Of a stretch of 64,000 bases of DNA, positions 1 through 64,000 are shown in pieces. The DNA comes from an uncultured Chthonomonas sp. (GTDB lineage: Bacteria; Armatimonadota; Chthonomonadetes; Chthonomonadales; Chthonomonadaceae). The notes beneath the pieces were generated by a model. That model was not told where the DNA came from. It saw only the letters and a program-made list of their open reading frames with translations, and did no database searches. A program made the translations under genes and the position numbers. The number at the start of each line of letters is the position of its first letter. Position 1 is the first letter of the stretch. Where the stretch lies: positions 1-64,000 of the forward strand of contig CAIONQ010000108.1 in assembly GCA_903859705.1 (NCBI GenBank), written 5' to 3'.

Positions 1-268
1 CGTTGTACTGGAAGGTATTGGTAGCGCTGGATGGGTAAGTGATGCCGGATACACGGCTCTCATAGTCGTAACTCAGGTTGGTGGTTACGGCGCTCATTCC
101 GCTGCCCACGGTTACGCTGGTGCCGCTGCCGTTGCTATCACACGAGTAGCTTTTGGTGACGCTGCCGGTTACGCCCGTGAGTTTGTTCTGGGCATCGTAA
201 GAGTAGGTATCGGTTACGCTGTTGAGCGTTTTTGTGAGCCGATGAGGGCTTGTGCGTGTCAGCCAGGT
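1..268 (-). pseudogene. RHS/YD-repeat core fragment, 5'-truncated, runs off the window
   Basis: Reading from 268 down to 1 the frame is open and contains YD-repeat-like sequence (YSYDAQNKLTGV, then LSYDYESRVSGITYP). These match the RHS core consensus of large exported polymorphic-toxin or wall-associated proteins. A TGA sits directly upstream at 271-269, and no start codon or ribosome-binding site precedes the first repeat, so this is a broken or displaced core rather than an intact gene. It continues beyond the left edge. It lies downstream of the TPR gene and of the RHS C-terminal remnant on the same strand, which suggests a duplicated or displaced RHS module. The RHS assignment is clear; whether it is translated is unknown. 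Confidence 0.7.
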
Positions 269-350
269 TCAAAGTGTTGTTGATAATCAATTTGCTATCC
301 ATGACAATAGCAAGCAGTGAACTATTCTAAGGCGGCCGGCAACGGCACAT

Positions 351-1073
351 TTACCGCTGCTGTGTGCGAATGGACTCGTCCAACTTCCGCATGAGTTTCT
401 TATTGGCCAATGCCGCAAGCCCCTTTCTGGCATCGCTGTGCCAGCGCCAGTCTTCGGTGCTTCCGCTTAAACTGAGTGCCTTGGTCCATAATAGTCTCGC
501 TACATCGTCTTGCTTCACCATGTGATATTCATCCGCCATCCAAACAAAATATTCCGGTGAGACCCTGTCCAGCTTCTGTGCCTTCCCAATGAATTCAATC
601 GCCTCGGAGTGCCTGCCGAGGCCGCTCATGGCCATTGCAAGGCTCATGTAGTTATACGTCGACGGGTCGATCTTAGAAAGCTCAGTATAATCGTTGACAG
701 CTTCGCGATAGAGTTTGAAGGACAGATGTAAACACGCCAGGTCTTCCTTGGCAACACGTAAGTTAGGGTCTAACCTTAGCGCAACCCGATACTCGATGTC
801 GATTTGCCTGTTGTATTCACCGTTTACTTCAGTTGGAAGGGTCGACGCAAGTGCGAGGTGCGCCTGGGCATTGTCCGGTTGCGCTTTAACTCGCTTTTGG
901 GCTTCATACAAGATTTGATCTTTAAGATGTGCCTTGTATACCGGATTATCCCCACGTGTTAAATATGCTTCCAGAGTTGATCGAAAGGCAAAAATAACAA
1001 GTAAGATAATGGTCGATAACGGTATCAAACCACCAAGTCTGGTAACCTCTGCGCATCGGCGTAGCATCATCAT
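351..1073 (-). CDS. Membrane-anchored TPR protein between RHS fragments
   Basis: Encodes about 240 aa. A hydrophobic segment at about residues 14-31 (LGGLIPLSTIILLVIFAF) would anchor the protein, with the rest outside or inside the membrane as tetratricopeptide-like helices: AQAHLALAS, AVNDYTELSKIDPSTYNYMSLAMAMSGLGRHSEAIEFIGKA is the clearest repeat pair. TPRs mediate protein contacts; no catalytic motif is visible. I chose the ATG at 1073 because GAGAAGG lies 8 nt upstream; a longer GTG start at 1118 is possible. The gene lies directly after an RHS C-terminal tip, where immunity genes of RHS toxins usually sit. That makes an immunity role conceivable, but this is only positional inference. 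Confidence 0.65.
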   Translation of the reverse strand: MMMLRRCAEVTRLGGLIPLSTIILLVIFAFRSTLEAYLTRGDNPVYKAHLKDQILYEAQKRVKAQPDNAQAHLALASTLPTEVNGEYNRQIDIEYRVALRLDPNLRVAKEDLACLHLSFKLYREAVNDYTELSKIDPSTYNYMSLAMAMSGLGRHSEAIEFIGKAQKLDRVSPEYFVWMADEYHMVKQDDVARLLWTKALSLSGSTEDWRWHSDARKGLAALANKKLMRKLDESIRTQQR

Positions 1074-2016
1074 ATCGCAGACCTTCTCCCAAAAAGTATG
1101 GATCCGGGGCGACACCACCCTTATGTTATCGTCGCCCCTTAATAGTGATTGTATCGGTGCCTATATTACAGTTTTGTTGGATCCAACGACATAATTGGAT
1201 TCCTTTTACCGCTTTCTGGACCTTGAGACGGTATAAATTTCCCATCACGACCCCAATTGCCTTTGCCATTATATGGGTCCGGATATTGAGGATACACTAC
1301 CATACCTATATTAACAGTTCCGGATGGGCCAAATAGTAATGCCCACTGAATAGGTGTTAATGCCCCAGGATTCTTGATCCATGCGCCCACGTTTCTGTCC
1401 CATCCGTCATCGATGTCGATGGCACCACCGCCAACCGTTGCACCGGGGGCAACGGGGAAAAACCCCACGAACCGGATTGTTCTTATTGTCCCTGTTTGTC
1501 GGGTAGAACGGCACAATTAATTTCCTGTTTCTCGGGTCTTTACTGGGTACGAGCACGTAAGGTGGTTGCTTGACGAGTCCTGGCACTGCTGGATCGTCTT
1601 TACGACGTGGACGTGCTTGCATATCTGGATTCCAGTCTCCTTCCGCAAATTGAATATTGGGCGAATTGTTGGTAACTGTGCCTACGTTAGCAGTATCCAA
1701 CCCACTCGGATCCAGATGATCCAGCGGATTATTCTCACAGTAGGCGTACCGGGTTCACTGCCGCGCCGAGCGAAGCGAGGCAAGAGCGGTAGGGGGAAGT
1801 CGCCAGCATACGCCGGGTCTCTGGAAATAAACCTCCCTATGCTCGCATCGTAATATCTGTGGCCAAGGAGCATCAGGCCGCTTTCGGCGTCGGCCCAACC
1901 GCTGGATTCCGGGCAAGCGCCCGGCATGCGAAGCGTGCAACACCTCGCCGCAGGCGCACCAGGCGCCAGTCCCCAATCTTTAATACCCAACTCCGAGCCG
2001 GTAGGCGCGCATTTCA

Positions 2017-2063
2017 GGCCCAACGGGGCGGTATACGACAGCGAAGCCCGATAGGGCTGGAAA
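2017..2063. repeat. Dispersed repeat family A, copy 1
   Basis: A 47-bp segment matching 34139-34185 at 39 of 47 positions by hand alignment. The shared core is GCGAAGCCCGNNAGGGCTGGAAA, preceded by CCAACGNGGCGG. It contains the small hairpin AGCCC-GGGCT. This copy interrupts the RHS remnant between its late core and the DP-SG end, so it was probably inserted there or spread by gene conversion. Confidence 0.7.
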
Positions 2064-2092
2064 TTAGAGGTTCAAAAAATCAATCTCCATCC

Positions 2093-2119
2093 TGTTGCCG
2101 CGCCTGCGGCGCGGCAACA
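2093..2119. repeat. GC-rich perfect palindrome in the RHS remnant
   Basis: A 12-bp perfect inverted repeat (TGTTGCCGCGCC / GGCGCGGCAACA) around a 3-nt loop, followed by a run of eight G on the plus strand. It lies inside the decayed RHS reading frame and is not part of any RHS consensus. It resembles a small REP/MITE-like insert rather than a terminator, because neither side has a T-tract. Confidence 0.6.
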
Positions 2120-2226
2120 ACAGGGGGGGGCAGGTTTGTGCCCGATATTACCAGGGCTATCGCCCTTCGCTATCGTATAACGCACTTTCAGTGCTGAATG
2201 CATGAGGTCGCGAGGCATCTTCGCTT

Positions 2227-2310
2227 TCCTCGCTAAGCGAAGTGTCTTCGGCTTCCTAACTGAGCGAAGCGGCCTAACTCTACTCGCCTTCCTCGCTAAC
2301 CGAAGCATCC
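2227..2310 (+). repeat. Short repeat family B, three units
   Basis: Three degenerate units resembling TCCTAACTAAGCGAAGCG lie at about 2227-2244, 2253-2274 and 2289-2310. The same unit occurs three times in opposite orientation at 34031-34095. In the RHS frame they encode low-complexity Arg/Lys-rich sequence (LRLARKA, LRSVRK) with no counterpart in RHS proteins, which marks them as inserted sequence. Confidence 0.65.
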
Positions 2311-2445
2311 TCACACAGCCGTCGCCATCGGTGATATAGTTGCGTGTGCCGCTTGAGTCAATCTTCTGCATGCGCCGATTCTGAGAACATTGGACGCTAA
2401 GACTTACACGACATATAACGACTTATACGACCGCTGGCTTCACCG

Positions 2446-2643
2446 CTAATCCGGGCGGCTGCGGGCGGCAATTCGGGCCGTATGCATCTTTTCACGGATG
2501 CCGCCGCTTGCAATGAAGTCACGCTCAACCTTTGATTTCAAGTGCTCCAACAGGTAGCTATCTGGAGATAATTTGTCAGCGTGGTTGCAGCGCCGCTGCT
2601 CAAGTTCACTGTATGGGGCATTGCAATGCAATGAAGCCTCCAT
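2446..2643 (-). CDS. Possible remnant of a four-helix-bundle suffix protein
   Basis: A 65-aa frame whose last 35 residues (YLLEHLKSKVERDFIASGGI, then REKMHTARIAARS) resemble the C-terminal signature of four-helix-bundle suffix proteins, where a hydrophobic helix is followed by LE-x-F-x-x-GG-x-x-E-R-M-x-x-x-R. Those proteins are usually longer and often accompany S23-type four-helix proteins or small mobile elements. An in-frame TAA lies only a few codons upstream of the ATG, so the N-terminal bundle is missing. It may be a relic. Family recognition is from memory and moderate at best. Confidence 0.35.
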   Translation of the reverse strand: MEASLHCNAPYSELEQRRCNHADKLSPDSYLLEHLKSKVERDFIASGGIREKMHTARIAARSRPD

Positions 2644-2858
2644 ATAATCCTCAATTAGGGCTTATACGGTAGTTAAGCGGCTTATGGTAAATCAGACACA
2701 CACACAGAATTTTGGTGAGGGTTAATCGCGAGCCACGGCGGATTTCCGACACTATCGTGTCGCCCCCTGACGTAGCCTCTCCCGCAACTGAAGAGAGGCA
2801 TTTTATTGCGCGCAGCGCCCTTACCTACCTATCTTTACTACAATAACACGGCTACTTT

Positions 2859-3659
2859 TCAGGCGCGTGTGGCCGCTTTTAATCCACTTACATATTCAAT
2901 AACCAGTTGCTGCAGGTTAGGGTTCTCACGTTCCCGGTGGATGAGGTCTACCAGGCTGCTGCCAACCACTACACCATCAGCAAAGGCGGAGATGCTGCGT
3001 ACGTGGTCTGGGCTGGAGACGCCAAATCCCACGCATACGGGCTCTGCGGTGTGGCTCTTGATATAATCCACTATGCCCTGCAGCTCTACAGGCACATCGG
3101 CCCGCGCACCGGTAACGCCTGTGCGGGATACGCCATATACAAAACCAGAGGATATCTCTGCAACTACACGAATGCGCTCTTCGGTACTGGTGGGTGCAAC
3201 CAGGAAGATGGTATCCAGGCCATTAGCCGCGGAGTAGCGCTTCCAATCCTCGGACTCTTCCGGGGTAAGGTCGGTAACAATGTGCGCATCTGCGCCAGCT
3301 TCCGCGGCCGCCTTCGCATAGGCTTCCAGGCCAAAACACCGGATGGGGTTGTAATAGGTCATCAGGATCAATGGCAGATCGGTAACTTCAGCACGTATCC
3401 TGCGAACGATATCGAGGGTTTTGGCGGTGGTCATCCCAGTTTCCAGCGCGCGCTGTGAGGCGGCCTGAATGCTGGGGCCATCTGCAAGTGGATCGCTGAA
3501 TGGAATACCGATTTCAACGGCATCTGCACCGGCGCGTGCCAGCGTTTTTACCAGCTCTACCGTAACATCTGCCGAAGGATCGCCTGCTGTAACAAAACAA
3601 ACAAGCGCCTTCTCACCCTTAGCCTTCAGCTCCGAAAACCGCGTGGATAAACGACTCAA
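2859..3659 (-). CDS. trpA: Tryptophan synthase alpha chain
   Basis: TrpA cleaves indole-3-glycerol phosphate to indole and glyceraldehyde 3-phosphate and passes indole to TrpB. I chose the TTG at 3659 (266 aa) because GGGAG lies 7 nt upstream and because the catalytic pair in VEIGIPFSDPLADGP then falls at Glu49 and Asp60, the same numbers as in the Salmonella enzyme. The GTG at 3683 would add eight residues with no counterpart. The phosphate-binding loops are recognisable (GVSRTGVTGAR, VGFGVSSPDHV, GVVVGSSLVDLI). No trpB or other trp gene lies next to it, so this trpA is detached or is the last gene of a unit broken by a terminator. Confidence 0.96.
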   Translation of the reverse strand: MSRLSTRFSELKAKGEKALVCFVTAGDPSADVTVELVKTLARAGADAVEIGIPFSDPLADGPSIQAASQRALETGMTTAKTLDIVRRIRAEVTDLPLILMTYYNPIRCFGLEAYAKAAAEAGADAHIVTDLTPEESEDWKRYSAANGLDTIFLVAPTSTEERIRVVAEISSGFVYGVSRTGVTGARADVPVELQGIVDYIKSHTAEPVCVGFGVSSPDHVRSISAFADGVVVGSSLVDLIHRERENPNLQQLVIEYVSGLKAATRA

Positions 3660-3720
3660 AACACTGCTCCCGATTGTCCGCACTATGCGAACCTGAAATG
3701 TTGGTAGGCAGAGAACGAAA

Positions 3721-3744
3721 CGGACACAACTGGCGTTGTGTCCG
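3721..3744 (-). terminator. Probable terminator after the first DUF1501 gene
   Basis: A perfect 10-bp stem with a 4-nt loop (CGGACACAAC-TGGC-GTTGTGTCCG), followed on the minus strand by TTTCGTTCTC. It sits 74 bp after the DUF1501 stop and 61 bp before trpA. This fits an intrinsic terminator for the upstream pair, although the T-tract is imperfect. Confidence 0.55.
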
Positions 3745-3817
3745 ATCGAAAGTTCGTCAACCTTGCCTGCATGATACCCGAACTTGAAGGCCGCTGCCCC
3801 GCAAGCCCGAGCGGTTT

Positions 3818-5302
3818 TTAGCTAAACGCGTTCTTGATTACCGTGCCCGCCGTGCCCGTTAACCGCTGGAAGCGCCCGTTATACAGGTAGGTTAGGCGCT
3901 CGTGATTGAGGCCCATGGCATGAAGTATGGTGGCGTGCAGATCGCGCAGGTGGTACGGATCCTCTCCGGCTTTGTAACCAACCTCATCCGAAGAGCCAAT
4001 AACAGTGCCGCCTTTTACGCCACCACCCGCCATCCAAACGGTTTGAACGCCCGGGTTGTGATCTCGGCCGGCCCCACCCTGTGTAATTGGCATTCGGCCA
4101 AATTCGCCGCCCCACACCACGAGCGTGTTTTCCAGCAAACCACGCCGCTTCAGGTCTTTCAGCAGGCCAGCAATCGGCTTATCAGTATCCCCAGCATGCT
4201 TGCCATGGTTGCCCACTATGTTGCCATGAGCATCCCATGTATCATCGCCATGGCCGCCACCACTGTACACCTGCACAAACCTAACACCACGCTCCACAAG
4301 CCTGCGCGCAAGAAGGCACTTGCGGCCAAACTTCTCGGTACGCTCGTTATCCAGGCCATACAGTCCCCGTGTTTCCTCTGTTTCGCCTTTAATATCCACC
4401 ACTTCCGGTGCATGGGCCTGCATACGGTATGCCAGTTCATAGGCAGCGATTCGGGCCTCAAGGTTGGTATCTCCGGGGTGGCTGAGGGCGTGCTCCTGAT
4501 TCAGCTTGTTCAGCAGATCCAGGCTGGTGCGCTGCTCCTCGGCAGTGACTGTTTTCCCCGGGCTAAGATCCAGGATAGGAGTACCCTCTGGCCGGAAAAC
4601 GGTGCCCTGATAGGTGGCTGGCATAAAACCGCTGGACCAGTTTGGCGCGCCGCCAATGGGTCCGCCCCTATGGTCGGTCATAACAACATAAGCTGGCAGA
4701 TCTTGATTCACGGTGCCAAGCCCATACGTAATCCAGCTGCCAACAGAGGGATAGCCCTGCAAAATAGAGCCCGTGTTCATTTCGAAAAGTGCGGGCGCAT
4801 GGTTGTTGCTATCACCATATACAGAGCGCAGGAAACACATATCGTCTACGCAGGTGGCGAGGTTCGGAAACAGCTCCGACACTTCGATGCCAGACTTTCC
4901 GTATTTCTGGAATTTGAATGGGCTGCGCATTAGTGGGGCGTTGTTGCCGCCGCCAAACGTCTTTACTTCTCCTACATTCGCAAGCGCGGTTTTCAGCGTC
5001 TTGCCATCGTACTTCGTAAGCTCTGGCTTGGGATCAAATGTATCAACCTGGCTGGGTCCACCGTACATAAACAGGAAGATGACCGACTTGGCCTTTGTGG
5101 CAAACATTGGCGGTTTCGGCGCCAGAGGGTTCAGGTTTTTGGTGCCACTACGCACCGCATCTGCCTCGGCCTCCTGCGCCAGCATAAACTGCAGGGCAAG
5201 GCTGCCGAAGCCTACTCCGGCTCGCTCCAAAAATTCGCGACGAGATGCGGCGTTCCGCATATGCGGTAGTGCTGGAAACTGTTTATTGGAATTCTGGCCC
5301 AT
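3818..5302 (-). CDS. DUF1501 protein, Tat-exported (pair 1)
   Basis: 494 aa. A twin-arginine signal starts at residues 21-22 (RREFLERAG) and is followed by a hydrophobic stretch. The core has SVIFLFMYGGPSQVDTFDPKP, GGEFGRMP and, near the C-terminus, RDLHATILHAMGLNHERLTY. DUF1501 belongs to the alkaline-phosphatase/sulfatase-like superfamily; no enzyme activity is established to my knowledge. It lies 64 bp downstream of the PSCyt1-DUF1549-DUF1553 gene, the usual partner, and the two are probably co-transcribed. The Tat signal implies a folded, possibly metal-containing protein outside the cytoplasm. Its hydrophilic N-terminus before the RR is the longest of the four paralogues in this window. 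Confidence 0.93.
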   Translation of the reverse strand: MGQNSNKQFPALPHMRNAASRREFLERAGVGFGSLALQFMLAQEAEADAVRSGTKNLNPLAPKPPMFATKAKSVIFLFMYGGPSQVDTFDPKPELTKYDGKTLKTALANVGEVKTFGGGNNAPLMRSPFKFQKYGKSGIEVSELFPNLATCVDDMCFLRSVYGDSNNHAPALFEMNTGSILQGYPSVGSWITYGLGTVNQDLPAYVVMTDHRGGPIGGAPNWSSGFMPATYQGTVFRPEGTPILDLSPGKTVTAEEQRTSLDLLNKLNQEHALSHPGDTNLEARIAAYELAYRMQAHAPEVVDIKGETEETRGLYGLDNERTEKFGRKCLLARRLVERGVRFVQVYSGGGHGDDTWDAHGNIVGNHGKHAGDTDKPIAGLLKDLKRRGLLENTLVVWGGEFGRMPITQGGAGRDHNPGVQTVWMAGGGVKGGTVIGSSDEVGYKAGEDPYHLRDLHATILHAMGLNHERLTYLYNGRFQRLTGTAGTVIKNAFS

Positions 5303-5366
5303 CTTATAACCTATCCCCGTATGCGCTCACTATCCCTGCCGAACGGTAGTGCTGTTGCTGTAGTGC

Positions 5367-7883
5367 CTAATCCAGATACACAAACTCGTTGGTATTGATC
5401 AACACATGGCAGAGTTCTGCGAGGGCAGCCGTTTGTGCCTCAGAAACCGCCGGCCTGATGCTCACAACTGCTCGAACTCCGTTACCATCTGCTGCATGCA
5501 GTTGCGATTGCTTCTGCAAAAACGCTTTGGCCAACGCCAGTTGCGATGAATTGGGTTTGCGGATGAGCGTAAGTTCGTATGCCCGGATTATCTGCTTCTC
5601 AACGTCTGCACCTGCATCCTTGAGAACCCGTGCGGCAATGTACTTCGACTCGGTACGGCTGAAATCCCCATTGAACAACGCAAGCGCCTGAGGAGCAATG
5701 GTTGTGGCAGCACGCCGTGGGCAGGTGTTGTTCATATCTGCGGCATCAAACGCCTCTACTATGGGCAGCACCAGAGATCTGCGCTGGAACACGTAGATAG
5801 TTCGGCGCATGCCCTGATCTTCTGCAGAGTTGCCCCACTTGTGTGTGCTGCCCGTGGAAAGCACCTCATCGCTAACCTTTGGGTACACACCCGGGCCAAA
5901 CATCTCCGGGTTGAGGCGGCCACTTGTTGCAAGAATACTATCTCGCAGGGCTTCGCCCTCCAGGCGGATGCGGTTCATGTGAGAAAGCAGGTGGTTCTGA
6001 GGATCCTGCTTTGCGCTTAGCGGAGTTACCTGGGTAGATTGCCTGTAGGCAGCTGATGTTAGCATCAGGCGGTGCATCTTCTTCAGGCTCCAGCCATCCT
6101 CTGTAAACTTAACGGCCAACCAATCCAGCAGTTCCGGATGGGTGGCGTGGTCCCCATTCCGGCCAAAATCGCTGGGTGTGCCCACTATGCCTGCGCCGAA
6201 GTGGTGCTGCCATAGCCGGTTCACCATTACGCGAGCAGTCATAGGATTGGCAGGGTTGGCGATCCAGTTAGCGAGCGCAGTTCTCCTGCCGGTACTACGG
6301 TCTCCTGGCGGTGGGACTACCATGGCTTCCACCTGGTCTTTAGATGCGCAGAGCGACTCTATGAAGGACGGACGGACTTCCTCACCGGGAGTGGCCAGGT
6401 TGCCTCTGAGCAGAATGTGTGCGGGCGGGGCGCTCTTCCCACCTTCTTTCACTACCTCTGCAACGGGCTCCAATGGCCTGAGCTTATCTTCAATTGACCG
6501 GATATCGCCCTGAATTTCGTCTTTGCGCCTGTGATCCTGTTCCGCACCTGGGAGCCTTGCATCGGTGGCACGGTCGATAGCTCGATCCATATCCCCATCA
6601 TCAATACGCAGCATTTCACCCGGGCGCAGAGACTTTCGGCGCTCTTCCTCCGCTGCCGATCGATACTTCTCACGTATAGCCTTCAGATCCGCACTAAGCC
6701 TGGTTATCTGGTTGTGCCACGGCTCCGTTTTAGCCGCATAGGGGTCGGTACCGGGCAGGCGCGATTCCTCAAGGCGAGTGCTTATGAAGAAGGACTGCAG
6801 GCTGTAGTAATCCTTGATGGTAACACGATCGTACTTATGGCTGTGGCACTTAGCGCAGCCAACCGTAAGGCCCAGCATTACCGAGCCGGTAGTATCTGTA
6901 ACGTCATTAAGATAATCCTGCCAGCGTTGCGGGTGGTCAGTACTCAGCTCATCCCAGGGTGAGAGGCGTGCGTAACCAGTTGCCACTATGGCATCTGCAT
7001 CGGTTGGGTACAGTTCATCGCCCGCAATCTGCTCTTTAATGAACCGATCGTACGGCTTATCTGCATTAAAAGCACGAATAACATAGTCGCGATAGCGCCA
7101 TGCGCGGGGGCGTGCCCCATCGTTTTCAAACCCATGGGTATCGGCGTAGCGCACAAGGTCCAACCAGTGCCTTGCCCAGCGCTCGCCATAACGAGGATCG
7201 GCCAGCAACCGATCTATCAGTTTTTCGTAGGCATCTGCAGACGTGTCTTTAACAAATGCAGCAGCTTCTTCTGGCGTAGGAGGCTCGCCAACGAGATCTG
7301 CAAACACCCGGCGCATCAGGGTGACTTTTCCCGCCTCGGGTGCGGGCTGCAGGCCCTTTGTCTCCAGCTTAGATAGAATAAAGTTATCAATTGGATTGCG
7401 TGCCCAGCGGATGTTCTTAACAGCAGGCACTTTCGATTTTACCGCCGGCACATATGGGAAAACCGGGCGGACAACATCAATTTTGGCACCCTGATCTATC
7501 CAGGCAGCAATCTGAGCGATTTGCGTAGCGGTTGCCGGAGTGCCGCCAATTGGCATCTGAGGCTGCTTAGATCCCTTGAGGTAGCTGATAAGAAGGCTCT
7601 GGCTGGAGTGGCCCGGCACTATAATTCTGGCATGCGATGTTGCGCCCCCTTTAAACAGCTGGGCGGGAGTATCCATCACAAACTCGCCGTTGTGCTTATC
7701 GGTGCTGTGGCACGAGGAGCAGATGGCCTTTAAGTACGGTTCAACCTGTTCTCGATAGCTGATGGCAGGCGTGGCAACAGGCAGCTTCTTGCTCTGCAAC
7801 CGGGGAGCCTGCGCAAATGCTGTGGCCTGAGCAGTAAAGACCAGGAGAAGCGGCAGCGCACACAAATGAAACCTCAAACGCAT
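5367..7883 (-). CDS. PSCyt1-DUF1549-DUF1553 exported cytochrome-domain protein (pair 1)
   Basis: 838 aa from the ATG at 7883, chosen because a signal peptide (MRLRFHLCALPLLLVF) starts there; the frame stays open further upstream but runs into the divergent LOG gene. A planctomycete-type cytochrome c domain with CSSCH comes first, then DUF1549 (NPIDNFILSKLETKGL, YGERWARHWLDLVRYAD) with a second CxxCH (CAKCHSHKYDR), then DUF1553 (MVNRLWQHHFGAGIVGTPSD, ending NTNEFVYLD). A long charged stretch of about 90 aa separates DUF1549 and DUF1553, with no beta-domain insert. The two CxxCH motifs could bind haem in the periplasm. The function of the family is unknown. Confidence 0.93.
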   Translation of the reverse strand: MRLRFHLCALPLLLVFTAQATAFAQAPRLQSKKLPVATPAISYREQVEPYLKAICSSCHSTDKHNGEFVMDTPAQLFKGGATSHARIIVPGHSSQSLLISYLKGSKQPQMPIGGTPATATQIAQIAAWIDQGAKIDVVRPVFPYVPAVKSKVPAVKNIRWARNPIDNFILSKLETKGLQPAPEAGKVTLMRRVFADLVGEPPTPEEAAAFVKDTSADAYEKLIDRLLADPRYGERWARHWLDLVRYADTHGFENDGARPRAWRYRDYVIRAFNADKPYDRFIKEQIAGDELYPTDADAIVATGYARLSPWDELSTDHPQRWQDYLNDVTDTTGSVMLGLTVGCAKCHSHKYDRVTIKDYYSLQSFFISTRLEESRLPGTDPYAAKTEPWHNQITRLSADLKAIREKYRSAAEEERRKSLRPGEMLRIDDGDMDRAIDRATDARLPGAEQDHRRKDEIQGDIRSIEDKLRPLEPVAEVVKEGGKSAPPAHILLRGNLATPGEEVRPSFIESLCASKDQVEAMVVPPPGDRSTGRRTALANWIANPANPMTARVMVNRLWQHHFGAGIVGTPSDFGRNGDHATHPELLDWLAVKFTEDGWSLKKMHRLMLTSAAYRQSTQVTPLSAKQDPQNHLLSHMNRIRLEGEALRDSILATSGRLNPEMFGPGVYPKVSDEVLSTGSTHKWGNSAEDQGMRRTIYVFQRRSLVLPIVEAFDAADMNNTCPRRAATTIAPQALALFNGDFSRTESKYIAARVLKDAGADVEKQIIRAYELTLIRKPNSSQLALAKAFLQKQSQLHAADGNGVRAVVSIRPAVSEAQTAALAELCHVLINTNEFVYLD

Positions 7884-8079
7884 TCGCTGGAGCCCTTCTA
7901 ATGCGGTGAAAACGGTGCAGATGCTGGCATTCGCCAGCACAGAATGAGAATGCGTACATTGTACGTTAAAATATGTCTGTAAGACAATGCATGCATCATG
8001 TTTGTTACGCTTTACGCGCACAGTAAAGCACGGGTACGTGAGATCAATTTTGGGAGCAGTAACTAATGAGGTTGGCAGA

Positions 8080-8679
8080 ATGACGATTGGTAATAGTGGC
8101 AGACGAATTGCACGGATTTGTGTATATTGCGGATCCAGCAAAGGTGCACGGCCCATCTACCGGGAAACTGCTGCTGAGCTTGGGAAAGAGCTGGCAAAGC
8201 GCGGAATTGGCCTTGTTTATGGCGGAGCACAGATTGGGGTTATGGGTGCCGTTGCGGAAGGTGCACGCAGCGCCGGCGGCGATGTGATCGGCGTTATACC
8301 GGAAACACTGATGATTAAAGAGGTGGCGCATACGGGGCTATCGGACCTGCGCGTTGTGCCGACCATGCACGACCGCAAGGCAATGATGGCAGAGCTGGCA
8401 GATGGGTTTGTTGCGCTGCCAGGCGGGTGTGGCACTTTTGAAGAGCTGTTTGAGGTAATTACATGGGCGCAGCTTGGCATTCATGGCAAGCCCTGTGCAA
8501 TCCTGAACATTGAAGGCTACTTCGCCCCCCTGATAGCCATGCTCGATCAGGGAGTGCGAGAGAGATTCATCCGTCCCGATCATCGCGCACTGTTGCTGGT
8601 TCACACCACCATTCCAGAGATGCTGGAGGCCATGGAGAGTTACCGTTCCACTCCAACCGAGAAGTGGGTGGATATATAA
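8080..8679 (+). CDS. LOG-family nucleotide phosphoribohydrolase (TIGR00730)
   Basis: 199 aa. It has the diagnostic LOG motifs: DRK at residues 98-100 and PGGCGTFEE at 114-122, with a Rossmann-like nucleotide-binding core (ICVYCGSS, LVYGGAQIGVMGAVA). LOG enzymes release the base from nucleoside 5'-monophosphates, such as cytokinin ribotides in plants; bacterial members are often annotated as lysine decarboxylase-like by mistake. I start at the ATG at 8080 because GAGG lies about 8 nt upstream and the conserved fold begins at once; an ATG at 7987 would add 31 unrelated residues. It is divergent from pair 1, with about 196 bp of shared promoter space, and convergent with the WYL gene. Confidence 0.93.
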   Translation: MTIGNSGRRIARICVYCGSSKGARPIYRETAAELGKELAKRGIGLVYGGAQIGVMGAVAEGARSAGGDVIGVIPETLMIKEVAHTGLSDLRVVPTMHDRKAMMAELADGFVALPGGCGTFEELFEVITWAQLGIHGKPCAILNIEGYFAPLIAMLDQGVRERFIRPDHRALLLVHTTIPEMLEAMESYRSTPTEKWVDI

Positions 8680-8758
8680 TTGCCGCCGACCCAAAGCTGC
8701 AAATACAGCAATATAGTTAAACATACAAAGTGCAATGCAAAGCGCCCGGGCCGAACGG

Positions 8759-8791
8759 CGCTATCATGGTAACGGATCCGCCATGACAGCG
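8759..8791. terminator. Hairpin between convergent genes, probable bidirectional terminator
   Basis: An 11-bp stem with one mismatch (CGCTATCATGG / CCATGACAGCG) around an 11-nt loop lies in the 143-bp gap where the LOG gene (+) and the WYL regulator (-) converge. T-tracts are poor on both sides, so the call rests mainly on position and stem length. Confidence 0.4.
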
Positions 8792-8822
8792 TTATGGCAT
8801 AGCCCTGCCACGTGAGAAAAAA

Positions 8823-9788
8823 TTAAGAGGTTTGTGAGTAAAGATCGAGAACTGCCCGGGCTTCCTCAAGAAGTGAGTCTCTAAGGGCCTGTGGCTCCAG
8901 TACCCGTGCACGCCTGCCCCACGAAAGCAGTTCTCTCTGAATATCTTTCAGCCCACGCACCATCCCGCAGAGTTTTGCTTCCCCATTTGGCATTTCGGTA
9001 AGGGTGCACCCCGCTGGCCAACTGCGCCTACGGGCATACCGCGCAGATTGTTTATCGAAGACAACTTCTATCTGAACGGGGTCGCCAACATTGGGGCCGA
9101 AGGCTCCGCTGAGGTAGGAAGAGAGAGAAAACTCTGGATGCGGCCGAAAGTTCTGCCCAAGGGGCTTTGCACCATGGATGCAATCCATACTGAAGTGCCT
9201 TACTTCCTGGTTTTTGTGGCAAAACGCTATAAGCTGGCAGTATGCCCCCAGCCAAACAATTCGATAGGGATCCACCACGCGGGTTGCGCGTTCATCTCGC
9301 TGAATGCTGTAGTGATCGATTTCAACACTAATCTGGTTAACGCAGGCATTTGCCAGAACCGACCAGGGCGCAGCCGAATAGTCTCTAAAGGCGCCCGTTA
9401 TATGGTCTACTGGCGAGCTCTCCATCAGTTCCTGAAACTTACGTGGCAGCAGGTTCTGCACCTTTTCGTATGCGGATTCGGCGGATTTGGAAAAGGGCAT
9501 GCCAGCCACACCGGCGGCGGCCTCCCGGGTTGCCAGCAGAGCCAGAACCTCATTCAGAGTGAGGCCGAGTTCCATAGGCTGGTATCCATCTTCGAGCACA
9601 TATCCCTGGTCCTTATCGGACCGGAACGGAATACCTGCATCCCGCAAACGGTTTAGATCCCGGGCAATCGTGCGTATAGAGGTTGAGCATGCCTCGGCGA
9701 TGGCAACCTGCGTTAGCCTGCCAACGCCTCTGTTTTGCATAAGCATCAGGATGTGAAAAAGTCTGGTAACGCCCTGTTCGTCCGGCAT
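8823..9788 (-). CDS. HTH-WYL transcriptional regulator (YafY-like)
   Basis: 321 aa from the ATG at 9788, which has GGAGGT 4 nt upstream. The N-terminal winged helix (LTQVAIAEACSTSIRTIARDLNRLRDAGIPF) is a DeoR-like HTH. The middle part (VEIDHYSIQRDERATRVVDPYRIVW, then GAYCQLIAFC) corresponds to the WYL ligand-sensing domain, and a WCX-like C-terminus follows. WYL proteins bind nucleic acids or small ligands and regulate DNA-damage, phage-defence or metabolic genes. Here it starts 46 nt after the hpnE stop on the same strand, so it may be the last gene of the hpn operon and could be autoregulatory. Its target cannot be read from the sequence. Confidence 0.9.
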   Translation of the reverse strand: MPDEQGVTRLFHILMLMQNRGVGRLTQVAIAEACSTSIRTIARDLNRLRDAGIPFRSDKDQGYVLEDGYQPMELGLTLNEVLALLATREAAAGVAGMPFSKSAESAYEKVQNLLPRKFQELMESSPVDHITGAFRDYSAAPWSVLANACVNQISVEIDHYSIQRDERATRVVDPYRIVWLGAYCQLIAFCHKNQEVRHFSMDCIHGAKPLGQNFRPHPEFSLSSYLSGAFGPNVGDPVQIEVVFDKQSARYARRRSWPAGCTLTEMPNGEAKLCGMVRGLKDIQRELLSWGRRARVLEPQALRDSLLEEARAVLDLYSQTS

Positions 9789-9834
9789 ACTTACCTCCGC
9801 ACGCAGTAACCAGGAATAGGTTACTATTCCAAAT

Positions 9835-11334
9835 TTACTTCCGCCGATAACCATCCAACAGGCGTGCTACTGCGCCATAAGGCAGCGCTTTTGCCTGTAC
9901 GGCTTTAGGTTGCCCCGCTTCTGCGAGTATGTACTCAGCGGCACGGTAACCGCTTATAACCGCACTTTCCATGGTTGACGGCCAGCCAGTCTGAGTCCAC
10001 TCGCCAGCCAGCAAGAGATTGCGCACCGGCGTGCGCTGATCGGGCCTGGCACTCTCGATGCCTGGCACAGGGCTGAAGGTTGCGCGAGGCCACTTAACCA
10101 CCTGAGATCGAACAACCGTAGCACCCTGCATGGCGGGCAGGGCGGCACGCAGATCTTTAATTACCATATCAAGAATCTCTTTTTGCGGTGTATTTGTGAA
10201 CCGCTGAGAGGCACTTATCAGGGCGCTGAGATTCGTTCCAGAGCCAGCAGGCAGCCGATAGTTAATGTTCTTGTTGAACACCCATTCGGTGTCTCTATCC
10301 AGCAGTGCTATGGCCGCCGGGCAATCAATCTCTTTATCCAGCCACAGGTGGATTCCAACAATTGGGGAAAGTTCGATATCCGCAATAGGCTGCCAAAAGC
10401 TACTATCAGAAGTTAGCTCCGCAGGCAGGAGCTTTAGCAGCAGATCCGATTGGAGCGCAAAAACATACCGATCTGCGTTAAGAACATCGCCATTCTGCAG
10501 CACGATGCCAGAAACTTGTTGTTCATCCGAAACCAACACGCGATCCACCGTAGTTTTTGGAAGAACCACGCCACCACGTTTCTGGATATAGTTGATTGCG
10601 GGAGAGTGGTAGAGCTCTGCCAGAGGGACCGTTGGCACACCAAAGTGGAACGCCTCATGGTTCATCAAGAAGCCATCTCGAAATATCTTGAATGCGTGGA
10701 AGCAGGAGATACGATCTATAGATTCGTTACAGGCGCTGATGAGTACCGGTGCCCAGAAGCGCTTTATAGCCCTCTCGGTTTGCTTCATCTCGGCAAACCA
10801 GGATGCCATGGTCCTGGAATCTGCATCCGGCATTTGTGGCCTCATCACCATGGCAAGCATGGCACGGGCTATGCAGAGCTTGTCTGCTACAGACAACGAT
10901 CGAAACAGCAAGAAAGAAAGGCCGGTGTGGCCCGGAGCTGGCATGCCACAGCCCTTTATTACGCTGCGCTTGCCTTCCGAATCCAAAAAATGGATAGCAT
11001 CGTGATAATCGATTTTATCGTTGACGCCGAAGCGTGTTAGAAGATCGGTGAGGTTGGTGCAGCAACGCATGGTGCCATGCTGGCACTCATCCACAAGCTC
11101 CCCGGTTGCCGCCAGCCTGTGAGAAGAAGCCCGCCCACCAAGAAGCGGCCTCTTCTCTACCAGAGTAACCTGCATCCCGGCATCTGCCAGGGCTGCGGAG
11201 GCTGCTATTCCTGCAACGCCACCACCAATAACAAGCACCGTTCGAATAGCATCTGTGCCGATAGCAATAACTCCTGTGGCGCGCACGGCCGTAGGTTCAT
11301 CAGGCCTTAGTAAATCGGCTGGAAAGCCAGGCAC
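9835..11334 (-). CDS. hpnE: Hydroxysqualene dehydroxylase, FAD-dependent
   Basis: About 499 aa. An N-terminal dinucleotide-binding motif (VLVIGGGVAGIAASAALADAG) and the FAD-binding ending NLLLAGEWTQTGWPSTMESAVISGYRAAE are those of carotenoid-desaturase-like amine oxidases. HpnE reduces hydroxysqualene to squalene in bacteria that lack eukaryotic-type squalene synthase. The frame opens with GTG at 11334, inside the last 35 nt of hpnD. A second GTG at 11286 would remove a poorly conserved leader and is equally possible. Directly downstream of hpnC and hpnD, the gene completes the three-enzyme route from farnesyl diphosphate to squalene. On sequence alone it could be another desaturase; the neighbours decide. 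Confidence 0.9.
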   Translation of the reverse strand: MPGFPADLLRPDEPTAVRATGVIAIGTDAIRTVLVIGGGVAGIAASAALADAGMQVTLVEKRPLLGGRASSHRLAATGELVDECQHGTMRCCTNLTDLLTRFGVNDKIDYHDAIHFLDSEGKRSVIKGCGMPAPGHTGLSFLLFRSLSVADKLCIARAMLAMVMRPQMPDADSRTMASWFAEMKQTERAIKRFWAPVLISACNESIDRISCFHAFKIFRDGFLMNHEAFHFGVPTVPLAELYHSPAINYIQKRGGVVLPKTTVDRVLVSDEQQVSGIVLQNGDVLNADRYVFALQSDLLLKLLPAELTSDSSFWQPIADIELSPIVGIHLWLDKEIDCPAAIALLDRDTEWVFNKNINYRLPAGSGTNLSALISASQRFTNTPQKEILDMVIKDLRAALPAMQGATVVRSQVVKWPRATFSPVPGIESARPDQRTPVRNLLLAGEWTQTGWPSTMESAVISGYRAAEYILAEAGQPKAVQAKALPYGAVARLLDGYRRK

Positions 11335-12169
11335 CCGATAGTATCGCGAGCTTGCGCGGGGTACTTACCCGGGCTCTGCTGGTAAATACATCGTAGTTTT
11401 TGTTCACGATGTCATCCAGAATGCCCCTGTAAATCTTGTTCATAATTCCGTAAGATGGCCTACCATGCGCATGGAGCAGCGGAACCAGCTTTTCAGCCTC
11501 GGCGTAGTATGCCACCGCACGGTCTACCTCAAACTTTATAAGTGCACGCACGTTATCCGTGGGTTGCCCGGCTTTGAGCTGGTCGGTGGTAACACCAAAC
11601 TTATCCAGGTCTTCTTGCGGAAGGTACACCCTGTCTCGCTCGGCATCCTCTTTAACATCCCTCAGGATGTTTGTTAATTGAAATGCCAGGCCACAGCTTT
11701 CGGCGTGCTTAATGGAAAGTGGATTATCCTTTTCGAACCCCCACACATAGATGCAAACAAAGCCCACCAGGCTGGCCACCAGGTAACAGTACCTGTACAG
11801 CTCCTCGAAAGTGGCATAACGGTTCTTCGTAAGATCCATTTCGGTGCCATCAATCAGCTCGTAAAAATAGTTCTGCGGAATGCCGTACTTCTTAACCGTA
11901 TCGTGAAATGCGGGCAGTATTTTGCTATCGCCATAATCGCCCTGCATGGCCCTATCCAGTGCAGATCGCCACGCCCGCATTTTGCCCGCTTTATCTCCAT
12001 TTTCAGCCGCTTCATCAGATACATCATCGGAATACCTGAAGAATGCGTAAATGGCGCACATGGCCGCCTTTTTATCTGGCGGGAGCGTTAAAAAGGAGTA
12101 GTAGAAGTTGCGAGCCTGTGTTTTTGCAACATGCTCACACTCAGCATAAGACTGCTGTAAGGACGACAT
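11300..12169 (-). CDS. hpnD: Presqualene diphosphate synthase
   Basis: 289 aa in the trans-isoprenyl diphosphate (squalene/phytoene) synthase family. It condenses two farnesyl diphosphates to presqualene diphosphate. Both aspartate-rich motifs are visible: YSDDVSDE near residue 60 and NILRDVKEDAERDRVYLP in the second half. I prefer the ATG at 12169 (MSSLQQSYAECEHVAK) because family members begin there; a TTG at 12214, immediately after the hpnC stop, would add 15 residues. Its end overlaps hpnE by about 35 nt if hpnE starts at its first GTG, consistent with one transcript. Confidence 0.92.
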   Translation of the reverse strand: MSSLQQSYAECEHVAKTQARNFYYSFLTLPPDKKAAMCAIYAFFRYSDDVSDEAAENGDKAGKMRAWRSALDRAMQGDYGDSKILPAFHDTVKKYGIPQNYFYELIDGTEMDLTKNRYATFEELYRYCYLVASLVGFVCIYVWGFEKDNPLSIKHAESCGLAFQLTNILRDVKEDAERDRVYLPQEDLDKFGVTTDQLKAGQPTDNVRALIKFEVDRAVAYYAEAEKLVPLLHAHGRPSYGIMNKIYRGILDDIVNKNYDVFTSRARVSTPRKLAILSGAWLSSRFTKA

Positions 12170-12214
12170 GCGATCAGATTTCCAATCCAGACATTTGCGG
12201 TGGCGAAGCCGCAA

Positions 12215-13120
12215 TTAGCGCGCAAATAAACCTGCTGCCACGCGCCCAAACAGCATCTGCATCTGCCTGCCCTTTGACACTGAGGGCCGTGAGGTCAGGA
12301 CATCGTACCCCTGGGATTCTATCAACCGAAGCACTTCCAGCCCACCACGGGAGAACATCTCGACATCCAACCGAACGCGCCGATCTACCATTTCACCTAG
12401 CTTCGCGCCTTCGGCAAACAGACTACGCGTTCTATCCACTTCAAAGCGCATAAGTTCGGCAAATTCTGGCGTAAACTTGCGTTCCAGCAGAGCGGCCTCA
12501 GTATACCCGAACCGATGAATGTCCTCGAGGGGGATATACACGCGCCCTTTTGGCAGATCTCGAATTACATCCTGCCAGAAGTTTGCGAGTTGCAGAGCCG
12601 TGCAGGTTTTATCCGATAGCGCGAGCCTCTCGTCATCATTGTAGCCGCACAGGTAAAGTACCAACCTGCCAACAGGGTTTGCAGAGTTTACGCAGTACCC
12701 CAGCAGATCTTCAAAGGTGGGGTAGCGAGGCGTTGACTGATCCTGGCGGAAAGCGGTAAGCAGGTTCCTGAATGGGTCTGCCGGTATCCCAAATTTAGCG
12801 ACCGTATCCTGCAGGGCAACAAAAACAGGATGTTTGGGCTCGCCGCGATACATGGCATCCAGTTCGCGTTCCCACCAATCCAGCAGGATAAGCGACTTTT
12901 GCGTGTCGTCTATTTCATCGCCGAGGTCATCGCTGATGCGACAATACGCATACACATTGTAAAAGTGCTGACGCAGAGGCTTTGGGCAGAAAACTCCGGC
13001 AACAAGGAAGTTTTCATAGTGGCTTTTTGCCAGACGTTCGCAGTAGCCACGTGCCTGTTCGGGAGTGTAATCCCCGGTTACACGGTACGGATGTTCAATC
13101 TGTTCGGCGGTTAATTCCAA
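12215..13120 (-). CDS. hpnC: Hydroxysqualene synthase (squalene synthase HpnC)
   Basis: 301 aa, a paralogue of HpnD in the same synthase family. HpnC converts presqualene diphosphate to hydroxysqualene. The first Asp-rich motif is ISDDLGDE and the second is NFWQDVIRDLPKGRVYIP. The only plausible start is the TTG at 13120 (LELTAEQIEHPYRV), with GGA about 8 nt upstream; no ATG precedes the conserved part. It heads the hpnC-hpnD-hpnE order. The 93-bp leader to the preceding dehydrogenase contains a short inverted repeat (13147-13167), so a separate promoter is possible. No squalene-hopene cyclase lies in the window. Confidence 0.92.
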   Translation of the reverse strand: MELTAEQIEHPYRVTGDYTPEQARGYCERLAKSHYENFLVAGVFCPKPLRQHFYNVYAYCRISDDLGDEIDDTQKSLILLDWWERELDAMYRGEPKHPVFVALQDTVAKFGIPADPFRNLLTAFRQDQSTPRYPTFEDLLGYCVNSANPVGRLVLYLCGYNDDERLALSDKTCTALQLANFWQDVIRDLPKGRVYIPLEDIHRFGYTEAALLERKFTPEFAELMRFEVDRTRSLFAEGAKLGEMVDRRVRLDVEMFSRGGLEVLRLIESQGYDVLTSRPSVSKGRQMQMLFGRVAAGLFAR

Positions 13121-13213
13121 ACCAGTTCCAACTTTCGAAGGGTGGAGTGAAAGGCCAGAGGCTTCACTGTATACCTGTAGATATACCCTAAGTTCGATTC
13201 CCAGATATGGTTT

Positions 13214-14266
13214 TTATGGAGTTACAGCGCACTTAACGATATCGAGGTCGCCGCCAGCCAGGCTTCTCAGCACGCCTGGCAAATCGATAAGTCCACACTG
13301 TTTTTGAATAAATAACGCGGCGGGCACATCTCCAGAAATCAGGAGATCCAGCGCCATTCTAAATGCGGCTGGCGTATGGTGAAATGTGCCGGTCAGGCTT
13401 ATTTCATCGTAGTGGATGCGATGCGTGCTGAGCTCTATAGACGTATCGGCGGGGCATCCGCCAAACAGAGATACCATACCAGCCTTGCGTGCCATGGAAA
13501 TGGCCTGCTGCCAGGCAGTTGGATTGCCAACGGCCTCCACAACGAGATCGGCACCATACCCTCGAGGCGTGGCCAATCGCACCGCTTCCACGGGGTCTGC
13601 TACAGTATCGATGTCGATCGTGATGGCAGCACCGAGCTCCCGCGCGATACCAAGCCTGCTGGCGCGCCTGCCTACGGCTATCACCTCTACACCCGCAAGC
13701 ACAAGCATACGCACGAAGAAGAGACCGATGGGGCCAAGCCCCAGCACAACTGCGGTGCGTGCATTTACATGCATTAAGGCATCCATGCCGCGCACAACGC
13801 AGGCAAGCGGTTCTGCAAGGGCTGCATGGGAAAGCCGGAGACTGGATGGAACAGAATAGAGGTTTTTTTGGACCACGCGGGCGGGGATTACAATGTACTC
13901 TGCATACGCACCATTCAGGAAGAGCAGGTCTTCACACAGTTCCGGACAGGAGCGTTCGCAGTAATAGCAATCACCACATGGTGCAGAGTTCGCTGCAACC
14001 ACACGATCGCCAATATTCCAGCCATTAACGCCATCCCCAATCGCAACAATGGTGCCGGCAAACTCATGTCCGAACACTGCGGGCGGGCGAATCATAACCG
14101 CGTGGTATCCACGCCGAAACACCTTTACATCTGTGCCACAGGTTAAGGCGGTATCGATGCGGACCAGTACCTCACCATTGCCTGGCTGAGGGATCGGCAT
14201 ACGCTGTATACGCACATCCTCCCGGCCATGCAGCACCGCCGCAATCATTTCGTTATTAACTGACAT
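13214..14266 (-). CDS. Zinc-dependent medium-chain dehydrogenase (sorbitol/threonine dehydrogenase-like)
   Basis: 350 aa from the ATG at 14266, which lies 8 nt after the stop of the upstream gene. Catalytic zinc ligands are Cys43 (LTCGTDV) and His67-Glu68 (FGHEFAG). The structural-zinc loop is C97-C100-C103-C111 (CGDCYYCERSCPELC). The Rossmann fingerprint is VLGLGPIGLFFVRMLVLAG. Such enzymes oxidise polyols, threonine or secondary alcohols with NAD(P). The substrate cannot be told from sequence. A second paralogue lies two genes upstream, and the three genes probably form one unit with the downstream hpn genes. Confidence 0.88.
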   Translation of the reverse strand: MSVNNEMIAAVLHGREDVRIQRMPIPQPGNGEVLVRIDTALTCGTDVKVFRRGYHAVMIRPPAVFGHEFAGTIVAIGDGVNGWNIGDRVVAANSAPCGDCYYCERSCPELCEDLLFLNGAYAEYIVIPARVVQKNLYSVPSSLRLSHAALAEPLACVVRGMDALMHVNARTAVVLGLGPIGLFFVRMLVLAGVEVIAVGRRASRLGIARELGAAITIDIDTVADPVEAVRLATPRGYGADLVVEAVGNPTAWQQAISMARKAGMVSLFGGCPADTSIELSTHRIHYDEISLTGTFHHTPAAFRMALDLLISGDVPAALFIQKQCGLIDLPGVLRSLAGGDLDIVKCAVTP

Positions 14267-14274
14267 GGCTAAAG

Positions 14275-15123
14275 TTACAGGCCGAAGAATACAAATAGAT
14301 CGGGAGTGCCGGGCAGCATCCGCGCGCAATCGCACCAACTGACCAGGCACAATCGCTTTCGGCGCATGAAATCGCTGAGTGCCTGCACTTCCCGCCAAAT
14401 TGCTGCGGCAAGTGCCTCATCTGGTTGTGCGGGCGCAACGTTATACAGGCCAAGCACTGAGACGCCGTTAGTATCATGCGTGCCATAGATATGCAGCATT
14501 GCGGGGGTTAGAATTCCGAATCCACCGTACACGGTGCCAGAAACGCCCTGATATCCCAGGCCATCGTACACGCGGGTTCCAGGGCCGAAAACATGGATGA
14601 GTTCATCCACCGTTACAACTGTTCCGGCCAGAGGCTCTGGAATGGAGCCGCGCAAGTGCTGAGAGGAGTACCCGGTGCCGGTGCTGCTGCTGTGCCTAAT
14701 GCTGCGGATGGGTTCGAACTCAGGGTCAATACGAAATTCGTATCGGAATCCCACGAATTCAATCTGACGCCAATCATTCGGAGTAATACGAAGAATGTGT
14801 TTGGCTGTGTGGGCCTCATCGGGCTCAACGGCAGGAGCGGACAGATCGATGGTTGGGACCGAGTAAAGAACATCCGCGGCGCTTTCCGGACCTGCAGCAG
14901 CCCGTGCTACATACAGCTTAAGCGTGCCGGTACGGCGAAATTCGAAGGCAGAGTTTGGTTCCGCCTTGCGTACGGCCCATGCCATGCCGCCAATCTTAAC
15001 TGTTGACGAGCTGTCAAAATATTCAGGAAGCTGCGATGCCATTATCTCGGTGTATGCAAGCACATCACCGCTTGAGGCATCCACAAAATCCACATGTATG
15101 ACCGGATCGGTCGGATAACGCAT
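14275..15123 (-). CDS. Unrecognised 282-aa protein between two dehydrogenases
   Basis: I do not recognise a family. The frame is clean, starts with ATG and stops 8 nt before the next gene's ATG, so it is very likely expressed. There is no signal peptide or TM segment. The middle is rich in aromatic and charged residues (WRQIEFVGFRYEFRIDPEF). The second half has GTRVYDGLGYQGVSGTVYGG and LHIYGTHDTNGVSVLGLYNV, which read like beta-strands. The C-terminus has a cysteine cluster, LCLVSWCDCARM. Lying between two zinc dehydrogenases, it may act on the same metabolite or take part in an enzyme complex, which is inference only. Confidence 0.8.
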   Translation of the reverse strand: MRYPTDPVIHVDFVDASSGDVLAYTEIMASQLPEYFDSSSTVKIGGMAWAVRKAEPNSAFEFRRTGTLKLYVARAAAGPESAADVLYSVPTIDLSAPAVEPDEAHTAKHILRITPNDWRQIEFVGFRYEFRIDPEFEPIRSIRHSSSTGTGYSSQHLRGSIPEPLAGTVVTVDELIHVFGPGTRVYDGLGYQGVSGTVYGGFGILTPAMLHIYGTHDTNGVSVLGLYNVAPAQPDEALAAAIWREVQALSDFMRRKRLCLVSWCDCARMLPGTPDLFVFFGL

Positions 15124-15210
15124 CGATTAGCTCTCCAGCGAGTGTTCGTAGAACTTTTTATAGTTCCTCGAGGATCGGCCAGCTCGATGTTCTGAGCGCC
15201 AACCAGCGGA

Positions 15211-16272
15211 TCAAGGTATTACTATCACCTTGAGTGAGTTCTCACGCGGCCGTCCCGCAACGTCGATCGCGTGCTGAATGTCTGCCAGTGGTACTCTATC
15301 TGAAATCAGACAGCGCACATCTATCTGGCGAGAGAAAATTAAGTCTGCGGCTTCCTGCTGCAGATCGATATCACTGCTGTAGGAGCCGATAAGGCTCTTT
15401 TCCAGCATGCACACTGCACCTGCATCCACGCGCGTAAGGTCATCTAAACGCGTATGTGCAAACAGCAATACGGTACCGCCCGGCCGCAGGTAATCCATTG
15501 TTTCGGCAATAATCGCCGCAGATGGAACTGCGATTACGGCAAGATCCGCACCTCTGCCTTCTGAGAGCTGCTTAATTGCGTGCTCAACATCGGCTCGCCC
15601 GCCACCGGAGGATGGATCCACCGCTGCACTGGCGCCAAGTTCCAGCGATTTCTGCCGCCGGAACGGCATTAAATCTGAGCCTATAACGCGCGCTCCAAGT
15701 TTCACGCATAGCATGGTAAAGAGCAGGCCAATGGGCCCCTGCCCAACCACAAGCACCGTATCTCCCGATTGAACGCGTGCCTGCATTACCCCTTTGAGCA
15801 CTGTGTTGAGCGGCTCTATAAATGCCGCCTCTTCACTGGAGATCTCATCCGGTATCAGGATGGTGCCATGCTCTGCACACCACTCCATAACCCTCACATA
15901 TTGTGCAAAGCCGCCACCTGCGGGTGCAAAGCCAGCGGTTGCCCCGGTTTTTTTGTATACCGGGCACTGCGCATACACTTTGCGTCTGCAGAAATAGCAC
16001 TCTGGCTTCATGCACGGCACATGATGGTTAACGGCAACCCGATTGCCCGTTTTCCAGCGTGTAACGCCTTCACCAACAGCGGCAATAGTTCCCGCTGTTT
16101 CATGACCGAAGATACGTGGAGGCTCTACCAGAGCATGCGCTATCTTCTTCAGATCTGTTCCACATACGCCACAGGCTTCTACACGGACCAGGATTTCTCC
16201 GGGGCCGAGGGTTGGAACCTCTACATCTTCCAGTTCAAGTTGTGGCCGGCCGCGATATACAGCTGCGTGCAT
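15211..16272 (-). CDS. Zinc-dependent alcohol dehydrogenase, second paralogue
   Basis: 353 aa from the ATG at 16272; a TTG at 16299 would add nine residues and has GAAGGA farther upstream, so the start is open. The catalytic zinc site is Cys37 (GVCGTDL) with His57-Glu58 (GHETAG). The structural zinc set is C87, C92, C95, C103. The cofactor motif is VLVVGQGPIGLLFTMLCVKLG. The structural loop has an extra spacing (CMKPECYFC) compared with the paralogue at 13214, so the two are not recent duplicates. It is the first gene of the minus-strand run that leads into the hpn genes, with 87 bp to the next gene. Confidence 0.86.
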   Translation of the reverse strand: MHAAVYRGRPQLELEDVEVPTLGPGEILVRVEACGVCGTDLKKIAHALVEPPRIFGHETAGTIAAVGEGVTRWKTGNRVAVNHHVPCMKPECYFCRRKVYAQCPVYKKTGATAGFAPAGGGFAQYVRVMEWCAEHGTILIPDEISSEEAAFIEPLNTVLKGVMQARVQSGDTVLVVGQGPIGLLFTMLCVKLGARVIGSDLMPFRRQKSLELGASAAVDPSSGGGRADVEHAIKQLSEGRGADLAVIAVPSAAIIAETMDYLRPGGTVLLFAHTRLDDLTRVDAGAVCMLEKSLIGSYSSDIDLQQEAADLIFSRQIDVRCLISDRVPLADIQHAIDVAGRPRENSLKVIVIP

Positions 16273-16322
16273 TCGGGCCGGCACTATCTCTAATGACAAC
16301 GGACTGTGGTTTCCTTCAGACT

Positions 16323-17120
16323 CTATTTCTTGCCTGAGACGTCTTTAATCAGATCGTCGAGAGCCTTAGAGGCACGCTCCGATGCAAACGGCTTATCGGG
16401 GTCTGCGTTACCACCACCGCCGCCAAACCCGCCGCCGCTGCCACCGGGAGGCGGGCCACCCGGTGCCATGCCGCCACTTCCACCGGGGCGCATTCCACCC
16501 ATACCGCCGCTCATTCCACCAGGAGGTCCGCCCATCATTCCACCGCCACTGCCACCGGGGCGACCACCCATCATGCCACCGCCGCCACTGCCTCCGGGGC
16601 CGCCACCCATCATACCGCCGCCGCCGCCAAATCCACCCCCACCGCCGCCACCACCGCGGCCTCCGCGTTGCGGGGTCATATCGGTAATGAGCTTGGTTTG
16701 TTCTGGCGTAAGCACAGCATTTACTGCGTCGAGCTTCTTTTTTGCATCTTCTTCGGGAAGCTTGTCTGCACTCTTGATCTCTGCCAGCAAAGGCGCAAGT
16801 TTCGACTTTTGATCGGCGGTAAGGCCTTTACCCTGTGCGGTTTCCACAGTAACGATGCTACTAACAAGGCGGCTGAGAGACCGACCGCTGTTTGCCTGAG
16901 ACCCGCCACCACCACCGCCTCCGCGGCCACCACCTGCACCGCCGCCTCCCCCACCAACGTTCCCCATCCCTGTGGATGGAGAGCCGGTTTTAGGAGTTGG
17001 TGTTTTCTCCGATCCAGTAATACTATACTTGTGGACCATAAAACCGCCCACGCCGCCAACCAGTAGGCTAAAAATAACCGGCGCTACGGTGGTGAGGGTA
17101 ATGGTTGAACTCTTCGCCAT
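16323..17120 (-). CDS. Glycine-rich membrane-anchored protein
   Basis: 265 aa from the ATG at 17120, with AAGGAG about 8 nt upstream. One TM helix (VAPVIFSLLVGGVGGFMV) follows a short positive N-terminus. A glycine run comes next, then a helical block with LTADQKSKLAPLLAEI and LTPEQTKLITDM, then a long GGGMMGG / PGGSGGG tract. The LTxxQ-type pairs resemble Spy/CpxP-like or zinc-resistance periplasmic proteins, but similarity is too weak to name it. The GGN-codon tract makes a strong low-complexity DNA stretch at 16400-16660. It stands alone between the dehydrogenases and the copper protein. Confidence 0.8.
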   Translation of the reverse strand: MAKSSTITLTTVAPVIFSLLVGGVGGFMVHKYSITGSEKTPTPKTGSPSTGMGNVGGGGGGAGGGRGGGGGGGSQANSGRSLSRLVSSIVTVETAQGKGLTADQKSKLAPLLAEIKSADKLPEEDAKKKLDAVNAVLTPEQTKLITDMTPQRGGRGGGGGGGGFGGGGGMMGGGPGGSGGGGMMGGRPGGSGGGMMGGPPGGMSGGMGGMRPGGSGGMAPGGPPPGGSGGGFGGGGGNADPDKPFASERASKALDDLIKDVSGKK

Positions 17121-17303
17121 CAGAAATGCTCCTTCTCGCCCGAGATCGGCCGGCCAGGGAGGTGCCGAAAAAGTACCACTTGCATCTGCATGTTTCCACA
17201 ATTCGTCCGGATTATCCTACGTCCAGTCTGCTAGAATCAAAACGCCTCCGCCCGGTGTTACAGATCCGTGCGGAGGCGAATTATAGCCAGGTTGCAAGCG
17301 GGA

Positions 17304-18707
17304 CTAAGGTGCAGGATTTACGGGTCTGCGCTGCCTGCGGCCAGCACCGCCGCCGCTACCCAGCCCACCCAACATATCCAGCAAATCGGTAACCGGTTTG
17401 CCCTGAGAAATGTGCTCAGAATCTATGGTGTACCACACGAATGCAATGCACATTTCATCTGTTGTGGCCTCACCCCAGCCCACCTGCCTTGGAGGAGAGC
17501 TCGGATTGTGGGGATTGGCTGTGGAGTTATCGTATGTGGCTGCCAGTGCCAGGCTGGAGCCGGCGGGCAACTTTACAGGATCTCTATACATGTAGTTTGT
17601 TTGCCAGTTAAAATCCCATGCGGGCACGTTGACCAGCGTTTTACTGCTTTTATCCGGCATGTTGGCGGTAACCACCATCGATTTGCCCAGGAGGTGCATG
17701 TGTGGCATTACCTGGATGATAGAGGTTGGGTGCTGAAGCGGAACAATGGAGTTGCCCGTTGTTTGGTAGTGGGCCTCACCAGCAGGAATGTTGAGCGGTG
17801 CAAACACCGGCAGAATACGCAATCGCTTATCCACGCCCTTTTTGGCAAAATACAGGCCAATTCGAGATTGATCTGGCTCTACCTTGCCATCGGCATGGTA
17901 ATGGATCTGCAAAACCACATCGCTGCCCTTCTTAACAAGGGTGCCAACACCCTCTGGCAGCATATGGGGCATATTGCCCGGCGCCCAGCCGCCCAGCGCA
18001 CCTGTAGGGAAAATACCCAGTCCACCCTGCGCAAGATATCCTGGCTGGCCATCAGTCATAGCGGTTTCCAGTTTTTTGGCGGAACCTGCGGCATCCAGAT
18101 AGGCAATTACATGGTGCACAACCCGTGTATTGCCCGGATGCACTTCCAACCCCGCAATATAAGTATCTTCTGTAAAGCCTGTTGGAAGCACGAAGCAGCG
18201 ATACACATCGCCCCCCTCCGCAGCCATTTTGTAAGGCCGAGGCAGCTCCAGAACCAGATCTGGCTTGCCAAGGCTCCAGCCGGTTGGGTTGGCGGGAACA
18301 GCGGCTGGTACCTTAATGTGATCGCCTTCCGGCGCACCGGCCGCAGCCCATGCTTTGATCACACCGATCTCCTCAGTGCTCAACTTACACTCATCCACAA
18401 ACTCACCATGTGACTCGGCATGCCACGGAGGCATGAAGCGAGTAGCCGTTACATCTGCAATCTGAGCCGCTCTCTTTTTTGCATCCGCATAGGTTAGGAG
18501 CGAGAAAGGAGCGATTTCGCCAGGCCGATGGCAGCTTGCGCAGTTTTTAACAAGGATGGGTGCCACATCGCGCGCAAAGGTTACCTTTGCGCCGGGCTTG
18601 CCACTTGGGGAGGCTGCAGTTGCGTGCCTGGCTGCACCAATAGCAGACAACCCCACAGATGCTGCTGCAAGCAATATCCAAACTCGGTTTCTGGAGAACA
18701 GGCTCAT
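17304..18707 (-). CDS. Cytochrome c domain fused to copper type II monooxygenase-like domain
   Basis: 467 aa with a signal peptide. An N-terminal haem-binding site CASCH (residues 56-60) lies in a small cytochrome c-like domain. The rest matches the ascorbate-dependent type II copper monooxygenase fold of peptidylglycine hydroxylase and dopamine beta-hydroxylase. All six expected copper ligands can be placed: His198-His199 (VVHHVIAYLD), His269 (LQIHYH), His336 and His338 (MPHMHLLGKSM) and Met419 (DEMCIAF). AGGAG lies upstream of the ATG. The haem domain could replace ascorbate as electron donor, which is inference. A redoxin follows upstream on the same strand. Confidence 0.88.
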   Translation of the reverse strand: MSLFSRNRVWILLAAASVGLSAIGAARHATAASPSGKPGAKVTFARDVAPILVKNCASCHRPGEIAPFSLLTYADAKKRAAQIADVTATRFMPPWHAESHGEFVDECKLSTEEIGVIKAWAAAGAPEGDHIKVPAAVPANPTGWSLGKPDLVLELPRPYKMAAEGGDVYRCFVLPTGFTEDTYIAGLEVHPGNTRVVHHVIAYLDAAGSAKKLETAMTDGQPGYLAQGGLGIFPTGALGGWAPGNMPHMLPEGVGTLVKKGSDVVLQIHYHADGKVEPDQSRIGLYFAKKGVDKRLRILPVFAPLNIPAGEAHYQTTGNSIVPLQHPTSIIQVMPHMHLLGKSMVVTANMPDKSSKTLVNVPAWDFNWQTNYMYRDPVKLPAGSSLALAATYDNSTANPHNPSSPPRQVGWGEATTDEMCIAFVWYTIDSEHISQGKPVTDLLDMLGGLGSGGGAGRRQRRPVNPAP

Positions 18708-18804
18708 TCACAGCTCCTATATCTTGCGGATAGATCTGGTTGTATGCCAATTGATCGCCGTGCCAGATGTAATCTAGCAAGCAGGCATATTTGAACAGTT
18801 TGAG

Positions 18805-19410
18805 TTACAGTGGCGGAGCTATGTAACAGCCAATCGCTTTTGTAACGTGAGATTTTATCTTCTCAGGATGCCCGGAGCTAACTGCATCCAGTGCATCACG
18901 AAGTTCGTGTGTGGTTGCCTTATACCGCGCATTGCCAAAATCGACGTTTCGATTATCGATTCTGCCACGGTAAGCGGTAGATCCATCTGGCATAAGGATC
19001 GCCACTTCGGGCGTAATCGTTGCGCCACATCGATGCACCAGTTTGTGCCCGGCATCCAGTAGTGCAGGCACCTTCAGGCTAAACTCTGCGAGGTGCTTCT
19101 TAACTGCATTTCGGCTAAGAGTTGCATCCGTGTACACCAGATAGAAGCGCACGCCCATAGGGCTGTACTTCTCGTAAATGCGTTCGATTTCGGGCGCATA
19201 GGCATTCGCGATGGGGCAATCTATAGTGGTGAAGATAAGCACTGAAGGTTTGCCACTATGCTGTGCCAGATCTACCGGGTTGGCAGGAGCACCATTCATA
19301 TCGATGGCACCAGCCCGAAAGGTTTGCGGAGGGCCAGCCGAAACTGAAGACCCGGGCACGACAGCTGCAAGAACCATTAGCGCTGAAATTCCAGATAGAA
19401 GCCGTTTCAT
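18805..19410 (-). CDS. Exported redoxin (AhpC/TSA-thioredoxin fold)
   Basis: 201 aa from the ATG at 19410, where a signal peptide (MKRLLSGISALMVLAAVV) begins; an upstream ATG near 19452 is less likely. The thioredoxin-like core has a single conserved cysteine in TTIDCPIANAY (Cys65), then RFYLVYTDATLSR and ITPEVAILMPDG, which carries the cis-Pro. The second Cys of a CxxC is absent (CPIA), as in peroxiredoxin-like members. It precedes the cytochrome/copper protein by 97 bp on the same strand. In planctomycete-type genomes I recall redoxins beside such copper monooxygenases, which suggests a shared electron or copper-handling role. Function not proven. Confidence 0.85.
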   Translation of the reverse strand: MKRLLSGISALMVLAAVVPGSSVSAGPPQTFRAGAIDMNGAPANPVDLAQHSGKPSVLIFTTIDCPIANAYAPEIERIYEKYSPMGVRFYLVYTDATLSRNAVKKHLAEFSLKVPALLDAGHKLVHRCGATITPEVAILMPDGSTAYRGRIDNRNVDFGNARYKATTHELRDALDAVSSGHPEKIKSHVTKAIGCYIAPPL

Positions 19411-19513
19411 CACACTCTTGCCCAATCCCGGTTGCAATGGCACTGTTGCCATGTGTACATTCCTACTCTCATAATACATCGCAACTCTGAAGAGAGCATG
19501 AAGCATGCAGCGA

Positions 19514-20977
19514 TTATGCGGTAGATTTGCCCGGAAGCATGATTACGACCGTTGTTCCTGTGTTAACGATAGAACTAATTGCAAGGGTGCCGCCGTGCGC
19601 CTTCACAATTGAATCGCAGATGGCAAGCCCAAGACCGCTGCCCGCATGCCGGGAACGTGCAACATCGGAGCGGAAGAAGCGTTCGCGCACACGGTCGAGA
19701 TCCTCAGAGCGAATGCCGGGCCCACGATCGCTCACTTCTATGCGGAGCTGATTATTCGCCTCATCCGCCGTTCCAACTACGGTGATGGGAGTGCCGGGTT
19801 CCGAATAGTTTAGAGAGTTTACAAACAGATTTTCGAACACGCGCTGCATCAGGCTGTAGGAACCAAAAGCAGCGAGATTGCCATTGACCTGGACACGAAA
19901 ACGGGAAGACTCCTCTGGAACAAACGATTCGAGAGCGGCTTCGATGATATCAGAAATCTCAATCGCCTCGGGCTCAAACAGCTTTTGATCGGCATCGGCA
20001 CGTGCAAGCAGCAGAAGCTGATCGACCAGGCGGCTCATGGACTCGGCTGTTATCTGCGTTTTTTCTATGGTAACCCTGTACTCCTCGGCCGTCCTATCCG
20101 TGGCGAGCGCAAGGCTGGTATTGCCACGGAGTACGGTTAAAGGAGTGCGCAGTTCATGGGAGGCGTCGGCTGTGAATTGTGCCTGCTGCTTAAACGCATG
20201 ATCTACACGGGCAAACATACTATTCAGAGTTTCGGCCAATTCGGAGAACTCATCGTTGCTGGTTACAGGTAGGCGCTCAGAGAGGTTTTCGCCGCTAATT
20301 CTATCGGCTGCTTCCCGAATATCGCGCACCGGGCGCATGGCGCGGGCAGTAAGAAGATAACCCGCTACAACAGAGACTATAAGTAGCACCGGGATACAGC
20401 GCAAAAGATCTCGGGTTACCTCTGAGATTTCTGCATTGTAATCGCGCAGGTCGCGGGCAGACTGCAACACAAAGGGCACCTCATCTTCGCTCTGCACGGG
20501 CATGGTAATTACCCGTAACTGCATGCTGCCAATGAAGACTGTGCTGTGTACCGTTTCGCCCTTAAAGGCTCTAGCAATGGCTGCGTGGTCCAGTTGAGAA
20601 TCGTTCAAACCTTTCAGGTAACTGGTTCCATCCGGGGCGAATGCGCGCGGCCGATAGATGCCGGTAAGGCTTTCGTCTGGCCTGGGAAGAGGCGGTGAAT
20701 GGGCTGTATCTTCATCTTGCACAAACAATCGGCTGCCAATTTGCCCTGAACCTAGCTCTTCTCGCACCGCATCACGCGCAACCAGGGGAATGCTGTTCCA
20801 GAGCTTAACCAGAGCCACAGACCGATCGGTGAGCTGAGAATCCACAAGTGCCAGCAGGCGAACCTTTAAAATTGCTCGGAATAACCCGCAAAAGCCCAGC
20901 AGGCAGATGGCCACAATCCCACTGTTCCACAACAGCAGGCCAGCCCTTACCGAGCCTTTGCTGCCAACGGCTTTCAT
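19514..20977 (-). CDS. Membrane sensor histidine kinase
   Basis: 487 aa. TM1 at about residues 15-37, a periplasmic sensor of about 150 aa without a recognisable fold, TM2 at about 192-212, HAMP, then HisKA with phospho-acceptor His274 in DASHELRTPL and a HATPase domain (FENLFVNSLNYS as N-box, DRGPGIR and GSGLGLAI as G-boxes). It overlaps the response-regulator gene by ATGA (20974-20977), so the pair is translationally coupled. The cue is unknown. The redoxin and copper protein downstream on the same strand make a redox or metal stimulus conceivable, but the sensor shows no His/Met/Cys cluster that supports it. Confidence 0.95.
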   Translation of the reverse strand: MKAVGSKGSVRAGLLLWNSGIVAICLLGFCGLFRAILKVRLLALVDSQLTDRSVALVKLWNSIPLVARDAVREELGSGQIGSRLFVQDEDTAHSPPLPRPDESLTGIYRPRAFAPDGTSYLKGLNDSQLDHAAIARAFKGETVHSTVFIGSMQLRVITMPVQSEDEVPFVLQSARDLRDYNAEISEVTRDLLRCIPVLLIVSVVAGYLLTARAMRPVRDIREAADRISGENLSERLPVTSNDEFSELAETLNSMFARVDHAFKQQAQFTADASHELRTPLTVLRGNTSLALATDRTAEEYRVTIEKTQITAESMSRLVDQLLLLARADADQKLFEPEAIEISDIIEAALESFVPEESSRFRVQVNGNLAAFGSYSLMQRVFENLFVNSLNYSEPGTPITVVGTADEANNQLRIEVSDRGPGIRSEDLDRVRERFFRSDVARSRHAGSGLGLAICDSIVKAHGGTLAISSIVNTGTTVVIMLPGKSTA

Positions 20978-21681
20978 TCCGCAGCACCATTATCCTTACG
21001 AGCGGCAACCTCTGTACGAGGCTCCAACAGGTAGCCCACCCCGTATACCGTGTGGATGAGGCGAATATCGTTTCCTGAATCTACTTTTTTACGCAGGTTC
21101 TTAACATGAACGTCGATGGTGTTGGACATACTACTGTCATCTCGCCACACTACGTCCAGAATAGCTTCGCGTGTAAGCACAGAGCCTTCCCGGGAGGCAA
21201 GTGCTTCCAGAAGCTCATATTCGCGCTGGGTTAGGTCCAGCCGCTTCCCAGCCCGGTATGCTGAGCTCGTTCTGGTATCAATCTCAAGATCGCTAACCCG
21301 GATGCGCCGCCCTTTGTGCACCCTGTCTCGCCTGAGCGCTGCCTGTACCCGAGCCAGCAATTCCGAAAAATCGAAGGGTTTGGGCAGGTAATCATCGGCA
21401 CCAAGCTCCAGACCCTTAACTCTATCTTTAACAGAGTCTCTCGCGGTTAGCATAATTATGGGAGTTGTAATGCGCCTATCTCGCAGTTCTGTGCAAACAC
21501 TCCAGCCATCGCGCCCGGGCAGCATAATATCCAGAATTATGAGGGCAAAGGTGCGTTCTAGGGCAATACTAAGAGCCTGTTCTCCGTTTGGCGCAATGGT
21601 AACGGAGTAGCCGGCTTCTGTGAGCCCGCGGCTAATAAATTCAGAAATCTCTTGCTGATCTTCCACTAGCAGCACACGCAT
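20974..21681 (-). CDS. OmpR/PhoB-family response regulator
   Basis: 235 aa from the ATG at 21681, with GGGAG 8 nt or so upstream; an upstream ATG at 21714 lacks this. The receiver has the phosphorylated Asp51 (LIILDIMLPGRDG), Thr/Ser switch in MLTA and Lys101 (YLPKPFD). A winged-helix DNA-binding domain follows (LTQREYELLEALASREGSVL, then TIDVHVKNLRKKVD, IHTVYGVGYLL). It is upstream of and overlaps its kinase. The intergenic space to the divergent transporter (21682-21850) is where its operator would be expected; I saw no clear direct repeat there. Confidence 0.95.
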   Translation of the reverse strand: MRVLLVEDQQEISEFISRGLTEAGYSVTIAPNGEQALSIALERTFALIILDIMLPGRDGWSVCTELRDRRITTPIIMLTARDSVKDRVKGLELGADDYLPKPFDFSELLARVQAALRRDRVHKGRRIRVSDLEIDTRTSSAYRAGKRLDLTQREYELLEALASREGSVLTREAILDVVWRDDSSMSNTIDVHVKNLRKKVDSGNDIRLIHTVYGVGYLLEPRTEVAARKDNGAAE

Positions 21682-21850
21682 CAAGCCGTCTCCCGTATCG
21701 TATCTCGATTCCATTGCGCTCGCGATGGGTTTGCGAGGCCGCTTTGCAGGTGGAAATATAGCGTCTCATGGTAAAATCAAAGCTGGTCTGCCATGCGAGC
21801 CGTTGTTCGCTGGCACGAAAGCCTTTTGTTACTACAAGGAGTCCGCTGGT

Positions 21851-23629
21851 ATGTCGGTAGTTCCGCACCTTCACCGTTCAAGCGCCCGGGGGCGCAATCG
21901 CCACAGCATTGCATTGCATACGGCAAAAGCCACGGGTGCAGCAGCTTTCGGAGCACTGGCGGTGCTGCTTACTGCGGGATGCAACACCACAGGATCTTCT
22001 CATAATTCGGGGGGCAATGTCAAACAGTCTTCCGGCACAAACGGCTGTGCAGGCGATGCCAGCAACAATGAGCCCAACATTGCATTAACCAAGAATGCAC
22101 TGCGCTATGCAATAAGCTCTGAGCCCACCACTCTGGATCCCGCGCTGGTGCGCGATGGAACTACCATAGATCTGCTTCAGCAGATATATGAAGGCCTGGT
22201 GAAGTGGGATATCAGCAATCAGCTAAAGCCCGCCATGGCAGAGAGCTGGACAGTTAGCCCGGATGGCCTTACGTACACATTTAAAATACGCCAGGGAGTT
22301 AAGTTCCCCAACGGCAGGGAAGTAACGGCGCAGGACTTTAAGTACTCGCTGGACCGCACCTGTGACCCAACAACAAAATCGCCGACAGCAGATGACTATT
22401 TGAAAGACATTGTTGGTGCATCCGATCGTATTCATGGCAAACCTGGCGTTACCGAAGTTGCGGGTGTGAAAGTGCTGGATACCTACACGCTTGAGATAAA
22501 GCTGAGCTCCTTCAAACCGTACTGGCTTGGCAATATGGCGCAGCCTGTTTCGTATGTTGTTTGCAAAGAGGCGATTGAAGCAAATTGCGGCCATATCGAT
22601 TCCGTAAAGTCTGCCGCCGGCACGGGGGCCTTTATGCTGGCTTACTACAAGCCGAACTACAGCATAACGCTGGCAGCGAATGCTGGGTACCACGAAGGCC
22701 GCCCAAAGCTGGACTTTATTGTTAGACCCGTACTGCTGGATGCGAATGCCCGTATCGCGAAATACGAGGCTGGCGAGTTGGACTATGTTGAGGTTGCCCC
22801 GCGAGATCTGGATAAGATTAACAACAACCCAACCTTAAAGCCAGACCTGAAGAGCTACGCTCGTGCATCCACGTGGTACATCGGCCTGAACCAGGTGGCT
22901 CCCGATTCGCCATTTGGTAAGAAGGAAGTACGCCTTGCCTTCGCGATGGCCATAGACAAGAAAGAAACCATCCGAATTGGCATGAAGAACATGGCAGACA
23001 TTGCCGATAGCGTTGTGCCCCCCATGCCGGGTACCTATCAACCCAACAGCACTGCCATTCCGTTTAACCCGGAAAAGGCCAGGCAGATGCTTGCCGCAGC
23101 GGGATACCCGGGTGGTAAAGGCTTCCCCACCCTTACGTTCTCTTACAGGCAGGATATGCCGCAGGTTGCCGATACAGCAACTATTGTTGCCTCCCAGCTA
23201 AAGCGTAATCTTGGCATAGAGGTGCAGCTAAAGCCAATGGAGTGGGCAACGTACCTCAATGATAATGAGCACAAAACACAGCCCATCTTCCACATGCGCT
23301 GGGGTGCCGATTATCTGGATCCACAAAACTTCCTCTCTATATTGCTGCACTCCAGCAAGAAGGTGAATGGCAGCGAAGACCATCCGGAAAATAACACCGG
23401 TTACAACAATGCCGAATTTGACAAACTTTGCGACGCCGCCGACGCAGAGCACGATCCGAAGAAGCGTATGGATCTCTACCACAAGGCGGAGCAAATCGCA
23501 ATAGACGAGGCTCCCTGGGTTCCGCTGTACTATCAGCGGGATCTGGAATTGGATAAGCCCTACGTAAAGAACCTGCGAGATGGGCTATTTGGCCATCTAC
23601 CGCACCTCACCACTACTGTAGAGCATTAA
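21851..23629 (+). CDS. Oligopeptide ABC transporter substrate-binding lipoprotein 1
   Basis: 592 aa from the ATG at 21851, with AAGGAG upstream. The lipobox LLTAGC puts the acylated Cys at residue 44. The SBP_bac_5 hallmark ISSEPTTLDPALVRDGTTID opens the mature domain, and YTFKIRQGVKFPNGREVTAQD is the family signature. It binds peptides or similar solutes outside the membrane and hands them to the two permeases encoded downstream. It is the first gene of a four-gene plus-strand unit, 22 bp ahead of a second, distantly similar binding protein. Divergent from the response regulator. Confidence 0.93.
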   Translation: MSVVPHLHRSSARGRNRHSIALHTAKATGAAAFGALAVLLTAGCNTTGSSHNSGGNVKQSSGTNGCAGDASNNEPNIALTKNALRYAISSEPTTLDPALVRDGTTIDLLQQIYEGLVKWDISNQLKPAMAESWTVSPDGLTYTFKIRQGVKFPNGREVTAQDFKYSLDRTCDPTTKSPTADDYLKDIVGASDRIHGKPGVTEVAGVKVLDTYTLEIKLSSFKPYWLGNMAQPVSYVVCKEAIEANCGHIDSVKSAAGTGAFMLAYYKPNYSITLAANAGYHEGRPKLDFIVRPVLLDANARIAKYEAGELDYVEVAPRDLDKINNNPTLKPDLKSYARASTWYIGLNQVAPDSPFGKKEVRLAFAMAIDKKETIRIGMKNMADIADSVVPPMPGTYQPNSTAIPFNPEKARQMLAAAGYPGGKGFPTLTFSYRQDMPQVADTATIVASQLKRNLGIEVQLKPMEWATYLNDNEHKTQPIFHMRWGADYLDPQNFLSILLHSSKKVNGSEDHPENNTGYNNAEFDKLCDAADAEHDPKKRMDLYHKAEQIAIDEAPWVPLYYQRDLELDKPYVKNLRDGLFGHLPHLTTTVEH

Positions 23630-23651
23630 TCTTAGAGGGAGCATAAGTAAC

Positions 23652-25265
23652 GTGGCGTTAAATCGCAGGCTTGCAGCCGCTTCGGCGGCGGTTTGGGTGC
23701 TGGCATCCGGTTGCACCACCGGGAAATCCGGTGGAGGGCAATCCGGGGCCAACAACGGCAGCGAAAATGTAGTTCGACAGGTGATGGTCGCTGAACCGGC
23801 AACGCTGGACCCCGCACTGGTGCCAGATATCTACACAGAACAGATGGTATGCCACTCCTTTGAAGGCCTGACCCGCTTTAACGAACAGAACCAGATAGAG
23901 CCCTGTCTGGCCGAGAAGTGGGAGATAAGCCCGGATGGAAAGACCTACACTTTTCACCTGCGCAAAGGTGTGAAATTTCATAACGGACGCGTGTTTGAGG
24001 CCGCAGACGTGAAGTATAGCTGGGAGCGAGCGATTGCACCCGCAACGGCTTCGGCGCAGGCCAGCACCTATCTGGATGGAATACTCGGCCTTAAAGAGGT
24101 GGCAGATGGCAAAGCGAAGGAGCTAATAGGCGTTAAGGTAATCGATGCATCTACCCTGCAGGTTACGCTCAATCGCCCGCGCGCTTACTTTACTGGTATG
24201 CTGACAATGGCACAGGATTATGTGGTTTGCAAAGAGGCCGTTGATAAAACGGGCGGCAAAGTGACTATAGACTCCTTTGTTGGCACTGGCCCTTTCAAGC
24301 TTACTGCCTACAAACCGGGTCAGCAGCTCTCCTTTAGTGCTTTTGCAGATTACTGGGGTGGTAAGCCCGCCTGCGATGGCGTTGAGATGCCGATTATTCT
24401 GGATAAGCAAACCGCGTATGACAATTACCAGACCGGCAAAGTGGATGTATTTCCCAATATGTCTGGCAATAAATTTGCGCAGGATCGGGATGCCGGCAAA
24501 CTAAAAGACCAGTATCGTTTGAGCCCTGTTTGCTCCTTCACCTACCTTGGCATGGAAGAGAACAAACAGCCTGCCTTTAAGACGGTAGATGTGCGCCGAG
24601 CTTTTGCCTACGCAATAGACCGCAATGAGGTAGCCCGCATTGCTTACCGAGGAGTTGCCCCTGTGGCTACCGGGGCATTGCCAACCGGTATGCCGCTGGC
24701 GGGGCCAACACCTCCCACGCTTAACTACAACCCGGAAAAAGCGCGGCAGCTGTTAGCAGCGGCAGGTTATCCCGGTGGCAAGGGCTTCCCAGCGCTTACA
24801 CTCTCGTTTTTGCAGAAGGACCCGGATGTTGAGGCTGCCGCAACCATTTTGCGGCGCAACCTGCACGATAACCTGGGTATAGAAGTTACGCTGCAGGCTC
24901 GCGAAGCAGGCGAGTTCTTTAAAGCAGAAGATAAGCATGAAATGGAATTGTGGTACGGCGGTTGGGTAGCCGACTACCTGGACCCACAGGACTTTTTATC
25001 CGTGCTGTACCTTTCGGATGCGGGCCTCAACTATCCTGAGTTTAAGAACGCAGAGTTCGATGCCCTGTGCAATGCAGCAGACTCAAGTTCTGACCCGGCA
25101 AAGCGTGCTGACCTCTATGGCAAGGCAAATGCCATGGTTATGGATCTGTTTCCAGTAGTGCCATTGGTCAATACCCCGCGCGTTTCGCTGGTTAGCCCCA
25201 AACTAAAGGGCTGGCGAGAGAACATGCTATACCTGCTTCCAAACACTGGCACATCCAAACACTAA
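23652..25265 (+). CDS. Oligopeptide ABC transporter substrate-binding lipoprotein 2
   Basis: 537 aa from the GTG at 23652, with GAGGGA about 11 nt upstream. The lipobox LASGC gives Cys21. Family hallmarks: EPATLDPALVPDIYTEQMV and YTFHLRKGVKFHNGRVFEAAD. It shares domain order and several blocks with the preceding gene (NYNPEKARQLLAAAGYPGGKGFP in both) but differs throughout, so the duplication is old. Two receptors feeding one permease pair would widen the substrate range. No nearby catabolic gene tells the ligand. Confidence 0.93.
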   Translation: MALNRRLAAASAAVWVLASGCTTGKSGGGQSGANNGSENVVRQVMVAEPATLDPALVPDIYTEQMVCHSFEGLTRFNEQNQIEPCLAEKWEISPDGKTYTFHLRKGVKFHNGRVFEAADVKYSWERAIAPATASAQASTYLDGILGLKEVADGKAKELIGVKVIDASTLQVTLNRPRAYFTGMLTMAQDYVVCKEAVDKTGGKVTIDSFVGTGPFKLTAYKPGQQLSFSAFADYWGGKPACDGVEMPIILDKQTAYDNYQTGKVDVFPNMSGNKFAQDRDAGKLKDQYRLSPVCSFTYLGMEENKQPAFKTVDVRRAFAYAIDRNEVARIAYRGVAPVATGALPTGMPLAGPTPPTLNYNPEKARQLLAAAGYPGGKGFPALTLSFLQKDPDVEAAATILRRNLHDNLGIEVTLQAREAGEFFKAEDKHEMELWYGGWVADYLDPQDFLSVLYLSDAGLNYPEFKNAEFDALCNAADSSSDPAKRADLYGKANAMVMDLFPVVPLVNTPRVSLVSPKLKGWRENMLYLLPNTGTSKH

Positions 25266-25296
25266 CTCAACACAACGATAGACAATAGCCAATCCA

Positions 25297-26235
25297 TTGC
25301 TAAACATCATTCTAAAACGACTGGGCCTGGCCATACCCACGCTGATAGCGGTATCCATGCTGGTGTTTGTGGTGGCGCACCTTGCGCCATCCAGCCCGGT
25401 GGATATTATTGCCGGCGAAAAGGCCACGCCAGAGCAGAAGGCCAGGCTGGCGCACGAGTATGGGCTGGATAGGCCTTTGCCCGTGCAATACGGCAGTTAC
25501 CTTTGGAACATTGTGGCTCATGGTGATTTCGGCAGATCTTTTAGCCGAAGCCAGCAGCCCGTTTCCGAGATGATTAAGAACGACTTCCCTGTAACGGCAC
25601 AACTCGCACTGCAGGCTATTCTGTTCGCGCTGATTATTGGCCTGCCAGTGGGTGTGTTTGCGGCGCTGTACCACAACTCCTGGTTCGATAGGCTGGCGAT
25701 GTCTGGTGTAGTGGCCATGGTTTCGGTACCCAGCATAGTGCTTGGCCCTGTGCTGGTGCTATTTTTTGCGGTTCGTCACCCAATATTGCCAGTAAGCGGT
25801 TGGGATTCGCCGAAGTACACCATTTTGCCCACCATAGCACTGGGTTCTCGCACCGCAGCCCTCATGGCACGCTTTATGCGAGCATCGTTGCTGGATGTGC
25901 TACGGCAGGATTACATGCGAACCGCGATAGCCAAAGGCCTCAGCAAGGGTCAGGCAGTGTGGCGGCATGCCATCAAGAACTCTTTCTTACCGGTTTTAAC
26001 CGTTATCGGAAACAGCTTCGGCGCCCTGCTAACTGGCTCGTTTATCGTGGAAACAATATTCCAGGTGCCGGGCATCGGATACACATCCATCGATTCAATA
26101 TCCAAACGCGATTATGCTGTAATACAGGGCATGGCGCTGCTGGTTGCCCTCATCTTTACTGTTGTGAATATTGCTGTGGATGTACTTTACGGCGTGATTG
26201 ATCCGCGCGTGCGGTCTCAGGAGGCCCGCGCATGA
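25297..26235 (+). CDS. Oligopeptide ABC transporter permease (DppB/OppB type)
   Basis: 312 aa. The typical DppB N-terminus (IILKRLGLAIPTLIAVSMLVFVVAHLAP) is followed by six TM helices and the EAA-loop DYMRTAIAKGLSKGQAVWRHAIKNSFLPVL, which docks the ATPase. The only suitable start is the TTG at 25297; I see no strong ribosome-binding site, so expression may rely on coupling from the upstream gene, whose stop is 31 nt away. Its end overlaps the next permease by ATGA. The ATPase genes (dppD/dppF type) are not present in this window. Confidence 0.94.
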   Translation: MLNIILKRLGLAIPTLIAVSMLVFVVAHLAPSSPVDIIAGEKATPEQKARLAHEYGLDRPLPVQYGSYLWNIVAHGDFGRSFSRSQQPVSEMIKNDFPVTAQLALQAILFALIIGLPVGVFAALYHNSWFDRLAMSGVVAMVSVPSIVLGPVLVLFFAVRHPILPVSGWDSPKYTILPTIALGSRTAALMARFMRASLLDVLRQDYMRTAIAKGLSKGQAVWRHAIKNSFLPVLTVIGNSFGALLTGSFIVETIFQVPGIGYTSIDSISKRDYAVIQGMALLVALIFTVVNIAVDVLYGVIDPRVRSQEARA

Positions 26236-27203
26236 CAGAGAATACAACATCGGTTTCTCTCCCGGATGATCATGTTTCTGCCTCAGCGCCCACATCGCCA
26301 GCAAAAGATGTGCTTCGTCGCTTACTGCGTAACCCGGCGGCGGTACTCAGCGGCATCTATGTTATTACACTGGTGTTGGTAGCGCTCACCGCGCCCCTGC
26401 TGGCACGCAACGGCCATGGCACGGGAATGAATGGGCTGATATCACACTGGAACTTCGACGACATCGATACTCATTATTCGTCGTTGCCCGCGCCACCCGA
26501 TTCAATCCACAGACTTGGCACCGACAACCTCGGCCAGGACATCTTGTGCCGGTTAATCTACGGTGCCCGCGTTTCTTTATCCGTAGCCGTGCTGGTGGTG
26601 CTGATAGAAGCCTTTATTGGTGTATCTCTGGGACTATTTGCAGGCTACGGCAGCGGTATAAGAGACCTGCTGTTAATGCGCATTACCGATGTGATGTTTG
26701 CATTCCCGGATATATTGCTGGCGCTACTTGTGGTTGCGGTTCTACGATCTGGCAACCACCCATTGCCGCCCTTATTAAACATGGGGGGCCTGATATTTGC
26801 GCTGGGTGTGGTTGCCTGGCCAGGATTGGCACGCCTTGTCCGTGGGCAGGCGCTTGCCCTGCGAGAGAAAGAGTACATAGAGGCCGCACGCGCCTCCGGG
26901 GTAAAGGATACTGCCATTATCTGGCGCCACCTGCTGCCCAACCTGCTGAGCCCAATTATCGTTTCCATTACTCAGGATGCGGCCGGCGTTATTCTGGCCG
27001 AGGCCACACTATCGTTTCTTGGGCTTGGTGTGCCCGCCCCCTACCCCAGCTGGGGCCGGATGATTGAAGATGCAATCGGGTTTAAAGATACCTACCCGCT
27101 GCTGCTGATAGCGCCCTGCTTGATGTTGGCACTAACCGTTATGGCATTTAATTTTCTTGGAGATGCCCTGCGGGATGCGCTGGACCCGAGGCTCCGACAG
27201 TAA
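26232..27203 (+). CDS. Oligopeptide ABC transporter permease (DppC/OppC type)
   Basis: 323 aa. An N-terminal cytoplasmic tail, TM1 at VLSGIYVITLVLVALTAPLL, then the OppC-like periplasmic piece with HRLGTDNLGQDILCRLIYGARVSL. The EAA loop is EYIEAARASGVKDTAIIWRHLLPNLL. Its ATG overlaps the stop of the preceding permease. It closes the transporter unit; a hairpin follows 10 bp after the stop, so the missing ATPases must be encoded elsewhere or shared with other transporters. Confidence 0.94.
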   Translation: MTENTTSVSLPDDHVSASAPTSPAKDVLRRLLRNPAAVLSGIYVITLVLVALTAPLLARNGHGTGMNGLISHWNFDDIDTHYSSLPAPPDSIHRLGTDNLGQDILCRLIYGARVSLSVAVLVVLIEAFIGVSLGLFAGYGSGIRDLLLMRITDVMFAFPDILLALLVVAVLRSGNHPLPPLLNMGGLIFALGVVAWPGLARLVRGQALALREKEYIEAARASGVKDTAIIWRHLLPNLLSPIIVSITQDAAGVILAEATLSFLGLGVPAPYPSWGRMIEDAIGFKDTYPLLLIAPCLMLALTVMAFNFLGDALRDALDPRLRQ

Positions 27204-27212
27204 ATCTGCAAT

Positions 27213-27246
27213 CTGCTGGGCGCCGCAGAAATGTGGCACCCAGCAG
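27213..27246. terminator. Bidirectional terminator-like hairpin
   Basis: CTGCTGGG (27213-27220) pairs with CCCAGCAG (27239-27246), and an inner GCC/GGC extends the stem across one mismatch. It lies between the end of the transporter operon (+) and the end of the converging exported-protein gene (-). No strong T-tract on either side. Confidence 0.5.
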
Positions 27247-27254
27247 AACGCAGC

Positions 27255-28904
27255 TTACTTCTGGCTGCTAAGCAGCAGCATATCCTGAACACTCATCTGG
27301 TCGCCCCGTTCGCCTCGGTTTATCATCAATTCTCCAAGATCATACAAGTGGGTATTGTTCGCCTTAATATAGGTTGCCCCACCCAGCTTGCGCGCAGTTT
27401 CTCTCCAGCGCATCTTATTCCACAGTGCATTATCGGCGGCATCCGAAGGTGTTGGTACGGATTCTACAGCAACCCATACTGGTGTGTTGTTCCTGATTGG
27501 TACAAACTCCGTTCGGTTTAAGCCCAGCGCCTCCATCTGGAAGAGCCCGATAAGATTCTGCTCACCCCCAAAGATATCGGACCAGGTTGCTGCGATATCT
27601 GCCGCTTTCGTGCCACCGAAGTTATGGCCTATAAGGTTAATCTGGGAGCCTCTGGGCAGGCTTTTAACATAGGCAATAAGCGCTGCCTGTTGGAACTGCG
27701 AGAAATAGCGAACCTTGAGCTCTGGATGCGCGGAAGTGAGCTCAGCGATATAGCTCTTTACATTGGATGCTTCCGGTCCCTCGGCTTCAGAACCAATGAA
27801 GATGTGAAACGTATCGCGGTTTAATGGGCGACCAATCTCCCGATGCTTATCGTAATAGGCTCTGTTTCTGCCAAACCAGTTGGTACCACGCCAATTTGAA
27901 GGAGGACGTGGGGGCTGTAGGGCCGTAAGCACAGCCTTCCAGTTGCTAACGGGCTCACCTTCAACCGCAAGCTCATCGGAGTAGAGCGAGATGCTGGCGC
28001 TGCGTGCCATCAGGTAATAGCTTGGCGATGCTACGGATGCAGTAACCGTTGCCCCGGCCGGCAAGTAGCCTACATAAACAATCGTGCCCTTATCCAGTTT
28101 ATTGATGCGTGTGCTTAGATTGCTGGCCTCTTGTGAGCCTGCGATAGTTTCATTCGAGATACCAACAGCACTGCTGATAAGCACACCAAATAGATCCTGC
28201 AGGTTGCTTTCTGCCTGTATCCTTGCTTTATCCATTTCAAGGCGAGTAAACACAAGGCAGTGGTGCAGATCATGGCCACTTGTGTTTGTAATCTTTATAT
28301 TGCCCATCTGGGCCGGGCTTGTGCTGATCGTAACGCTTAGCTTACCGTTTGAACTTGCCTGTATTGGGCCGCCTCTGAGAGCAAGAGTTCTAATCTCGCT
28401 CTTAGTTGCGAGGGCAGTTTCCTGGGTAAACAGCATAAACGAGAGCGATTTGTTCACTTCGATCTGAGGCTGCGTTCCCATCATCTTCTCAACCATGTTG
28501 GCAGCGCTCAGGATATCGTTACGCTCATCTGGAGGTGTTACCAGTGCAGAAAGTAGTTCCCCGGCAAATATCCCGGGCAGTTTGGCTGCCTGCTCCTGAA
28601 TGGCCTCCCCTTCCCGCTGTTGCTGCTGCTTTGTTAGCTCCTTCAATATTTGAAGTGTGTTAACCATGCTTGCAACGCGTTGCACCTGTGGGTCGTTCGA
28701 GGACTTAAGGCGTGTCAGCTCAGTATTATCCATCTTACCGGCTGGCTTGAGCCTGCCATTAAGCTCGTACCCCTGAGTTATCTGTAAAAAGAGATCGATG
28801 GCATCTTCGGAAAACCTTGGAGTGGCAGGCTGAGCCATGGCAGAGCCAGCCGCCACCAGTAGTAACGTGGCAATTAGATATTGCAAACCTTTGAACTGTT
28901 TCAT
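27255..28904 (-). CDS. Exported alpha/beta-hydrolase-like protein with substituted nucleophile
   Basis: 549 aa from the ATG at 28904, with GGAGGA 3 nt upstream, beginning with a clear signal peptide (IATLLLVAAGSAMAQ). Residues 50-200 are helical and Gln-rich, 200-330 look like a beta-sandwich. The last 200 residues resemble a lipase or esterase-type alpha/beta-hydrolase: INLIGHNFGGTKAADIA is the nucleophile elbow and THLYDL (His519) a possible catalytic His. The elbow reads G-H-N-F-G-G (426-431), so Asn428 stands where Ser is expected. It may be a non-catalytic binding domain. Convergent with the transporter operon. Confidence 0.7.
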   Translation of the reverse strand: MKQFKGLQYLIATLLLVAAGSAMAQPATPRFSEDAIDLFLQITQGYELNGRLKPAGKMDNTELTRLKSSNDPQVQRVASMVNTLQILKELTKQQQQREGEAIQEQAAKLPGIFAGELLSALVTPPDERNDILSAANMVEKMMGTQPQIEVNKSLSFMLFTQETALATKSEIRTLALRGGPIQASSNGKLSVTISTSPAQMGNIKITNTSGHDLHHCLVFTRLEMDKARIQAESNLQDLFGVLISSAVGISNETIAGSQEASNLSTRINKLDKGTIVYVGYLPAGATVTASVASPSYYLMARSASISLYSDELAVEGEPVSNWKAVLTALQPPRPPSNWRGTNWFGRNRAYYDKHREIGRPLNRDTFHIFIGSEAEGPEASNVKSYIAELTSAHPELKVRYFSQFQQAALIAYVKSLPRGSQINLIGHNFGGTKAADIAATWSDIFGGEQNLIGLFQMEALGLNRTEFVPIRNNTPVWVAVESVPTPSDAADNALWNKMRWRETARKLGGATYIKANNTHLYDLGELMINRGERGDQMSVQDMLLLSSQK

Positions 28905-29066
28905 AAGTCCTCCCCAGAACAATGGTAACAACATAGGCATCGGGTGTTACACCTGAGCGATGAATAATCACGAATGATAGTGGAATGGATATGCCCGGCG
29001 GTGGGCACAATGAGGCGAATACAGGGAAACCGTGGCGACTGAATGAGCGCCCCCCCGACACTGGGG

Positions 29067-29396
29067 TTACCTGAGAATGCTAAACAGATATATAACCAGG
29101 TAGAGCAGAATGCACACGCGTAACGCTGAGCGTACAAACGACTCGTGCTTCTTGCGCGCGAGCTCCGCTATGCTTAGTGGGATGGCAAGCATCAGCGCTT
29201 TGCCAACAACAAATCCCAGCGGGCCATACTCTTCCAACAGCCAATCAAAAAGTGGGTTACCTTCATGGGCAGTACCCGTTGCCAGCAGGTACACGGTATA
29301 GCATAGATCGAGGCCCCCTATCACTACCAGAGCAGTACTCTCGGGCAGCACATAGCGGGCCTCTTTGCGGTTATTTACTTCGGGAAGCGGCTTCAT
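29067..29396 (-). CDS. DUF5658-like small membrane protein
   Basis: 109 aa with three or four hydrophobic helices: STALVVIGGLDLCYTVYLLATG, GPLGFVVGKALMLAIPLSI and VCILLYLVIYLFSIL. The segment TAHEGNPLFDWLLEEYG, with a conserved E-x-NP, is typical of DUF5658, whose function is unknown. The start ATG is immediately preceded by GGAG. It lies 38 bp downstream of ispG on the same strand, so co-transcription is possible, without a known functional link. Confidence 0.7.
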   Translation of the reverse strand: MKPLPEVNNRKEARYVLPESTALVVIGGLDLCYTVYLLATGTAHEGNPLFDWLLEEYGPLGFVVGKALMLAIPLSIAELARKKHESFVRSALRVCILLYLVIYLFSILR

Positions 29397-29434
29397 CTCC
29401 GGTGCGTTGATTTGCGTGCCTCCGAGTGGGGAAC

Positions 29435-30712
29435 TTACCGGCGCACATCCAGCGGGATGCCAACCGTTATACGATCGTTGAAAGTAACGGCCACGGCAGA
29501 CTGCTCGCTGCCCTCTGGCGGTTCTACCCAGCGGCCATCGGCTTTTATAAGTGCAACCAGCTCAGAAACACCATTCTCCTGAGATATTCCGGTTTTGACT
29601 TCATCTCTTGCGCGGTACAGCGAAATCTTACCGCCGGCCTTGCCAACGTAGCCATAATCGGCATCTGCCATTTCGCCTGGGCCATTCACGATGCAGCCCA
29701 TTACCGCAACATTGAGGCCTGCCAGGTGGCCAGTGGCCGCCTTAACCTGCCCGAGCACGGTTGGCAGATCGAACTTGGTTCTACCACAGGATGGGCATGC
29801 AATGAACTCGGTTTTGGTTCTGCGCAATCCCAGTGCCTGAAGGATGTCGTAGCAAACTGGCAGCTCTGCAACCGGATCTTCGCTTAAAGATACGCGGATG
29901 GTATCGCCAATACCCTCTGAAAGCAGGGTAGCGATGCCAGCGGTAGATTTGATGCGGGCATACATGCCATCCCCGGCCTCGGTTACCCCAAGGTGAAGCG
30001 GATAGTCCATGCCAAGCTCAGCCATCCGCGCTGCCATAAGCCTATTGGCCTGTTGCATTACAGAAACCCGAGATGCCTTGAGCGAGATGATGATGTTCTT
30101 AAAATCATGGTGCTCGCAGATCTTGATATACTCAATTGCGCTCTGAACCATGCCTTCAGGCGTATCGCCATACATAACAGTAAGGCGCTCGGCAAGTGAA
30201 CCATGGTTCACACCAATGCGCATGGCAACATCGCGCTCTTTGCAGGCATTGATAACGGGCGTTAGCTCCCGATCAATGGCCTCGATCTCCTCCTGCACTT
30301 CAGCATCTGAGTAATCTACGGTGCGATCTTTGCGCTTGCGGAAAACAAAAAGGCCAGGATTAATGCGGATTTTATCCACATAACGGGCAACTTCCACTGC
30401 AATGTCGCTGCCCTGATGGTGCACATCGGCAACCAGGGGCACATCCATGTACTTTTGCTTCAGCTTTGCTTTTATATCAGCGAGGCAGCGGGCCTCGGCA
30501 AGGTTGGGCGTAGTAACGCGTACAATCTCAGAACCCGCCCGATGCATACCGATTATCTGATCTACAGCCGCATCCACATTGTGCGTTTCCTCTGTGATCA
30601 TCGACTGCACCACGATCGGGTGGTTTCCGCCTATATAAACGCGCGATTCCGACTCGCCTACCCGCACAGCGCGGGTTTTTCGGCGCTGATAGGACATCTC
30701 TGGCAGGGTCAT
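29435..30712 (-). CDS. ispG: 4-hydroxy-3-methylbut-2-enyl diphosphate synthase
   Basis: 425 aa. IspG (GcpE) makes HMBPP from MEcPP, the penultimate MEP-pathway step, with a [4Fe-4S] cluster. The cluster ligands are Cys306 and Cys309 (ACPSCGRT), Cys340 ([10 protein letters not shown]) and Glu347, with the same spacing as the E. coli enzyme. The TIM-barrel part has [14 protein letters not shown] and RIGVNHGSL. An AAGGAG precedes the ATG. The supply of isoprenyl diphosphates links it to the squalene genes at 9.8-13.1 kb, though they are separate transcripts. A TATACT lies at 30759-30764 on the minus strand, a possible -10 box. Confidence 0.97.
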
Positions 30713-30888
30713 AATTCGGCTAACTCCTTACGATCCGGACTAACAAAGTAAACGTTAAAGTATAGCACAATGGGTGCGGAGGGAGAAGAGTGAAGACGGG
30801 AACGGGGGAACGGGAAAATGGCATAAGGCAACAAGAGGTAGGACCAGTACTACACGTACGACCATTACGACTTCGGTGGAAATTATAA

Positions 30889-30930
30889 AACCAGGATGCG
30901 GCCCATGGTTTAGAGGGCTGCATCCTGGTT
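30889..30930 (-). terminator. Intrinsic terminator after the M28 lipoprotein gene
   Basis: A perfect 11-bp stem (AACCAGGATGC / GCATCCTGGTT) around a 20-nt loop. On the minus strand the stem ends in GGTT and runs into TTATAATTT. It lies 28 bp past the stop at 30958 and separates the prfB unit from ispG. Confidence 0.7.
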
Positions 30931-30957
30931 AGTAAACTAAAGCGGTTGTGCGGTGGA

Positions 30958-32097
30958 TTATTGCTCTTCGAGGTAAACCGTTTTTGCCACCACTTCCCCA
31001 ACCATTTTAAGGGTTTGGGCACTGCACTTATCGGCTGTATCCTGCGTGGTGTGCCAGTAGGTGTAGCCGGTTCTATCGTATGGGTAGAAGGGTAGCGGAT
31101 GGATTAGGTCTATGGTGGGGATGCCATGTTCGTTGATGGAAACATGGTCGTCACCAACCGATTGGGTTTTGTCTTCCGGGAAGCGTGCTCCGTAACCCAG
31201 ATCCTTTGCAATGTTGTAAACCTTATCGTTTACGCGTTTTGCATTTTGATCTGAAATTGTTTCCCTCGGGAAGAAGGCGTTTGTGGCACCAACCATATCC
31301 AGCAGGATTCCAAAAGAAGGCTGCCCAAAGGTGGGGTTCTCTTTATAATGCTCCGCAAAGTAGCGTGCGCCCAGCTCAACGCCATCGCCAGAATCGTTGT
31401 TCGCCTTGAAATCGCCGTAATCTTCGCCATCATCCAGAAGGATGATCACGCCTATACGCGGCTTGCTCTTGTGGAACATTTTGGCAAGTTCAAGCAGAAC
31501 GGATACACCTGATGCTGCATCATCCGCACCCATAATGGGGGCCTTTGGCCGCCACACTCCGCTGGCAAACCGAAACTCTGTACCGGCTTTGCTTTCTGCA
31601 GAGAATGGGCCATCGGCAATGGGCCTTGTGTCCCAATGGGCCATTAAAAGGACGGGATGTGGCGACGGCTTGTTGCTGCCTGCCGGGTAGAACACGCCGA
31701 TAACGTTGGTGTTGGGCAGGCGGCCATCTGCACACTTGTAATCAAACTTCTGAGTTATGGTTTCATCGGCGTACTTGCGCATTTCGGCAAGCAGGTAGGC
31801 CAGGCACTTTTCGTGGGCCTGTGAACCGATAGGGCGAACACCAAACTCGCACTGCTTTTTGAGCGACGAATAGGCTGCATCCGCATCGAAAGCCGGAATT
31901 TCTGGTGCAGGGGCAAGGGATGCTTTCGGAATGGTTGCCTGCACGCCAGGCACCGGTACCGATGGACCCGCTGCTGCTGCAGGCGGCTGAGAGTGGCACC
32001 CCATTGCGGCTATGCCGCACAGGGAAATGGGGAGCATAACTCCGAGCGCGCCTGCTGCTGCACTCCAGGATAGTTTGAACTTAGCGATGGGTAACAA
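30958..32097 (-). CDS. M28-family peptidase / glutaminyl-peptide cyclotransferase-like lipoprotein
   Basis: 379 aa. Zinc ligands of the M28 fold are visible: His154 (LMAHWDTRPIADG), Asp192 (GADDAASGVSVLLELA) and Glu225 (LLDDGEDYGDF), plus DDHVSINEHGIPTIDLIH for the last His. The WDTRP and DDGEDYGDF forms resemble animal and bacterial glutaminyl cyclases, which form N-terminal pyroglutamate, more than aminopeptidases. The N-terminal hydrophobic segment with AAMGC (Cys34) suggests a lipoprotein. Start TTG at 32097 gives the positive n-region and overlaps the upstream gene by 17 nt. It is the last gene of the prfB unit. Confidence 0.85.
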   Translation of the reverse strand: MLPIAKFKLSWSAAAGALGVMLPISLCGIAAMGCHSQPPAAAAGPSVPVPGVQATIPKASLAPAPEIPAFDADAAYSSLKKQCEFGVRPIGSQAHEKCLAYLLAEMRKYADETITQKFDYKCADGRLPNTNVIGVFYPAGSNKPSPHPVLLMAHWDTRPIADGPFSAESKAGTEFRFASGVWRPKAPIMGADDAASGVSVLLELAKMFHKSKPRIGVIILLDDGEDYGDFKANNDSGDGVELGARYFAEHYKENPTFGQPSFGILLDMVGATNAFFPRETISDQNAKRVNDKVYNIAKDLGYGARFPEDKTQSVGDDHVSINEHGIPTIDLIHPLPFYPYDRTGYTYWHTTQDTADKCSAQTLKMVGEVVAKTVYLEEQ

Positions 32098-32749
32098 GTC
32101 TTTCGTCGCCTTTCGTCACCGTTTTATGATCGGCGAACCAGGTTTTAAGAGCGGCTTCCACCGTTACATCGGTCTCTCTATCGATGCTGGTTTTCTGCCA
32201 TATCTTGAAGTAGGCCAGCCCCCCATTTGCCAGGGGTGCGGGCATGGCAACTTTGTATACCTTTTTGGGGTCGAGATCACCGGCATCTGTTTTAATAGAT
32301 GCCACCCGTTTGCCAGCATCTGCATCGGGCTTAACGGAAACTACCAGCCCGGAAAACTGCAGAAATGCGCTATTGGATTTTGGATACAGAAACAGGCTTT
32401 GTTCCATTGCCCGGGTAATCTGTTCTCCGGTGAGCTTAACAATTACCACGTTTTCGCTTTTGTAAACCAGTGCGTCTACAACATCCGTGGTGTTTACAGA
32501 GCCCTTTGCGAGCGACACAGTATCGCTGAAAGAAGTAGCGGCAATAAACGCGGCATCGGCCTTTGCCGAGGCACGAATCGCGTCTGCCACCAAATCACCG
32601 ATCACCGCCTCTTTGGCGCCAATCTCTTTGGTGGTAAGTTCTACATCCGATTTAATAGTGTCCGCACGCCCGGCCATAGAGCCGCACAGCAAGATTGCTG
32701 CAAGAATTAGGGCTGGTCGGGTGCTTAGGGAGCGCACCCCGAGTTTCAT
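32081..32749 (-). CDS. Stand-alone 5'-nucleotidase C-terminal domain, exported
   Basis: 222 aa from the ATG at 32749, which overlaps the prfB stop (ATGA). After a signal peptide (STRPALILAAILLCGSMAG) comes only the nucleotide-binding C-terminal domain of the UshA/5'-nucleotidase family: VIGDLVADAIRASAKADAAF, then VVDALVYKSENVVIVKLTGEQI and the ending PAPLANGGLAYFKIW. The metallophosphatase half that carries the catalytic metals is missing, so this protein probably binds rather than hydrolyses nucleotides, or works with a separate phosphatase. It is translationally coupled to prfB and overlaps the M28 gene. Confidence 0.85.
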   Translation of the reverse strand: MKLGVRSLSTRPALILAAILLCGSMAGRADTIKSDVELTTKEIGAKEAVIGDLVADAIRASAKADAAFIAATSFSDTVSLAKGSVNTTDVVDALVYKSENVVIVKLTGEQITRAMEQSLFLYPKSNSAFLQFSGLVVSVKPDADAGKRVASIKTDAGDLDPKKVYKVAMPAPLANGGLAYFKIWQKTSIDRETDVTVEAALKTWFADHKTVTKGDERLVTHR

Positions 32750-33871
32750 GCTTCTGCCTCCTGCTTTCGCGTCTGCATCCACTGCAGATAAGCCTGCATA
32801 AACGGATCCAGATTGCCGTTCATAACGCCAATCACATCTCCCGTTTCGCAGTTTGTTCGATGGTCTTTCACCATCGTGTAGGGTTGGAACACGTAGGAAC
32901 GATCCTGATTGCCCCACTCATTTGCTTTGCCTTCGCCCCGCAGAGCCGCAAGTTTTGCAAGGTTCTCTTGCTCTTCGCGGTCCAACAGGCGCGCTTGCAA
33001 CACCTGCATTGCCATCGCCTTGTTCTTATGCTGCGATCGCTCATTCTGGCATGTTACCACAAGCCCAGTGGGCAGGTGGGTAATGCGCACTGCCGAATCG
33101 GTTTTGTTAACGTGCTGCCCGCCGGCTCCAGATGATCTGTAGTAGTCTATACGTAAATCATCGGGATTGATATCCACTTTTATTTCTTCGCCAAGATCAG
33201 GCAGAACATCCACCGATGCAAACGAAGTTTGGCGCCGTTTGGCTGCATCAAATGGAGAGATGCGCACCAGGCGGTGAACCCCGCGCTCCGATCGCATGTA
33301 ACCGTACGCGTTTCTGCCCTTCATTACGAAGGTGGTGTTTTTGAGGCCAGCCACATCGGCCTCTGCCTCATCGATAACATCACACTTGAAGCCTCGCAAG
33401 AATGCCCATTTCAGGTACATTTCGCGCAGCATCGTTACCCAATCACAGGCATCGGTGCCACCGGCTCCAGCCTTTATTTCCACGATGCAATCGTGCGAAT
33501 CGTGTTCTCCAGAGAGCAGGGTTTCCAGCTCAATCTGGTCCATAACCACACGAATGTCTGCGGCCTCTTCTACTGCAGCCTTCAGATCTTCGGATTCGCT
33601 GTCTGCTTCTTCGGCAAGCAGTTCCAGCATCACTTCCAGGTCATCTACTCTGGCGCTCAACGCTACGAACGGAGCGAGCGATTCCTTGGCCTGGCTCATG
33701 CGCTGCAGTACAACCTGTGCTGCTGCGGGATCATCCCACAGGGTTGGCTGTGCGGCTTTTTCTTCTAATTCGGCAATTTCGGCCTGTCGTCTGGTCTGGT
33801 CAAAGATGACCTCCCAGCTCGACGAGCCGGGTACGCAAATCGCGTAACTCACGGCGGAGATCTTCGAGCAA
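32746..33871 (-). CDS. prfB: Peptide chain release factor 2, needs programmed +1 frameshift
   Basis: RF2 recognises UAA/UGA stops. It has the hydrolysis motif GAGGQHVNK and a codon-recognition tripeptide in RISPFDAAKRRQ (SPF). The first 23 codons start at the TTG at 33871 (AAAGGAG 9 nt upstream) and encode MLEDLRREL...LVELGGHL, ending at CTT-TGA (33805-33800). After skipping the T at 33802 the frame continues GAC CAG, giving DQTRRQAEIAELEEKAAQP, for about 374 aa in all. This is the classic autoregulatory RF2 shift. Without it the downstream part has no good start. The stop overlaps the next gene's ATG. Confidence 0.96.
33799..33815 (-). promoter_or_regulatory. prfB: prfB +1 programmed frameshift site
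   Basis: On the minus strand the site reads GGGAGGT-CAT-CTT-TGA-C. The internal Shine-Dalgarno-like GGAGGT is exactly 3 nt from CTT, followed by the slow in-frame UGA and a C, as in the E. coli element. Low RF2 delays termination at UGA and allows the slip into the RF2 frame. Confidence 0.93.
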
Positions 33872-34030
33872 CTTCCACTACTCCTTTAGAGCGTTCACAC
33901 CATCCCGTGGTTCCAGAATAATTGCCTGGCCGGCAGTTTTAGTTCTGATACAGGGAGTCTCAGTATACTGAGGGCGTTGGTAAGAGTCAAGGGACCGGCG
34001 GTTTGCGGTAGCCTGGGCGTTCGAGAAGGT

Positions 34031-34095
34031 AGGACGCCTTCGCTTAGTTAGGAGGGCGAGGACGCTTCGCTTAGTTAGGACGCTTCGCTTAACGG
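34031..34095 (-). repeat. Short repeat family B, three units upstream of prfB
   Basis: Units at 34031-34053, 34059-34080 and 34077-34095 share AGGACGCTTCGCTTAGTTAGGA (the last truncated after CTTAA). They are in inverse orientation to the units at 2227-2310. The region 33872-34399, between prfB and the small TM gene, holds only these units and the family-A copy; I see no gene in it. Open frames here carry the same low-complexity peptide as in the RHS remnant. Confidence 0.7.
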
Positions 34096-34138
34096 TAGAA
34101 GAGGATGCGTGGAACGGAGAAACAGGTATTCCCTGGTA

Positions 34139-34185
34139 GCCCCAACGTGGCGGCATATGATCGCGAAGCCCGGCAGGGCTGGAAA
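34139..34185. repeat. Dispersed repeat family A, copy 2
   Basis: Matches 2017-2063 at 39 of 47 positions (core CGCGAAGCCCGGCAGGGCTG). The AGCCC/GGGCT hairpin is conserved between copies while the loop differs, as expected for a structured element. Similarity may continue to the right (GGGCGCCCTGAAAGGGAGG around 34209), which has no counterpart at 2.0 kb. Confidence 0.7.
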
Positions 34186-34399
34186 ATGATTGGTCAGTGC
34201 TTACCATCGGGGGCGCCCTGAAAGGGAGGCATACGGTAGCATGGGTCGAGGGTAAACCTACAGAGCCCTGCAGGAGCGGGATAAGTTACCATAGCAGCAT
34301 CTGATTCAGGCACCGTACGTTATCACGCTTGCTCGGAAACACATTGGGTTCTGCCCGCGAACTTTACCGCTAACCACAGCTCCAACCCGTAACAAAACT

Positions 34400-34606
34400 C
34401 TAATGGCGGAAGGCGAGTACCAGCGTGAGGAGTGCTATCCAGACGATAAGTGCAACCTGAATTCTGATATAACTCTTCACTTTTGCGCGCAGCTGCTGCA
34501 ACTCTGCATTTACTTCTGAGCTTGAGTTGCCATCCATATGTGTAAACACGACGCTGCCGAGCATTTTGGGTTCTGGCCTTGGTGGCACGTTGGTGTACGA
34601 TGTCAT
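34400..34606 (-). CDS. Small single-pass membrane protein
   Basis: 68 aa. A charged helix with heptad-like spacing (SSEVNAELQQLRAKVKSYI) leads into one TM helix (IQVALIVWIALLTLVLAF) and a short basic tail, so the N-terminus is probably cytoplasmic or forms a short coiled coil. GGGAG lies 7 nt before the ATG. The ATG overlaps the stop of the upstream small gene (ATGA), which argues that both are translated. No family recognised. Confidence 0.6.
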   Translation of the reverse strand: MTSYTNVPPRPEPKMLGSVVFTHMDGNSSSEVNAELQQLRAKVKSYIRIQVALIVWIALLTLVLAFRH

Positions 34607-34971
34607 CTATGTCTCCCTACGATAACTGAACGGCTGTTAACTGCAGCCCACCCTGCTGCATTGGTGGGCGGCGTGTGTTGCCTGCAACCTGGCTTTACTT
34701 GCGATTCCTGGAAGTAAAATTGTGCCCCCCAAAAGCGATTGGTACCGGGCCATTGGGCTCCGCTTGAGGACATGCCCCCACCTACACCGGCCTGGCCGTT
34801 CGTGATGGGTATGGCGACCATAGTCTCCCCCAAAATAGCAACTCCAGGGCGGTATCCAGCCCTTGACAGTTCAGAAACAACTTTGTGAGTAATACCTTGT
34901 TCGGTCCATTGCTGTATCGCGCCCCACAAATAGATTAGCACTTTAAACATTGCATGCCAGATAATTTTCAT
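34603..34971 (-). CDS. Hypothetical protein coupled to a small membrane protein
   Basis: 122 aa from the ATG at 34971 (a TTG at 34977 is possible). The N-terminus has a short hydrophobic helix (MFKVLIYLWGAIQQW). The middle reads SELSRAGYRPGVAILGETMVAIPITNG and is followed by a Gly-rich stretch. No family or catalytic motif seen. The evidence that it is real is the 4-nt overlap with the downstream gene and the continuous frame. It may be a decayed piece of something larger, since the neighbourhood is gene-poor. Confidence 0.45.
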   Translation of the reverse strand: MKIIWHAMFKVLIYLWGAIQQWTEQGITHKVVSELSRAGYRPGVAILGETMVAIPITNGQAGVGGGMSSSGAQWPGTNRFWGAQFYFQESQVKPGCRQHTPPTNAAGWAAVNSRSVIVGRHR

Positions 34972-34977
34972 TCCCAA

Positions 34978-35847
34978 GATACACGGAGATCACCTCGAGA
35001 TCTACACAGCTTGCAGTATTCGCATCCATGATCCGTTTTGCATTACTACGTGCGGATTTCAACTGCCTCTTATGCTACGTTATCCGTGTGGAGGCTGAAT
35101 AACATACATTCATGGGGTTACATGCCAATACGTTTTCAAAGAATGCTGCGCCAGTAAAGGCGCAACCGGTACTGCGTATACAGCAAGCGCTACGCGCTAA
35201 AGATAGCTTTTACTCTAACTACGGTTTCTGTGGGCGCTGCTGCTGCTGTCTCCATTGCGGATAACGTCATACACGCCGCATTTGCAGCTGGCAAGTTGAC
35301 TTCCGCGTCTCGCGGCGGCTCACTGCAACGGCTGGTATCTGTTCAGTAGGCATGCCCGAATATCTCGCACACATAGGCGTTGTGCTGGCCCGGCAGAAGT
35401 TGCCATTAGAATAGACCCTTGCGCTGCCGAATATCAAAGAGTTTTACGGGGATGGTTGGGTCTCGTTTCAATCCATGGTCTGGCACAATCGGCAACTGTG
35501 GAACTGAAAATGGCCGATGCAAACACAAACAAGACAGCTACAATGGCCTGAAAATGGCTGTGTAGCGCACAAACTTTTTTACGCAGGGGTTATACGGGCG
35601 TCTGGGCCATGAGTAACCTCCGAATATCCGCACTATTTGTTTTTTCGTGGAATCACAAGAACATTAAGCTAAAGCATCCAACAATGGGCGCTCCGCAATC
35701 TTCCTGGATCCGCACCGAGCTACACGCGTATCCTATCACGATCCGGAAGGCATTGTATATCCCGGAATTTCCGTAACTTTTCAGAGCGCGCCGAACTAAT
35801 TGCTGCATTGGCTTACACGCCAGACTTCATAAGTGTTTAGGGAGCAG
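34978..35847. other. Long region without a supported gene
   Basis: 870 bp with stops in all frames at short intervals. One protein-like stretch without a start codon (plus strand, about 35158-35349) contains YALKIAFTLTTVSVGAAAA and could be a gene relic. I saw no tRNA-, 6S- or tmRNA-like signature and no copy of the dispersed repeats. Confidence 0.6.
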
Positions 35848-36117
35848 CTACCCTGCCTTCTCGGTCGGGGCGTCAGAATCTGCCTCTTGTCGCGGCAACA
35901 GACCTTTATCGCATAGATGCAGCACGATACCAGCAATGTAACGCATCCCTGTTTTGTCGCGCAGGTTATCGATGCGGGCCTCCACTGTGTTTTCGGAAAG
36001 TCCCAGGGCCGCGGCGGCCCTGGCCACAGTCCCTGCCTCCGCGACAACTCGCAGCACGGTTAGCTCATGCCTTGTAGGTATCTTATCTTCCGTCTTTCGA
36101 CCCTTTTTGTTTGCCAT
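35848..36117 (-). CDS. Mini LuxR/GerE-type HTH protein
   Basis: 89 aa. Almost the whole protein is a LuxR-type helix-turn-helix: LTVLRVVAEAGTVARAAAALG, then LSENTVEARIDNLRDKTGMRYIAG, with the usual LS-x-x-TV recognition-helix pattern. There is no receiver, autoinducer-binding or PAS domain. A basic N-terminus (ANKKGRKTEDK) precedes it. GGAGGG lies 6 nt before the ATG. GerE-like small proteins act as DNA-binding switches. It may be fed by the promoter near 36.5 kb, which would give a leader of about 370 nt. Confidence 0.8.
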   Translation of the reverse strand: MANKKGRKTEDKIPTRHELTVLRVVAEAGTVARAAAALGLSENTVEARIDNLRDKTGMRYIAGIVLHLCDKGLLPRQEADSDAPTEKAG

Positions 36118-36296
36118 ATGTTACCCTCCCTTTATCTCGCACAAGATAATCGCATATAACGTTAACAGATGCCGGGGCGTGGGTTAATTTGCTCCACACT
36201 AACCCCGTGTCTACTCAAAGGTTCCCAGTAAACGCTTAACTCCATCCACCAACCAGTTCAGGCAAGCTACTACATGCACAAAGTGTTACCATAGAA
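36118..36296. other. Leader region of the mini-HTH gene
   Basis: 179 bp without an ORF worth listing. It contains GTTAACG-like AT-rich sequence near 36160 and lies downstream of the promoter at 36497-36525. It may be the 5' leader of the HTH transcript. Nothing else recognised. Confidence 0.4.
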
Positions 36297-36488
36297 TCAG
36301 GGAGCTTGGGCTGACATGTAAATCAGCGAAAAACGAGAATCGTAAAATAACTGAGACAGTAACGTCATCATTGCGTTATCAGTCAAGCCGTTGGCGCACT
36401 TGGCCGACATACAGGTCGGAAGGTGCCAACAGGTATTGCTGCAAAAGCAACCAGAACACCGTGATCTATGTAGATCAATGTAACTCAT
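36297..36488 (-). CDS. Tiny cysteine-rich ORF behind a consensus promoter
   Basis: 63 aa from the ATG at 36488. It has six cysteines within 23 residues (RCSGCFCSNTCW, then HLPTCMSAKC), followed by a hydrophobic part (MMTLLSQLFY). The ATG lies about 9 nt from the -10 box of the promoter at 36497-36525, so the message would be leaderless. Six close cysteines could bind metal or form disulfides. No modification or export gene lies nearby, and the length is within what chance allows, so I rate this as a candidate only. Confidence 0.3.
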   Translation of the reverse strand: MSYIDLHRSRCSGCFCSNTCWHLPTCMSAKCANGLTDNAMMTLLSQLFYDSRFSLIYMSAQAP

Positions 36489-36496
36489 ACTATGCA

Positions 36497-36525
36497 ATTG
36501 TAGGTACTGGTTTCACAAATGTCAA
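36497..36525 (-). promoter_or_regulatory. Near-consensus sigma-70 promoter
   Basis: On the minus strand: TTGACA, exactly 17 nt, TACAAT (one mismatch to the 12-base consensus). It is the best promoter match that I found in the window. It points towards the Cys-rich ORF and the mini-HTH gene. Confidence 0.6.
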
Positions 36526-36598
36526 CACACTGGGTAGCGATGGTCACGATGTAATTGTTTTCCATTACGGATTGAGGCTGATTCTGAATCGGTGTGGT

Positions 36599-36817
36599 TT
36601 AAGGGGTTTTCTGTGGGCGTTTTTGCTTCGGAATCTGTAGTTGTGCAGCCTGCATAGAAGCAGGGTAAACCGCAGAGGCAATTTTGCGCACCCAGGGGCG
36701 CAAACTCGTGTTACTTCTATCCCTGGGCCTTGTGGCCCTATTTCGCTTTACGCCGGGAATAACGGGCGCATAGAACACGCGCAGATCATCGTGCCCCGAA
36801 ATGAGCAGATACCGCAC
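36599..36817 (-). CDS. Doubtful 72-aa ORF
   Basis: Starts with GTG and encodes a basic protein (RYLLISGHDDLRVFYAPVIP, then ATRPRDRSNTSLRPW). No family recognised and no ribosome-binding site seen. Some local regularity (hydrophobic N-terminus, basic tail KQKRPQKTP) could mean a gene relic. Listed only because the region is otherwise empty. Confidence 0.2.
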   Translation of the reverse strand: MRYLLISGHDDLRVFYAPVIPGVKRNRATRPRDRSNTSLRPWVRKIASAVYPASMQAAQLQIPKQKRPQKTP

Positions 36818-36963
36818 TATTGTCTCGAAAGCACATGGCTCATTTTATGCGTTCAGATCTGCCACACACCCGCCATGCCTATCCTCTGCGCCAATATGTT
36901 TCTAAACACGCTGAGGCTTGTATATCTGCCTGCTTGCCACGCAAGCTATCGCGCACTCTCCCT

Positions 36964-37281
36964 CTATGGATTGGCCATCAGGAGAATTGCTGCCACCATC
37001 AGTATCGGAGTCCAGTATTTTACAGGTATGAAGAATAGCGCATCGTTACGCAATACAATAATTGTTTGCCCCGTGGCTGGATCTTGTAACCGCTTGTTTG
37101 GCTGTTTAACTCGCCAGTTGGCTACCGCTTTTGCAATGAGGCCAGTAAATACGCAGGATACCGCGTAGGGCCAGTTGTGCCCCTTTGTGATGGCTTCGCT
37201 GCATGCTGCCTCAAGTATTGTAACACAGGCGAACAACGACAGTGGAATTACAAACCCAAGGCCAGACCAGATTAGAAACAT
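36964..37281 (-). CDS. Conserved small membrane protein
   Basis: 105 aa from the ATG at 37281, with GAGG 7 nt upstream. Three TM helices: IWSGLGFVIPLSLFACVTIL, YAVSCVFTGLIAKAVANW and YWTPILMVAAILLMA. Between the last two lies a short loop with DPATGQTIIVLRNDALFFIPVKYW, a pattern (DPxTGxxVxL then LFFIPxxYW) that I recall from uncharacterised membrane proteins of many phyla. Function unknown. It follows the second DUF1501 gene by about 90 bp on the same strand. Confidence 0.75.
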   Translation of the reverse strand: MFLIWSGLGFVIPLSLFACVTILEAACSEAITKGHNWPYAVSCVFTGLIAKAVANWRVKQPNKRLQDPATGQTIIVLRNDALFFIPVKYWTPILMVAAILLMANP

Positions 37282-37373
37282 TGCGTGCCTCACTCCGGCC
37301 GCATTGCAGTGTGGCAAATTGGCCCGGGGGTGAAAATTAGTTTTTTGCATGCGGCTTTAGCAGTAAATAATCG

Positions 37374-38807
37374 CTATGCGATGATATCTTTTACTATGCG
37401 GCCATAAACATCTGTCAGGCGGAAGTCGCGACCGGCGTAGCGGTAGGTAAACCGTTCGTGATCGAAACCCATTAGCCTCAGTATCGTTGCGTGCAGATCG
37501 TGGATATGCACCGGGTTTTCAACGGCTTCGTACCCCAGTTCATCGGTGGCGCCATATACATAGCCGCGCTTTACTCCCCCACCCGCCATCCACATGGAGA
37601 AGCCGCGGTTGTTGTGGTCGCGGCCTGCTTCTTTTGTTATCTGGAAGCTGCCGGTTAGCTGCGCCGTGGGTGTTCTGCCAAACTCGCCGCCACAAACCAC
37701 CAATGTGGAGTCTAATAATCCGCGCTGTTTCAAATCGGTTAGCAGTGCGCCAATCGCCTGATCTACCTCTTTCGCTGCGGTTCGCATTCCCTGTTCCAAA
37801 GACTGATGGGTATCCCAACCGTTTTGCCAGCACTGCACAAAGCGAACTCCGCGTTCTATTAACCTGCGGGCCAACAACATCTGCCTTCCCTGTGGGCCGG
37901 TGCCATACATCTTTCGTACCGATTCTGGCTCTTTGCTCAGATCGAATGCTTCTGCAGCGGCTTGCTCCATGTCGTATGCAAGTTCGAAGGATCGAATGCG
38001 AGACTCCATTGCCGTATCTGCCTGAACGCGCTCCCGGTAGTTCTGATCCAGCTCATGCAGTAAATCCAGCTGTTTGCGCTGCTCTGTTCGCGTGGAGACC
38101 GCGGATTTAATAAACTCCACTACATGCTCAGCACCCTCCGCAAGCGGATCTACAAACACGCCCTGGTAAATGCCCGGCAGAAAGCCTGCCCCCCAGTTCT
38201 GGGCACCGAGCATAGGGTATCCGCCCGGGTTCATTGCAATGTAGCCCGGCAGGCTGGCATTGTGGGTTCCCAGGCCATACATGGCCCAGGCACCAAGGCT
38301 GGGGCGGGCCAGGCGTGAAAACCCGGTGTTCATCATCAAAGTTGAGGTTTCATGCGCTGGCTGATCGGTCATCATGGATCGGATAACCGTCATCTCGTCT
38401 GCATGTGCTCCAACCTGAGAGAAAAGCTCAGAGGCTTCGATCCCGCTTTTGCCGTAACGATGAAACTTAAACGGGGATGGGAAGGCAACGCCCGTGGATG
38501 GCTTTCCGTTTCGATCTGGAAGCTTTTTGCCACTGTGCTTTTGCAGCGCTGGCTTGGGATCCCAGGTATCCAGATGGGATGGACCGCCGCTAAGAAAAAT
38601 GTGAATTACCTGCCGGGCCTTTCCTGGCAGGGGTGCGGCCTTTTCGGCAAGCATATCTCCGGCAGCAGGGGGCGCGGCGGCCGCTGTACCCTCGGCCAGG
38701 GATGCAAGTGCCAGGGCACCAAACCCCATACCGGTTTGCCACAGCATTTCGCGGCGAGTAACGGGCAGAGATTTAAGATACTCCAGATATTTTTCGTCAA
38801 ACTTCAT
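37374..38807 (-). CDS. DUF1501 protein, Tat-exported (pair 2)
   Basis: 477 aa. The twin arginines are residues 18-19 (VTRREMLWQTGMG), with a hydrophobic ALALASLAEGTAAAAP after them. Core motifs: QVIHIFLSGGPSHLDTWDPKP, CGGEFGRTPTAQ and HDLHATILRLMGFDHERFTYRY. An insert GSFQITKEAGRDHNNRGFSMWMAG gives one of the metal-like Asp/His sites. The motif set is closest to the paralogue at 50286 in ending (RLTDVYGRIV). It lies 15 bp after the PSCyt1-DUF1549-DUF1553 gene, so the pair must share a transcript. Confidence 0.93.
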   Translation of the reverse strand: MKFDEKYLEYLKSLPVTRREMLWQTGMGFGALALASLAEGTAAAAPPAAGDMLAEKAAPLPGKARQVIHIFLSGGPSHLDTWDPKPALQKHSGKKLPDRNGKPSTGVAFPSPFKFHRYGKSGIEASELFSQVGAHADEMTVIRSMMTDQPAHETSTLMMNTGFSRLARPSLGAWAMYGLGTHNASLPGYIAMNPGGYPMLGAQNWGAGFLPGIYQGVFVDPLAEGAEHVVEFIKSAVSTRTEQRKQLDLLHELDQNYRERVQADTAMESRIRSFELAYDMEQAAAEAFDLSKEPESVRKMYGTGPQGRQMLLARRLIERGVRFVQCWQNGWDTHQSLEQGMRTAAKEVDQAIGALLTDLKQRGLLDSTLVVCGGEFGRTPTAQLTGSFQITKEAGRDHNNRGFSMWMAGGGVKRGYVYGATDELGYEAVENPVHIHDLHATILRLMGFDHERFTYRYAGRDFRLTDVYGRIVKDIIA

Positions 38808-38822
38808 GCCAGTTCTCCCCTG

Positions 38823-41800
38823 TCAGTCTACAAACGCAAACTCGTTGGTGCAAAGCATTGTCTGCACAAAGCGCTCCCAGGCCGTAAGGCTGCGGCTGTT
38901 GTTATGTGGTCCGGCAAACTCGCTGGCAGCGCTCCACTGTTTGCCGGGCTGCCCGGCATTCAGGATTGGTGCCCAAGTGAAGTTGTCATCCAGATCGTTA
39001 TCCCCACACTCCACCACAAAATCAATGGTATCTCCCGTGTGAACCGGTATGGCGGCGATATCCGATTTTGCCTCTGTTCCGAATAACTTCCAGCTTGCAA
39101 CAACACCTGTTGCACTGCTAACCACGGATGCAACAATGCCATCTCCCATTTTGCCAGCATGTTTAACAGAGCCAGAGAGCGATACCGTACAATCAGCAGG
39201 TGCCACCCATCGGCGTATAATCGCATGCTCTTTGTCGCCACCCGGCGCGCCGCCGGTACTGCTGAGGAACATGCTGCCAAGCTCCGGATCTGGCAGTGTG
39301 GGCCCGGCAGCCCAGTTTTGCCCGGTCCAGGTACGCAGCGGATGAAAGGCTGTTATTTTACCGCCTTCACACTTACCCCAGCCGTATTGCCACACGGGCA
39401 GGCTCTCTTTCGTAGTAGCGATCTCTGGAGCTGCCGCCGGTTCACCAGCAAACTGCCCGGCTGCTTTGATCTCTCTTGCAGATGCCGCTCGACCAAATAG
39501 CTGCATCGTGAGCGCATTTATGCGTTCTTGCAGTGTGCCCTGGCAATTATGCGCCAGCCTAATTGCCTGCTCTGCACTGAACGGGGAGTTCATAAAGAAG
39601 AGCGCCTGCTGGGGCGAAATGGTTGTGTAGCGCTGCGGAGTAAGGGTGTCTGGATTGGCAAAGTCAAAAACTCTGAATAACGGTGGCAGATTATCCCGAT
39701 CGACATTTCCATATACTGTTCTGCGCCTTGCGTATGGCATTACCAGAACATCGAATGGGGCTCCGCCTGCGGTTCTATCAATCTCGCCACCGGCCGCCAA
39801 CAGTGAATCTCGCATCTCCTCAAAATCCAGCCGTTTACGGTTTTGTCTCCATATCAATCTGTTCTCGGGATCCAGGCTAGCGCACTCCGGCCGGTTGTCG
39901 CTTCGCATCTGGTACGCCTGGCTCAGCATGATAGTGCGGATAAGGTGTTTGATCGACCATCCATTATCTACAAAGTCCAGCGCAAGCCAATCGAGCAAGG
40001 CAGGGTTGGAGGGTGCTTCTCCACGGGAGCCAAAATCTCCCGGAGTTTTTACAATTGGCTCTCCAAACAGGTGCATCCAGGCCCTGTTCACAAATACGCG
40101 AGCAGTTAGAGGATTATCGGGCGATGCGATGGCTTCTGCAAGCTCTGCTCTCCCGCTGCCGCGAGTAAAGGTGTGCCTCTTAGTGCCAGAAAGTGCTGCA
40201 AGATATCTTCTTGGCACCTCTTCGCCGGGGCGCTCAGAATCGCCGCGCAGCAGGATATGTGCGTTTGCAGGCGATGGGTTATCTGCCAGGATGAACGCAT
40301 GATCTGGTGAGGCCGGGGAGTTTTGCAGTGCAATAATCTGCCTTCGCAGGGCTGCAAGATGGCTCTGTTCTGGCAGAGTTAATGCCTGTTCAATGGCACC
40401 TCCCGGCAGGGCAAGTGCGCCATTGTCGGAGTAGAAAACCTGTCGCACACCCTCCTGTGCAGGAACAGGCAATGCCGAAGGCGGCGGGCTGCCATTTTGC
40501 CGGGCCGCTTTCAGGGTTCTTTGCCACTGGGCGTCAACATCTGCAAACAGGCGTTGATAGCGGGTTGCCACTTCTGCCAGGTTTTTTGGTGGTGCCCCGG
40601 AGAACATCATTGCCACCTGCCAGTTCAGGCGCGCTCTGGTTTCTGAATTCTGCCTGTAGAGCTTCGCCAGGGCCGGGCCTTTTGTTGCATATTCTGCTGG
40701 TTTGAGCGCCGCAAAACCGTGCCAGGGTGTGAAGATAGGATCGAGATCCCCTTTTGTGTTCTCCAGCACCTGCCGCCACCGGTTAAGGGTTTGAGGTTCC
40801 AGGCCATTGGGCGCGGTATCTGCGGCGTTACCAGCAGGTTTGGTGGCAGCTGCTAGCAGGTAAGCGCCGGAACGGGAGATACTATCCGATTGAATTTTGG
40901 CCCGTGCTGCATCGAGATATAGCTGCACATCCTGCTGCTTCCTGGTTAGCTCACGATTAAACTCGGCGAAGCGGGCATCGTCTTTTGCGCCAGTGGTTAA
41001 CGATTCCAGGCGAGTAGTGCAGCTCGAGAGAATACCAGTTAGCGAATAGTAATCTGCCATTGGCACAGGGTCAAACTTATGATCGTGGCAGCGCGCACAG
41101 GTTACGGTAAGCGCCTGGGTACCGCGCATTATCACATCAATCTGATCGTCGATTACATCCTGCTGATTGCCACCAAATCTGCGGCCCAGCGTAAGAAATC
41201 CGCATGCAGCGAGATCATCTTTATCTACCGAAATACCCTCTGCCCCGGCGGCTATTTGCAATTTCAGGAACTTATCGTAGGGTAGATCAGCGTTGAGAGA
41301 TCGGATAACCCAGTCTCGATAACTGTGCGATCCCGATGGCTGATTATCCGGCATGCCCAGCTCGGTAACCGTATCCGAGTAACGGGCAATATCCAGCCAT
41401 AGCCTGCCCCACCGCTCTCCATAACCACGATCTGCAAGCAGGCCATCCACCAGGCGTTGCCACGCATCCGGGCGAGTATCGGTCACAAAGGCGGTTATCT
41501 GAGCGGCAGTGGGTGGCAGCCCCGTAACATCGTAGTAGGCACGGCGGCACAGAGTGCGCCGATCTGCGGGGGGAGAGGGCTTGAGGCCATTCTGGCTCAA
41601 TGTGGCAAAAATAAACCTATCGAAGGGAACAAGGGGCCAGGTTGGATCCGAAACGGGAGGCAATGAGTAGCGTTGAACGGGCTTGAGCGACCACAAATCT
41701 GCGGATACGGGGCGTGCAGCTGCCGGCCAAACGGCGCCGGATTTAATCCAGGTTTGAATGGCGCTTATCTCATCTGCAGAGAGGCGGCCGCCGGGCGGCA

Positions 41801-42107
41801 TCGGTGTTGGTCCGGAACCAGTTATTGCAAGAACCAGGGCACTTTTTTCAGGAGAGCCAGGCACAACGGTGCGCTTGCCGGAACGCATTGGCCGCGCGAG
41901 ATCGGAGGCAGAATCCAGATGCAATCCCCCTCTGGGGGCTGATCCACTATGGCATGATAGGCACTTTGCAGCCAGAACCGGGCGAACGCGCTTCTCAAAG
42001 AAATCGGTAGGGTCTGCATGGGCGGGCAGGTGAATTGCGCATGCCAGAACAGCAGCTACCATGAGGAAGCGGGTGTTGCGCGTAAGAAGTACGGAAAGGT
42101 GGATCAT
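38823..42107 (-). CDS. PSCyt1-DUF1549-DUF1553 protein with C-terminal beta-domain (pair 2)
   Basis: 1094 aa, the longest of the four paralogues. I start at the ATG at 42107, where a signal peptide begins (TRNTRFLMVAAVLACAIHLPAHA). Cytochrome domain with CLSCH, DUF1549 with YGERWGRLWLDIARYSDTV and CARCHDHKFDP, then DUF1553 with VFVNRAWMHLFGEPIVKTPGDFG. After DUF1553's RLAHNCQGTLQERINALTMQ, an extra block of about 160 aa (LPVWQYGWGKCEGGKITAFH up to DNDLDDNFTWAPIL) is predicted to be a beta-sandwich, before the usual ending LCTNEFAFVD. The insert may bind a carbohydrate. It directly follows the HhH glycosylase gene. Confidence 0.92.
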   Translation of the reverse strand: MIHLSVLLTRNTRFLMVAAVLACAIHLPAHADPTDFFEKRVRPVLAAKCLSCHSGSAPRGGLHLDSASDLARPMRSGKRTVVPGSPEKSALVLAITGSGPTPMPPGGRLSADEISAIQTWIKSGAVWPAAARPVSADLWSLKPVQRYSLPPVSDPTWPLVPFDRFIFATLSQNGLKPSPPADRRTLCRRAYYDVTGLPPTAAQITAFVTDTRPDAWQRLVDGLLADRGYGERWGRLWLDIARYSDTVTELGMPDNQPSGSHSYRDWVIRSLNADLPYDKFLKLQIAAGAEGISVDKDDLAACGFLTLGRRFGGNQQDVIDDQIDVIMRGTQALTVTCARCHDHKFDPVPMADYYSLTGILSSCTTRLESLTTGAKDDARFAEFNRELTRKQQDVQLYLDAARAKIQSDSISRSGAYLLAAATKPAGNAADTAPNGLEPQTLNRWRQVLENTKGDLDPIFTPWHGFAALKPAEYATKGPALAKLYRQNSETRARLNWQVAMMFSGAPPKNLAEVATRYQRLFADVDAQWQRTLKAARQNGSPPPSALPVPAQEGVRQVFYSDNGALALPGGAIEQALTLPEQSHLAALRRQIIALQNSPASPDHAFILADNPSPANAHILLRGDSERPGEEVPRRYLAALSGTKRHTFTRGSGRAELAEAIASPDNPLTARVFVNRAWMHLFGEPIVKTPGDFGSRGEAPSNPALLDWLALDFVDNGWSIKHLIRTIMLSQAYQMRSDNRPECASLDPENRLIWRQNRKRLDFEEMRDSLLAAGGEIDRTAGGAPFDVLVMPYARRRTVYGNVDRDNLPPLFRVFDFANPDTLTPQRYTTISPQQALFFMNSPFSAEQAIRLAHNCQGTLQERINALTMQLFGRAASAREIKAAGQFAGEPAAAPEIATTKESLPVWQYGWGKCEGGKITAFHPLRTWTGQNWAAGPTLPDPELGSMFLSSTGGAPGGDKEHAIIRRWVAPADCTVSLSGSVKHAGKMGDGIVASVVSSATGVVASWKLFGTEAKSDIAAIPVHTGDTIDFVVECGDNDLDDNFTWAPILNAGQPGKQWSAASEFAGPHNNSRSLTAWERFVQTMLCTNEFAFVD

Positions 42108-42138
42108 ACTGGTGCGCCAATCCTCCTGCGTTGCATGC

Positions 42139-43086
42139 TCAGTAAGCTGGCTCTTCCGTGCGCCACGGGTAGAAATGGTAAACCAGCGCCTGCCATTTGC
42201 CATATGGAGCGAAGAACTCATGAACATCCTTATCGGTAACGGGCCTATCCAGCTCGCGGCCAACCATCATGCGCGCCCAGCTATCTACATTCACCCTGCC
42301 GTAGCGGCCGAGGTAGATCATAAGGCAACTTGCCGCATATGGCCCCACCCCTTTCAGGCTATTGAGGCTCTTCCAAAGATCGGCATCTGGGATGCAAGCA
42401 TCCATCCAACTCTCGATTTCCCGCGATTTTGCCACGATATCTGTTGCCAGCGAATGAATAGCCGCGCTTCGGTATCCAAGCCGGGCCTTTTCTGCAAACT
42501 CTTCGAATGGCACTTCGGCAATCTGTGCCGGTGTTGGGAAAGAGCGCGGGCCATCTGGGCTGGGACTGTTGAGCGGGCTTCCCCAGGTATCCACAAGGCG
42601 TGCCGTCATGGTACGTGTTTGAGCCCACGTAGTGTTGGTGGTAAGGATAACCTTTACCACATCTTCCCACACGGTTGGGCTGCGCAAAACCCTGCCCTGG
42701 CGCTTCTGAGATACATGCCCCAATAAGGGGTGCGAATCGCAGTACCGGTGAAACTCCTCTACTGGCAGATCTAACTGAAGCATGATGCGTACAGCTGCTA
42801 CCAGTTCCGTTTCATCAACGGCGGTATCAGATGTGACCTCAATGGCACCATCCTGATCACGCAGCTCCAGCTTGCTTACGGTGCCATCTGAAAAGCGGTG
42901 AATACGCGTGAGCGAAAGTTGCTCATCCACCGAATCGAACGGCTTAAGCCGGCGCCAGCCATGTGCCTGAAGCGTTTCTTGAAGAGAAAAATCTGATTGC
43001 GCCTGAATGAGAAGATTCAAAAGGGCGGTTCCTTCACCGTGCGTTTGCAATGAGATCAATACGGCGGTTCTGCATACAGGTTTCAT
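42139..43086 (-). CDS. HhH-GPD superfamily DNA glycosylase-like protein
   Basis: 315 aa. The C-terminal half has the helix-hairpin-helix LNSLKGVGPYAASCLMIYLG (241-260) followed by the conserved Asp268 in RVNVDSWAR, as in AlkA/OGG-type glycosylases. At the OGG lysine position (GVG-x-K) it has Tyr250, so a lyase activity is unlikely and a monofunctional glycosylase is expected. The N-terminal 110 residues are OGG/AlkA-like beta-rich. No iron-sulfur cysteine loop is present. It removes damaged bases if active. It lies in a run of genes of unrelated function, 19 bp after the zinc-ribbon gene. Confidence 0.82.
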   Translation of the reverse strand: MKPVCRTAVLISLQTHGEGTALLNLLIQAQSDFSLQETLQAHGWRRLKPFDSVDEQLSLTRIHRFSDGTVSKLELRDQDGAIEVTSDTAVDETELVAAVRIMLQLDLPVEEFHRYCDSHPLLGHVSQKRQGRVLRSPTVWEDVVKVILTTNTTWAQTRTMTARLVDTWGSPLNSPSPDGPRSFPTPAQIAEVPFEEFAEKARLGYRSAAIHSLATDIVAKSREIESWMDACIPDADLWKSLNSLKGVGPYAASCLMIYLGRYGRVNVDSWARMMVGRELDRPVTDKDVHEFFAPYGKWQALVYHFYPWRTEEPAY

Positions 43087-43105
43087 GCACAGAACCGCCG
43101 AGCTT

Positions 43106-43399
43106 TTACTTTCTTAAAAAGAGCTGAACAGTGAGCACCAGCCCAATACAACCCAGCACAATAACGGGCACATACCAGCGCTCAACATACCAGGGCTGCC
43201 ACTTACAGTAGTAGCACTTTCGGTGCCCGCTGGCCAGAAAGTGCCCACAGTTGGGGCAGCCTCTCCGTTTGGATCCACCGCTTCTTCCGCTGCTGCTTCC
43301 GCCACTCTGAGACGCACCCTCTTTTGACAAATCACGCAGTTTTGCGCCAGATACCGTCTGCACGCATCTTGATGTGCCAACCAGTACGCTGTACCGCAT
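43106..43399 (-). CDS. Zinc-ribbon membrane protein
   Basis: 97 aa from the ATG at 43399. A Ser/Gly-rich stretch precedes a zinc ribbon (CPNCGHFLASGHRKCYYC), followed by one C-terminal TM helix (VPVIVLGCIGLVLTVQLFL) with a short basic tail. It is a tail-anchored cytoplasmic zinc-ribbon of unknown role. It sits between the kinase-pyrophosphorylase fusion (64 bp away) and the glycosylase (19 bp). Confidence 0.75.
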   Translation of the reverse strand: MRYSVLVGTSRCVQTVSGAKLRDLSKEGASQSGGSSSGRSGGSKRRGCPNCGHFLASGHRKCYYCKWQPWYVERWYVPVIVLGCIGLVLTVQLFLRK

Positions 43400-43463
43400 C
43401 TCTACCGCCTTTCGATCGAGAATCTCACACACGCCCGAGAACAGGGAGTGGTGCCAGCGCGGG

Positions 43464-46400
43464 TTATTCCCACTGGCACAGGGTTTCTACATAGGCAGCA
43501 GAGCCATCTCTCAGCCAGCCATCCAACTGAGCCTGCTCTTTGAGCTGTTGACCACGGCTACGGGGTACTGCAATGAAGCTCACGGCCACATCTGGCAGCG
43601 CGCTCATATCTCCCCACAGTTTTTCGAACTGAGTAACTGGCAGCACATCCTCCTGGCCATGCCCCCAGCGCTTTTTAACGTCCTTGATTGTGACATAAGT
43701 GGGCATGCGCGATGCTACCTGCCGGATTCCAGCGGTAACGGCAATCGCATTACGTAGTTGACTGCGCGTTAGGCCGAACACCTGCAGAAGTAGATCGATA
43801 TCGATCCAGGTGGTCATCGAGTTGTAATAGGTGAGCGCAAACTCATCCTCTTCATGTGGCATGGCCAGGCCTTCTACCAGCCGCACCCTGCCATCCACAC
43901 GGGCGAGGCCACCACCACGATCTTCCAGGCGCCTGGGAGTTACCTCAAAGCTCAGTGCCGAGCCGCTGTTGATGTGCAGCCCCAGCATGGCGGGGTCTAC
44001 ATCGGCACCCACCGTATCGATGTTGTGCAGCATAAGGTACTTAAGCTGAGGCCTTTGCTCCAGAAGATCGGCCAGAGCGCCGTTTTTGATGAAGTTTGGC
44101 AGCTCGTACCAGTGGCCAACCGGGTGCAGGCATTGCGTTGCAAGATTATCTGTGTAATCTGCCCCCTCCCCCATCGATTGCGCCCAACCTATAAGGGCTG
44201 CACGCACACTCTCTCGCATTTTTTGAGCGCGCACATCCAGTACCTGTTGCGGCATCTCCTCCCATGCAAAGCGCAGGTCGCGCTCCGTTGGGATCATACG
44301 CAATCCGATAGAGCGGCCACGAGAGAGGACAAGGGGGCCGGGGTAGCCATAGTTATCCACACTTTTCAGCAGGGCTTCCATTGCGCCATGGGTGAGATGG
44401 CTGGTGCTGAATATGTGTGGAATAGAGGCACCATATCGGGTGCCTATTTGGCGACTTTTTGCAAGGTGCGTTTCTACAAAAGTTCTGTGGCAACTACCAA
44501 GGCGGGCAAACGGGTGCAGTGCTTTTACTACGCCCGCACCCTGGGTCCAACGGCTGCCAACCCCCGCTGCCAGGGACATAACGCCAACCAATCCCTGGCG
44601 CAGTGCCTCTTCTCCCAGCGATACAACCTCTGCAGGAACAGAGCCGATACCATCAAGAACATCGCCGGGAAGCACGTCTTTGATTTCGGCATTAATCGGA
44701 AGCCGGTTTTGGGCCAATCCAATTCGGCCAGCCTTCAGCTCAGAACGAATAAGCTCATGGCTTTCTGAATCAAAGCCGTTTTCCGATAGCAGGGCTTCCA
44801 ACTGCTGCCGACCCTGCGAGGCACCGCCAGATCTGGGCAGCATGTGATCGAATAACTGCTGCACCATTCCGGAGAACTCTTCACGGGTTCGGCATGCAGT
44901 GCCGAAAGCATCGAGTTCCGCACGCCTGCCTGCCGGCAGATCGCGCAGGCTTTGCTTTAACAGGGCTGGCACGGTTAGCGCGTAGTAACCGGCCGGCAGA
45001 GGCGCAGATCCGGCATCCAGAAGTTCGGCACGGGTGCCATGCTCGTTGATTGCGAAGTTGTAAACAACGGGATCCATGGCAAATGGCAGTGAATGCTGCA
45101 GGCGCTGGCGTTCCGCGTTCATGATGCGGTGAAGGTGATCCTGCGCTTCCTCTTTCCGAGCCGGATCGCAGATGAACCCCATGCCGCCACCGCTCATGCC
45201 GCCGAGCATCCAGAAGCCCCAGAAATCGTCGCCGAGCTCCTTTTGCATAGATTCAATGAGCGTGGTGGTGTACAGATTGTCTGCCCACGGAACAATGGTT
45301 TGAATGGGGCCAAGGTAGTTGCGCGTAGTTGCAGCGCCCAGGGCTTTGATATCTCCGCGCTTCAGGCAGCCCAGAATGTCATCCAGAATGCTAAGGGTGT
45401 TCGCTCTGGCATTCCACTCTCTTTCGGATCTGAGCAGGTATTTTTCGGTGACCATTTCAAGTATGGGCCCGACGTTTTGTGCCATACCGCCATGCACCAG
45501 GATAAGGCTATCCTGCAGCTTCTGGCGAGTTTCATCCGAAACTTGCTCTCTATCCAGAATGGTGTGAGAGGGCAGAAGGCGGCCGCGGCTAAGGCCAAAT
45601 TCTGCATCTCCCTCGGAGGCTGGCTGACCGGTGATTAGCTTTATACCGGGCCACACTCCCCCCGAATCCTGCCATCCACCACCGGAGCCGGCAATCCATT
45701 CCCCCAGGATGGCGCGCGCCGCAACAAGCCTGCGCTCTGGCTCGGTGAGTGTGCCTGTTACGCTCTCGGTTTGAGAAGTTGCACGCATACAAACGGAAAT
45801 GAGGGATGCAAGTAGGTTTGTGGAGACCGCTAACCTGCTGCCCTTAGGTATGCCGTTTACGCAAGAGATAAGTTCAATGCCCCGGCCCGGGCCATTGCCA
45901 AGCAGCCTTGCAAGCAGATCGGAAAGCTGCTGGCCGGAGCCTTCAATACCGGGAGGAACCAGGCCGGATGCGATGAGCGCACCCTTGAGCAGCCCCAGAT
46001 AGTCGCGTGCAAAATCGAACAGCTCTGCAAGATCCGTAATATCTGCGCTTACTCCCAGATCCACACTGGTAAGGCGAACCACGGGCTCTTCGATAACTCG
46101 AAAATACGCCTCTACCGGCGGGCGAGGGTGCTGATCCCTGCCCCGAACAGCAAGATCAATAGATACATTGAGTACCTTTGCGCCTTCCGGGTAGTCCATA
46201 CCCAGAAAGAAAATATCACTCCAGCCGCTGTGGGTCATATCCATGCGCACAGGGGTGGACTCTTTAAGGATTGGGGCTGGCGCCCCCTCTGTAAGGGGTG
46301 CATAAAGCTCAGGACGAACACGCAATGGCTGATCGCCAGGATGGCCAACGCGGAACATCCACTGATTGCCCCGTACCTGCCGTACGCTGGAGCGAACCTG

Positions 46401-46796
46401 ATCGGCCAGAGTTTGGAACGCCAGGGCGTGGTAGGCAGAAGCCAGCGCACTGCTGAGCCCATCGCCTGGCCCCTGCTGCTTCTGAGCGATTAGAAATAGC
46501 TCAATTGCCTCTTCAAAACGGCGCCCTAGCAAGTGGACATATCCGTGATAAGGAATGGAGCTATTGGCGTGAAGGCCGGGCCGCTGCGGAATTTGAAAAC
46601 GGTGGATGGAATACAGGAAGAAGCATGCTCGAACACGATCATACAAGTTTCCACTGGCATGCCGGAATGCTTCTAACTCTTCTGCATCCTGAATTAGCTG
46701 AGCAGCTGAGCGGCCAGCGCATAGCTGATCGATAGAGCGGCTGCGAATGGCAGGATCTGAAGACAGAATGGTTTCTACAAAGGGGCTGGTATTCAT
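43464..46796 (-). CDS. Fused GHMP sugar kinase and UDP-sugar pyrophosphorylase
   Basis: 1110 aa. Residues 180-560 match the GHMP kinase half of fucokinase/Fkp proteins: TPVRMDMTHSGWSDIFFLG (N-terminal motif), GIPKGSRLAVSTNLLASLIS (316-335), SGGGWQDSGGVWPGIKLI (371-388) and LGGMSGGGMGFICDP (531-545). Residues 735-1110 match UDPGP-type uridylyltransferases: SLAAGVGSRWTQGAGVVKAL and LMLHNIDTVGADVDPAMLGL. The expected reaction is phosphorylation of a free sugar and transfer to UDP (salvage). The order is kinase first, opposite to Fkp. The kinase ATP loop usually reads GLGSS; here it is RLAVSTN, so activity needs care. The GalU-like gene is 9 bp upstream. Confidence 0.8.
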   Translation of the reverse strand: MNTSPFVETILSSDPAIRSRSIDQLCAGRSAAQLIQDAEELEAFRHASGNLYDRVRACFFLYSIHRFQIPQRPGLHANSSIPYHGYVHLLGRRFEEAIELFLIAQKQQGPGDGLSSALASAYHALAFQTLADQVRSSVRQVRGNQWMFRVGHPGDQPLRVRPELYAPLTEGAPAPILKESTPVRMDMTHSGWSDIFFLGMDYPEGAKVLNVSIDLAVRGRDQHPRPPVEAYFRVIEEPVVRLTSVDLGVSADITDLAELFDFARDYLGLLKGALIASGLVPPGIEGSGQQLSDLLARLLGNGPGRGIELISCVNGIPKGSRLAVSTNLLASLISVCMRATSQTESVTGTLTEPERRLVAARAILGEWIAGSGGGWQDSGGVWPGIKLITGQPASEGDAEFGLSRGRLLPSHTILDREQVSDETRQKLQDSLILVHGGMAQNVGPILEMVTEKYLLRSEREWNARANTLSILDDILGCLKRGDIKALGAATTRNYLGPIQTIVPWADNLYTTTLIESMQKELGDDFWGFWMLGGMSGGGMGFICDPARKEEAQDHLHRIMNAERQRLQHSLPFAMDPVVYNFAINEHGTRAELLDAGSAPLPAGYYALTVPALLKQSLRDLPAGRRAELDAFGTACRTREEFSGMVQQLFDHMLPRSGGASQGRQQLEALLSENGFDSESHELIRSELKAGRIGLAQNRLPINAEIKDVLPGDVLDGIGSVPAEVVSLGEEALRQGLVGVMSLAAGVGSRWTQGAGVVKALHPFARLGSCHRTFVETHLAKSRQIGTRYGASIPHIFSTSHLTHGAMEALLKSVDNYGYPGPLVLSRGRSIGLRMIPTERDLRFAWEEMPQQVLDVRAQKMRESVRAALIGWAQSMGEGADYTDNLATQCLHPVGHWYELPNFIKNGALADLLEQRPQLKYLMLHNIDTVGADVDPAMLGLHINSGSALSFEVTPRRLEDRGGGLARVDGRVRLVEGLAMPHEEDEFALTYYNSMTTWIDIDLLLQVFGLTRSQLRNAIAVTAGIRQVASRMPTYVTIKDVKKRWGHGQEDVLPVTQFEKLWGDMSALPDVAVSFIAVPRSRGQQLKEQAQLDGWLRDGSAAYVETLCQWE

Positions 46797-46805
46797 AAGA
46801 GGGCC

Positions 46806-47666
46806 TTACCTTCCCACTTTGCCAGAATCGCGCTGAGCAAGAAGCTCACACAACATGGCCAGCACCTCTTCACGATCTTCGCCATCCAGGCCCAGTGCAA
46901 GCTGTGCTCGCAACAGGCCATAGCGAGTATCCAGCGGATAGCGTTTACCGCTTACTTCCAGCGCAATGTAACGCTCGTGGCTTGCCAGTGCATTGAGAAC
47001 AGGCGAAAGCTGAACGCTGGTGCCGGGCTCGGCGGATTCTACCGCTGCGGTAAGCAGGGTCATAACTGTAGGGGAAAGTAGGTGGATACCAAACAGGCCA
47101 AGATAGTGGCCTGCGCGCAGCCCGGGAACTAGCAGTGTTTGCTCTGCCAGGGTGGGCGTTGGCTTCTCGGTAACACGCTCTATTTCATACAGTTGTTCAG
47201 AGCCGCGGATGCGCTGACCACCTATGACGCCGAAGTACGGAAGCAGGTTTTCGCGCGTAGCCTGAACACCAGATACCGAGCAATCGTGCAGTTTTGCGGT
47301 TTCTACAACCTGCTGTGCACACCCCTGAGTAAGGGACGACACATAAACATGATCGCCGATCATATGCAGGAACGGAGCATTGCCTACAAACTCACGCGCA
47401 CAGTAAATTGCGTGCCCGTAGCCGGCAGGCTTATCCTGAACAGTAAACTGCAACCGGCCAGCATAGCTCCCTGCTGCCTCTTTATATGCCGCCTCATCGC
47501 CGGGGCAAACCACAACGCAGATATCCTCGATGCCCGCCCGGCTGGCTTCCTCTATCAGCACCTGCAGTACTGACTTGGCTACGCCATCACGATCAACAAG
47601 GGTTTGCAGTGCCAGTGTGCGCTGGTCTCTACCTGCCGCTGTAATAACGGCTCTGGTTGTTTTCAA
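46806..47666 (-). CDS. GalU-like nucleotidyltransferase
   Basis: 286 aa from the TTG at 47666 (GGGAG 7 nt upstream). The NTP_transferase core is recognisable: TTRAVITAAGRDQRTLALQT, then KPAGYGHAIYCAREFVGNAPF, HMIGDHVYV and YEIERVTEKPTP. UTP-glucose-1-phosphate uridylyltransferases of the GalU type read AAGRGTRxLP; the DQRTL replacement is unusual. The C-terminal region LSPVLNALASHERYIALEV with GKRYPLDTRYGLL is family-typical. It makes a UDP-sugar or a related nucleotide sugar. Downstream is the kinase-pyrophosphorylase fusion, so both feed the same sugar-nucleotide pool. Confidence 0.85.
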   Translation of the reverse strand: MKTTRAVITAAGRDQRTLALQTLVDRDGVAKSVLQVLIEEASRAGIEDICVVVCPGDEAAYKEAAGSYAGRLQFTVQDKPAGYGHAIYCAREFVGNAPFLHMIGDHVYVSSLTQGCAQQVVETAKLHDCSVSGVQATRENLLPYFGVIGGQRIRGSEQLYEIERVTEKPTPTLAEQTLLVPGLRAGHYLGLFGIHLLSPTVMTLLTAAVESAEPGTSVQLSPVLNALASHERYIALEVSGKRYPLDTRYGLLRAQLALGLDGEDREEVLAMLCELLAQRDSGKVGR

Positions 47667-47729
47667 TGCTTCGCTCCCGAAAGAAATGAGATAACTATAG
47701 GATGGCAGATTTTTGGGTGCCAAACAGAA

Positions 47730-47772
47730 CCCCCATTCGGCACCTGTTGTTACACGGGGTGACGAATGGGGG
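47730..47772 (-). terminator. Terminator after the protease gene
   Basis: A perfect 10-bp stem CCCCCATTCG / CGAATGGGGG, with an inner CACC/GGTG pairing in the 23-nt loop. It lies 24 bp past the stop of prc. The minus-strand sequence after it (TTCTGTTTGG) is only moderately T-rich. Confidence 0.6.
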
Positions 47773-47796
47773 CTGATTATCGAGGCCAGGCAGTAC

Positions 47797-50055
47797 TTAC
47801 CTGCCAGCTACCTGCTTCTGAGGAATTCCGATAAGATCCATCAGAATTCGCTCTGTTTCAAGAAGCGTGGTGTCGACATTGGCTGCAGAGGCTGCAACGG
47901 GATCGGCGGGCTCATCTGCCGATTCGGTAGCCTTCTTTTTATCCTTTGTTGGATCGTACAGCGGTGGTAGCCCGGGCACATCCGCAAGCTTCAGCGTGAA
48001 CTTGTAGATCTTTTCACGGCCGGGTTTGCGGGCAAGCATCGCCTTCTTAACCTCTGCGAGGCGGGCATCCTGCTCGGCCTTCTCTTTTGCGCGCTGCTTT
48101 TCGTTCAGCAGAATAGTCTTCTGAGTAAGCACACGCTTCTCTTCGTCGATTACTTTCTGTAGGATCGCAAAATCGGGATCCTTAGCAATACGAGCGGCAG
48201 ACAGTTTCTTGAGTGTGGGAAGAGCAGACTGTACGCCAACAACCTTATCGAAAGAAGAGGTTGGAACGGTATCCCAGTTCATTGCGTATTCCAGCGTTTG
48301 CTCACTGTACTCGTTCACCACCCCGGTGGTGGATGGAAGTACGATATCGGAAGCAACACCCCGCATTTGAGTGGAGGAACCACTTGGGCGGAAGAATTTC
48401 TCGATGGTGTACTTAATCTCACCCGGGTTGGTATCTGGCTTCGCTCCCAACTGCTCCATAACCGGCCCAAGGGGCTCTACCGTTTGAACGGTGCCCTTGC
48501 CGAATGTGGAGGTATCGCCAACAATTACAGCGCGGCCATAATCCTGCAGGGCACCAGCAAGTATCTCAGAAGCGGATGCACTGTAGCGGTTGCACAGCAC
48601 AATCATTGGCCCAGAGTAGAGGACCGGTGCATTGGGAGAGCGGTATACGCTGGTGGCTCCGTTCGACTTCTTAACCTGAACCACAGCCGGGTGTTTTACA
48701 AACAGGCCGGTAAGGTGGATAACCTCTTCCAGTGATCCGCCACCGTTGTTACGCAGATCGAGGATAAGGCCTTTAATGTTCTCTTTCTGAAGCCGAGTAA
48801 CCAGTTTTGCCACATCGGCCGTGGTGCTTTTGCGCTGATTGGAGTTATCTGAGAAATCTGCATAGAACGAAGGCAGATTTACATAGCCCAGTCGCAAGTT
48901 CTTACCATCCGTTGCCGGAGTATCGATAATCTCTGCTGTGGCCTCTTTCTCCTCCAGCTTAACCTCATCTCGCACCAGCGGCACCACTTTACGTGTTGCG
49001 CGATCTGCACCTGCAGGTATGATTGTGAGGCGAACTTCAGTGCCCTTTTTGCCGCGGATGAGGCCAACAATCTTGTCGGTTTTCATCTCTACAACGTCTA
49101 CGGGGTCGCCACCGCCTTGAGCCACCGCCACAATGCGATCACCTACCGAGAGCCTTGTGCTCTTTATGGCCGGGCCGCCGGGCAGTAGTCCCATAATCTT
49201 GCAGTAGCCATCGTCATCGGCCTGAAGGCTTGCACCGATGCCTACGAGGGAAAGCTGCATCTCATCGTTAAACCGATCCATCATGGCTTTTCCGAAGTAA
49301 TCGGAGTGCGGATCGTATGCATGCGCCATTGCATTGAGATATCGCTCAAGAATATCGTCCGTATCATTTTCATGAACAGTGCGCGACATCCGAGCATATC
49401 GCTTGGTAAGCGTCTTTACAATATCATCCGCCTTGGCCTTGCTAAGCTTCTCCTGCAGATACTCATACCGAAGGCGCGTGCGCCACAGCTGGCGTGCATC
49501 TTCAATAGTTTTTGGAGCCGGCGCAGTTTTACGATCCAGATCCAGCGACTCGTTGCCTTCAAACGTGAACTGCTCATTCTTGAGCATATCGTTTACATAG
49601 GCAACGGATTCATCGAAGCGCTGCTGGTACCGGGCATAAATCATACTTGCCAGTGCGGAATCCCCGCTATCCAGCACCTTATCAAACAGTGAGCTCTTCT
49701 CTTTAGCAAACTCATCAACATCGGATTGCAGCAGATAGTAGTGCAATGGATCCAGGCTCTTGATATAGAGCGAGAACATCCGTTCTGAGATCTGTTTGTG
49801 ATCCACATCTCGCAGATAGTGCCTGCGCTCCAGGATTTCGGCCGTTACTTTGGCAATATTGCCCGCATCCTGAACCGAAACCGGATGCGTGCGGGGCGAG
49901 CCGGATTCTCCGGGCGCACCACCACCGCGCAAATCGGCAATACTGGACCCACCCACGGAGGTCAGCGGAGCGTTAAGCCCATGGCCATGGCAGCCAGCAA
50001 TGGCGGCGAACGCGAGGGGTGCAAGTAGCTTGAGGCCAGCAGATGTATATTTCAT
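47797..50055 (-). CDS. prc: Tail-specific protease, S41A family, lipoprotein
   Basis: 752 aa. A lipobox-like AIAGC puts Cys22 at the acylation site. N-terminal helical domain, PDZ at about residues 265-350 (GIGASLQADDDGYCKIMGLL, GGPAIKSTRLSVGDRIVAV), then the S41 core. Catalytic Ser494 (NRYSASASEILAG) and Lys520 (TFGKGTVQ) keep the E. coli Prc spacing. GLILDLRNNGGGSLEEVI is the conserved strand. The C-terminal DUF3340-like part is also present. Prc degrades or processes periplasmic proteins by their C-terminal tails. It is preceded by about 230 bp of intergenic space and has its own terminator. Confidence 0.94.
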   Translation of the reverse strand: MKYTSAGLKLLAPLAFAAIAGCHGHGLNAPLTSVGGSSIADLRGGGAPGESGSPRTHPVSVQDAGNIAKVTAEILERRHYLRDVDHKQISERMFSLYIKSLDPLHYYLLQSDVDEFAKEKSSLFDKVLDSGDSALASMIYARYQQRFDESVAYVNDMLKNEQFTFEGNESLDLDRKTAPAPKTIEDARQLWRTRLRYEYLQEKLSKAKADDIVKTLTKRYARMSRTVHENDTDDILERYLNAMAHAYDPHSDYFGKAMMDRFNDEMQLSLVGIGASLQADDDGYCKIMGLLPGGPAIKSTRLSVGDRIVAVAQGGGDPVDVVEMKTDKIVGLIRGKKGTEVRLTIIPAGADRATRKVVPLVRDEVKLEEKEATAEIIDTPATDGKNLRLGYVNLPSFYADFSDNSNQRKSTTADVAKLVTRLQKENIKGLILDLRNNGGGSLEEVIHLTGLFVKHPAVVQVKKSNGATSVYRSPNAPVLYSGPMIVLCNRYSASASEILAGALQDYGRAVIVGDTSTFGKGTVQTVEPLGPVMEQLGAKPDTNPGEIKYTIEKFFRPSGSSTQMRGVASDIVLPSTTGVVNEYSEQTLEYAMNWDTVPTSSFDKVVGVQSALPTLKKLSAARIAKDPDFAILQKVIDEEKRVLTQKTILLNEKQRAKEKAEQDARLAEVKKAMLARKPGREKIYKFTLKLADVPGLPPLYDPTKDKKKATESADEPADPVAASAANVDTTLLETERILMDLIGIPQKQVAGR

Positions 50056-50285
50056 GCTATGGGAAATCCTCTATGGGTTGCCATACCGGTGTTCGGCGGC
50101 GTGGATTTGCTGCCCGGCGAATAGTAGCCAGGCATACCATTACAATTCAGAATGGGCGGAATTTAACCGCTTGAATTCGATTATTCTAACACAGAATACG
50201 TGAGCACGCCACCGAGTAACGCCCGCAAGACAGGTGAATCAGGTGCGACAATGGACTTTTAATCACAAGCATGCATTTATGGCGG

Positions 50286-51713
50286 TTACGCCAGCACTCC
50301 AGTAACCACATCACCATACACATCCGTAAGGCGCATGTCTCTTCCACTGAAGCGGTATGTCAGTTTTTTGTGATCCATTCCCATGAGATGCAACACCGTG
50401 GCATGCATATCGTGAACAGTGGTTTTGTTCTCGACAGCGTAGTAGCCATACTCATCGGTAGCGCCATAAACGGTGCCGCCTTTGATGCCGCCGCCCGCCA
50501 TCCAGATTGTAAAACCATACGGGTTATGATCTCGCCCATCGCCCTGAGAGTTTGGGGTGCGGCCGAACTCCCCGGCCCAGAGCACAAGGGTACTATCCAG
50601 CAAACCCCGTGATTTCAGATCTTTGAGTAACCCTGCTATAGGACGATCTACAGCACGTGCATTGTTCTCATGGCCAGATTTAAGGGAACCGTGCTGATCC
50701 CACCTATCCCCACCAACATTGGGGCAAAGAAGCTCGATAAACCTTACCCCACGCTCAACCATTCTTCTGGCAACAATGCACTGGTGTGCGTACGTAGCCG
50801 TTTTAGGATCGTCCAGGCCATATAGCTTGCGCGTAGCCTCGGTTTCTCCTTTTAGATCCATAAGATCTGGAACGGCCATCTGCATTCGGAACGCAAGCTC
50901 ATAATTTGCAATGGCTGCCTCAATCCTATCATCGTGCCCAACATGGTTCTTACCTGCGGCATCCAGAGCATGCATCAGATTGAGCTTTGCCTGTTGATCT
51001 GCGGGAGAAGCCTCAGTGCGCTGGATGTTGGCTACGGGCACAGCCCCCTGCCGGAACAGTGAGCCCTGAAAGGTTGCGGGCAAAAAGCCATTCGTAAAAC
51101 AGTCTACGCCGCCGGGCGGGATCATCCCGCTGTTTAACACAATGAACCCTGGCAGATCTCGGCACTGTGAACCCAAACCATATGTGGCCCAGGCCCCCAT
51201 GCTTGGGCGCCCCTGCATGCCAAACCCGCTATGCAAAAAGAAGTTGGCGTTGGTGTGCTCTGGATGATCTGAAACCATGGAGCGAATAATGGCCATATCG
51301 TCCACACATGTGGCAACGTTGGGAAACAGTTCACTAACTGGAATACCGCTCTTGCCGTAGTTTTTAAACTCCCATGGCGACTGCATGATGGCGCCATCCT
51401 GCCCGAACTGCGTGGGCTGTGTTGGAATTTTGAGGCGCTGGCCATGCTCAGCCTTGAGGCGTGGTTTTGGATCGAAGGTATCTACCTGCGAGGGTCCACC
51501 ATCCATGTAGAGAAAGATTACGCTCTTCGCTTTTGCTTTGTAGTGTGGCTTTTTTGGTGCCAGCGGATCTACTATGCCGCCTGCCTGTGGCTCAGCGCCG
51601 TAGGCAGCATCGCCCAGTAGGCCGGCGAGGGCCATTGCACCGAAGCCATTGGCGCATTGCCCAAGCATATCTCGGCGGGTGATCGGCGCTTTTCTAAATC
51701 GATTGCAGTGCAT
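50286..51713 (-). CDS. DUF1501 protein, Tat-exported (pair 3)
   Basis: 475 aa from the ATG at 51713 (GGAG 8 nt upstream). The Tat motif is ITRRDMLGQCANGFGAMALAG with RR at residues 13-14. Core: KSVIFLYMDGGPSQVDTFDPKP, AGEFGRTPNSQGDGRDHNPYGF and VHDMHATVLHLMGMDHKKLTY, ending RLTDVYGDVVTGVLA. Close to pair 1 in the first motif (DTFDPKP with a PLAPKKP leader). Gene order and 23-bp spacing to the partner are as in the other pairs. Confidence 0.93.
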   Translation of the reverse strand: MHCNRFRKAPITRRDMLGQCANGFGAMALAGLLGDAAYGAEPQAGGIVDPLAPKKPHYKAKAKSVIFLYMDGGPSQVDTFDPKPRLKAEHGQRLKIPTQPTQFGQDGAIMQSPWEFKNYGKSGIPVSELFPNVATCVDDMAIIRSMVSDHPEHTNANFFLHSGFGMQGRPSMGAWATYGLGSQCRDLPGFIVLNSGMIPPGGVDCFTNGFLPATFQGSLFRQGAVPVANIQRTEASPADQQAKLNLMHALDAAGKNHVGHDDRIEAAIANYELAFRMQMAVPDLMDLKGETEATRKLYGLDDPKTATYAHQCIVARRMVERGVRFIELLCPNVGGDRWDQHGSLKSGHENNARAVDRPIAGLLKDLKSRGLLDSTLVLWAGEFGRTPNSQGDGRDHNPYGFTIWMAGGGIKGGTVYGATDEYGYYAVENKTTVHDMHATVLHLMGMDHKKLTYRFSGRDMRLTDVYGDVVTGVLA

Positions 51714-51736
51714 CGGTAATCTCCAGCAGAGAAAGC

Positions 51737-54700
51737 TCAGCGAACGAAAATAAACTCTTTGAGGTTGAAAATAACATGGCACAGGCCCGCCCATGCTTCC
51801 ACCTCGGCAGGTGAGCCTACAGTGGCACCCTGAACAAAGGCAGAGGCTGCGGCCAGTTCGCGGTTATCTGGCAGGCGCCCAAGTGCCGTTTGGTAGGCAA
51901 ACTGGATGCGATTTACGGTGGTGCCAGGTTGCTTTAACAGCTGCTTGGCCCATACGGTTGCCTGTGATACCACCAGCGGATCGTTCAGCAGGGTAAGCGC
52001 CTGAGCCGGAACGCTGGAGACAGTGCGGTGCCCCATGGTGGTGGCTGGTACAGGCATATCAAAAGCAGAAAGCATGGCTACCGGGAAGCCACGGCGCACG
52101 CTGATATACAGGCTCCGGCGGCCAGCGCCATCCAATGGCCCGGAGGAAGGTGCCCCTCGGCCAATAGTGAAGCTGGTGAGGTAAGGCATTACCGAGGGCC
52201 CGCCAACAGTAGAATCCAGGCGGCCAGAGACTGCCAGAATGGAATCCCGGATACTCTCAGCTTCCAGCCGCTGGATGGGCATTCTGTGTACCAGCTTATT
52301 CAGGGGGTCGGCGGCATCCGCAGGCGGGTTGGCGCTGCTATCCATACGATAGGTGCTGGAGAGAAGCATCAGCCGATGCATCTTTTTCATCGACCAGCCC
52401 TGCTTCACGAATTCCGTAGCGAGCCAATCCAGAAGGGGCTGGTTGGTGGGGCGTTGGCCCATAACGCCAAAGTCATCTGGCGTTCTCACAATGCCTTCAG
52501 CAAAGTGGTGCTGCCAGATTCTGTTTACCATAACGCGCGCAAATAGCGGATTGGATGCAGATGCCAGATTGGATGCCAGTTCCAGCCGGCCACAGCCAGT
52601 GGAGGATCCATAGTCCTGCTTGCCAACCACGGCTTCCAGAAAGCGGCGTGGAGCGGTTGCACCCAGATTGCGGTAGTTGCCGCGCAGGTGAACCTTTTCA
52701 TTCTCGCCAGTACCATCTTCGGCAGCGAGTGCGAGCGAAGGTTCTTCTATCTGACTCTCGGCCTTTGTGCGTGCGGCTTCAGTTTCTGCAATTTCTTTAC
52801 AGGCCACATCGGGCAGGGTAGCGTAGCGTGCCGCCCATGCCGCCAGGTTCGCCTCTTCGGGAGTGCGGGTTGCATCAGGTGCCGTTAAGGCCTTATCCAG
52901 GACTGTTCGGTAAGCAGCCAATAGGCTGGCCCGATCATGCACAGCCGGATCTAGAATTGCCGCCGTCAGGCTTGGGAGTGGTGCTTCTGCCGGTGGATCT
53001 CCCGCGGTAAAACCAACCTTATCCAGCGCGATGTACCCGGGATCGATATCCTGGAGTTCAATATAAGCGCGATGACCAATCCAGTGGCTAACATCCTGAA
53101 CGTACCATCGCATGGGCTCGGAATCGCTGCCGATGAGGAGGCCACCGTACAGAGGATCTCGCAGGATCTGAAGGCCATCCACAATCAATCGAAGGCGCGC
53201 CCCCTTACCTGCCATGCGGTACAGAATGCGCGGGCGAGTTATGGTGAACGTTTGAGATTGCAGTGTGCCATGCAGCTTGTCGGATAACACCCCGCTATCA
53301 CCGGCGGCTGCCGCCAGGGCTCCTGCCACCTGGGATGTTGCTCCGGGTGTGAAGTGAAGCGAGATAGTGTTGCCACCACTGGAGGCGAATGCCTGCCCGG
53401 TACTGCTCCACAATGGAAGATTTTTAGCTGCACCCTCCCCCGGGCGATACCAGATTATGCCTGCCTGAGCGGCCCGAGCTTTTTCCTGCTGATCCTTTAG
53501 CTGAGCACGCACACGCTCAAGTGCGCTGGCAAACTGATCTGCGGGCACATCCTTAAGTTGGGCGGCTGCAAAGCCGGGTGCAGAAGCATCTACCTTATCA
53601 GCGGTTAGTGCCGGTGCCCATGCAGCAGCAAATACTCCATTTGGAGAAGCGGTGGCCGTGCGTGCTGCGTTCAGCACGGTTGCCCGCTCTTTAGCTCGGG
53701 CTTCCGTTAGCTGCTTCATCACCGAGGCAGAGGGCGGGGCCCCAACCTGTGCAAACTGTTTTCTGGTGCTGCGAATGATGCCGTACAGCCCGTAGTAATC
53801 CTTAACGCTAATGGCATCAAACTTATGATCGTGGCAGCGAGCACAGCCCAGCCCTACGGCGAGAAATGCCTTGCCAAGGGTATCGATGTCGTTATCCATG
53901 TGGTCTGCCTGATCATCCATCAGGTCCACAGGAGAGTGCGTGCCAGACCCAAGCCAGTAGAAACCGGTTCCGAGTACAGATTCGTTAAAGCCCTTTTGAG
54001 AATTTAATCTGGGATTTGGGATGAGATCGCCTGCGATGTGCTCCATGGCAAACTGCCGGTAGTTAACGTCGGCATTGAGTGCGCGAATAACATAATCGCG
54101 ATAGTGGTAGGCTCCGGGCTTTTCCAGATCAAATTCATGGCCATCGGTTTCCGCAAACCGCACAAGATCCAGCCAGTGCCGGGCCCAGCGCTCGCCATAG
54201 TGGGGCGATGCCAGCAGCCTATCTACCAGATGAGCGTACGCATCTGGCGACTTATCATTCAGGAAGTCGCCAATTTCGGTGGGAGTAGGTGGCAGGCCCG
54301 TTAGATCGAAAGTTACTCGGCGAATAAATGTGAGCCGATTAGCGGGAGGAGCGGGCTGCAGGTTCTTTGCCTCAAGCCCAGCAAGAATGAATCGATCAAT
54401 GGGATTGCGTACCCAGGCTGCGTTTTTGACAGCTGGCACGGCAGGAGGCACTACGGGCTGCCAGGCCCAGTGCGAGGCACGCCGGGCAGCAAGGTTGAAG
54501 GCCGCCTTAGCAGCGCCCGGGGTTGCCTTGCCTGCTGTGCTGCCTGCTTTGCCGGCGTTCCAGATTGCGCCGCGTTTTACCCACTCGGTTAGAACTGCAA
54601 TTTGTGCATCCGTTAACCGCGCACGCGGCGGCATGGAGAGCCCTTTTTCTGTGTATGTAACGGCTTTGATAATCAGGCTGGATTCTGGATGCCCCGGCAC

Positions 54701-54952
54701 CACGGAGGCTCCGCGTACGCCACCCTTTAATAGATCTGCTCTGGAGGCGATGCGCAGCCCACCGTTGGAAGCACTGGCGGGCCCGCCATGGCAACCAAGG
54801 CATTGATCGGCAAGCAGAGGGCGCACTTGTTTCTCGAAGTACTCGATATCTTCTGGTTTTGGTTTTGCATCATCGAGGGCAAATGCCGCTACAGAGAAAC
54901 CGAGCGCTACGGCAGACAGAATGGAGACAGAGATCGTCCTGATGAAAGTCAT
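51737..54952 (-). CDS. PSCyt1-DUF1549-DUF1553 protein with central beta-domain (pair 3)
   Basis: 1071 aa from the ATG at 54952, which lies 11 nt after the upstream stop (AGGA 7 nt ahead) and begins a signal peptide (TFIRTISVSILSAVALGFSV). Cytochrome motif CLGCH, DUF1549 with CARCHDHKFDAISVKDYYGLY, DUF1553 with MVNRIWQHHFAEGIVRTPDDFG. Between them about 200 aa form an extra beta-rich domain (LPLWSSTGQAFASSGGNTIS up to YIELQDIDPGYIALDKVGFT), reminiscent of galactose-binding-like folds. It ends with the family's FNLKEFIFVR instead of NTNEF. Preceded by the DCC gene and the HEAT-like gene in one unit. Confidence 0.92.
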   Translation of the reverse strand: MTFIRTISVSILSAVALGFSVAAFALDDAKPKPEDIEYFEKQVRPLLADQCLGCHGGPASASNGGLRIASRADLLKGGVRGASVVPGHPESSLIIKAVTYTEKGLSMPPRARLTDAQIAVLTEWVKRGAIWNAGKAGSTAGKATPGAAKAAFNLAARRASHWAWQPVVPPAVPAVKNAAWVRNPIDRFILAGLEAKNLQPAPPANRLTFIRRVTFDLTGLPPTPTEIGDFLNDKSPDAYAHLVDRLLASPHYGERWARHWLDLVRFAETDGHEFDLEKPGAYHYRDYVIRALNADVNYRQFAMEHIAGDLIPNPRLNSQKGFNESVLGTGFYWLGSGTHSPVDLMDDQADHMDNDIDTLGKAFLAVGLGCARCHDHKFDAISVKDYYGLYGIIRSTRKQFAQVGAPPSASVMKQLTEARAKERATVLNAARTATASPNGVFAAAWAPALTADKVDASAPGFAAAQLKDVPADQFASALERVRAQLKDQQEKARAAQAGIIWYRPGEGAAKNLPLWSSTGQAFASSGGNTISLHFTPGATSQVAGALAAAAGDSGVLSDKLHGTLQSQTFTITRPRILYRMAGKGARLRLIVDGLQILRDPLYGGLLIGSDSEPMRWYVQDVSHWIGHRAYIELQDIDPGYIALDKVGFTAGDPPAEAPLPSLTAAILDPAVHDRASLLAAYRTVLDKALTAPDATRTPEEANLAAWAARYATLPDVACKEIAETEAARTKAESQIEEPSLALAAEDGTGENEKVHLRGNYRNLGATAPRRFLEAVVGKQDYGSSTGCGRLELASNLASASNPLFARVMVNRIWQHHFAEGIVRTPDDFGVMGQRPTNQPLLDWLATEFVKQGWSMKKMHRLMLLSSTYRMDSSANPPADAADPLNKLVHRMPIQRLEAESIRDSILAVSGRLDSTVGGPSVMPYLTSFTIGRGAPSSGPLDGAGRRSLYISVRRGFPVAMLSAFDMPVPATTMGHRTVSSVPAQALTLLNDPLVVSQATVWAKQLLKQPGTTVNRIQFAYQTALGRLPDNRELAAASAFVQGATVGSPAEVEAWAGLCHVIFNLKEFIFVR

Positions 54953-54963
54953 GCTTGTCCTGA

Positions 54964-55422
54964 TTATCCTGCGTGTGGTGTGGTATCGGATGCGAGTGTG
55001 CTTCCGGAGGTGAGATCGAGAAATCTGGTTTTGAGCTCTGGCGTTAGCATCATGCATGCCGCAGCTTTGCCAAAGAATTTGAGTCGGTTTCTGGCAATCA
55101 GGCGGTAAACCCCATCGCGAATTACTGGCGGAACTGCCAGTAGCACAGTGCCCAGAATTGAGTACGGAAACCCGAGAAGGATACCAATGCGCAGTGCCGC
55201 AGCGGAGCGCAAATACAGCGCTTCGCCGGTTTGAAGTACTACGGTGTCTGGCATCGGATCCATGGGCAGCAGCCCCCGCAATCGCTCTCGCGCAACATCG
55301 GACTGAAGTGCGCAGAATCGAATTCTGGCACTGCGGTCCTTTTTTAGCACGAATTGCACCGTTCTGCTGCACAATCCGCACTCGCCATCATAGTAGATGA
55401 TGGGGTTATCTTCCGGGCTCAA
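54964..55422 (-). CDS. DCC-family thiol-disulfide oxidoreductase (DUF393)
   Basis: 152 aa. The family hallmark D-G-x-C-x-x-C is in IIYYDGECGLCSRTVQFVL, followed by IRFCALQS. The thioredoxin-like DCC proteins probably handle disulfides or bind cofactors; no reaction is established. The start is the TTG at 55422, with AGGAGA 7 nt upstream, overlapping the preceding stop (TTGA). The C-terminal third (SAAALRIGILLGFPYSILGTVLLAVP, then IRDGVYRLIARNRLKFFG) is typical. It sits directly before a cytochrome-domain protein, whose CxxCH thiols could be a target, which is speculation. Confidence 0.9.
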   Translation of the reverse strand: MSPEDNPIIYYDGECGLCSRTVQFVLKKDRSARIRFCALQSDVARERLRGLLPMDPMPDTVVLQTGEALYLRSAAALRIGILLGFPYSILGTVLLAVPPVIRDGVYRLIARNRLKFFGKAAACMMLTPELKTRFLDLTSGSTLASDTTPHAG

Positions 55423-55934
55423 ATCGGCTCTCCTGTGTGGTAACGATCGGCGAGCCGTGGAAGGCCGTCTGAAGCCGGATTGGGAAAGCAGTTTGGCCGT
55501 ACTAGTGCACGCCTTTCGGGATCGGTTTGAACCCGGGAAAGCAGATCTGGCATGGTACGCAAAACCGCCTGGTAAACTACCTTCTCAGTTGTGCTGCCAG
55601 GGTTGGTTTCCAGCACGTCTCGGAAGAGAGTTAACGCTTCAGCATCCCCTATTCTGCTGAGGCACTCTACAACGGCAACCTTTGTGGCGCAAGCTTCATC
55701 ATCGTCGATAGCCCACCTTATCAGATTTTTGCCGAAAAGATCAGGCGATGGCGGCAGAATGTAGTAACGCAGGCGTGCCTGGCGATACTCGTCCAGATAA
55801 AAGGCAGGGTTGTCTCGGCCAGCTTCGCGAAGCAGGGGTGTGAGCTCTCGCCGCACGGATGCGTGCACGGGGCCAGGCGTGTTGCTTAGCCTATCGATAA
55901 GTTGTTCGAGCCGCATTTTCGCAACTTGTTGCAT
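55419..55934 (-). CDS. Helical-repeat (HEAT-like) hypothetical protein
   Basis: 171 aa from the ATG at 55934, with GAGG 8 nt upstream. The helices VRRELTPLLREAGR, NLIRWAIDDDEACATKVAVVECLSRIGDAEAL and EKVVYQAVLRTMPDLLSRV look like HEAT-type repeats with no catalytic motif. Its stop overlaps the TTG of the DCC gene. Such a scaffold may serve protein interaction. No named family recognised. Confidence 0.7.
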   Translation of the reverse strand: MQQVAKMRLEQLIDRLSNTPGPVHASVRRELTPLLREAGRDNPAFYLDEYRQARLRYYILPPSPDLFGKNLIRWAIDDDEACATKVAVVECLSRIGDAEALTLFRDVLETNPGSTTEKVVYQAVLRTMPDLLSRVQTDPERRALVRPNCFPNPASDGLPRLADRYHTGEPI

Positions 55935-55949
55935 CGATTACGCCTCTGT

Positions 55950-56606
55950 TTAGTTCCGGCGATCCTGATCTCGCACCTGTTCGGCCAGGATTTGAGCCGG
56001 CTGCAGTGCCTCTGGCAGAGAGAGCTTCCAGCGGAGTACCACAATGCGGATAACAAAAATTGTGATGATGGTGGAAACACTCACCACTTCTTGTGGCATG
56101 CCAGCAGCATGCATTGCAAGGTACAGCGCTCCGCCGGCGATGCATGCCGTTGCGTAGATATCGCGACGCAGCACCATGGGTATTACGTTACACAGAATAT
56201 CTCGGAAGATGCCTCCCGCAACTCCTGTGATGACTCCCATCACGAGAGCAACAATTGGCGCTACGTGTGCCGCCAGTGCCTTCTCGGTACCTACCACAGT
56301 GAACAGGGCAAGTGCGCCTGCATCTGCGATAAGTAGGGCATTGCGAGCAGATTTTCCCGGGCTGCTTGCTGCTACAAAGGTAATCAGCGCCGCAGAGATG
56401 GCCACGATAAGTGGCATCACATCATGCACCCAGAACACTGGCCCGTGCTGCAACAGGAGATCTCGCAGGGTGCCGCCTCCCAGCGCGGTAACTACTGCCA
56501 CTGTGGTTGCCCCGAAGATATCCATCTGTTTGCTGCGGGCCTCCAGCGTACCGCTGATTGCGCCAACAGCCACACCCATTTGACTGAAGATTACTGAACT
56601 GTTCAT
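55950..56606 (-). CDS. UPF0126 / TRIC-like channel or glycine transporter
   Basis: 218 aa with about seven TM helices in two similar halves, each with a Gly-rich RD motif: VTALGGGTLRDLLLQHGPVFWV and ITGVAGGIFRDILCNVIPMVL. This duplicated GGGxxRD pattern is that of the UPF0126 family (PF03458), now linked to trimeric cation channels and in E. coli to glycine uptake (YicG). The start ATG at 56606 is followed by MNSSVIFSQMGVAVGA. It lies 54 bp after the DUF1501 gene of pair 4. Confidence 0.9.
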   Translation of the reverse strand: MNSSVIFSQMGVAVGAISGTLEARSKQMDIFGATTVAVVTALGGGTLRDLLLQHGPVFWVHDVMPLIVAISAALITFVAASSPGKSARNALLIADAGALALFTVVGTEKALAAHVAPIVALVMGVITGVAGGIFRDILCNVIPMVLRRDIYATACIAGGALYLAMHAAGMPQEVVSVSTIITIFVIRIVVLRWKLSLPEALQPAQILAEQVRDQDRRN

Positions 56607-56660
56607 GGCATGCAGGATACCACGCTGTGCACTGTTGTTAAAGGATTTAGCCTTGCGTGG

Positions 56661-58106
56661 TTACGCTCGGATAATTTCCTTTATCACTTCGCCATGCACA
56701 TCGGTGAGGCGGCGGTTAATGCCATCATGCGGGTAGGTGAGCCTTTTATGATCGATGCCCAGCAGGTGCAGAACTGTGGCATGCAGATCATAACAGTAGG
56801 TTGGGTTAACGGTCGGTTTGTAACTCCAGTCGTCGCTTTCGCCATAACTGCTGCCTCCCTTCACGCCACCGCCAGCCAGCCAGGATGTGAAGGCGTAGGG
56901 GTTATGGTCGCGCCCTTTGCCGCCCTGGCTGCAGGGCATGCGTCCAAATTCAGTGGTCCAGATGATGATGGTATCTTCCAGCATACCGCGCGACTTCAGA
57001 TCCTTTATAAGCGCGGCAGCACCCCTATCCATACTGGTGCCCATATCGTAATGATCCCGGGCGAGATCCTCATGCGAATCCCAATTTCTGCGTGGGAAGC
57101 CATTATCCGCCCCAGACCATATTTGAACAAATCGAACACCGCGTTCCAAAAGCCTGCGCGCGATTAAACAGCGAGAACCGAACTCTCCTCGGATGGAATC
57201 ATCTACCCCATAGAGGCTGCGAGTAGCGGCCGATTCACCATCGATATTAAGCACAGATGGAGCGCTTAGCTGCATTTTTGCGGCCAGTTCATAAGACTGT
57301 ATTCTGGCGTTGAGGCGGCTATCTGCCGCGTGCTGATCGCGATGCTGAGAGTTTAAGCGGGTAAGAAGTTCCAGGCCATCCTTTTCGCTCTGGCCCGTGA
57401 TTTCTGGCGCAGCTGCCGGAAAGAGATCGTGGATGGGCTGCTGTGCGCCAACTTTGATGGCTGTGCCCTGAGTGGAGGCTGGCAAAAAGCCCGATCCCCA
57501 GTTGGCGGGGCCGTTCGGAGGAACTCCTCGCGAATCCGGAAGCACAACAAATGCTGGCAGATCAGAACTTAAGCCACCAAGGCCATAACTTATCCACGCG
57601 CCAGCGCTGGGGTAACCGGGCAGGGTAAAGCCGGTGTTCTGCATAAAGGTTGCGGGGCCGTGCACATTGGATTTGGCAACCATGGCATATAGAAATGCCA
57701 TCTCGTCTGCACAACTAGCCAGCTCAGGCAGCAGGCCACTAATCCATCTGCCGCTTTGCCCGTGTTGTTTCCACTCCCATGGGCTGGCCATTACGCTGCC
57801 GGGGGAACTTTGAAACAGCTCGATTTTGCCTCCGGGATCAAACTTATGGCCATGCTTTTTAATAAGCAGAGGCTTATAATCAAAGGTATCGCACTGGCTG
57901 GCTGCGCCAGACATAAACAGCTGGATTACGCGCTTGGCCGAGGCACGATGGTGCAGACCGCCATTTAGCTCTGGCCTGCCTTTTCCATATTTGGAAGGGC
58001 TTTGATCAGCAAATGCCCCATCCTCCCCAAGAAGGCAGGCAAGCGCCATGCCCCCCAACCCACCTGTTTTCCACAACATTTCTCTGCGGTTCATAGAATC
58101 AGCCAT
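56661..58106 (-). CDS. DUF1501 protein, Tat-exported (pair 4)
   Basis: 481 aa. The shortest leader of the four: MADSMNRREMLWKTGGLGGMALACLLG, with RR at residues 7-8. Core motifs: RVIQLFMSGAASQCDTFDYKP, where the usual GGPSQVDTFDPKP has changed to GAASQCDTFDYKP, TTEFGRMPCSQGGKGRDHNPY and YDLHATVLHLLGIDHKRLTYPH. The GGPS-to-GAAS change sits in the metal-like motif of the alkaline phosphatase superfamily and may alter activity. Partner 19 bp upstream. Confidence 0.92.
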   Translation of the reverse strand: MADSMNRREMLWKTGGLGGMALACLLGEDGAFADQSPSKYGKGRPELNGGLHHRASAKRVIQLFMSGAASQCDTFDYKPLLIKKHGHKFDPGGKIELFQSSPGSVMASPWEWKQHGQSGRWISGLLPELASCADEMAFLYAMVAKSNVHGPATFMQNTGFTLPGYPSAGAWISYGLGGLSSDLPAFVVLPDSRGVPPNGPANWGSGFLPASTQGTAIKVGAQQPIHDLFPAAAPEITGQSEKDGLELLTRLNSQHRDQHAADSRLNARIQSYELAAKMQLSAPSVLNIDGESAATRSLYGVDDSIRGEFGSRCLIARRLLERGVRFVQIWSGADNGFPRRNWDSHEDLARDHYDMGTSMDRGAAALIKDLKSRGMLEDTIIIWTTEFGRMPCSQGGKGRDHNPYAFTSWLAGGGVKGGSSYGESDDWSYKPTVNPTYCYDLHATVLHLLGIDHKRLTYPHDGINRRLTDVHGEVIKEIIRA

Positions 58107-58124
58107 AGTGCTTCCGGGATCGCC

Positions 58125-61100
58125 TCAATCCACAAACACAAACTCATTGGTGTTGATTAACATGCGGCACATGTTGGCAAGGCCGTTACGTTGTGCGTAG
58201 GATGCCAGGGCCGCCTGTTCTGTATGGCGCGCATTGCGGCCATATATCAGTCTGCATGCCAGATCAATGCGAGCTGGCAGCGTGGGTGCAGCTTTTTCCA
58301 GGCGGGCAGCAAACTGCTCACTCTGGCGTATAACGAACGGATCGTTGCGCATAGTGAGGGCCTGTAGCGGCGTGAGAGTGGTGTTTCTTACCGGTGTGAG
58401 AGCGTTTGGATCTGCGGCATCTAGCGTTTCCAGAAATGGATCTGGAACCGATCTCACAATAAACTCATACACCGTGCGGCGGAAAACGGCCGGGTTGGTT
58501 TGTTTATCTGCCGCCGAATAATCGTAGATTGGCGAGTGATCATCTTTAAACCGGAAGGGCTCAAAACCAGGGCCGCCAGCTTGTGTATTGAGGGAACCGC
58601 TTACTGACAGGATGCTATCACGGATCTCCTCTGCTTCCAGTCGGCGCCGGTTCATTCGCCACAGAAGGCGGTTATCCGCATCTAGTCTATTTCCGGCTGC
58701 GCCTGTTGCAGAATCGGAACTCTGGCGGTACACTGCCGAGTTCATAATGAGGCGATGCAGCGATTTGATAGACTGGCCGTTCTGCAAGAACCAGGAAGCC
58801 AGCCAATCCAACAAATGTGGGTGGGATGGTGTGCCGCCATTGTTGCCAAAGTCGTTGGGAGTTTCTACAATCCCGCGTGTAAAGTGATGCTGCCATACCC
58901 TGTTGACAATGGACCGCCATGTGAGCGTGTTTTGTGGCGATGCCAACCATGCCGCAAGGCGGCCTCTTGCCTGGCCCTCACCGCCCGGTCCACCGAGATC
59001 GGAAGGCTGGGTTACCATGCACGATAGTGCTCCCGGGCTAAGAAGTTCGCCTTTTTGTTCCACATCACCTCGCTTAAGCAGCCATATGGGGCGTGGTTCG
59101 TGCGGAACGGCAGCGTAAACCATGCTTGCGGCAGGAAGCGCCGCTATTTCAGCATCTACGCTCTTCATGGCAAGAATGGCGCTATCTCTCGCGAGTTTAA
59201 CTTCGGTGGGTGCCATTCTTTCCAAAAGAGCTATTCGGGCTGCTCGGAGGGACGCTCGTTTCGCTGCCAACAAATCTCTCTTCACTTGAAGCGCTGCCAG
59301 CCCTCCTGTATTTAAATCCAGCAGTGCAAAGCGGCTATCGTAGCCATCCGTGAGGAATTTAACCGACCATCGGCCCGCCTCGATGCTCTGATCAGCGGTT
59401 ACCGCACAGCCTGCCGCGGCATTTCTGTTGCCGGATATAACCTGCATCTCAGCAAGCGCAAACACGTAATCGCCCGTGCGCTTCCAAAAGCGGGTTGCTG
59501 TTAGCCGTACATACCTGGCTTCAACTGCGGAGGGCAATGAGATGATAACGGGGCTATCCCCGGGGTTCGGTACATCCGCTGCCGTTTCATCCCGAATGAT
59601 GGTTTGAGAGCTAAAATCGGCGGTATCGGATACAGCAACACGGTAACGAACAGGGAAACCGAAGCCGGGTGTATCTGCAAAATCGGTGGGACGGGCTGGC
59701 AGAATGCGAATATGATCTACAGGCACGCGTGTTCCAAGATCGATCTGTACCCAGCGGGATACATCCGCCTTATCTGAAATATCGGAATGAAACCCATTGG
59801 AAGGACTGGCTGCCACTGGTGCTGCTGGCAAAACGATGGCGTTAAGATCATTAGCAACGCTCTGGATAGCATCTTCCATCTGCGTTATCTCAGCGCTTTT
59901 CTGGCTCTTAATCTGCTCATCCAGACTGTCTCGCTGTTTCACCAGGGCCGCGCGTTTGGCGCGCAATTTTTCACCCTGGATCATGTGCGACCGATCGTAA
60001 TAGGGCCTATCCCCACGATCTATGCCCGAGAAGACGGCCTGCAGGCGGTAGTAATCCCGTTGATTGATGGGATCGAACTTATGATCGTGGCAGCGAGCAC
60101 AGTGTATGGTAACGCTGTTAAAGGTGCTGATGACGGTAGCAACCATGTCATCACGATCGATAAGGCGCGTTTTGTCTTTCTCAACAGTACCTTCTGCAAG
60201 CTCTACATTCCCCACAAAATCCCATGGTCCGGCAGCCAGCATGCCAGTGGCGATGGTTGCCTGGGGATTATCTGGAAAGAGTACGTCGCCAGCTACCTGC
60301 TCTTTTATAAACCGCGAGTAGGGTTTATCGGAGTTAAAAGCGGCAATAACATAGTCTCGATACGGCCACGCGTGTTCACGCTTTTTATCTTTGTCATAAC
60401 CATGCGTATCACCATAGTGAACTACATCCAGCCAGTGACGGCCCCAGCGCTCACCGTATGCCGGGGATGCCAGCAGGCGATCGATTAGCCTGGCATACGC
60501 AGCTGGCCGAGTATCATTCATATACTCCCGTGTTTGCTGTTCTGTGGGTGGCAGGCCAGTAAGGTCGTAAACTGCGCGCCGCAGCAGTGTCCTCTTATCG
60601 GCCTCTGGCGATGGCTTCAGGCCTTTTTTGGTGAGCGTTGCAAGGATGTAACGGTCGATAGGTGTTTTGGACCAGTGATCTCCGGGGATTATCGGAGGAG
60701 ATTGAGGCTTAATTGGCTGCAGTGCCCAGCCAGTTTTGCGCAAAGGTACGTGAGGCGTGGATGGCCCTCCTGCCGGATAAGGTGCTCCCATTTCGATCCA
60801 TTTGGTGAGCACTTGTAGCTCGCTGGCGGTAAGCATTGCACCGGGCGGCATTGCGGGCACACCGTTTGCATGGCGCACGGCACGAAGAAGCAGGCTGGAG
60901 GAAACATCCTTGGCCGAAATTGCAGCACCAGAAGCGCCGCCCTTAATAAACCCCGCTGCAGTATCCAGCGCCAGGCCGCCTTTTGCCATGGGGCCGGAAT
61001 GGCAAGCCAGGCAATTTTTGACAATCAAGGGGCGAACAGAGGTTTCGAAGAACTCTGTGCCCTGTGAAGGGGGTGCCGCATTTGTGGCTGAAGCAACAGC

Positions 61101-61196
61101 CAGTGTGGCTGATACAAGCAACATGGTAGGCATTATGAAATGGGATTTGTGCGGGTTTTTGGGTTGCATGGTGTGGTTTGCGCGAATAAGATGCAT
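58125..61196 (-). CDS. PSCyt1-DUF1549-DUF1553 protein with F5/8 type C-like domain (pair 4)
   Basis: 1023 aa from the ATG at 61196 (GTGGAAT upstream); the ATG at 61169 is an alternative. Cytochrome motif CLACH, DUF1549 with YGERWGRHWLDVVHYGDTHG and CARCHDHKFDPINQRDYYRL, DUF1553 with IVNRVWQHHFTRGIVETPNDFG, ending NTNEFVFVD. Between the two, about residues 460-600, a discoidin-like (F5/8 type C) domain: DISDKADVSRWVQIDLGTRV, VDHIRILPAR and ARYVRLTATRFWKRTGDYVF. Such domains bind glycans or lipids. It is followed by DUF1501 and preceded by the small TM gene. Confidence 0.93.
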   Translation of the reverse strand: MHLIRANHTMQPKNPHKSHFIMPTMLLVSATLAVASATNAAPPSQGTEFFETSVRPLIVKNCLACHSGPMAKGGLALDTAAGFIKGGASGAAISAKDVSSSLLLRAVRHANGVPAMPPGAMLTASELQVLTKWIEMGAPYPAGGPSTPHVPLRKTGWALQPIKPQSPPIIPGDHWSKTPIDRYILATLTKKGLKPSPEADKRTLLRRAVYDLTGLPPTEQQTREYMNDTRPAAYARLIDRLLASPAYGERWGRHWLDVVHYGDTHGYDKDKKREHAWPYRDYVIAAFNSDKPYSRFIKEQVAGDVLFPDNPQATIATGMLAAGPWDFVGNVELAEGTVEKDKTRLIDRDDMVATVISTFNSVTIHCARCHDHKFDPINQRDYYRLQAVFSGIDRGDRPYYDRSHMIQGEKLRAKRAALVKQRDSLDEQIKSQKSAEITQMEDAIQSVANDLNAIVLPAAPVAASPSNGFHSDISDKADVSRWVQIDLGTRVPVDHIRILPARPTDFADTPGFGFPVRYRVAVSDTADFSSQTIIRDETAADVPNPGDSPVIISLPSAVEARYVRLTATRFWKRTGDYVFALAEMQVISGNRNAAAGCAVTADQSIEAGRWSVKFLTDGYDSRFALLDLNTGGLAALQVKRDLLAAKRASLRAARIALLERMAPTEVKLARDSAILAMKSVDAEIAALPAASMVYAAVPHEPRPIWLLKRGDVEQKGELLSPGALSCMVTQPSDLGGPGGEGQARGRLAAWLASPQNTLTWRSIVNRVWQHHFTRGIVETPNDFGNNGGTPSHPHLLDWLASWFLQNGQSIKSLHRLIMNSAVYRQSSDSATGAAGNRLDADNRLLWRMNRRRLEAEEIRDSILSVSGSLNTQAGGPGFEPFRFKDDHSPIYDYSAADKQTNPAVFRRTVYEFIVRSVPDPFLETLDAADPNALTPVRNTTLTPLQALTMRNDPFVIRQSEQFAARLEKAAPTLPARIDLACRLIYGRNARHTEQAALASYAQRNGLANMCRMLINTNEFVFVD

Positions 61197-61326
61197 GTTT
61201 ATTCCACACTTTCTGTGTTACTCCTGCATTGTTGATGGAAGCCAAATAGACCAGGGGTCCGCACATCGCCAGTTTCCCGGCAACGTGCAGACCCCTGAGT
61301 TCCGAATGCACCCGCATGCAGGTTGT

Positions 61327-61575
61327 TTACTTACCCTGGCCGCCCTGAGGTGTTTCTGAGTTTCGCGTATCGCCGCTGCGGTGGCCAAGTTGGCCACTTG
61401 CCGCCGCTTTGCGGAAATCGTACATACCGGGCTGCACCTGAACGTCTTTACCAGGCGCGGACTCATGACCACCGAGGGATCGCCAGCCAATAAAGCCAAC
61501 CACCAGCACGGCAATCACTATTCCTACAGGCAGAGCCCAGACTGGTAACTCCGGGCCTTTGCTGTCTCGAGCCAT
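61327..61575 (-). CDS. Small single-pass membrane protein
   Basis: 82 aa. One TM helix (LPVWALPVGIVIAVLVVGFIGW) and a hydrophilic tail with GMYDFRKAAASGQ and GHRSGDTRN. AGGAG lies 8 nt before the ATG. It begins 25 bp after the prepilin-like gene, so both are probably transcribed together. No family recognised; the position next to a DUF1559 protein is common in Armatimonadota as far as I recall. Confidence 0.7.
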   Translation of the reverse strand: MARDSKGPELPVWALPVGIVIAVLVVGFIGWRSLGGHESAPGKDVQVQPGMYDFRKAAASGQLGHRSGDTRNSETPQGGQGK

Positions 61576-61600
61576 ATCTGTGTTGCTCCTGTACGGTTAA

Positions 61601-62398
61601 TTAGTCGTTCAGGCCCCAGCTGCCGTCTGCACGCTTGTAAGGGATGCCCCACAGCTCATCACGATTCTGGTAAGGGCCGCCATCCGTGACAATCCAGTCC
61701 TTGATTGCAACGCCATCGAGCTGATTGCCGCCAAGCTGATTGCCGGCGCCATCTAGCGCTGGTTTACAGTGAACGTTCTTGGCATGTCCGTCAATAAACA
61801 CCGCGTTCACGATGCCGCTGTGGCGTGCCTGCACCGGGGAGTTAAACAGGCCGAAACCTGCGGTACCGCCGGGAAGGGTTATAACAGAGTCTGAATCCAG
61901 GCTTGTTTCCACAGGAAAATCAATGGAAGCAAGGGATTTCACACCGCGTGTATCGCCAGGGCCAAATATCGGGTTGGGTGCACCATCATCGATAACTGCG
62001 TAGTTTGGCTGATAGCTTGCAAGCACCAGTGGCGGGGATGTAATGCACGGGGCTGGCATACCAATTGTAGCCATACCGGTGATGAAGTTCAGCGGTTTTG
62101 TATCGGACGGGCAGATTACGATCTGGGAGTTCTTCTGGTAAGGTTGAATCTCCTGATAGAACGTCATGATACAGTTGCCTGCACCACCAAGGTACAGGTT
62201 GATCGGAAAATTCTCATCATAGTCCTGTACATACATTGCTGTACCCAGGCCCGTCTGTTTCAGGTTGCTGAGGCAGGAAGTCTGGCGTGCCTTCTCCCGT
62301 GCTTGAGCGAAAACTGGAAACAGGATGGCTGCGAGTATTGCGATAATCGCAATAACAACGAGCAGCTCAATGAGCGTAAACGCACTCTTCTTCTGCAT
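61601..62398 (-). CDS. DUF1559 prepilin-like protein
   Basis: 265 aa. The type IV pilin-like N-terminus is [20 protein letters not shown], where the prepilin peptidase cleaves after the short basic leader, followed by [16 protein letters not shown] and [23 protein letters not shown]1559 fills the rest, with the conserved late segment [19 protein letters not shown]. Such proteins are exported pseudopilins, abundant in Planctomycetes and Armatimonadota. GGAG lies 7 nt before the ATG. An inverted repeat stands about 150 bp upstream. Confidence 0.95.
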
Positions 62399-62547
62399 TG
62401 TGCATCTCCAAGAAATTGCATTCGGATTGAATGGGGCCTACTTCATTGTTAGACCGGAGATAGCTTTTGCGAAAGGTACACCAACTCCTTCTGTAAAAAG
62501 CATGTTTCTGTCATTTCAGCCACATCTTCGGAGTATTTCATGTCAAT

Positions 62548-62584
62548 ACGCGTGATGACGCGTTATTTTTGCGTCATCACGCGT
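62548..62584. repeat. 14-bp perfect inverted repeat upstream of the DUF1559 gene
   Basis: ACGCGTGATGACGC and GCGTCATCACGCGT flank a 9-nt loop GTTATTTTT. It lies between the stop of the PHP gene and the DUF1559 gene. No T-tract follows on the minus strand; instead TTGACA begins directly after it at 62546-62541. It could be a terminator of the upstream gene, or an operator next to the -35 element. Confidence 0.7.
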
Positions 62585-62627
62585 CAATTGAGCAAGAAAC
62601 TGTATCTGCACAGGAGTAGGAAAAGAG

Positions 62628-63959
62628 TTACTGAAGTTTGATTGCTCCGGTGAGAATCCACATTCGCCGTTCTCCGCCAACACTTAAGTATGATTCCATC
62701 CGATACACACCCGGGCCAGGAGCTGCCACTTCCAGTGAAGTGCCTGAGCCGTGGGCAATCTCAACGCCATCCCGCACTATGCGGGTTTGGGCAGCGATTG
62801 GCGTGTGTGCTTTGAGCTTCATTCCGCTAGAGCAGATGGCTGTATCGCCAATGGTAAGGGATGCCGCAGAGCCAGGCGTATCCACGGTGAACGTGGTGCC
62901 ACGGGGATCTGCAATCCAATCGAACGCAACATAGGTTCTGGCATCTGCAAGTGCCTTGCGCAGCGAGGCCTCTGTTCGTTCCGGCGCAAGAACGTGGGTA
63001 TTTACATAACCAAGGCTAACTGCATAGGGATCCAGCTGGCGTCGGTACAGCTCTTTACCTGGCACGGAGGGGCCGAACAGCAGCTTTATAATAGGAGTTT
63101 TCTCAGCATCCAGCAGTGCCAGTTTCTCGCCGAGTGCATCCTCTAGCTGGTATTTGCCATCCGCGGTGCCCTTTACAACAAAGCCAACGTTTTGATGCGA
63201 ATCGTTACCGGCAACGGCGGCAAGCACCTTTGTTTTGCACATGTAATCGTAGTGTACAAGGTTATCTGGCTGAGGGTCCGTAATGGCAGCTATGGCTTCT
63301 CTGGGATAATCCTTCATTGAGTTAAGGAGCTTTAGCATGAGGCCATATTCGCTGGATTTTTTGGGCTGCAGGGCGCCAAGCAGTGCCTTTTCATCCCGAA
63401 AATCTGCATGTGTATTGTAGATCTCCATGCCCGTAAGGTTCTTCAGGTTCCAATCTGAATGCTCTTCCGGATGAGCAATAAACAGCATTCCGTTGGATTG
63501 TTTTATCTCATTGCAGATATTCTGCTCACCAACATTCAGCTTTGGCAGTGTGTAGTTACCCGGATACAGTGTGAAACCATCTGTTTCGCTACCTGGTACA
63601 AACAGCACCGAATTGAAGATGCCATGTGGACCTTTTGCCACCACATCATAGTTTGTGCGCGGGTGGTCAGACATAAAAATACAGTCTATACCAACAGAGC
63701 GGGCGGCAGTAGAAATGTCTTCAATGGTGCCCCTGCTATCGTGCGACTGGTAACAATGGGCATGGATAATGCACCGCCAATCGTGCATATTGGCAAGATG
63801 GGCTTCATCACGGGGAAGCTTCGCAAGAGCGAGAACATCCTGATGCAAGCGCTCAAGATAGGTGTTCTCCATCCGTTGGAGGGTGGGTATACGCGCAGGC
63901 TGTACCGTTGGCGCTTGCGCCAGGAGATGCGAAAGAGCGAGAATGGGAAGCAGGTTCAC
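62628..63959 (-). CDS. Exported PHP-domain phosphoesterase-like protein
   Basis: 443 aa from the GTG at 63959; the frame stays open to the window edge, so the true start may be further upstream. A hydrophobic N-terminus (LLPILALSHLLAQAP) suggests export. PHP metal motifs: IIHAHCYQSHDSRGT, FMSDHPRTNYD, VPGSETDGF, FIAHPEEHSDW and AGNDSHQNVGF, which cover most of the His/Asp/Glu set of the PHP fold. The last 100 residues are beta-rich (APGPGVYRMESYLSVGGERR), probably a C-terminal sandwich. The substrate is unknown. It stands alone at the edge. Confidence 0.85.
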   Translation of the reverse strand: MNLLPILALSHLLAQAPTVQPARIPTLQRMENTYLERLHQDVLALAKLPRDEAHLANMHDWRCIIHAHCYQSHDSRGTIEDISTAARSVGIDCIFMSDHPRTNYDVVAKGPHGIFNSVLFVPGSETDGFTLYPGNYTLPKLNVGEQNICNEIKQSNGMLFIAHPEEHSDWNLKNLTGMEIYNTHADFRDEKALLGALQPKKSSEYGLMLKLLNSMKDYPREAIAAITDPQPDNLVHYDYMCKTKVLAAVAGNDSHQNVGFVVKGTADGKYQLEDALGEKLALLDAEKTPIIKLLFGPSVPGKELYRRQLDPYAVSLGYVNTHVLAPERTEASLRKALADARTYVAFDWIADPRGTTFTVDTPGSAASLTIGDTAICSSGMKLKAHTPIAAQTRIVRDGVEIAHGSGTSLEVAAPGPGVYRMESYLSVGGERRMWILTGAIKLQ

Positions 63960-64000
63960 TTTACATACCAGGTTCGAAGTATTCTGCGGAGCAGCTACCC

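Follow-up and report, generated by a model that had tools for sequence, protein, structure and literature searches.

Gene Content of the Locus

The window (the whole stretch of DNA analyzed, 64,000 nucleotides) contains a gene for a 467-residue protein, P0001, in which a c-type cytochrome is fused to a copper core of the PHM/DBH type. Positions of its domains and motifs, together with those of the neighboring genes, are given in Table 1. Judged by its sequence, P0001 is best read as an exported, periplasmic protein. It passes the Pfam model Cu2_monoox_C (PF03712; 34.1 bits, cut-off 23) and falls just below the cut-off for Cu2_monooxygen (26.3 bits, cut-off 30). The protein encoded beside it, P0002, passes the Pfam Redoxin/AhpC-TSA model with 48.1 bits against a cut-off of 26.6. 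A first-pass annotation of the same DNA had described a CASCH heme site at the N-terminus of a copper monooxygenase, an exported redoxin and a two-component system. All three are present: the heme site lies in the same ORF as the PHM-type core, the redoxin gene adjoins, and the two-component system occupies 19514-21714.

Table 1. Features of the cytochrome-PHM gene and its neighbors. Residue numbers are those of P0001 unless stated otherwise; the rightmost column gives the basis of most assignments.
Feature	Position in window	Strand	Basis
Cytochrome c-PHM-like copper protein P0001, 467 aa	17304..18707	-	ORF, Pfam, profile, model, fold comparison
Sec-type signal peptide, residues 1-31	18615..18707	-	by eye from sequence
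Cytochrome c domain, residues 36-128	18324..18602	-	Pfam, model, couplings
CASCH heme-attachment motif, residues 56-60	18528..18542	-	sequence, conservation
MPPW, residues 92-95	18423..18434	-	M92 conserved; role inferred
PHM-like double jelly-roll core, residues 147-444	17376..18269	-	profile and fold comparison
H198-H199, predicted CuH ligands (PHM H107, H108)	18111..18116	-	alignment
H269, predicted CuH ligand (PHM H172)	17901..17903	-	alignment
H336-M-H338, predicted CuM ligands (PHM H242, H244)	17694..17702	-	alignment
WDFNWQ motif, residues 364-369, CuM subdomain, family signature	17601..17618	-	search pattern, so conservation partly selected for
M419, predicted CuM ligand (PHM M314), in TTDEMC	17451..17453	-	alignment
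Exported redoxin P0002, 201 aa, conserved C65 and C195 (GC near C-terminus)	18805..19410	-	Pfam, alignment
Sensor histidine kinase; closest NCBIfam model TIGR01386 (copS-like), score under its cut-off; unit membership uncertain	19514..20977	-	
OmpR-type response regulator; closest NCBIfam model TIGR01387 (copR-like), score under its cut-off; unit membership uncertain	20974..21714	-	
Gly/Met-rich protein, downstream neighbor, syntenic in same genus; unit membership uncertain	16323..17117	-	

Copper Core and Its Ligands

The AlphaFold model of P0001 (pLDDT 89.2, pTM 0.85) matches rat PHM with Z 23.5 and an rmsd of 2.6 over 266 aligned residues, and human DBH with Z 22.3. The next fold is PNGase F at Z 8.1, and Foldseek agrees. 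A profile built from 83 family rows likewise matches PHM structures (E 6e-12), superposing the HH pair, the His of VLQVHY and the HxH motif; its C-terminal part alone gives a weak match (E 0.6), in which TTDEMC/SSDEMC aligns with the EMC motif of PHM and M419 falls on the EMC Met.

The six copper ligands proposed in the first-pass annotation (H198, H199, H269, H336, H338, and M419) stand where it placed them and align with those of PHM. They are invariant in 85 of 85 aligned relatives, which were themselves found by motif search. A second set, free of motif selection, comprised 49 genes picked by PF03712 only, one per Armatimonadota genus; CxxCH, M92 and all six ligands occur together in 48 of these, and the exception (L112) is frameshifted, with its cytochrome in another frame. 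In the largest alignment, of 204 sequences after at most seven duplicates and a single short row had been dropped, each ligand is present in 203 or 204. H271 was also tried as the third CuH ligand and rejected, being conserved in just 58/85 and 27/49; since this sole competitor is not conserved, H269 is supported in that role. The core of P0001 carries the CuH His3 and CuM His2Met ligands of the copper type II ascorbate-dependent monooxygenase (PHM/DBH) superfamily.

This pattern bears on whether the PHM-like part is an enzyme at all. A module that binds or stores copper in the cell envelope would suit the fact that no substrate or product is known, as well as the three paralogues in one genome, but exactly the six catalytic ligands and their surrounding residues are invariant over several phyla, and we regard such a module as very unlikely.

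In PHM, residues R240, N316, and Y318 bind the peptide carboxylate. The corresponding residues of P0001 are M334, I421, and F423; across the 83 rows, position 421 is I, L, V, F or A, position 423 is mostly F, and Arg is not among the seven commonest residues at 334. With these positions replaced, a glycine-extended peptide is an improbable substrate and peptide amidation an unlikely reaction. A disulfide between C171 and C420 was considered and rejected, both cysteines being present in only 26 of the 83 rows.

The Fused Cytochrome Domain

We call the N-terminal domain cytochrome c-like by its motif, the helices of the model and residue couplings; its match to Pfam Cytochrome_CBB3 (PF13442) scores 19.0 bits, under the cut-off of 27. 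CxxCH is kept in 83 of 83 covered rows of the 85-protein alignment, where the conservation of M92 is partly selected for, MPPW having been a search pattern. In the 49-genus set chosen by PF03712 only, all 48 covered genes retain both, CxxCH and a distal Met being hallmarks of class I cytochromes c; M92 is the likely sixth heme ligand. Mean-field coupling analysis used first 145 sequences (effective number 114) and later 204 (effective number 154). The strongest couplings within the domain, V48-V116/I117, are consistent with its first helix packing against its last and look real. The fold matches listed for the P0001 model, a list filled by the copper core, include no cytochrome.

The cytochrome lies in the same ORF as the copper core in 48/49 genes and in 67/68 further PF03712-selected ORFs (from 67 stretches); the one exception among the latter lies where a contig end truncates the stretch. 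Within Armatimonadota, the cytochrome is effectively always fused to the copper core. The genome also encodes cytochrome c assembly proteins (3 PF01578 matches). A search for cytochrome b561 (PF03188) gave no match, but its control likewise matched nowhere, so the blank does not count as absence. Three more sub-threshold CBB3 matches lie on the reverse strand of the window, at 41745-41984, 54578-54820 and 60795-61028, in long frames of 1147, 1216, and 1030 aa, respectively.

Distribution of the Family

A pattern scan covering one genome per species returned at least 542 confirmed relatives, and the 80 loci kept come from Armatimonadota, Planctomycetota, Poribacteria, Acidobacteriota, Rokubacteria, and a few other groups. 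PF03712 was found in 126 of 291 Armatimonadota genomes, including 17 of 17 own-family genomes in a listing that omits 145 of the genomes without a match, and in 0 of 14 control genomes. The cytochrome-PHM family is widespread in bacteria, not rare. Three PF03712 genes occur in the genome studied here: the window gene; L001, in which redoxin, cytochrome and PHM-like core are fused into 652 residues; and a copy of 464 residues that lacks an upstream redoxin.

Rows left out were the window copy L002, L061 and L161 at contig ends, the frameshifted L112, and L098, in which the cytochrome was not found in the ORF as called. Five duplicates were left out of the 100-gene redoxin set described below, and three rows out of the 145-row tree.

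The Redoxin Partner

The link between redoxin and copper enzyme is stronger than the adjacency first reported. A first survey of 84 proteins found the redoxin fused at the N-terminus in 31, fused at the C-terminus in one (L081), encoded adjacently upstream in 17 and absent from 31, with four undecidable. Including own-family genomes and the window brought the set to 100 genes and these counts to 36, 1, 22, 37, and 4, so that of 96 assessable genes 59 have a redoxin linked by fusion or adjacency and 37 lack one. In the 49-genus PF03712 set it is linked in 36 (33 fused, three adjacent) and absent from 13. That the redoxin is a true partner of the cytochrome-PHM protein is supported, because in many relatives the two form one polypeptide. 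It is a recurrent but dispensable, accessory partner, since its presence changed state at least 18 times on the 145-row tree; switches between fused and adjacent number at least four on a 100-row tree.

The GC at 194-195 is kept in all 50 linked redoxins, as is C65 in all that cover the site, one row of the 50 being cut before it. No association was found between redoxin presence and C107, C171 or C420 over nine independent pairs, a comparison of little power. An AlphaFold model of the fused paralogue gives its redoxin part the fold of the thioredoxin-like proteins 2ywi (Geobacillus), 3u5r (Sinorhizobium) and 2cvb/2ywo (Thermus), with Z 20.4-21.1, and 2ywi shares the C and GC positions of P0002. 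Those structures are single-domain chains whose titles give no function, whereas the redoxin here is linked or fused to a copper enzyme.

The genome contains just four matches to P0002, two of which sit with cytochrome-PHM genes. A third (L154:2720-3826) is a tandem AhpC-redoxin whose second half has CPCS and GCAI motifs; its 6-kb stretch holds no copper enzyme among its ORFs.

Two-Component System and Other Neighbors

For both parts of the two-component system the best NCBIfam model is a copper-sensing one, though each remains under its cut-off: the kinase scored 239.2 bits against TIGR01386 (cut-off 292.55) and the regulator 253.4 bits against TIGR01387 (cut-off 279.2). Regulator, kinase, redoxin, enzyme and Gly/Met-rich protein follow in the same order in one other fetched genome of the genus. 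Genes beyond the unit are collinear there as well, and because the block as a whole is syntenic, the synteny of the unit says little about function. At the other 18 fetched enzyme loci, from own-family and own-order genomes, nothing matched the two-component system; it stands beside the enzyme gene only in the same genus.

The Gly/Met-rich protein contains LTxxQ-like motifs alongside repeated MMGG stretches, has no Pfam or NCBIfam match, and might bind copper. Elsewhere, most representatives of the largest flanking-gene clusters are rows from Poribacteria, which are close kin; at the level of gene clusters, the redoxin was the one shared partner recognized.

These neighbors matter for a second reading of the redoxin, as mainly a copper chaperone that does a Sco/TlpA-like job of loading the copper sites, while the cytochrome just senses or tethers. 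Its fusion or adjacency to a copper enzyme, its thioredoxin fold with two invariant cysteines, and the nearness of the two-component system to CopRS models would all fit. However, neither part reaches the cut-off of its model, and in other genera the system does not accompany the enzyme gene; the nearest relatives of known structure, 2ywi and 3u5r, are thioredoxin-like proteins without an assignment; and the redoxin's CPxxN plus GC pair differs from the CxxxC motif of Sco proteins. We consider a chaperone role of this kind unlikely.

The first-pass interpretation of the locus as a self-contained redox unit is partly supported. The redoxin holds as a true partner, although not an obligatory one, and the two-component system, beside the gene in a single genus, weakens the case for a unit that includes it. 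The underlying observation, a fusion of cytochrome and copper core with a redoxin partner, is confirmed.

Proposed Mechanism and Comparison with Known Enzymes

We think it probable, with moderate confidence, that P0001 is a periplasmic mono-heme, two-copper monooxygenase with an accessory redoxin. Electrons from the respiratory c-type pool would reduce the heme, which, going by the architecture, would stand in for ascorbate as reductant of the copper pair; O2 would be activated at CuM and the substrate hydroxylated. With less confidence, the C65/C195 pair of the redoxin may keep cysteines or copper of the enzyme in a working state.

The heme might instead serve as acceptor, in a dehydrogenase-like copper enzyme that oxidizes its substrate, sends the electrons to the respiratory chain and activates no O2. 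A c-type heme in the periplasm can pass electrons to the respiratory pool or take them from it, and cytochrome-like domains abound in the genome (24 PF13442 matches, nine over the cut-off); both points favor this scheme. What speaks against it is the CuM His2Met site, kept in 48/48, which PMC4846438 and PMC6123673 give as the O2-binding site in PHM and DBH; electron flow toward the chain appears improbable to us.

A finding that counts against the heme as donor comes from Nonomuraea gerenzanensis (NZ_LT559118.1), which encodes a PHM-like protein (L153:3596-4921; PF03712 29.7 bits). Like P0001 it has the ligand motifs, as HH, HYN, HMH and DEMC, but there is no cytochrome or redoxin in the same ORF; the copper core can therefore exist without a built-in donor. 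This protein has a lipoprotein-like signal.

Compared with PHM (rat 1phm, 5wja), P0001 has the same double jelly-roll core, CuH His3 and CuM His2Met sites and EMC motif; it differs in being bacterial, in its fused cytochrome c, in the changed R240/N316/Y318 positions, and in that ascorbate is not expected as reductant. DBH (human 4zel) shares the core and also has an extra N-terminal domain, which is a DOMON domain where P0001 has a c-type cytochrome; no heme pocket was found in the DOMON domain of DBH according to PMC4846438. PHM and DBH are classed among eukaryotic copper proteins in PMC7435645 (table) and PMC8812541, and no report of a cytochrome c-PHM or redoxin-PHM fusion was found in the accessible parts of the open-licence literature. 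Our verdict is that the cytochrome-PHM protein is a variant of a known enzyme kind and not a new kind.

More tentatively, and with rather low confidence, the family could form a further PHM/DBH class, driven by the respiratory chain through cytochrome c and equipped with a domain for thiol or copper maintenance. The Met loop of the heme domain (residues 96-103) may then dock on the CuM subdomain beside WDFNWQ, and electrons, given that docking, might enter on the O2-site side instead of at CuH. In the interdomain couplings, residues 96-103 group with 359-363, the segment before WDFNWQ. Shuffled-partner sets reached this cluster in 75%, 64%, 0.4%, and 0.1% of cases over four settings; in random halves of the data, couplings 97-361 and 98-362 appeared in one half only and the cluster in neither.

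According to PMC4846438 and PMC6123673, the electron path across the 11 Å between the coppers of PHM and DBH is still debated. A bacterial family with its own heme offers a spectroscopic handle on electron entry and would make the question of the reductant directly testable, and we value the cytochrome-PHM protein as a tractable bacterial model of electron entry into PHM-type enzymes. Several phyla that are common among environmental genomes would also gain a predicted oxygenase.

Variant Architectures

Eleven relatives (L108, L128, L130, L131, L132, L134, L136, L139, L143, L149, and L152) make up a subfamily in which HMHxRG replaces HMHLLG and HYH is absent. The forms are HMHVRG, HMHFRG and HMHLRG, with HMHVRA in L134, and the redoxin is fused in 11/11; these proteins possibly act on another substrate. 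Two other fused proteins (L047:3844-7308 and L107:3587-6421) have about 580 and 360 residues, respectively, ahead of the redoxin, with no Pfam match. The redoxin-cytochrome-PHM protein at L152:3842-5935 carries a C-terminal EF-hand.
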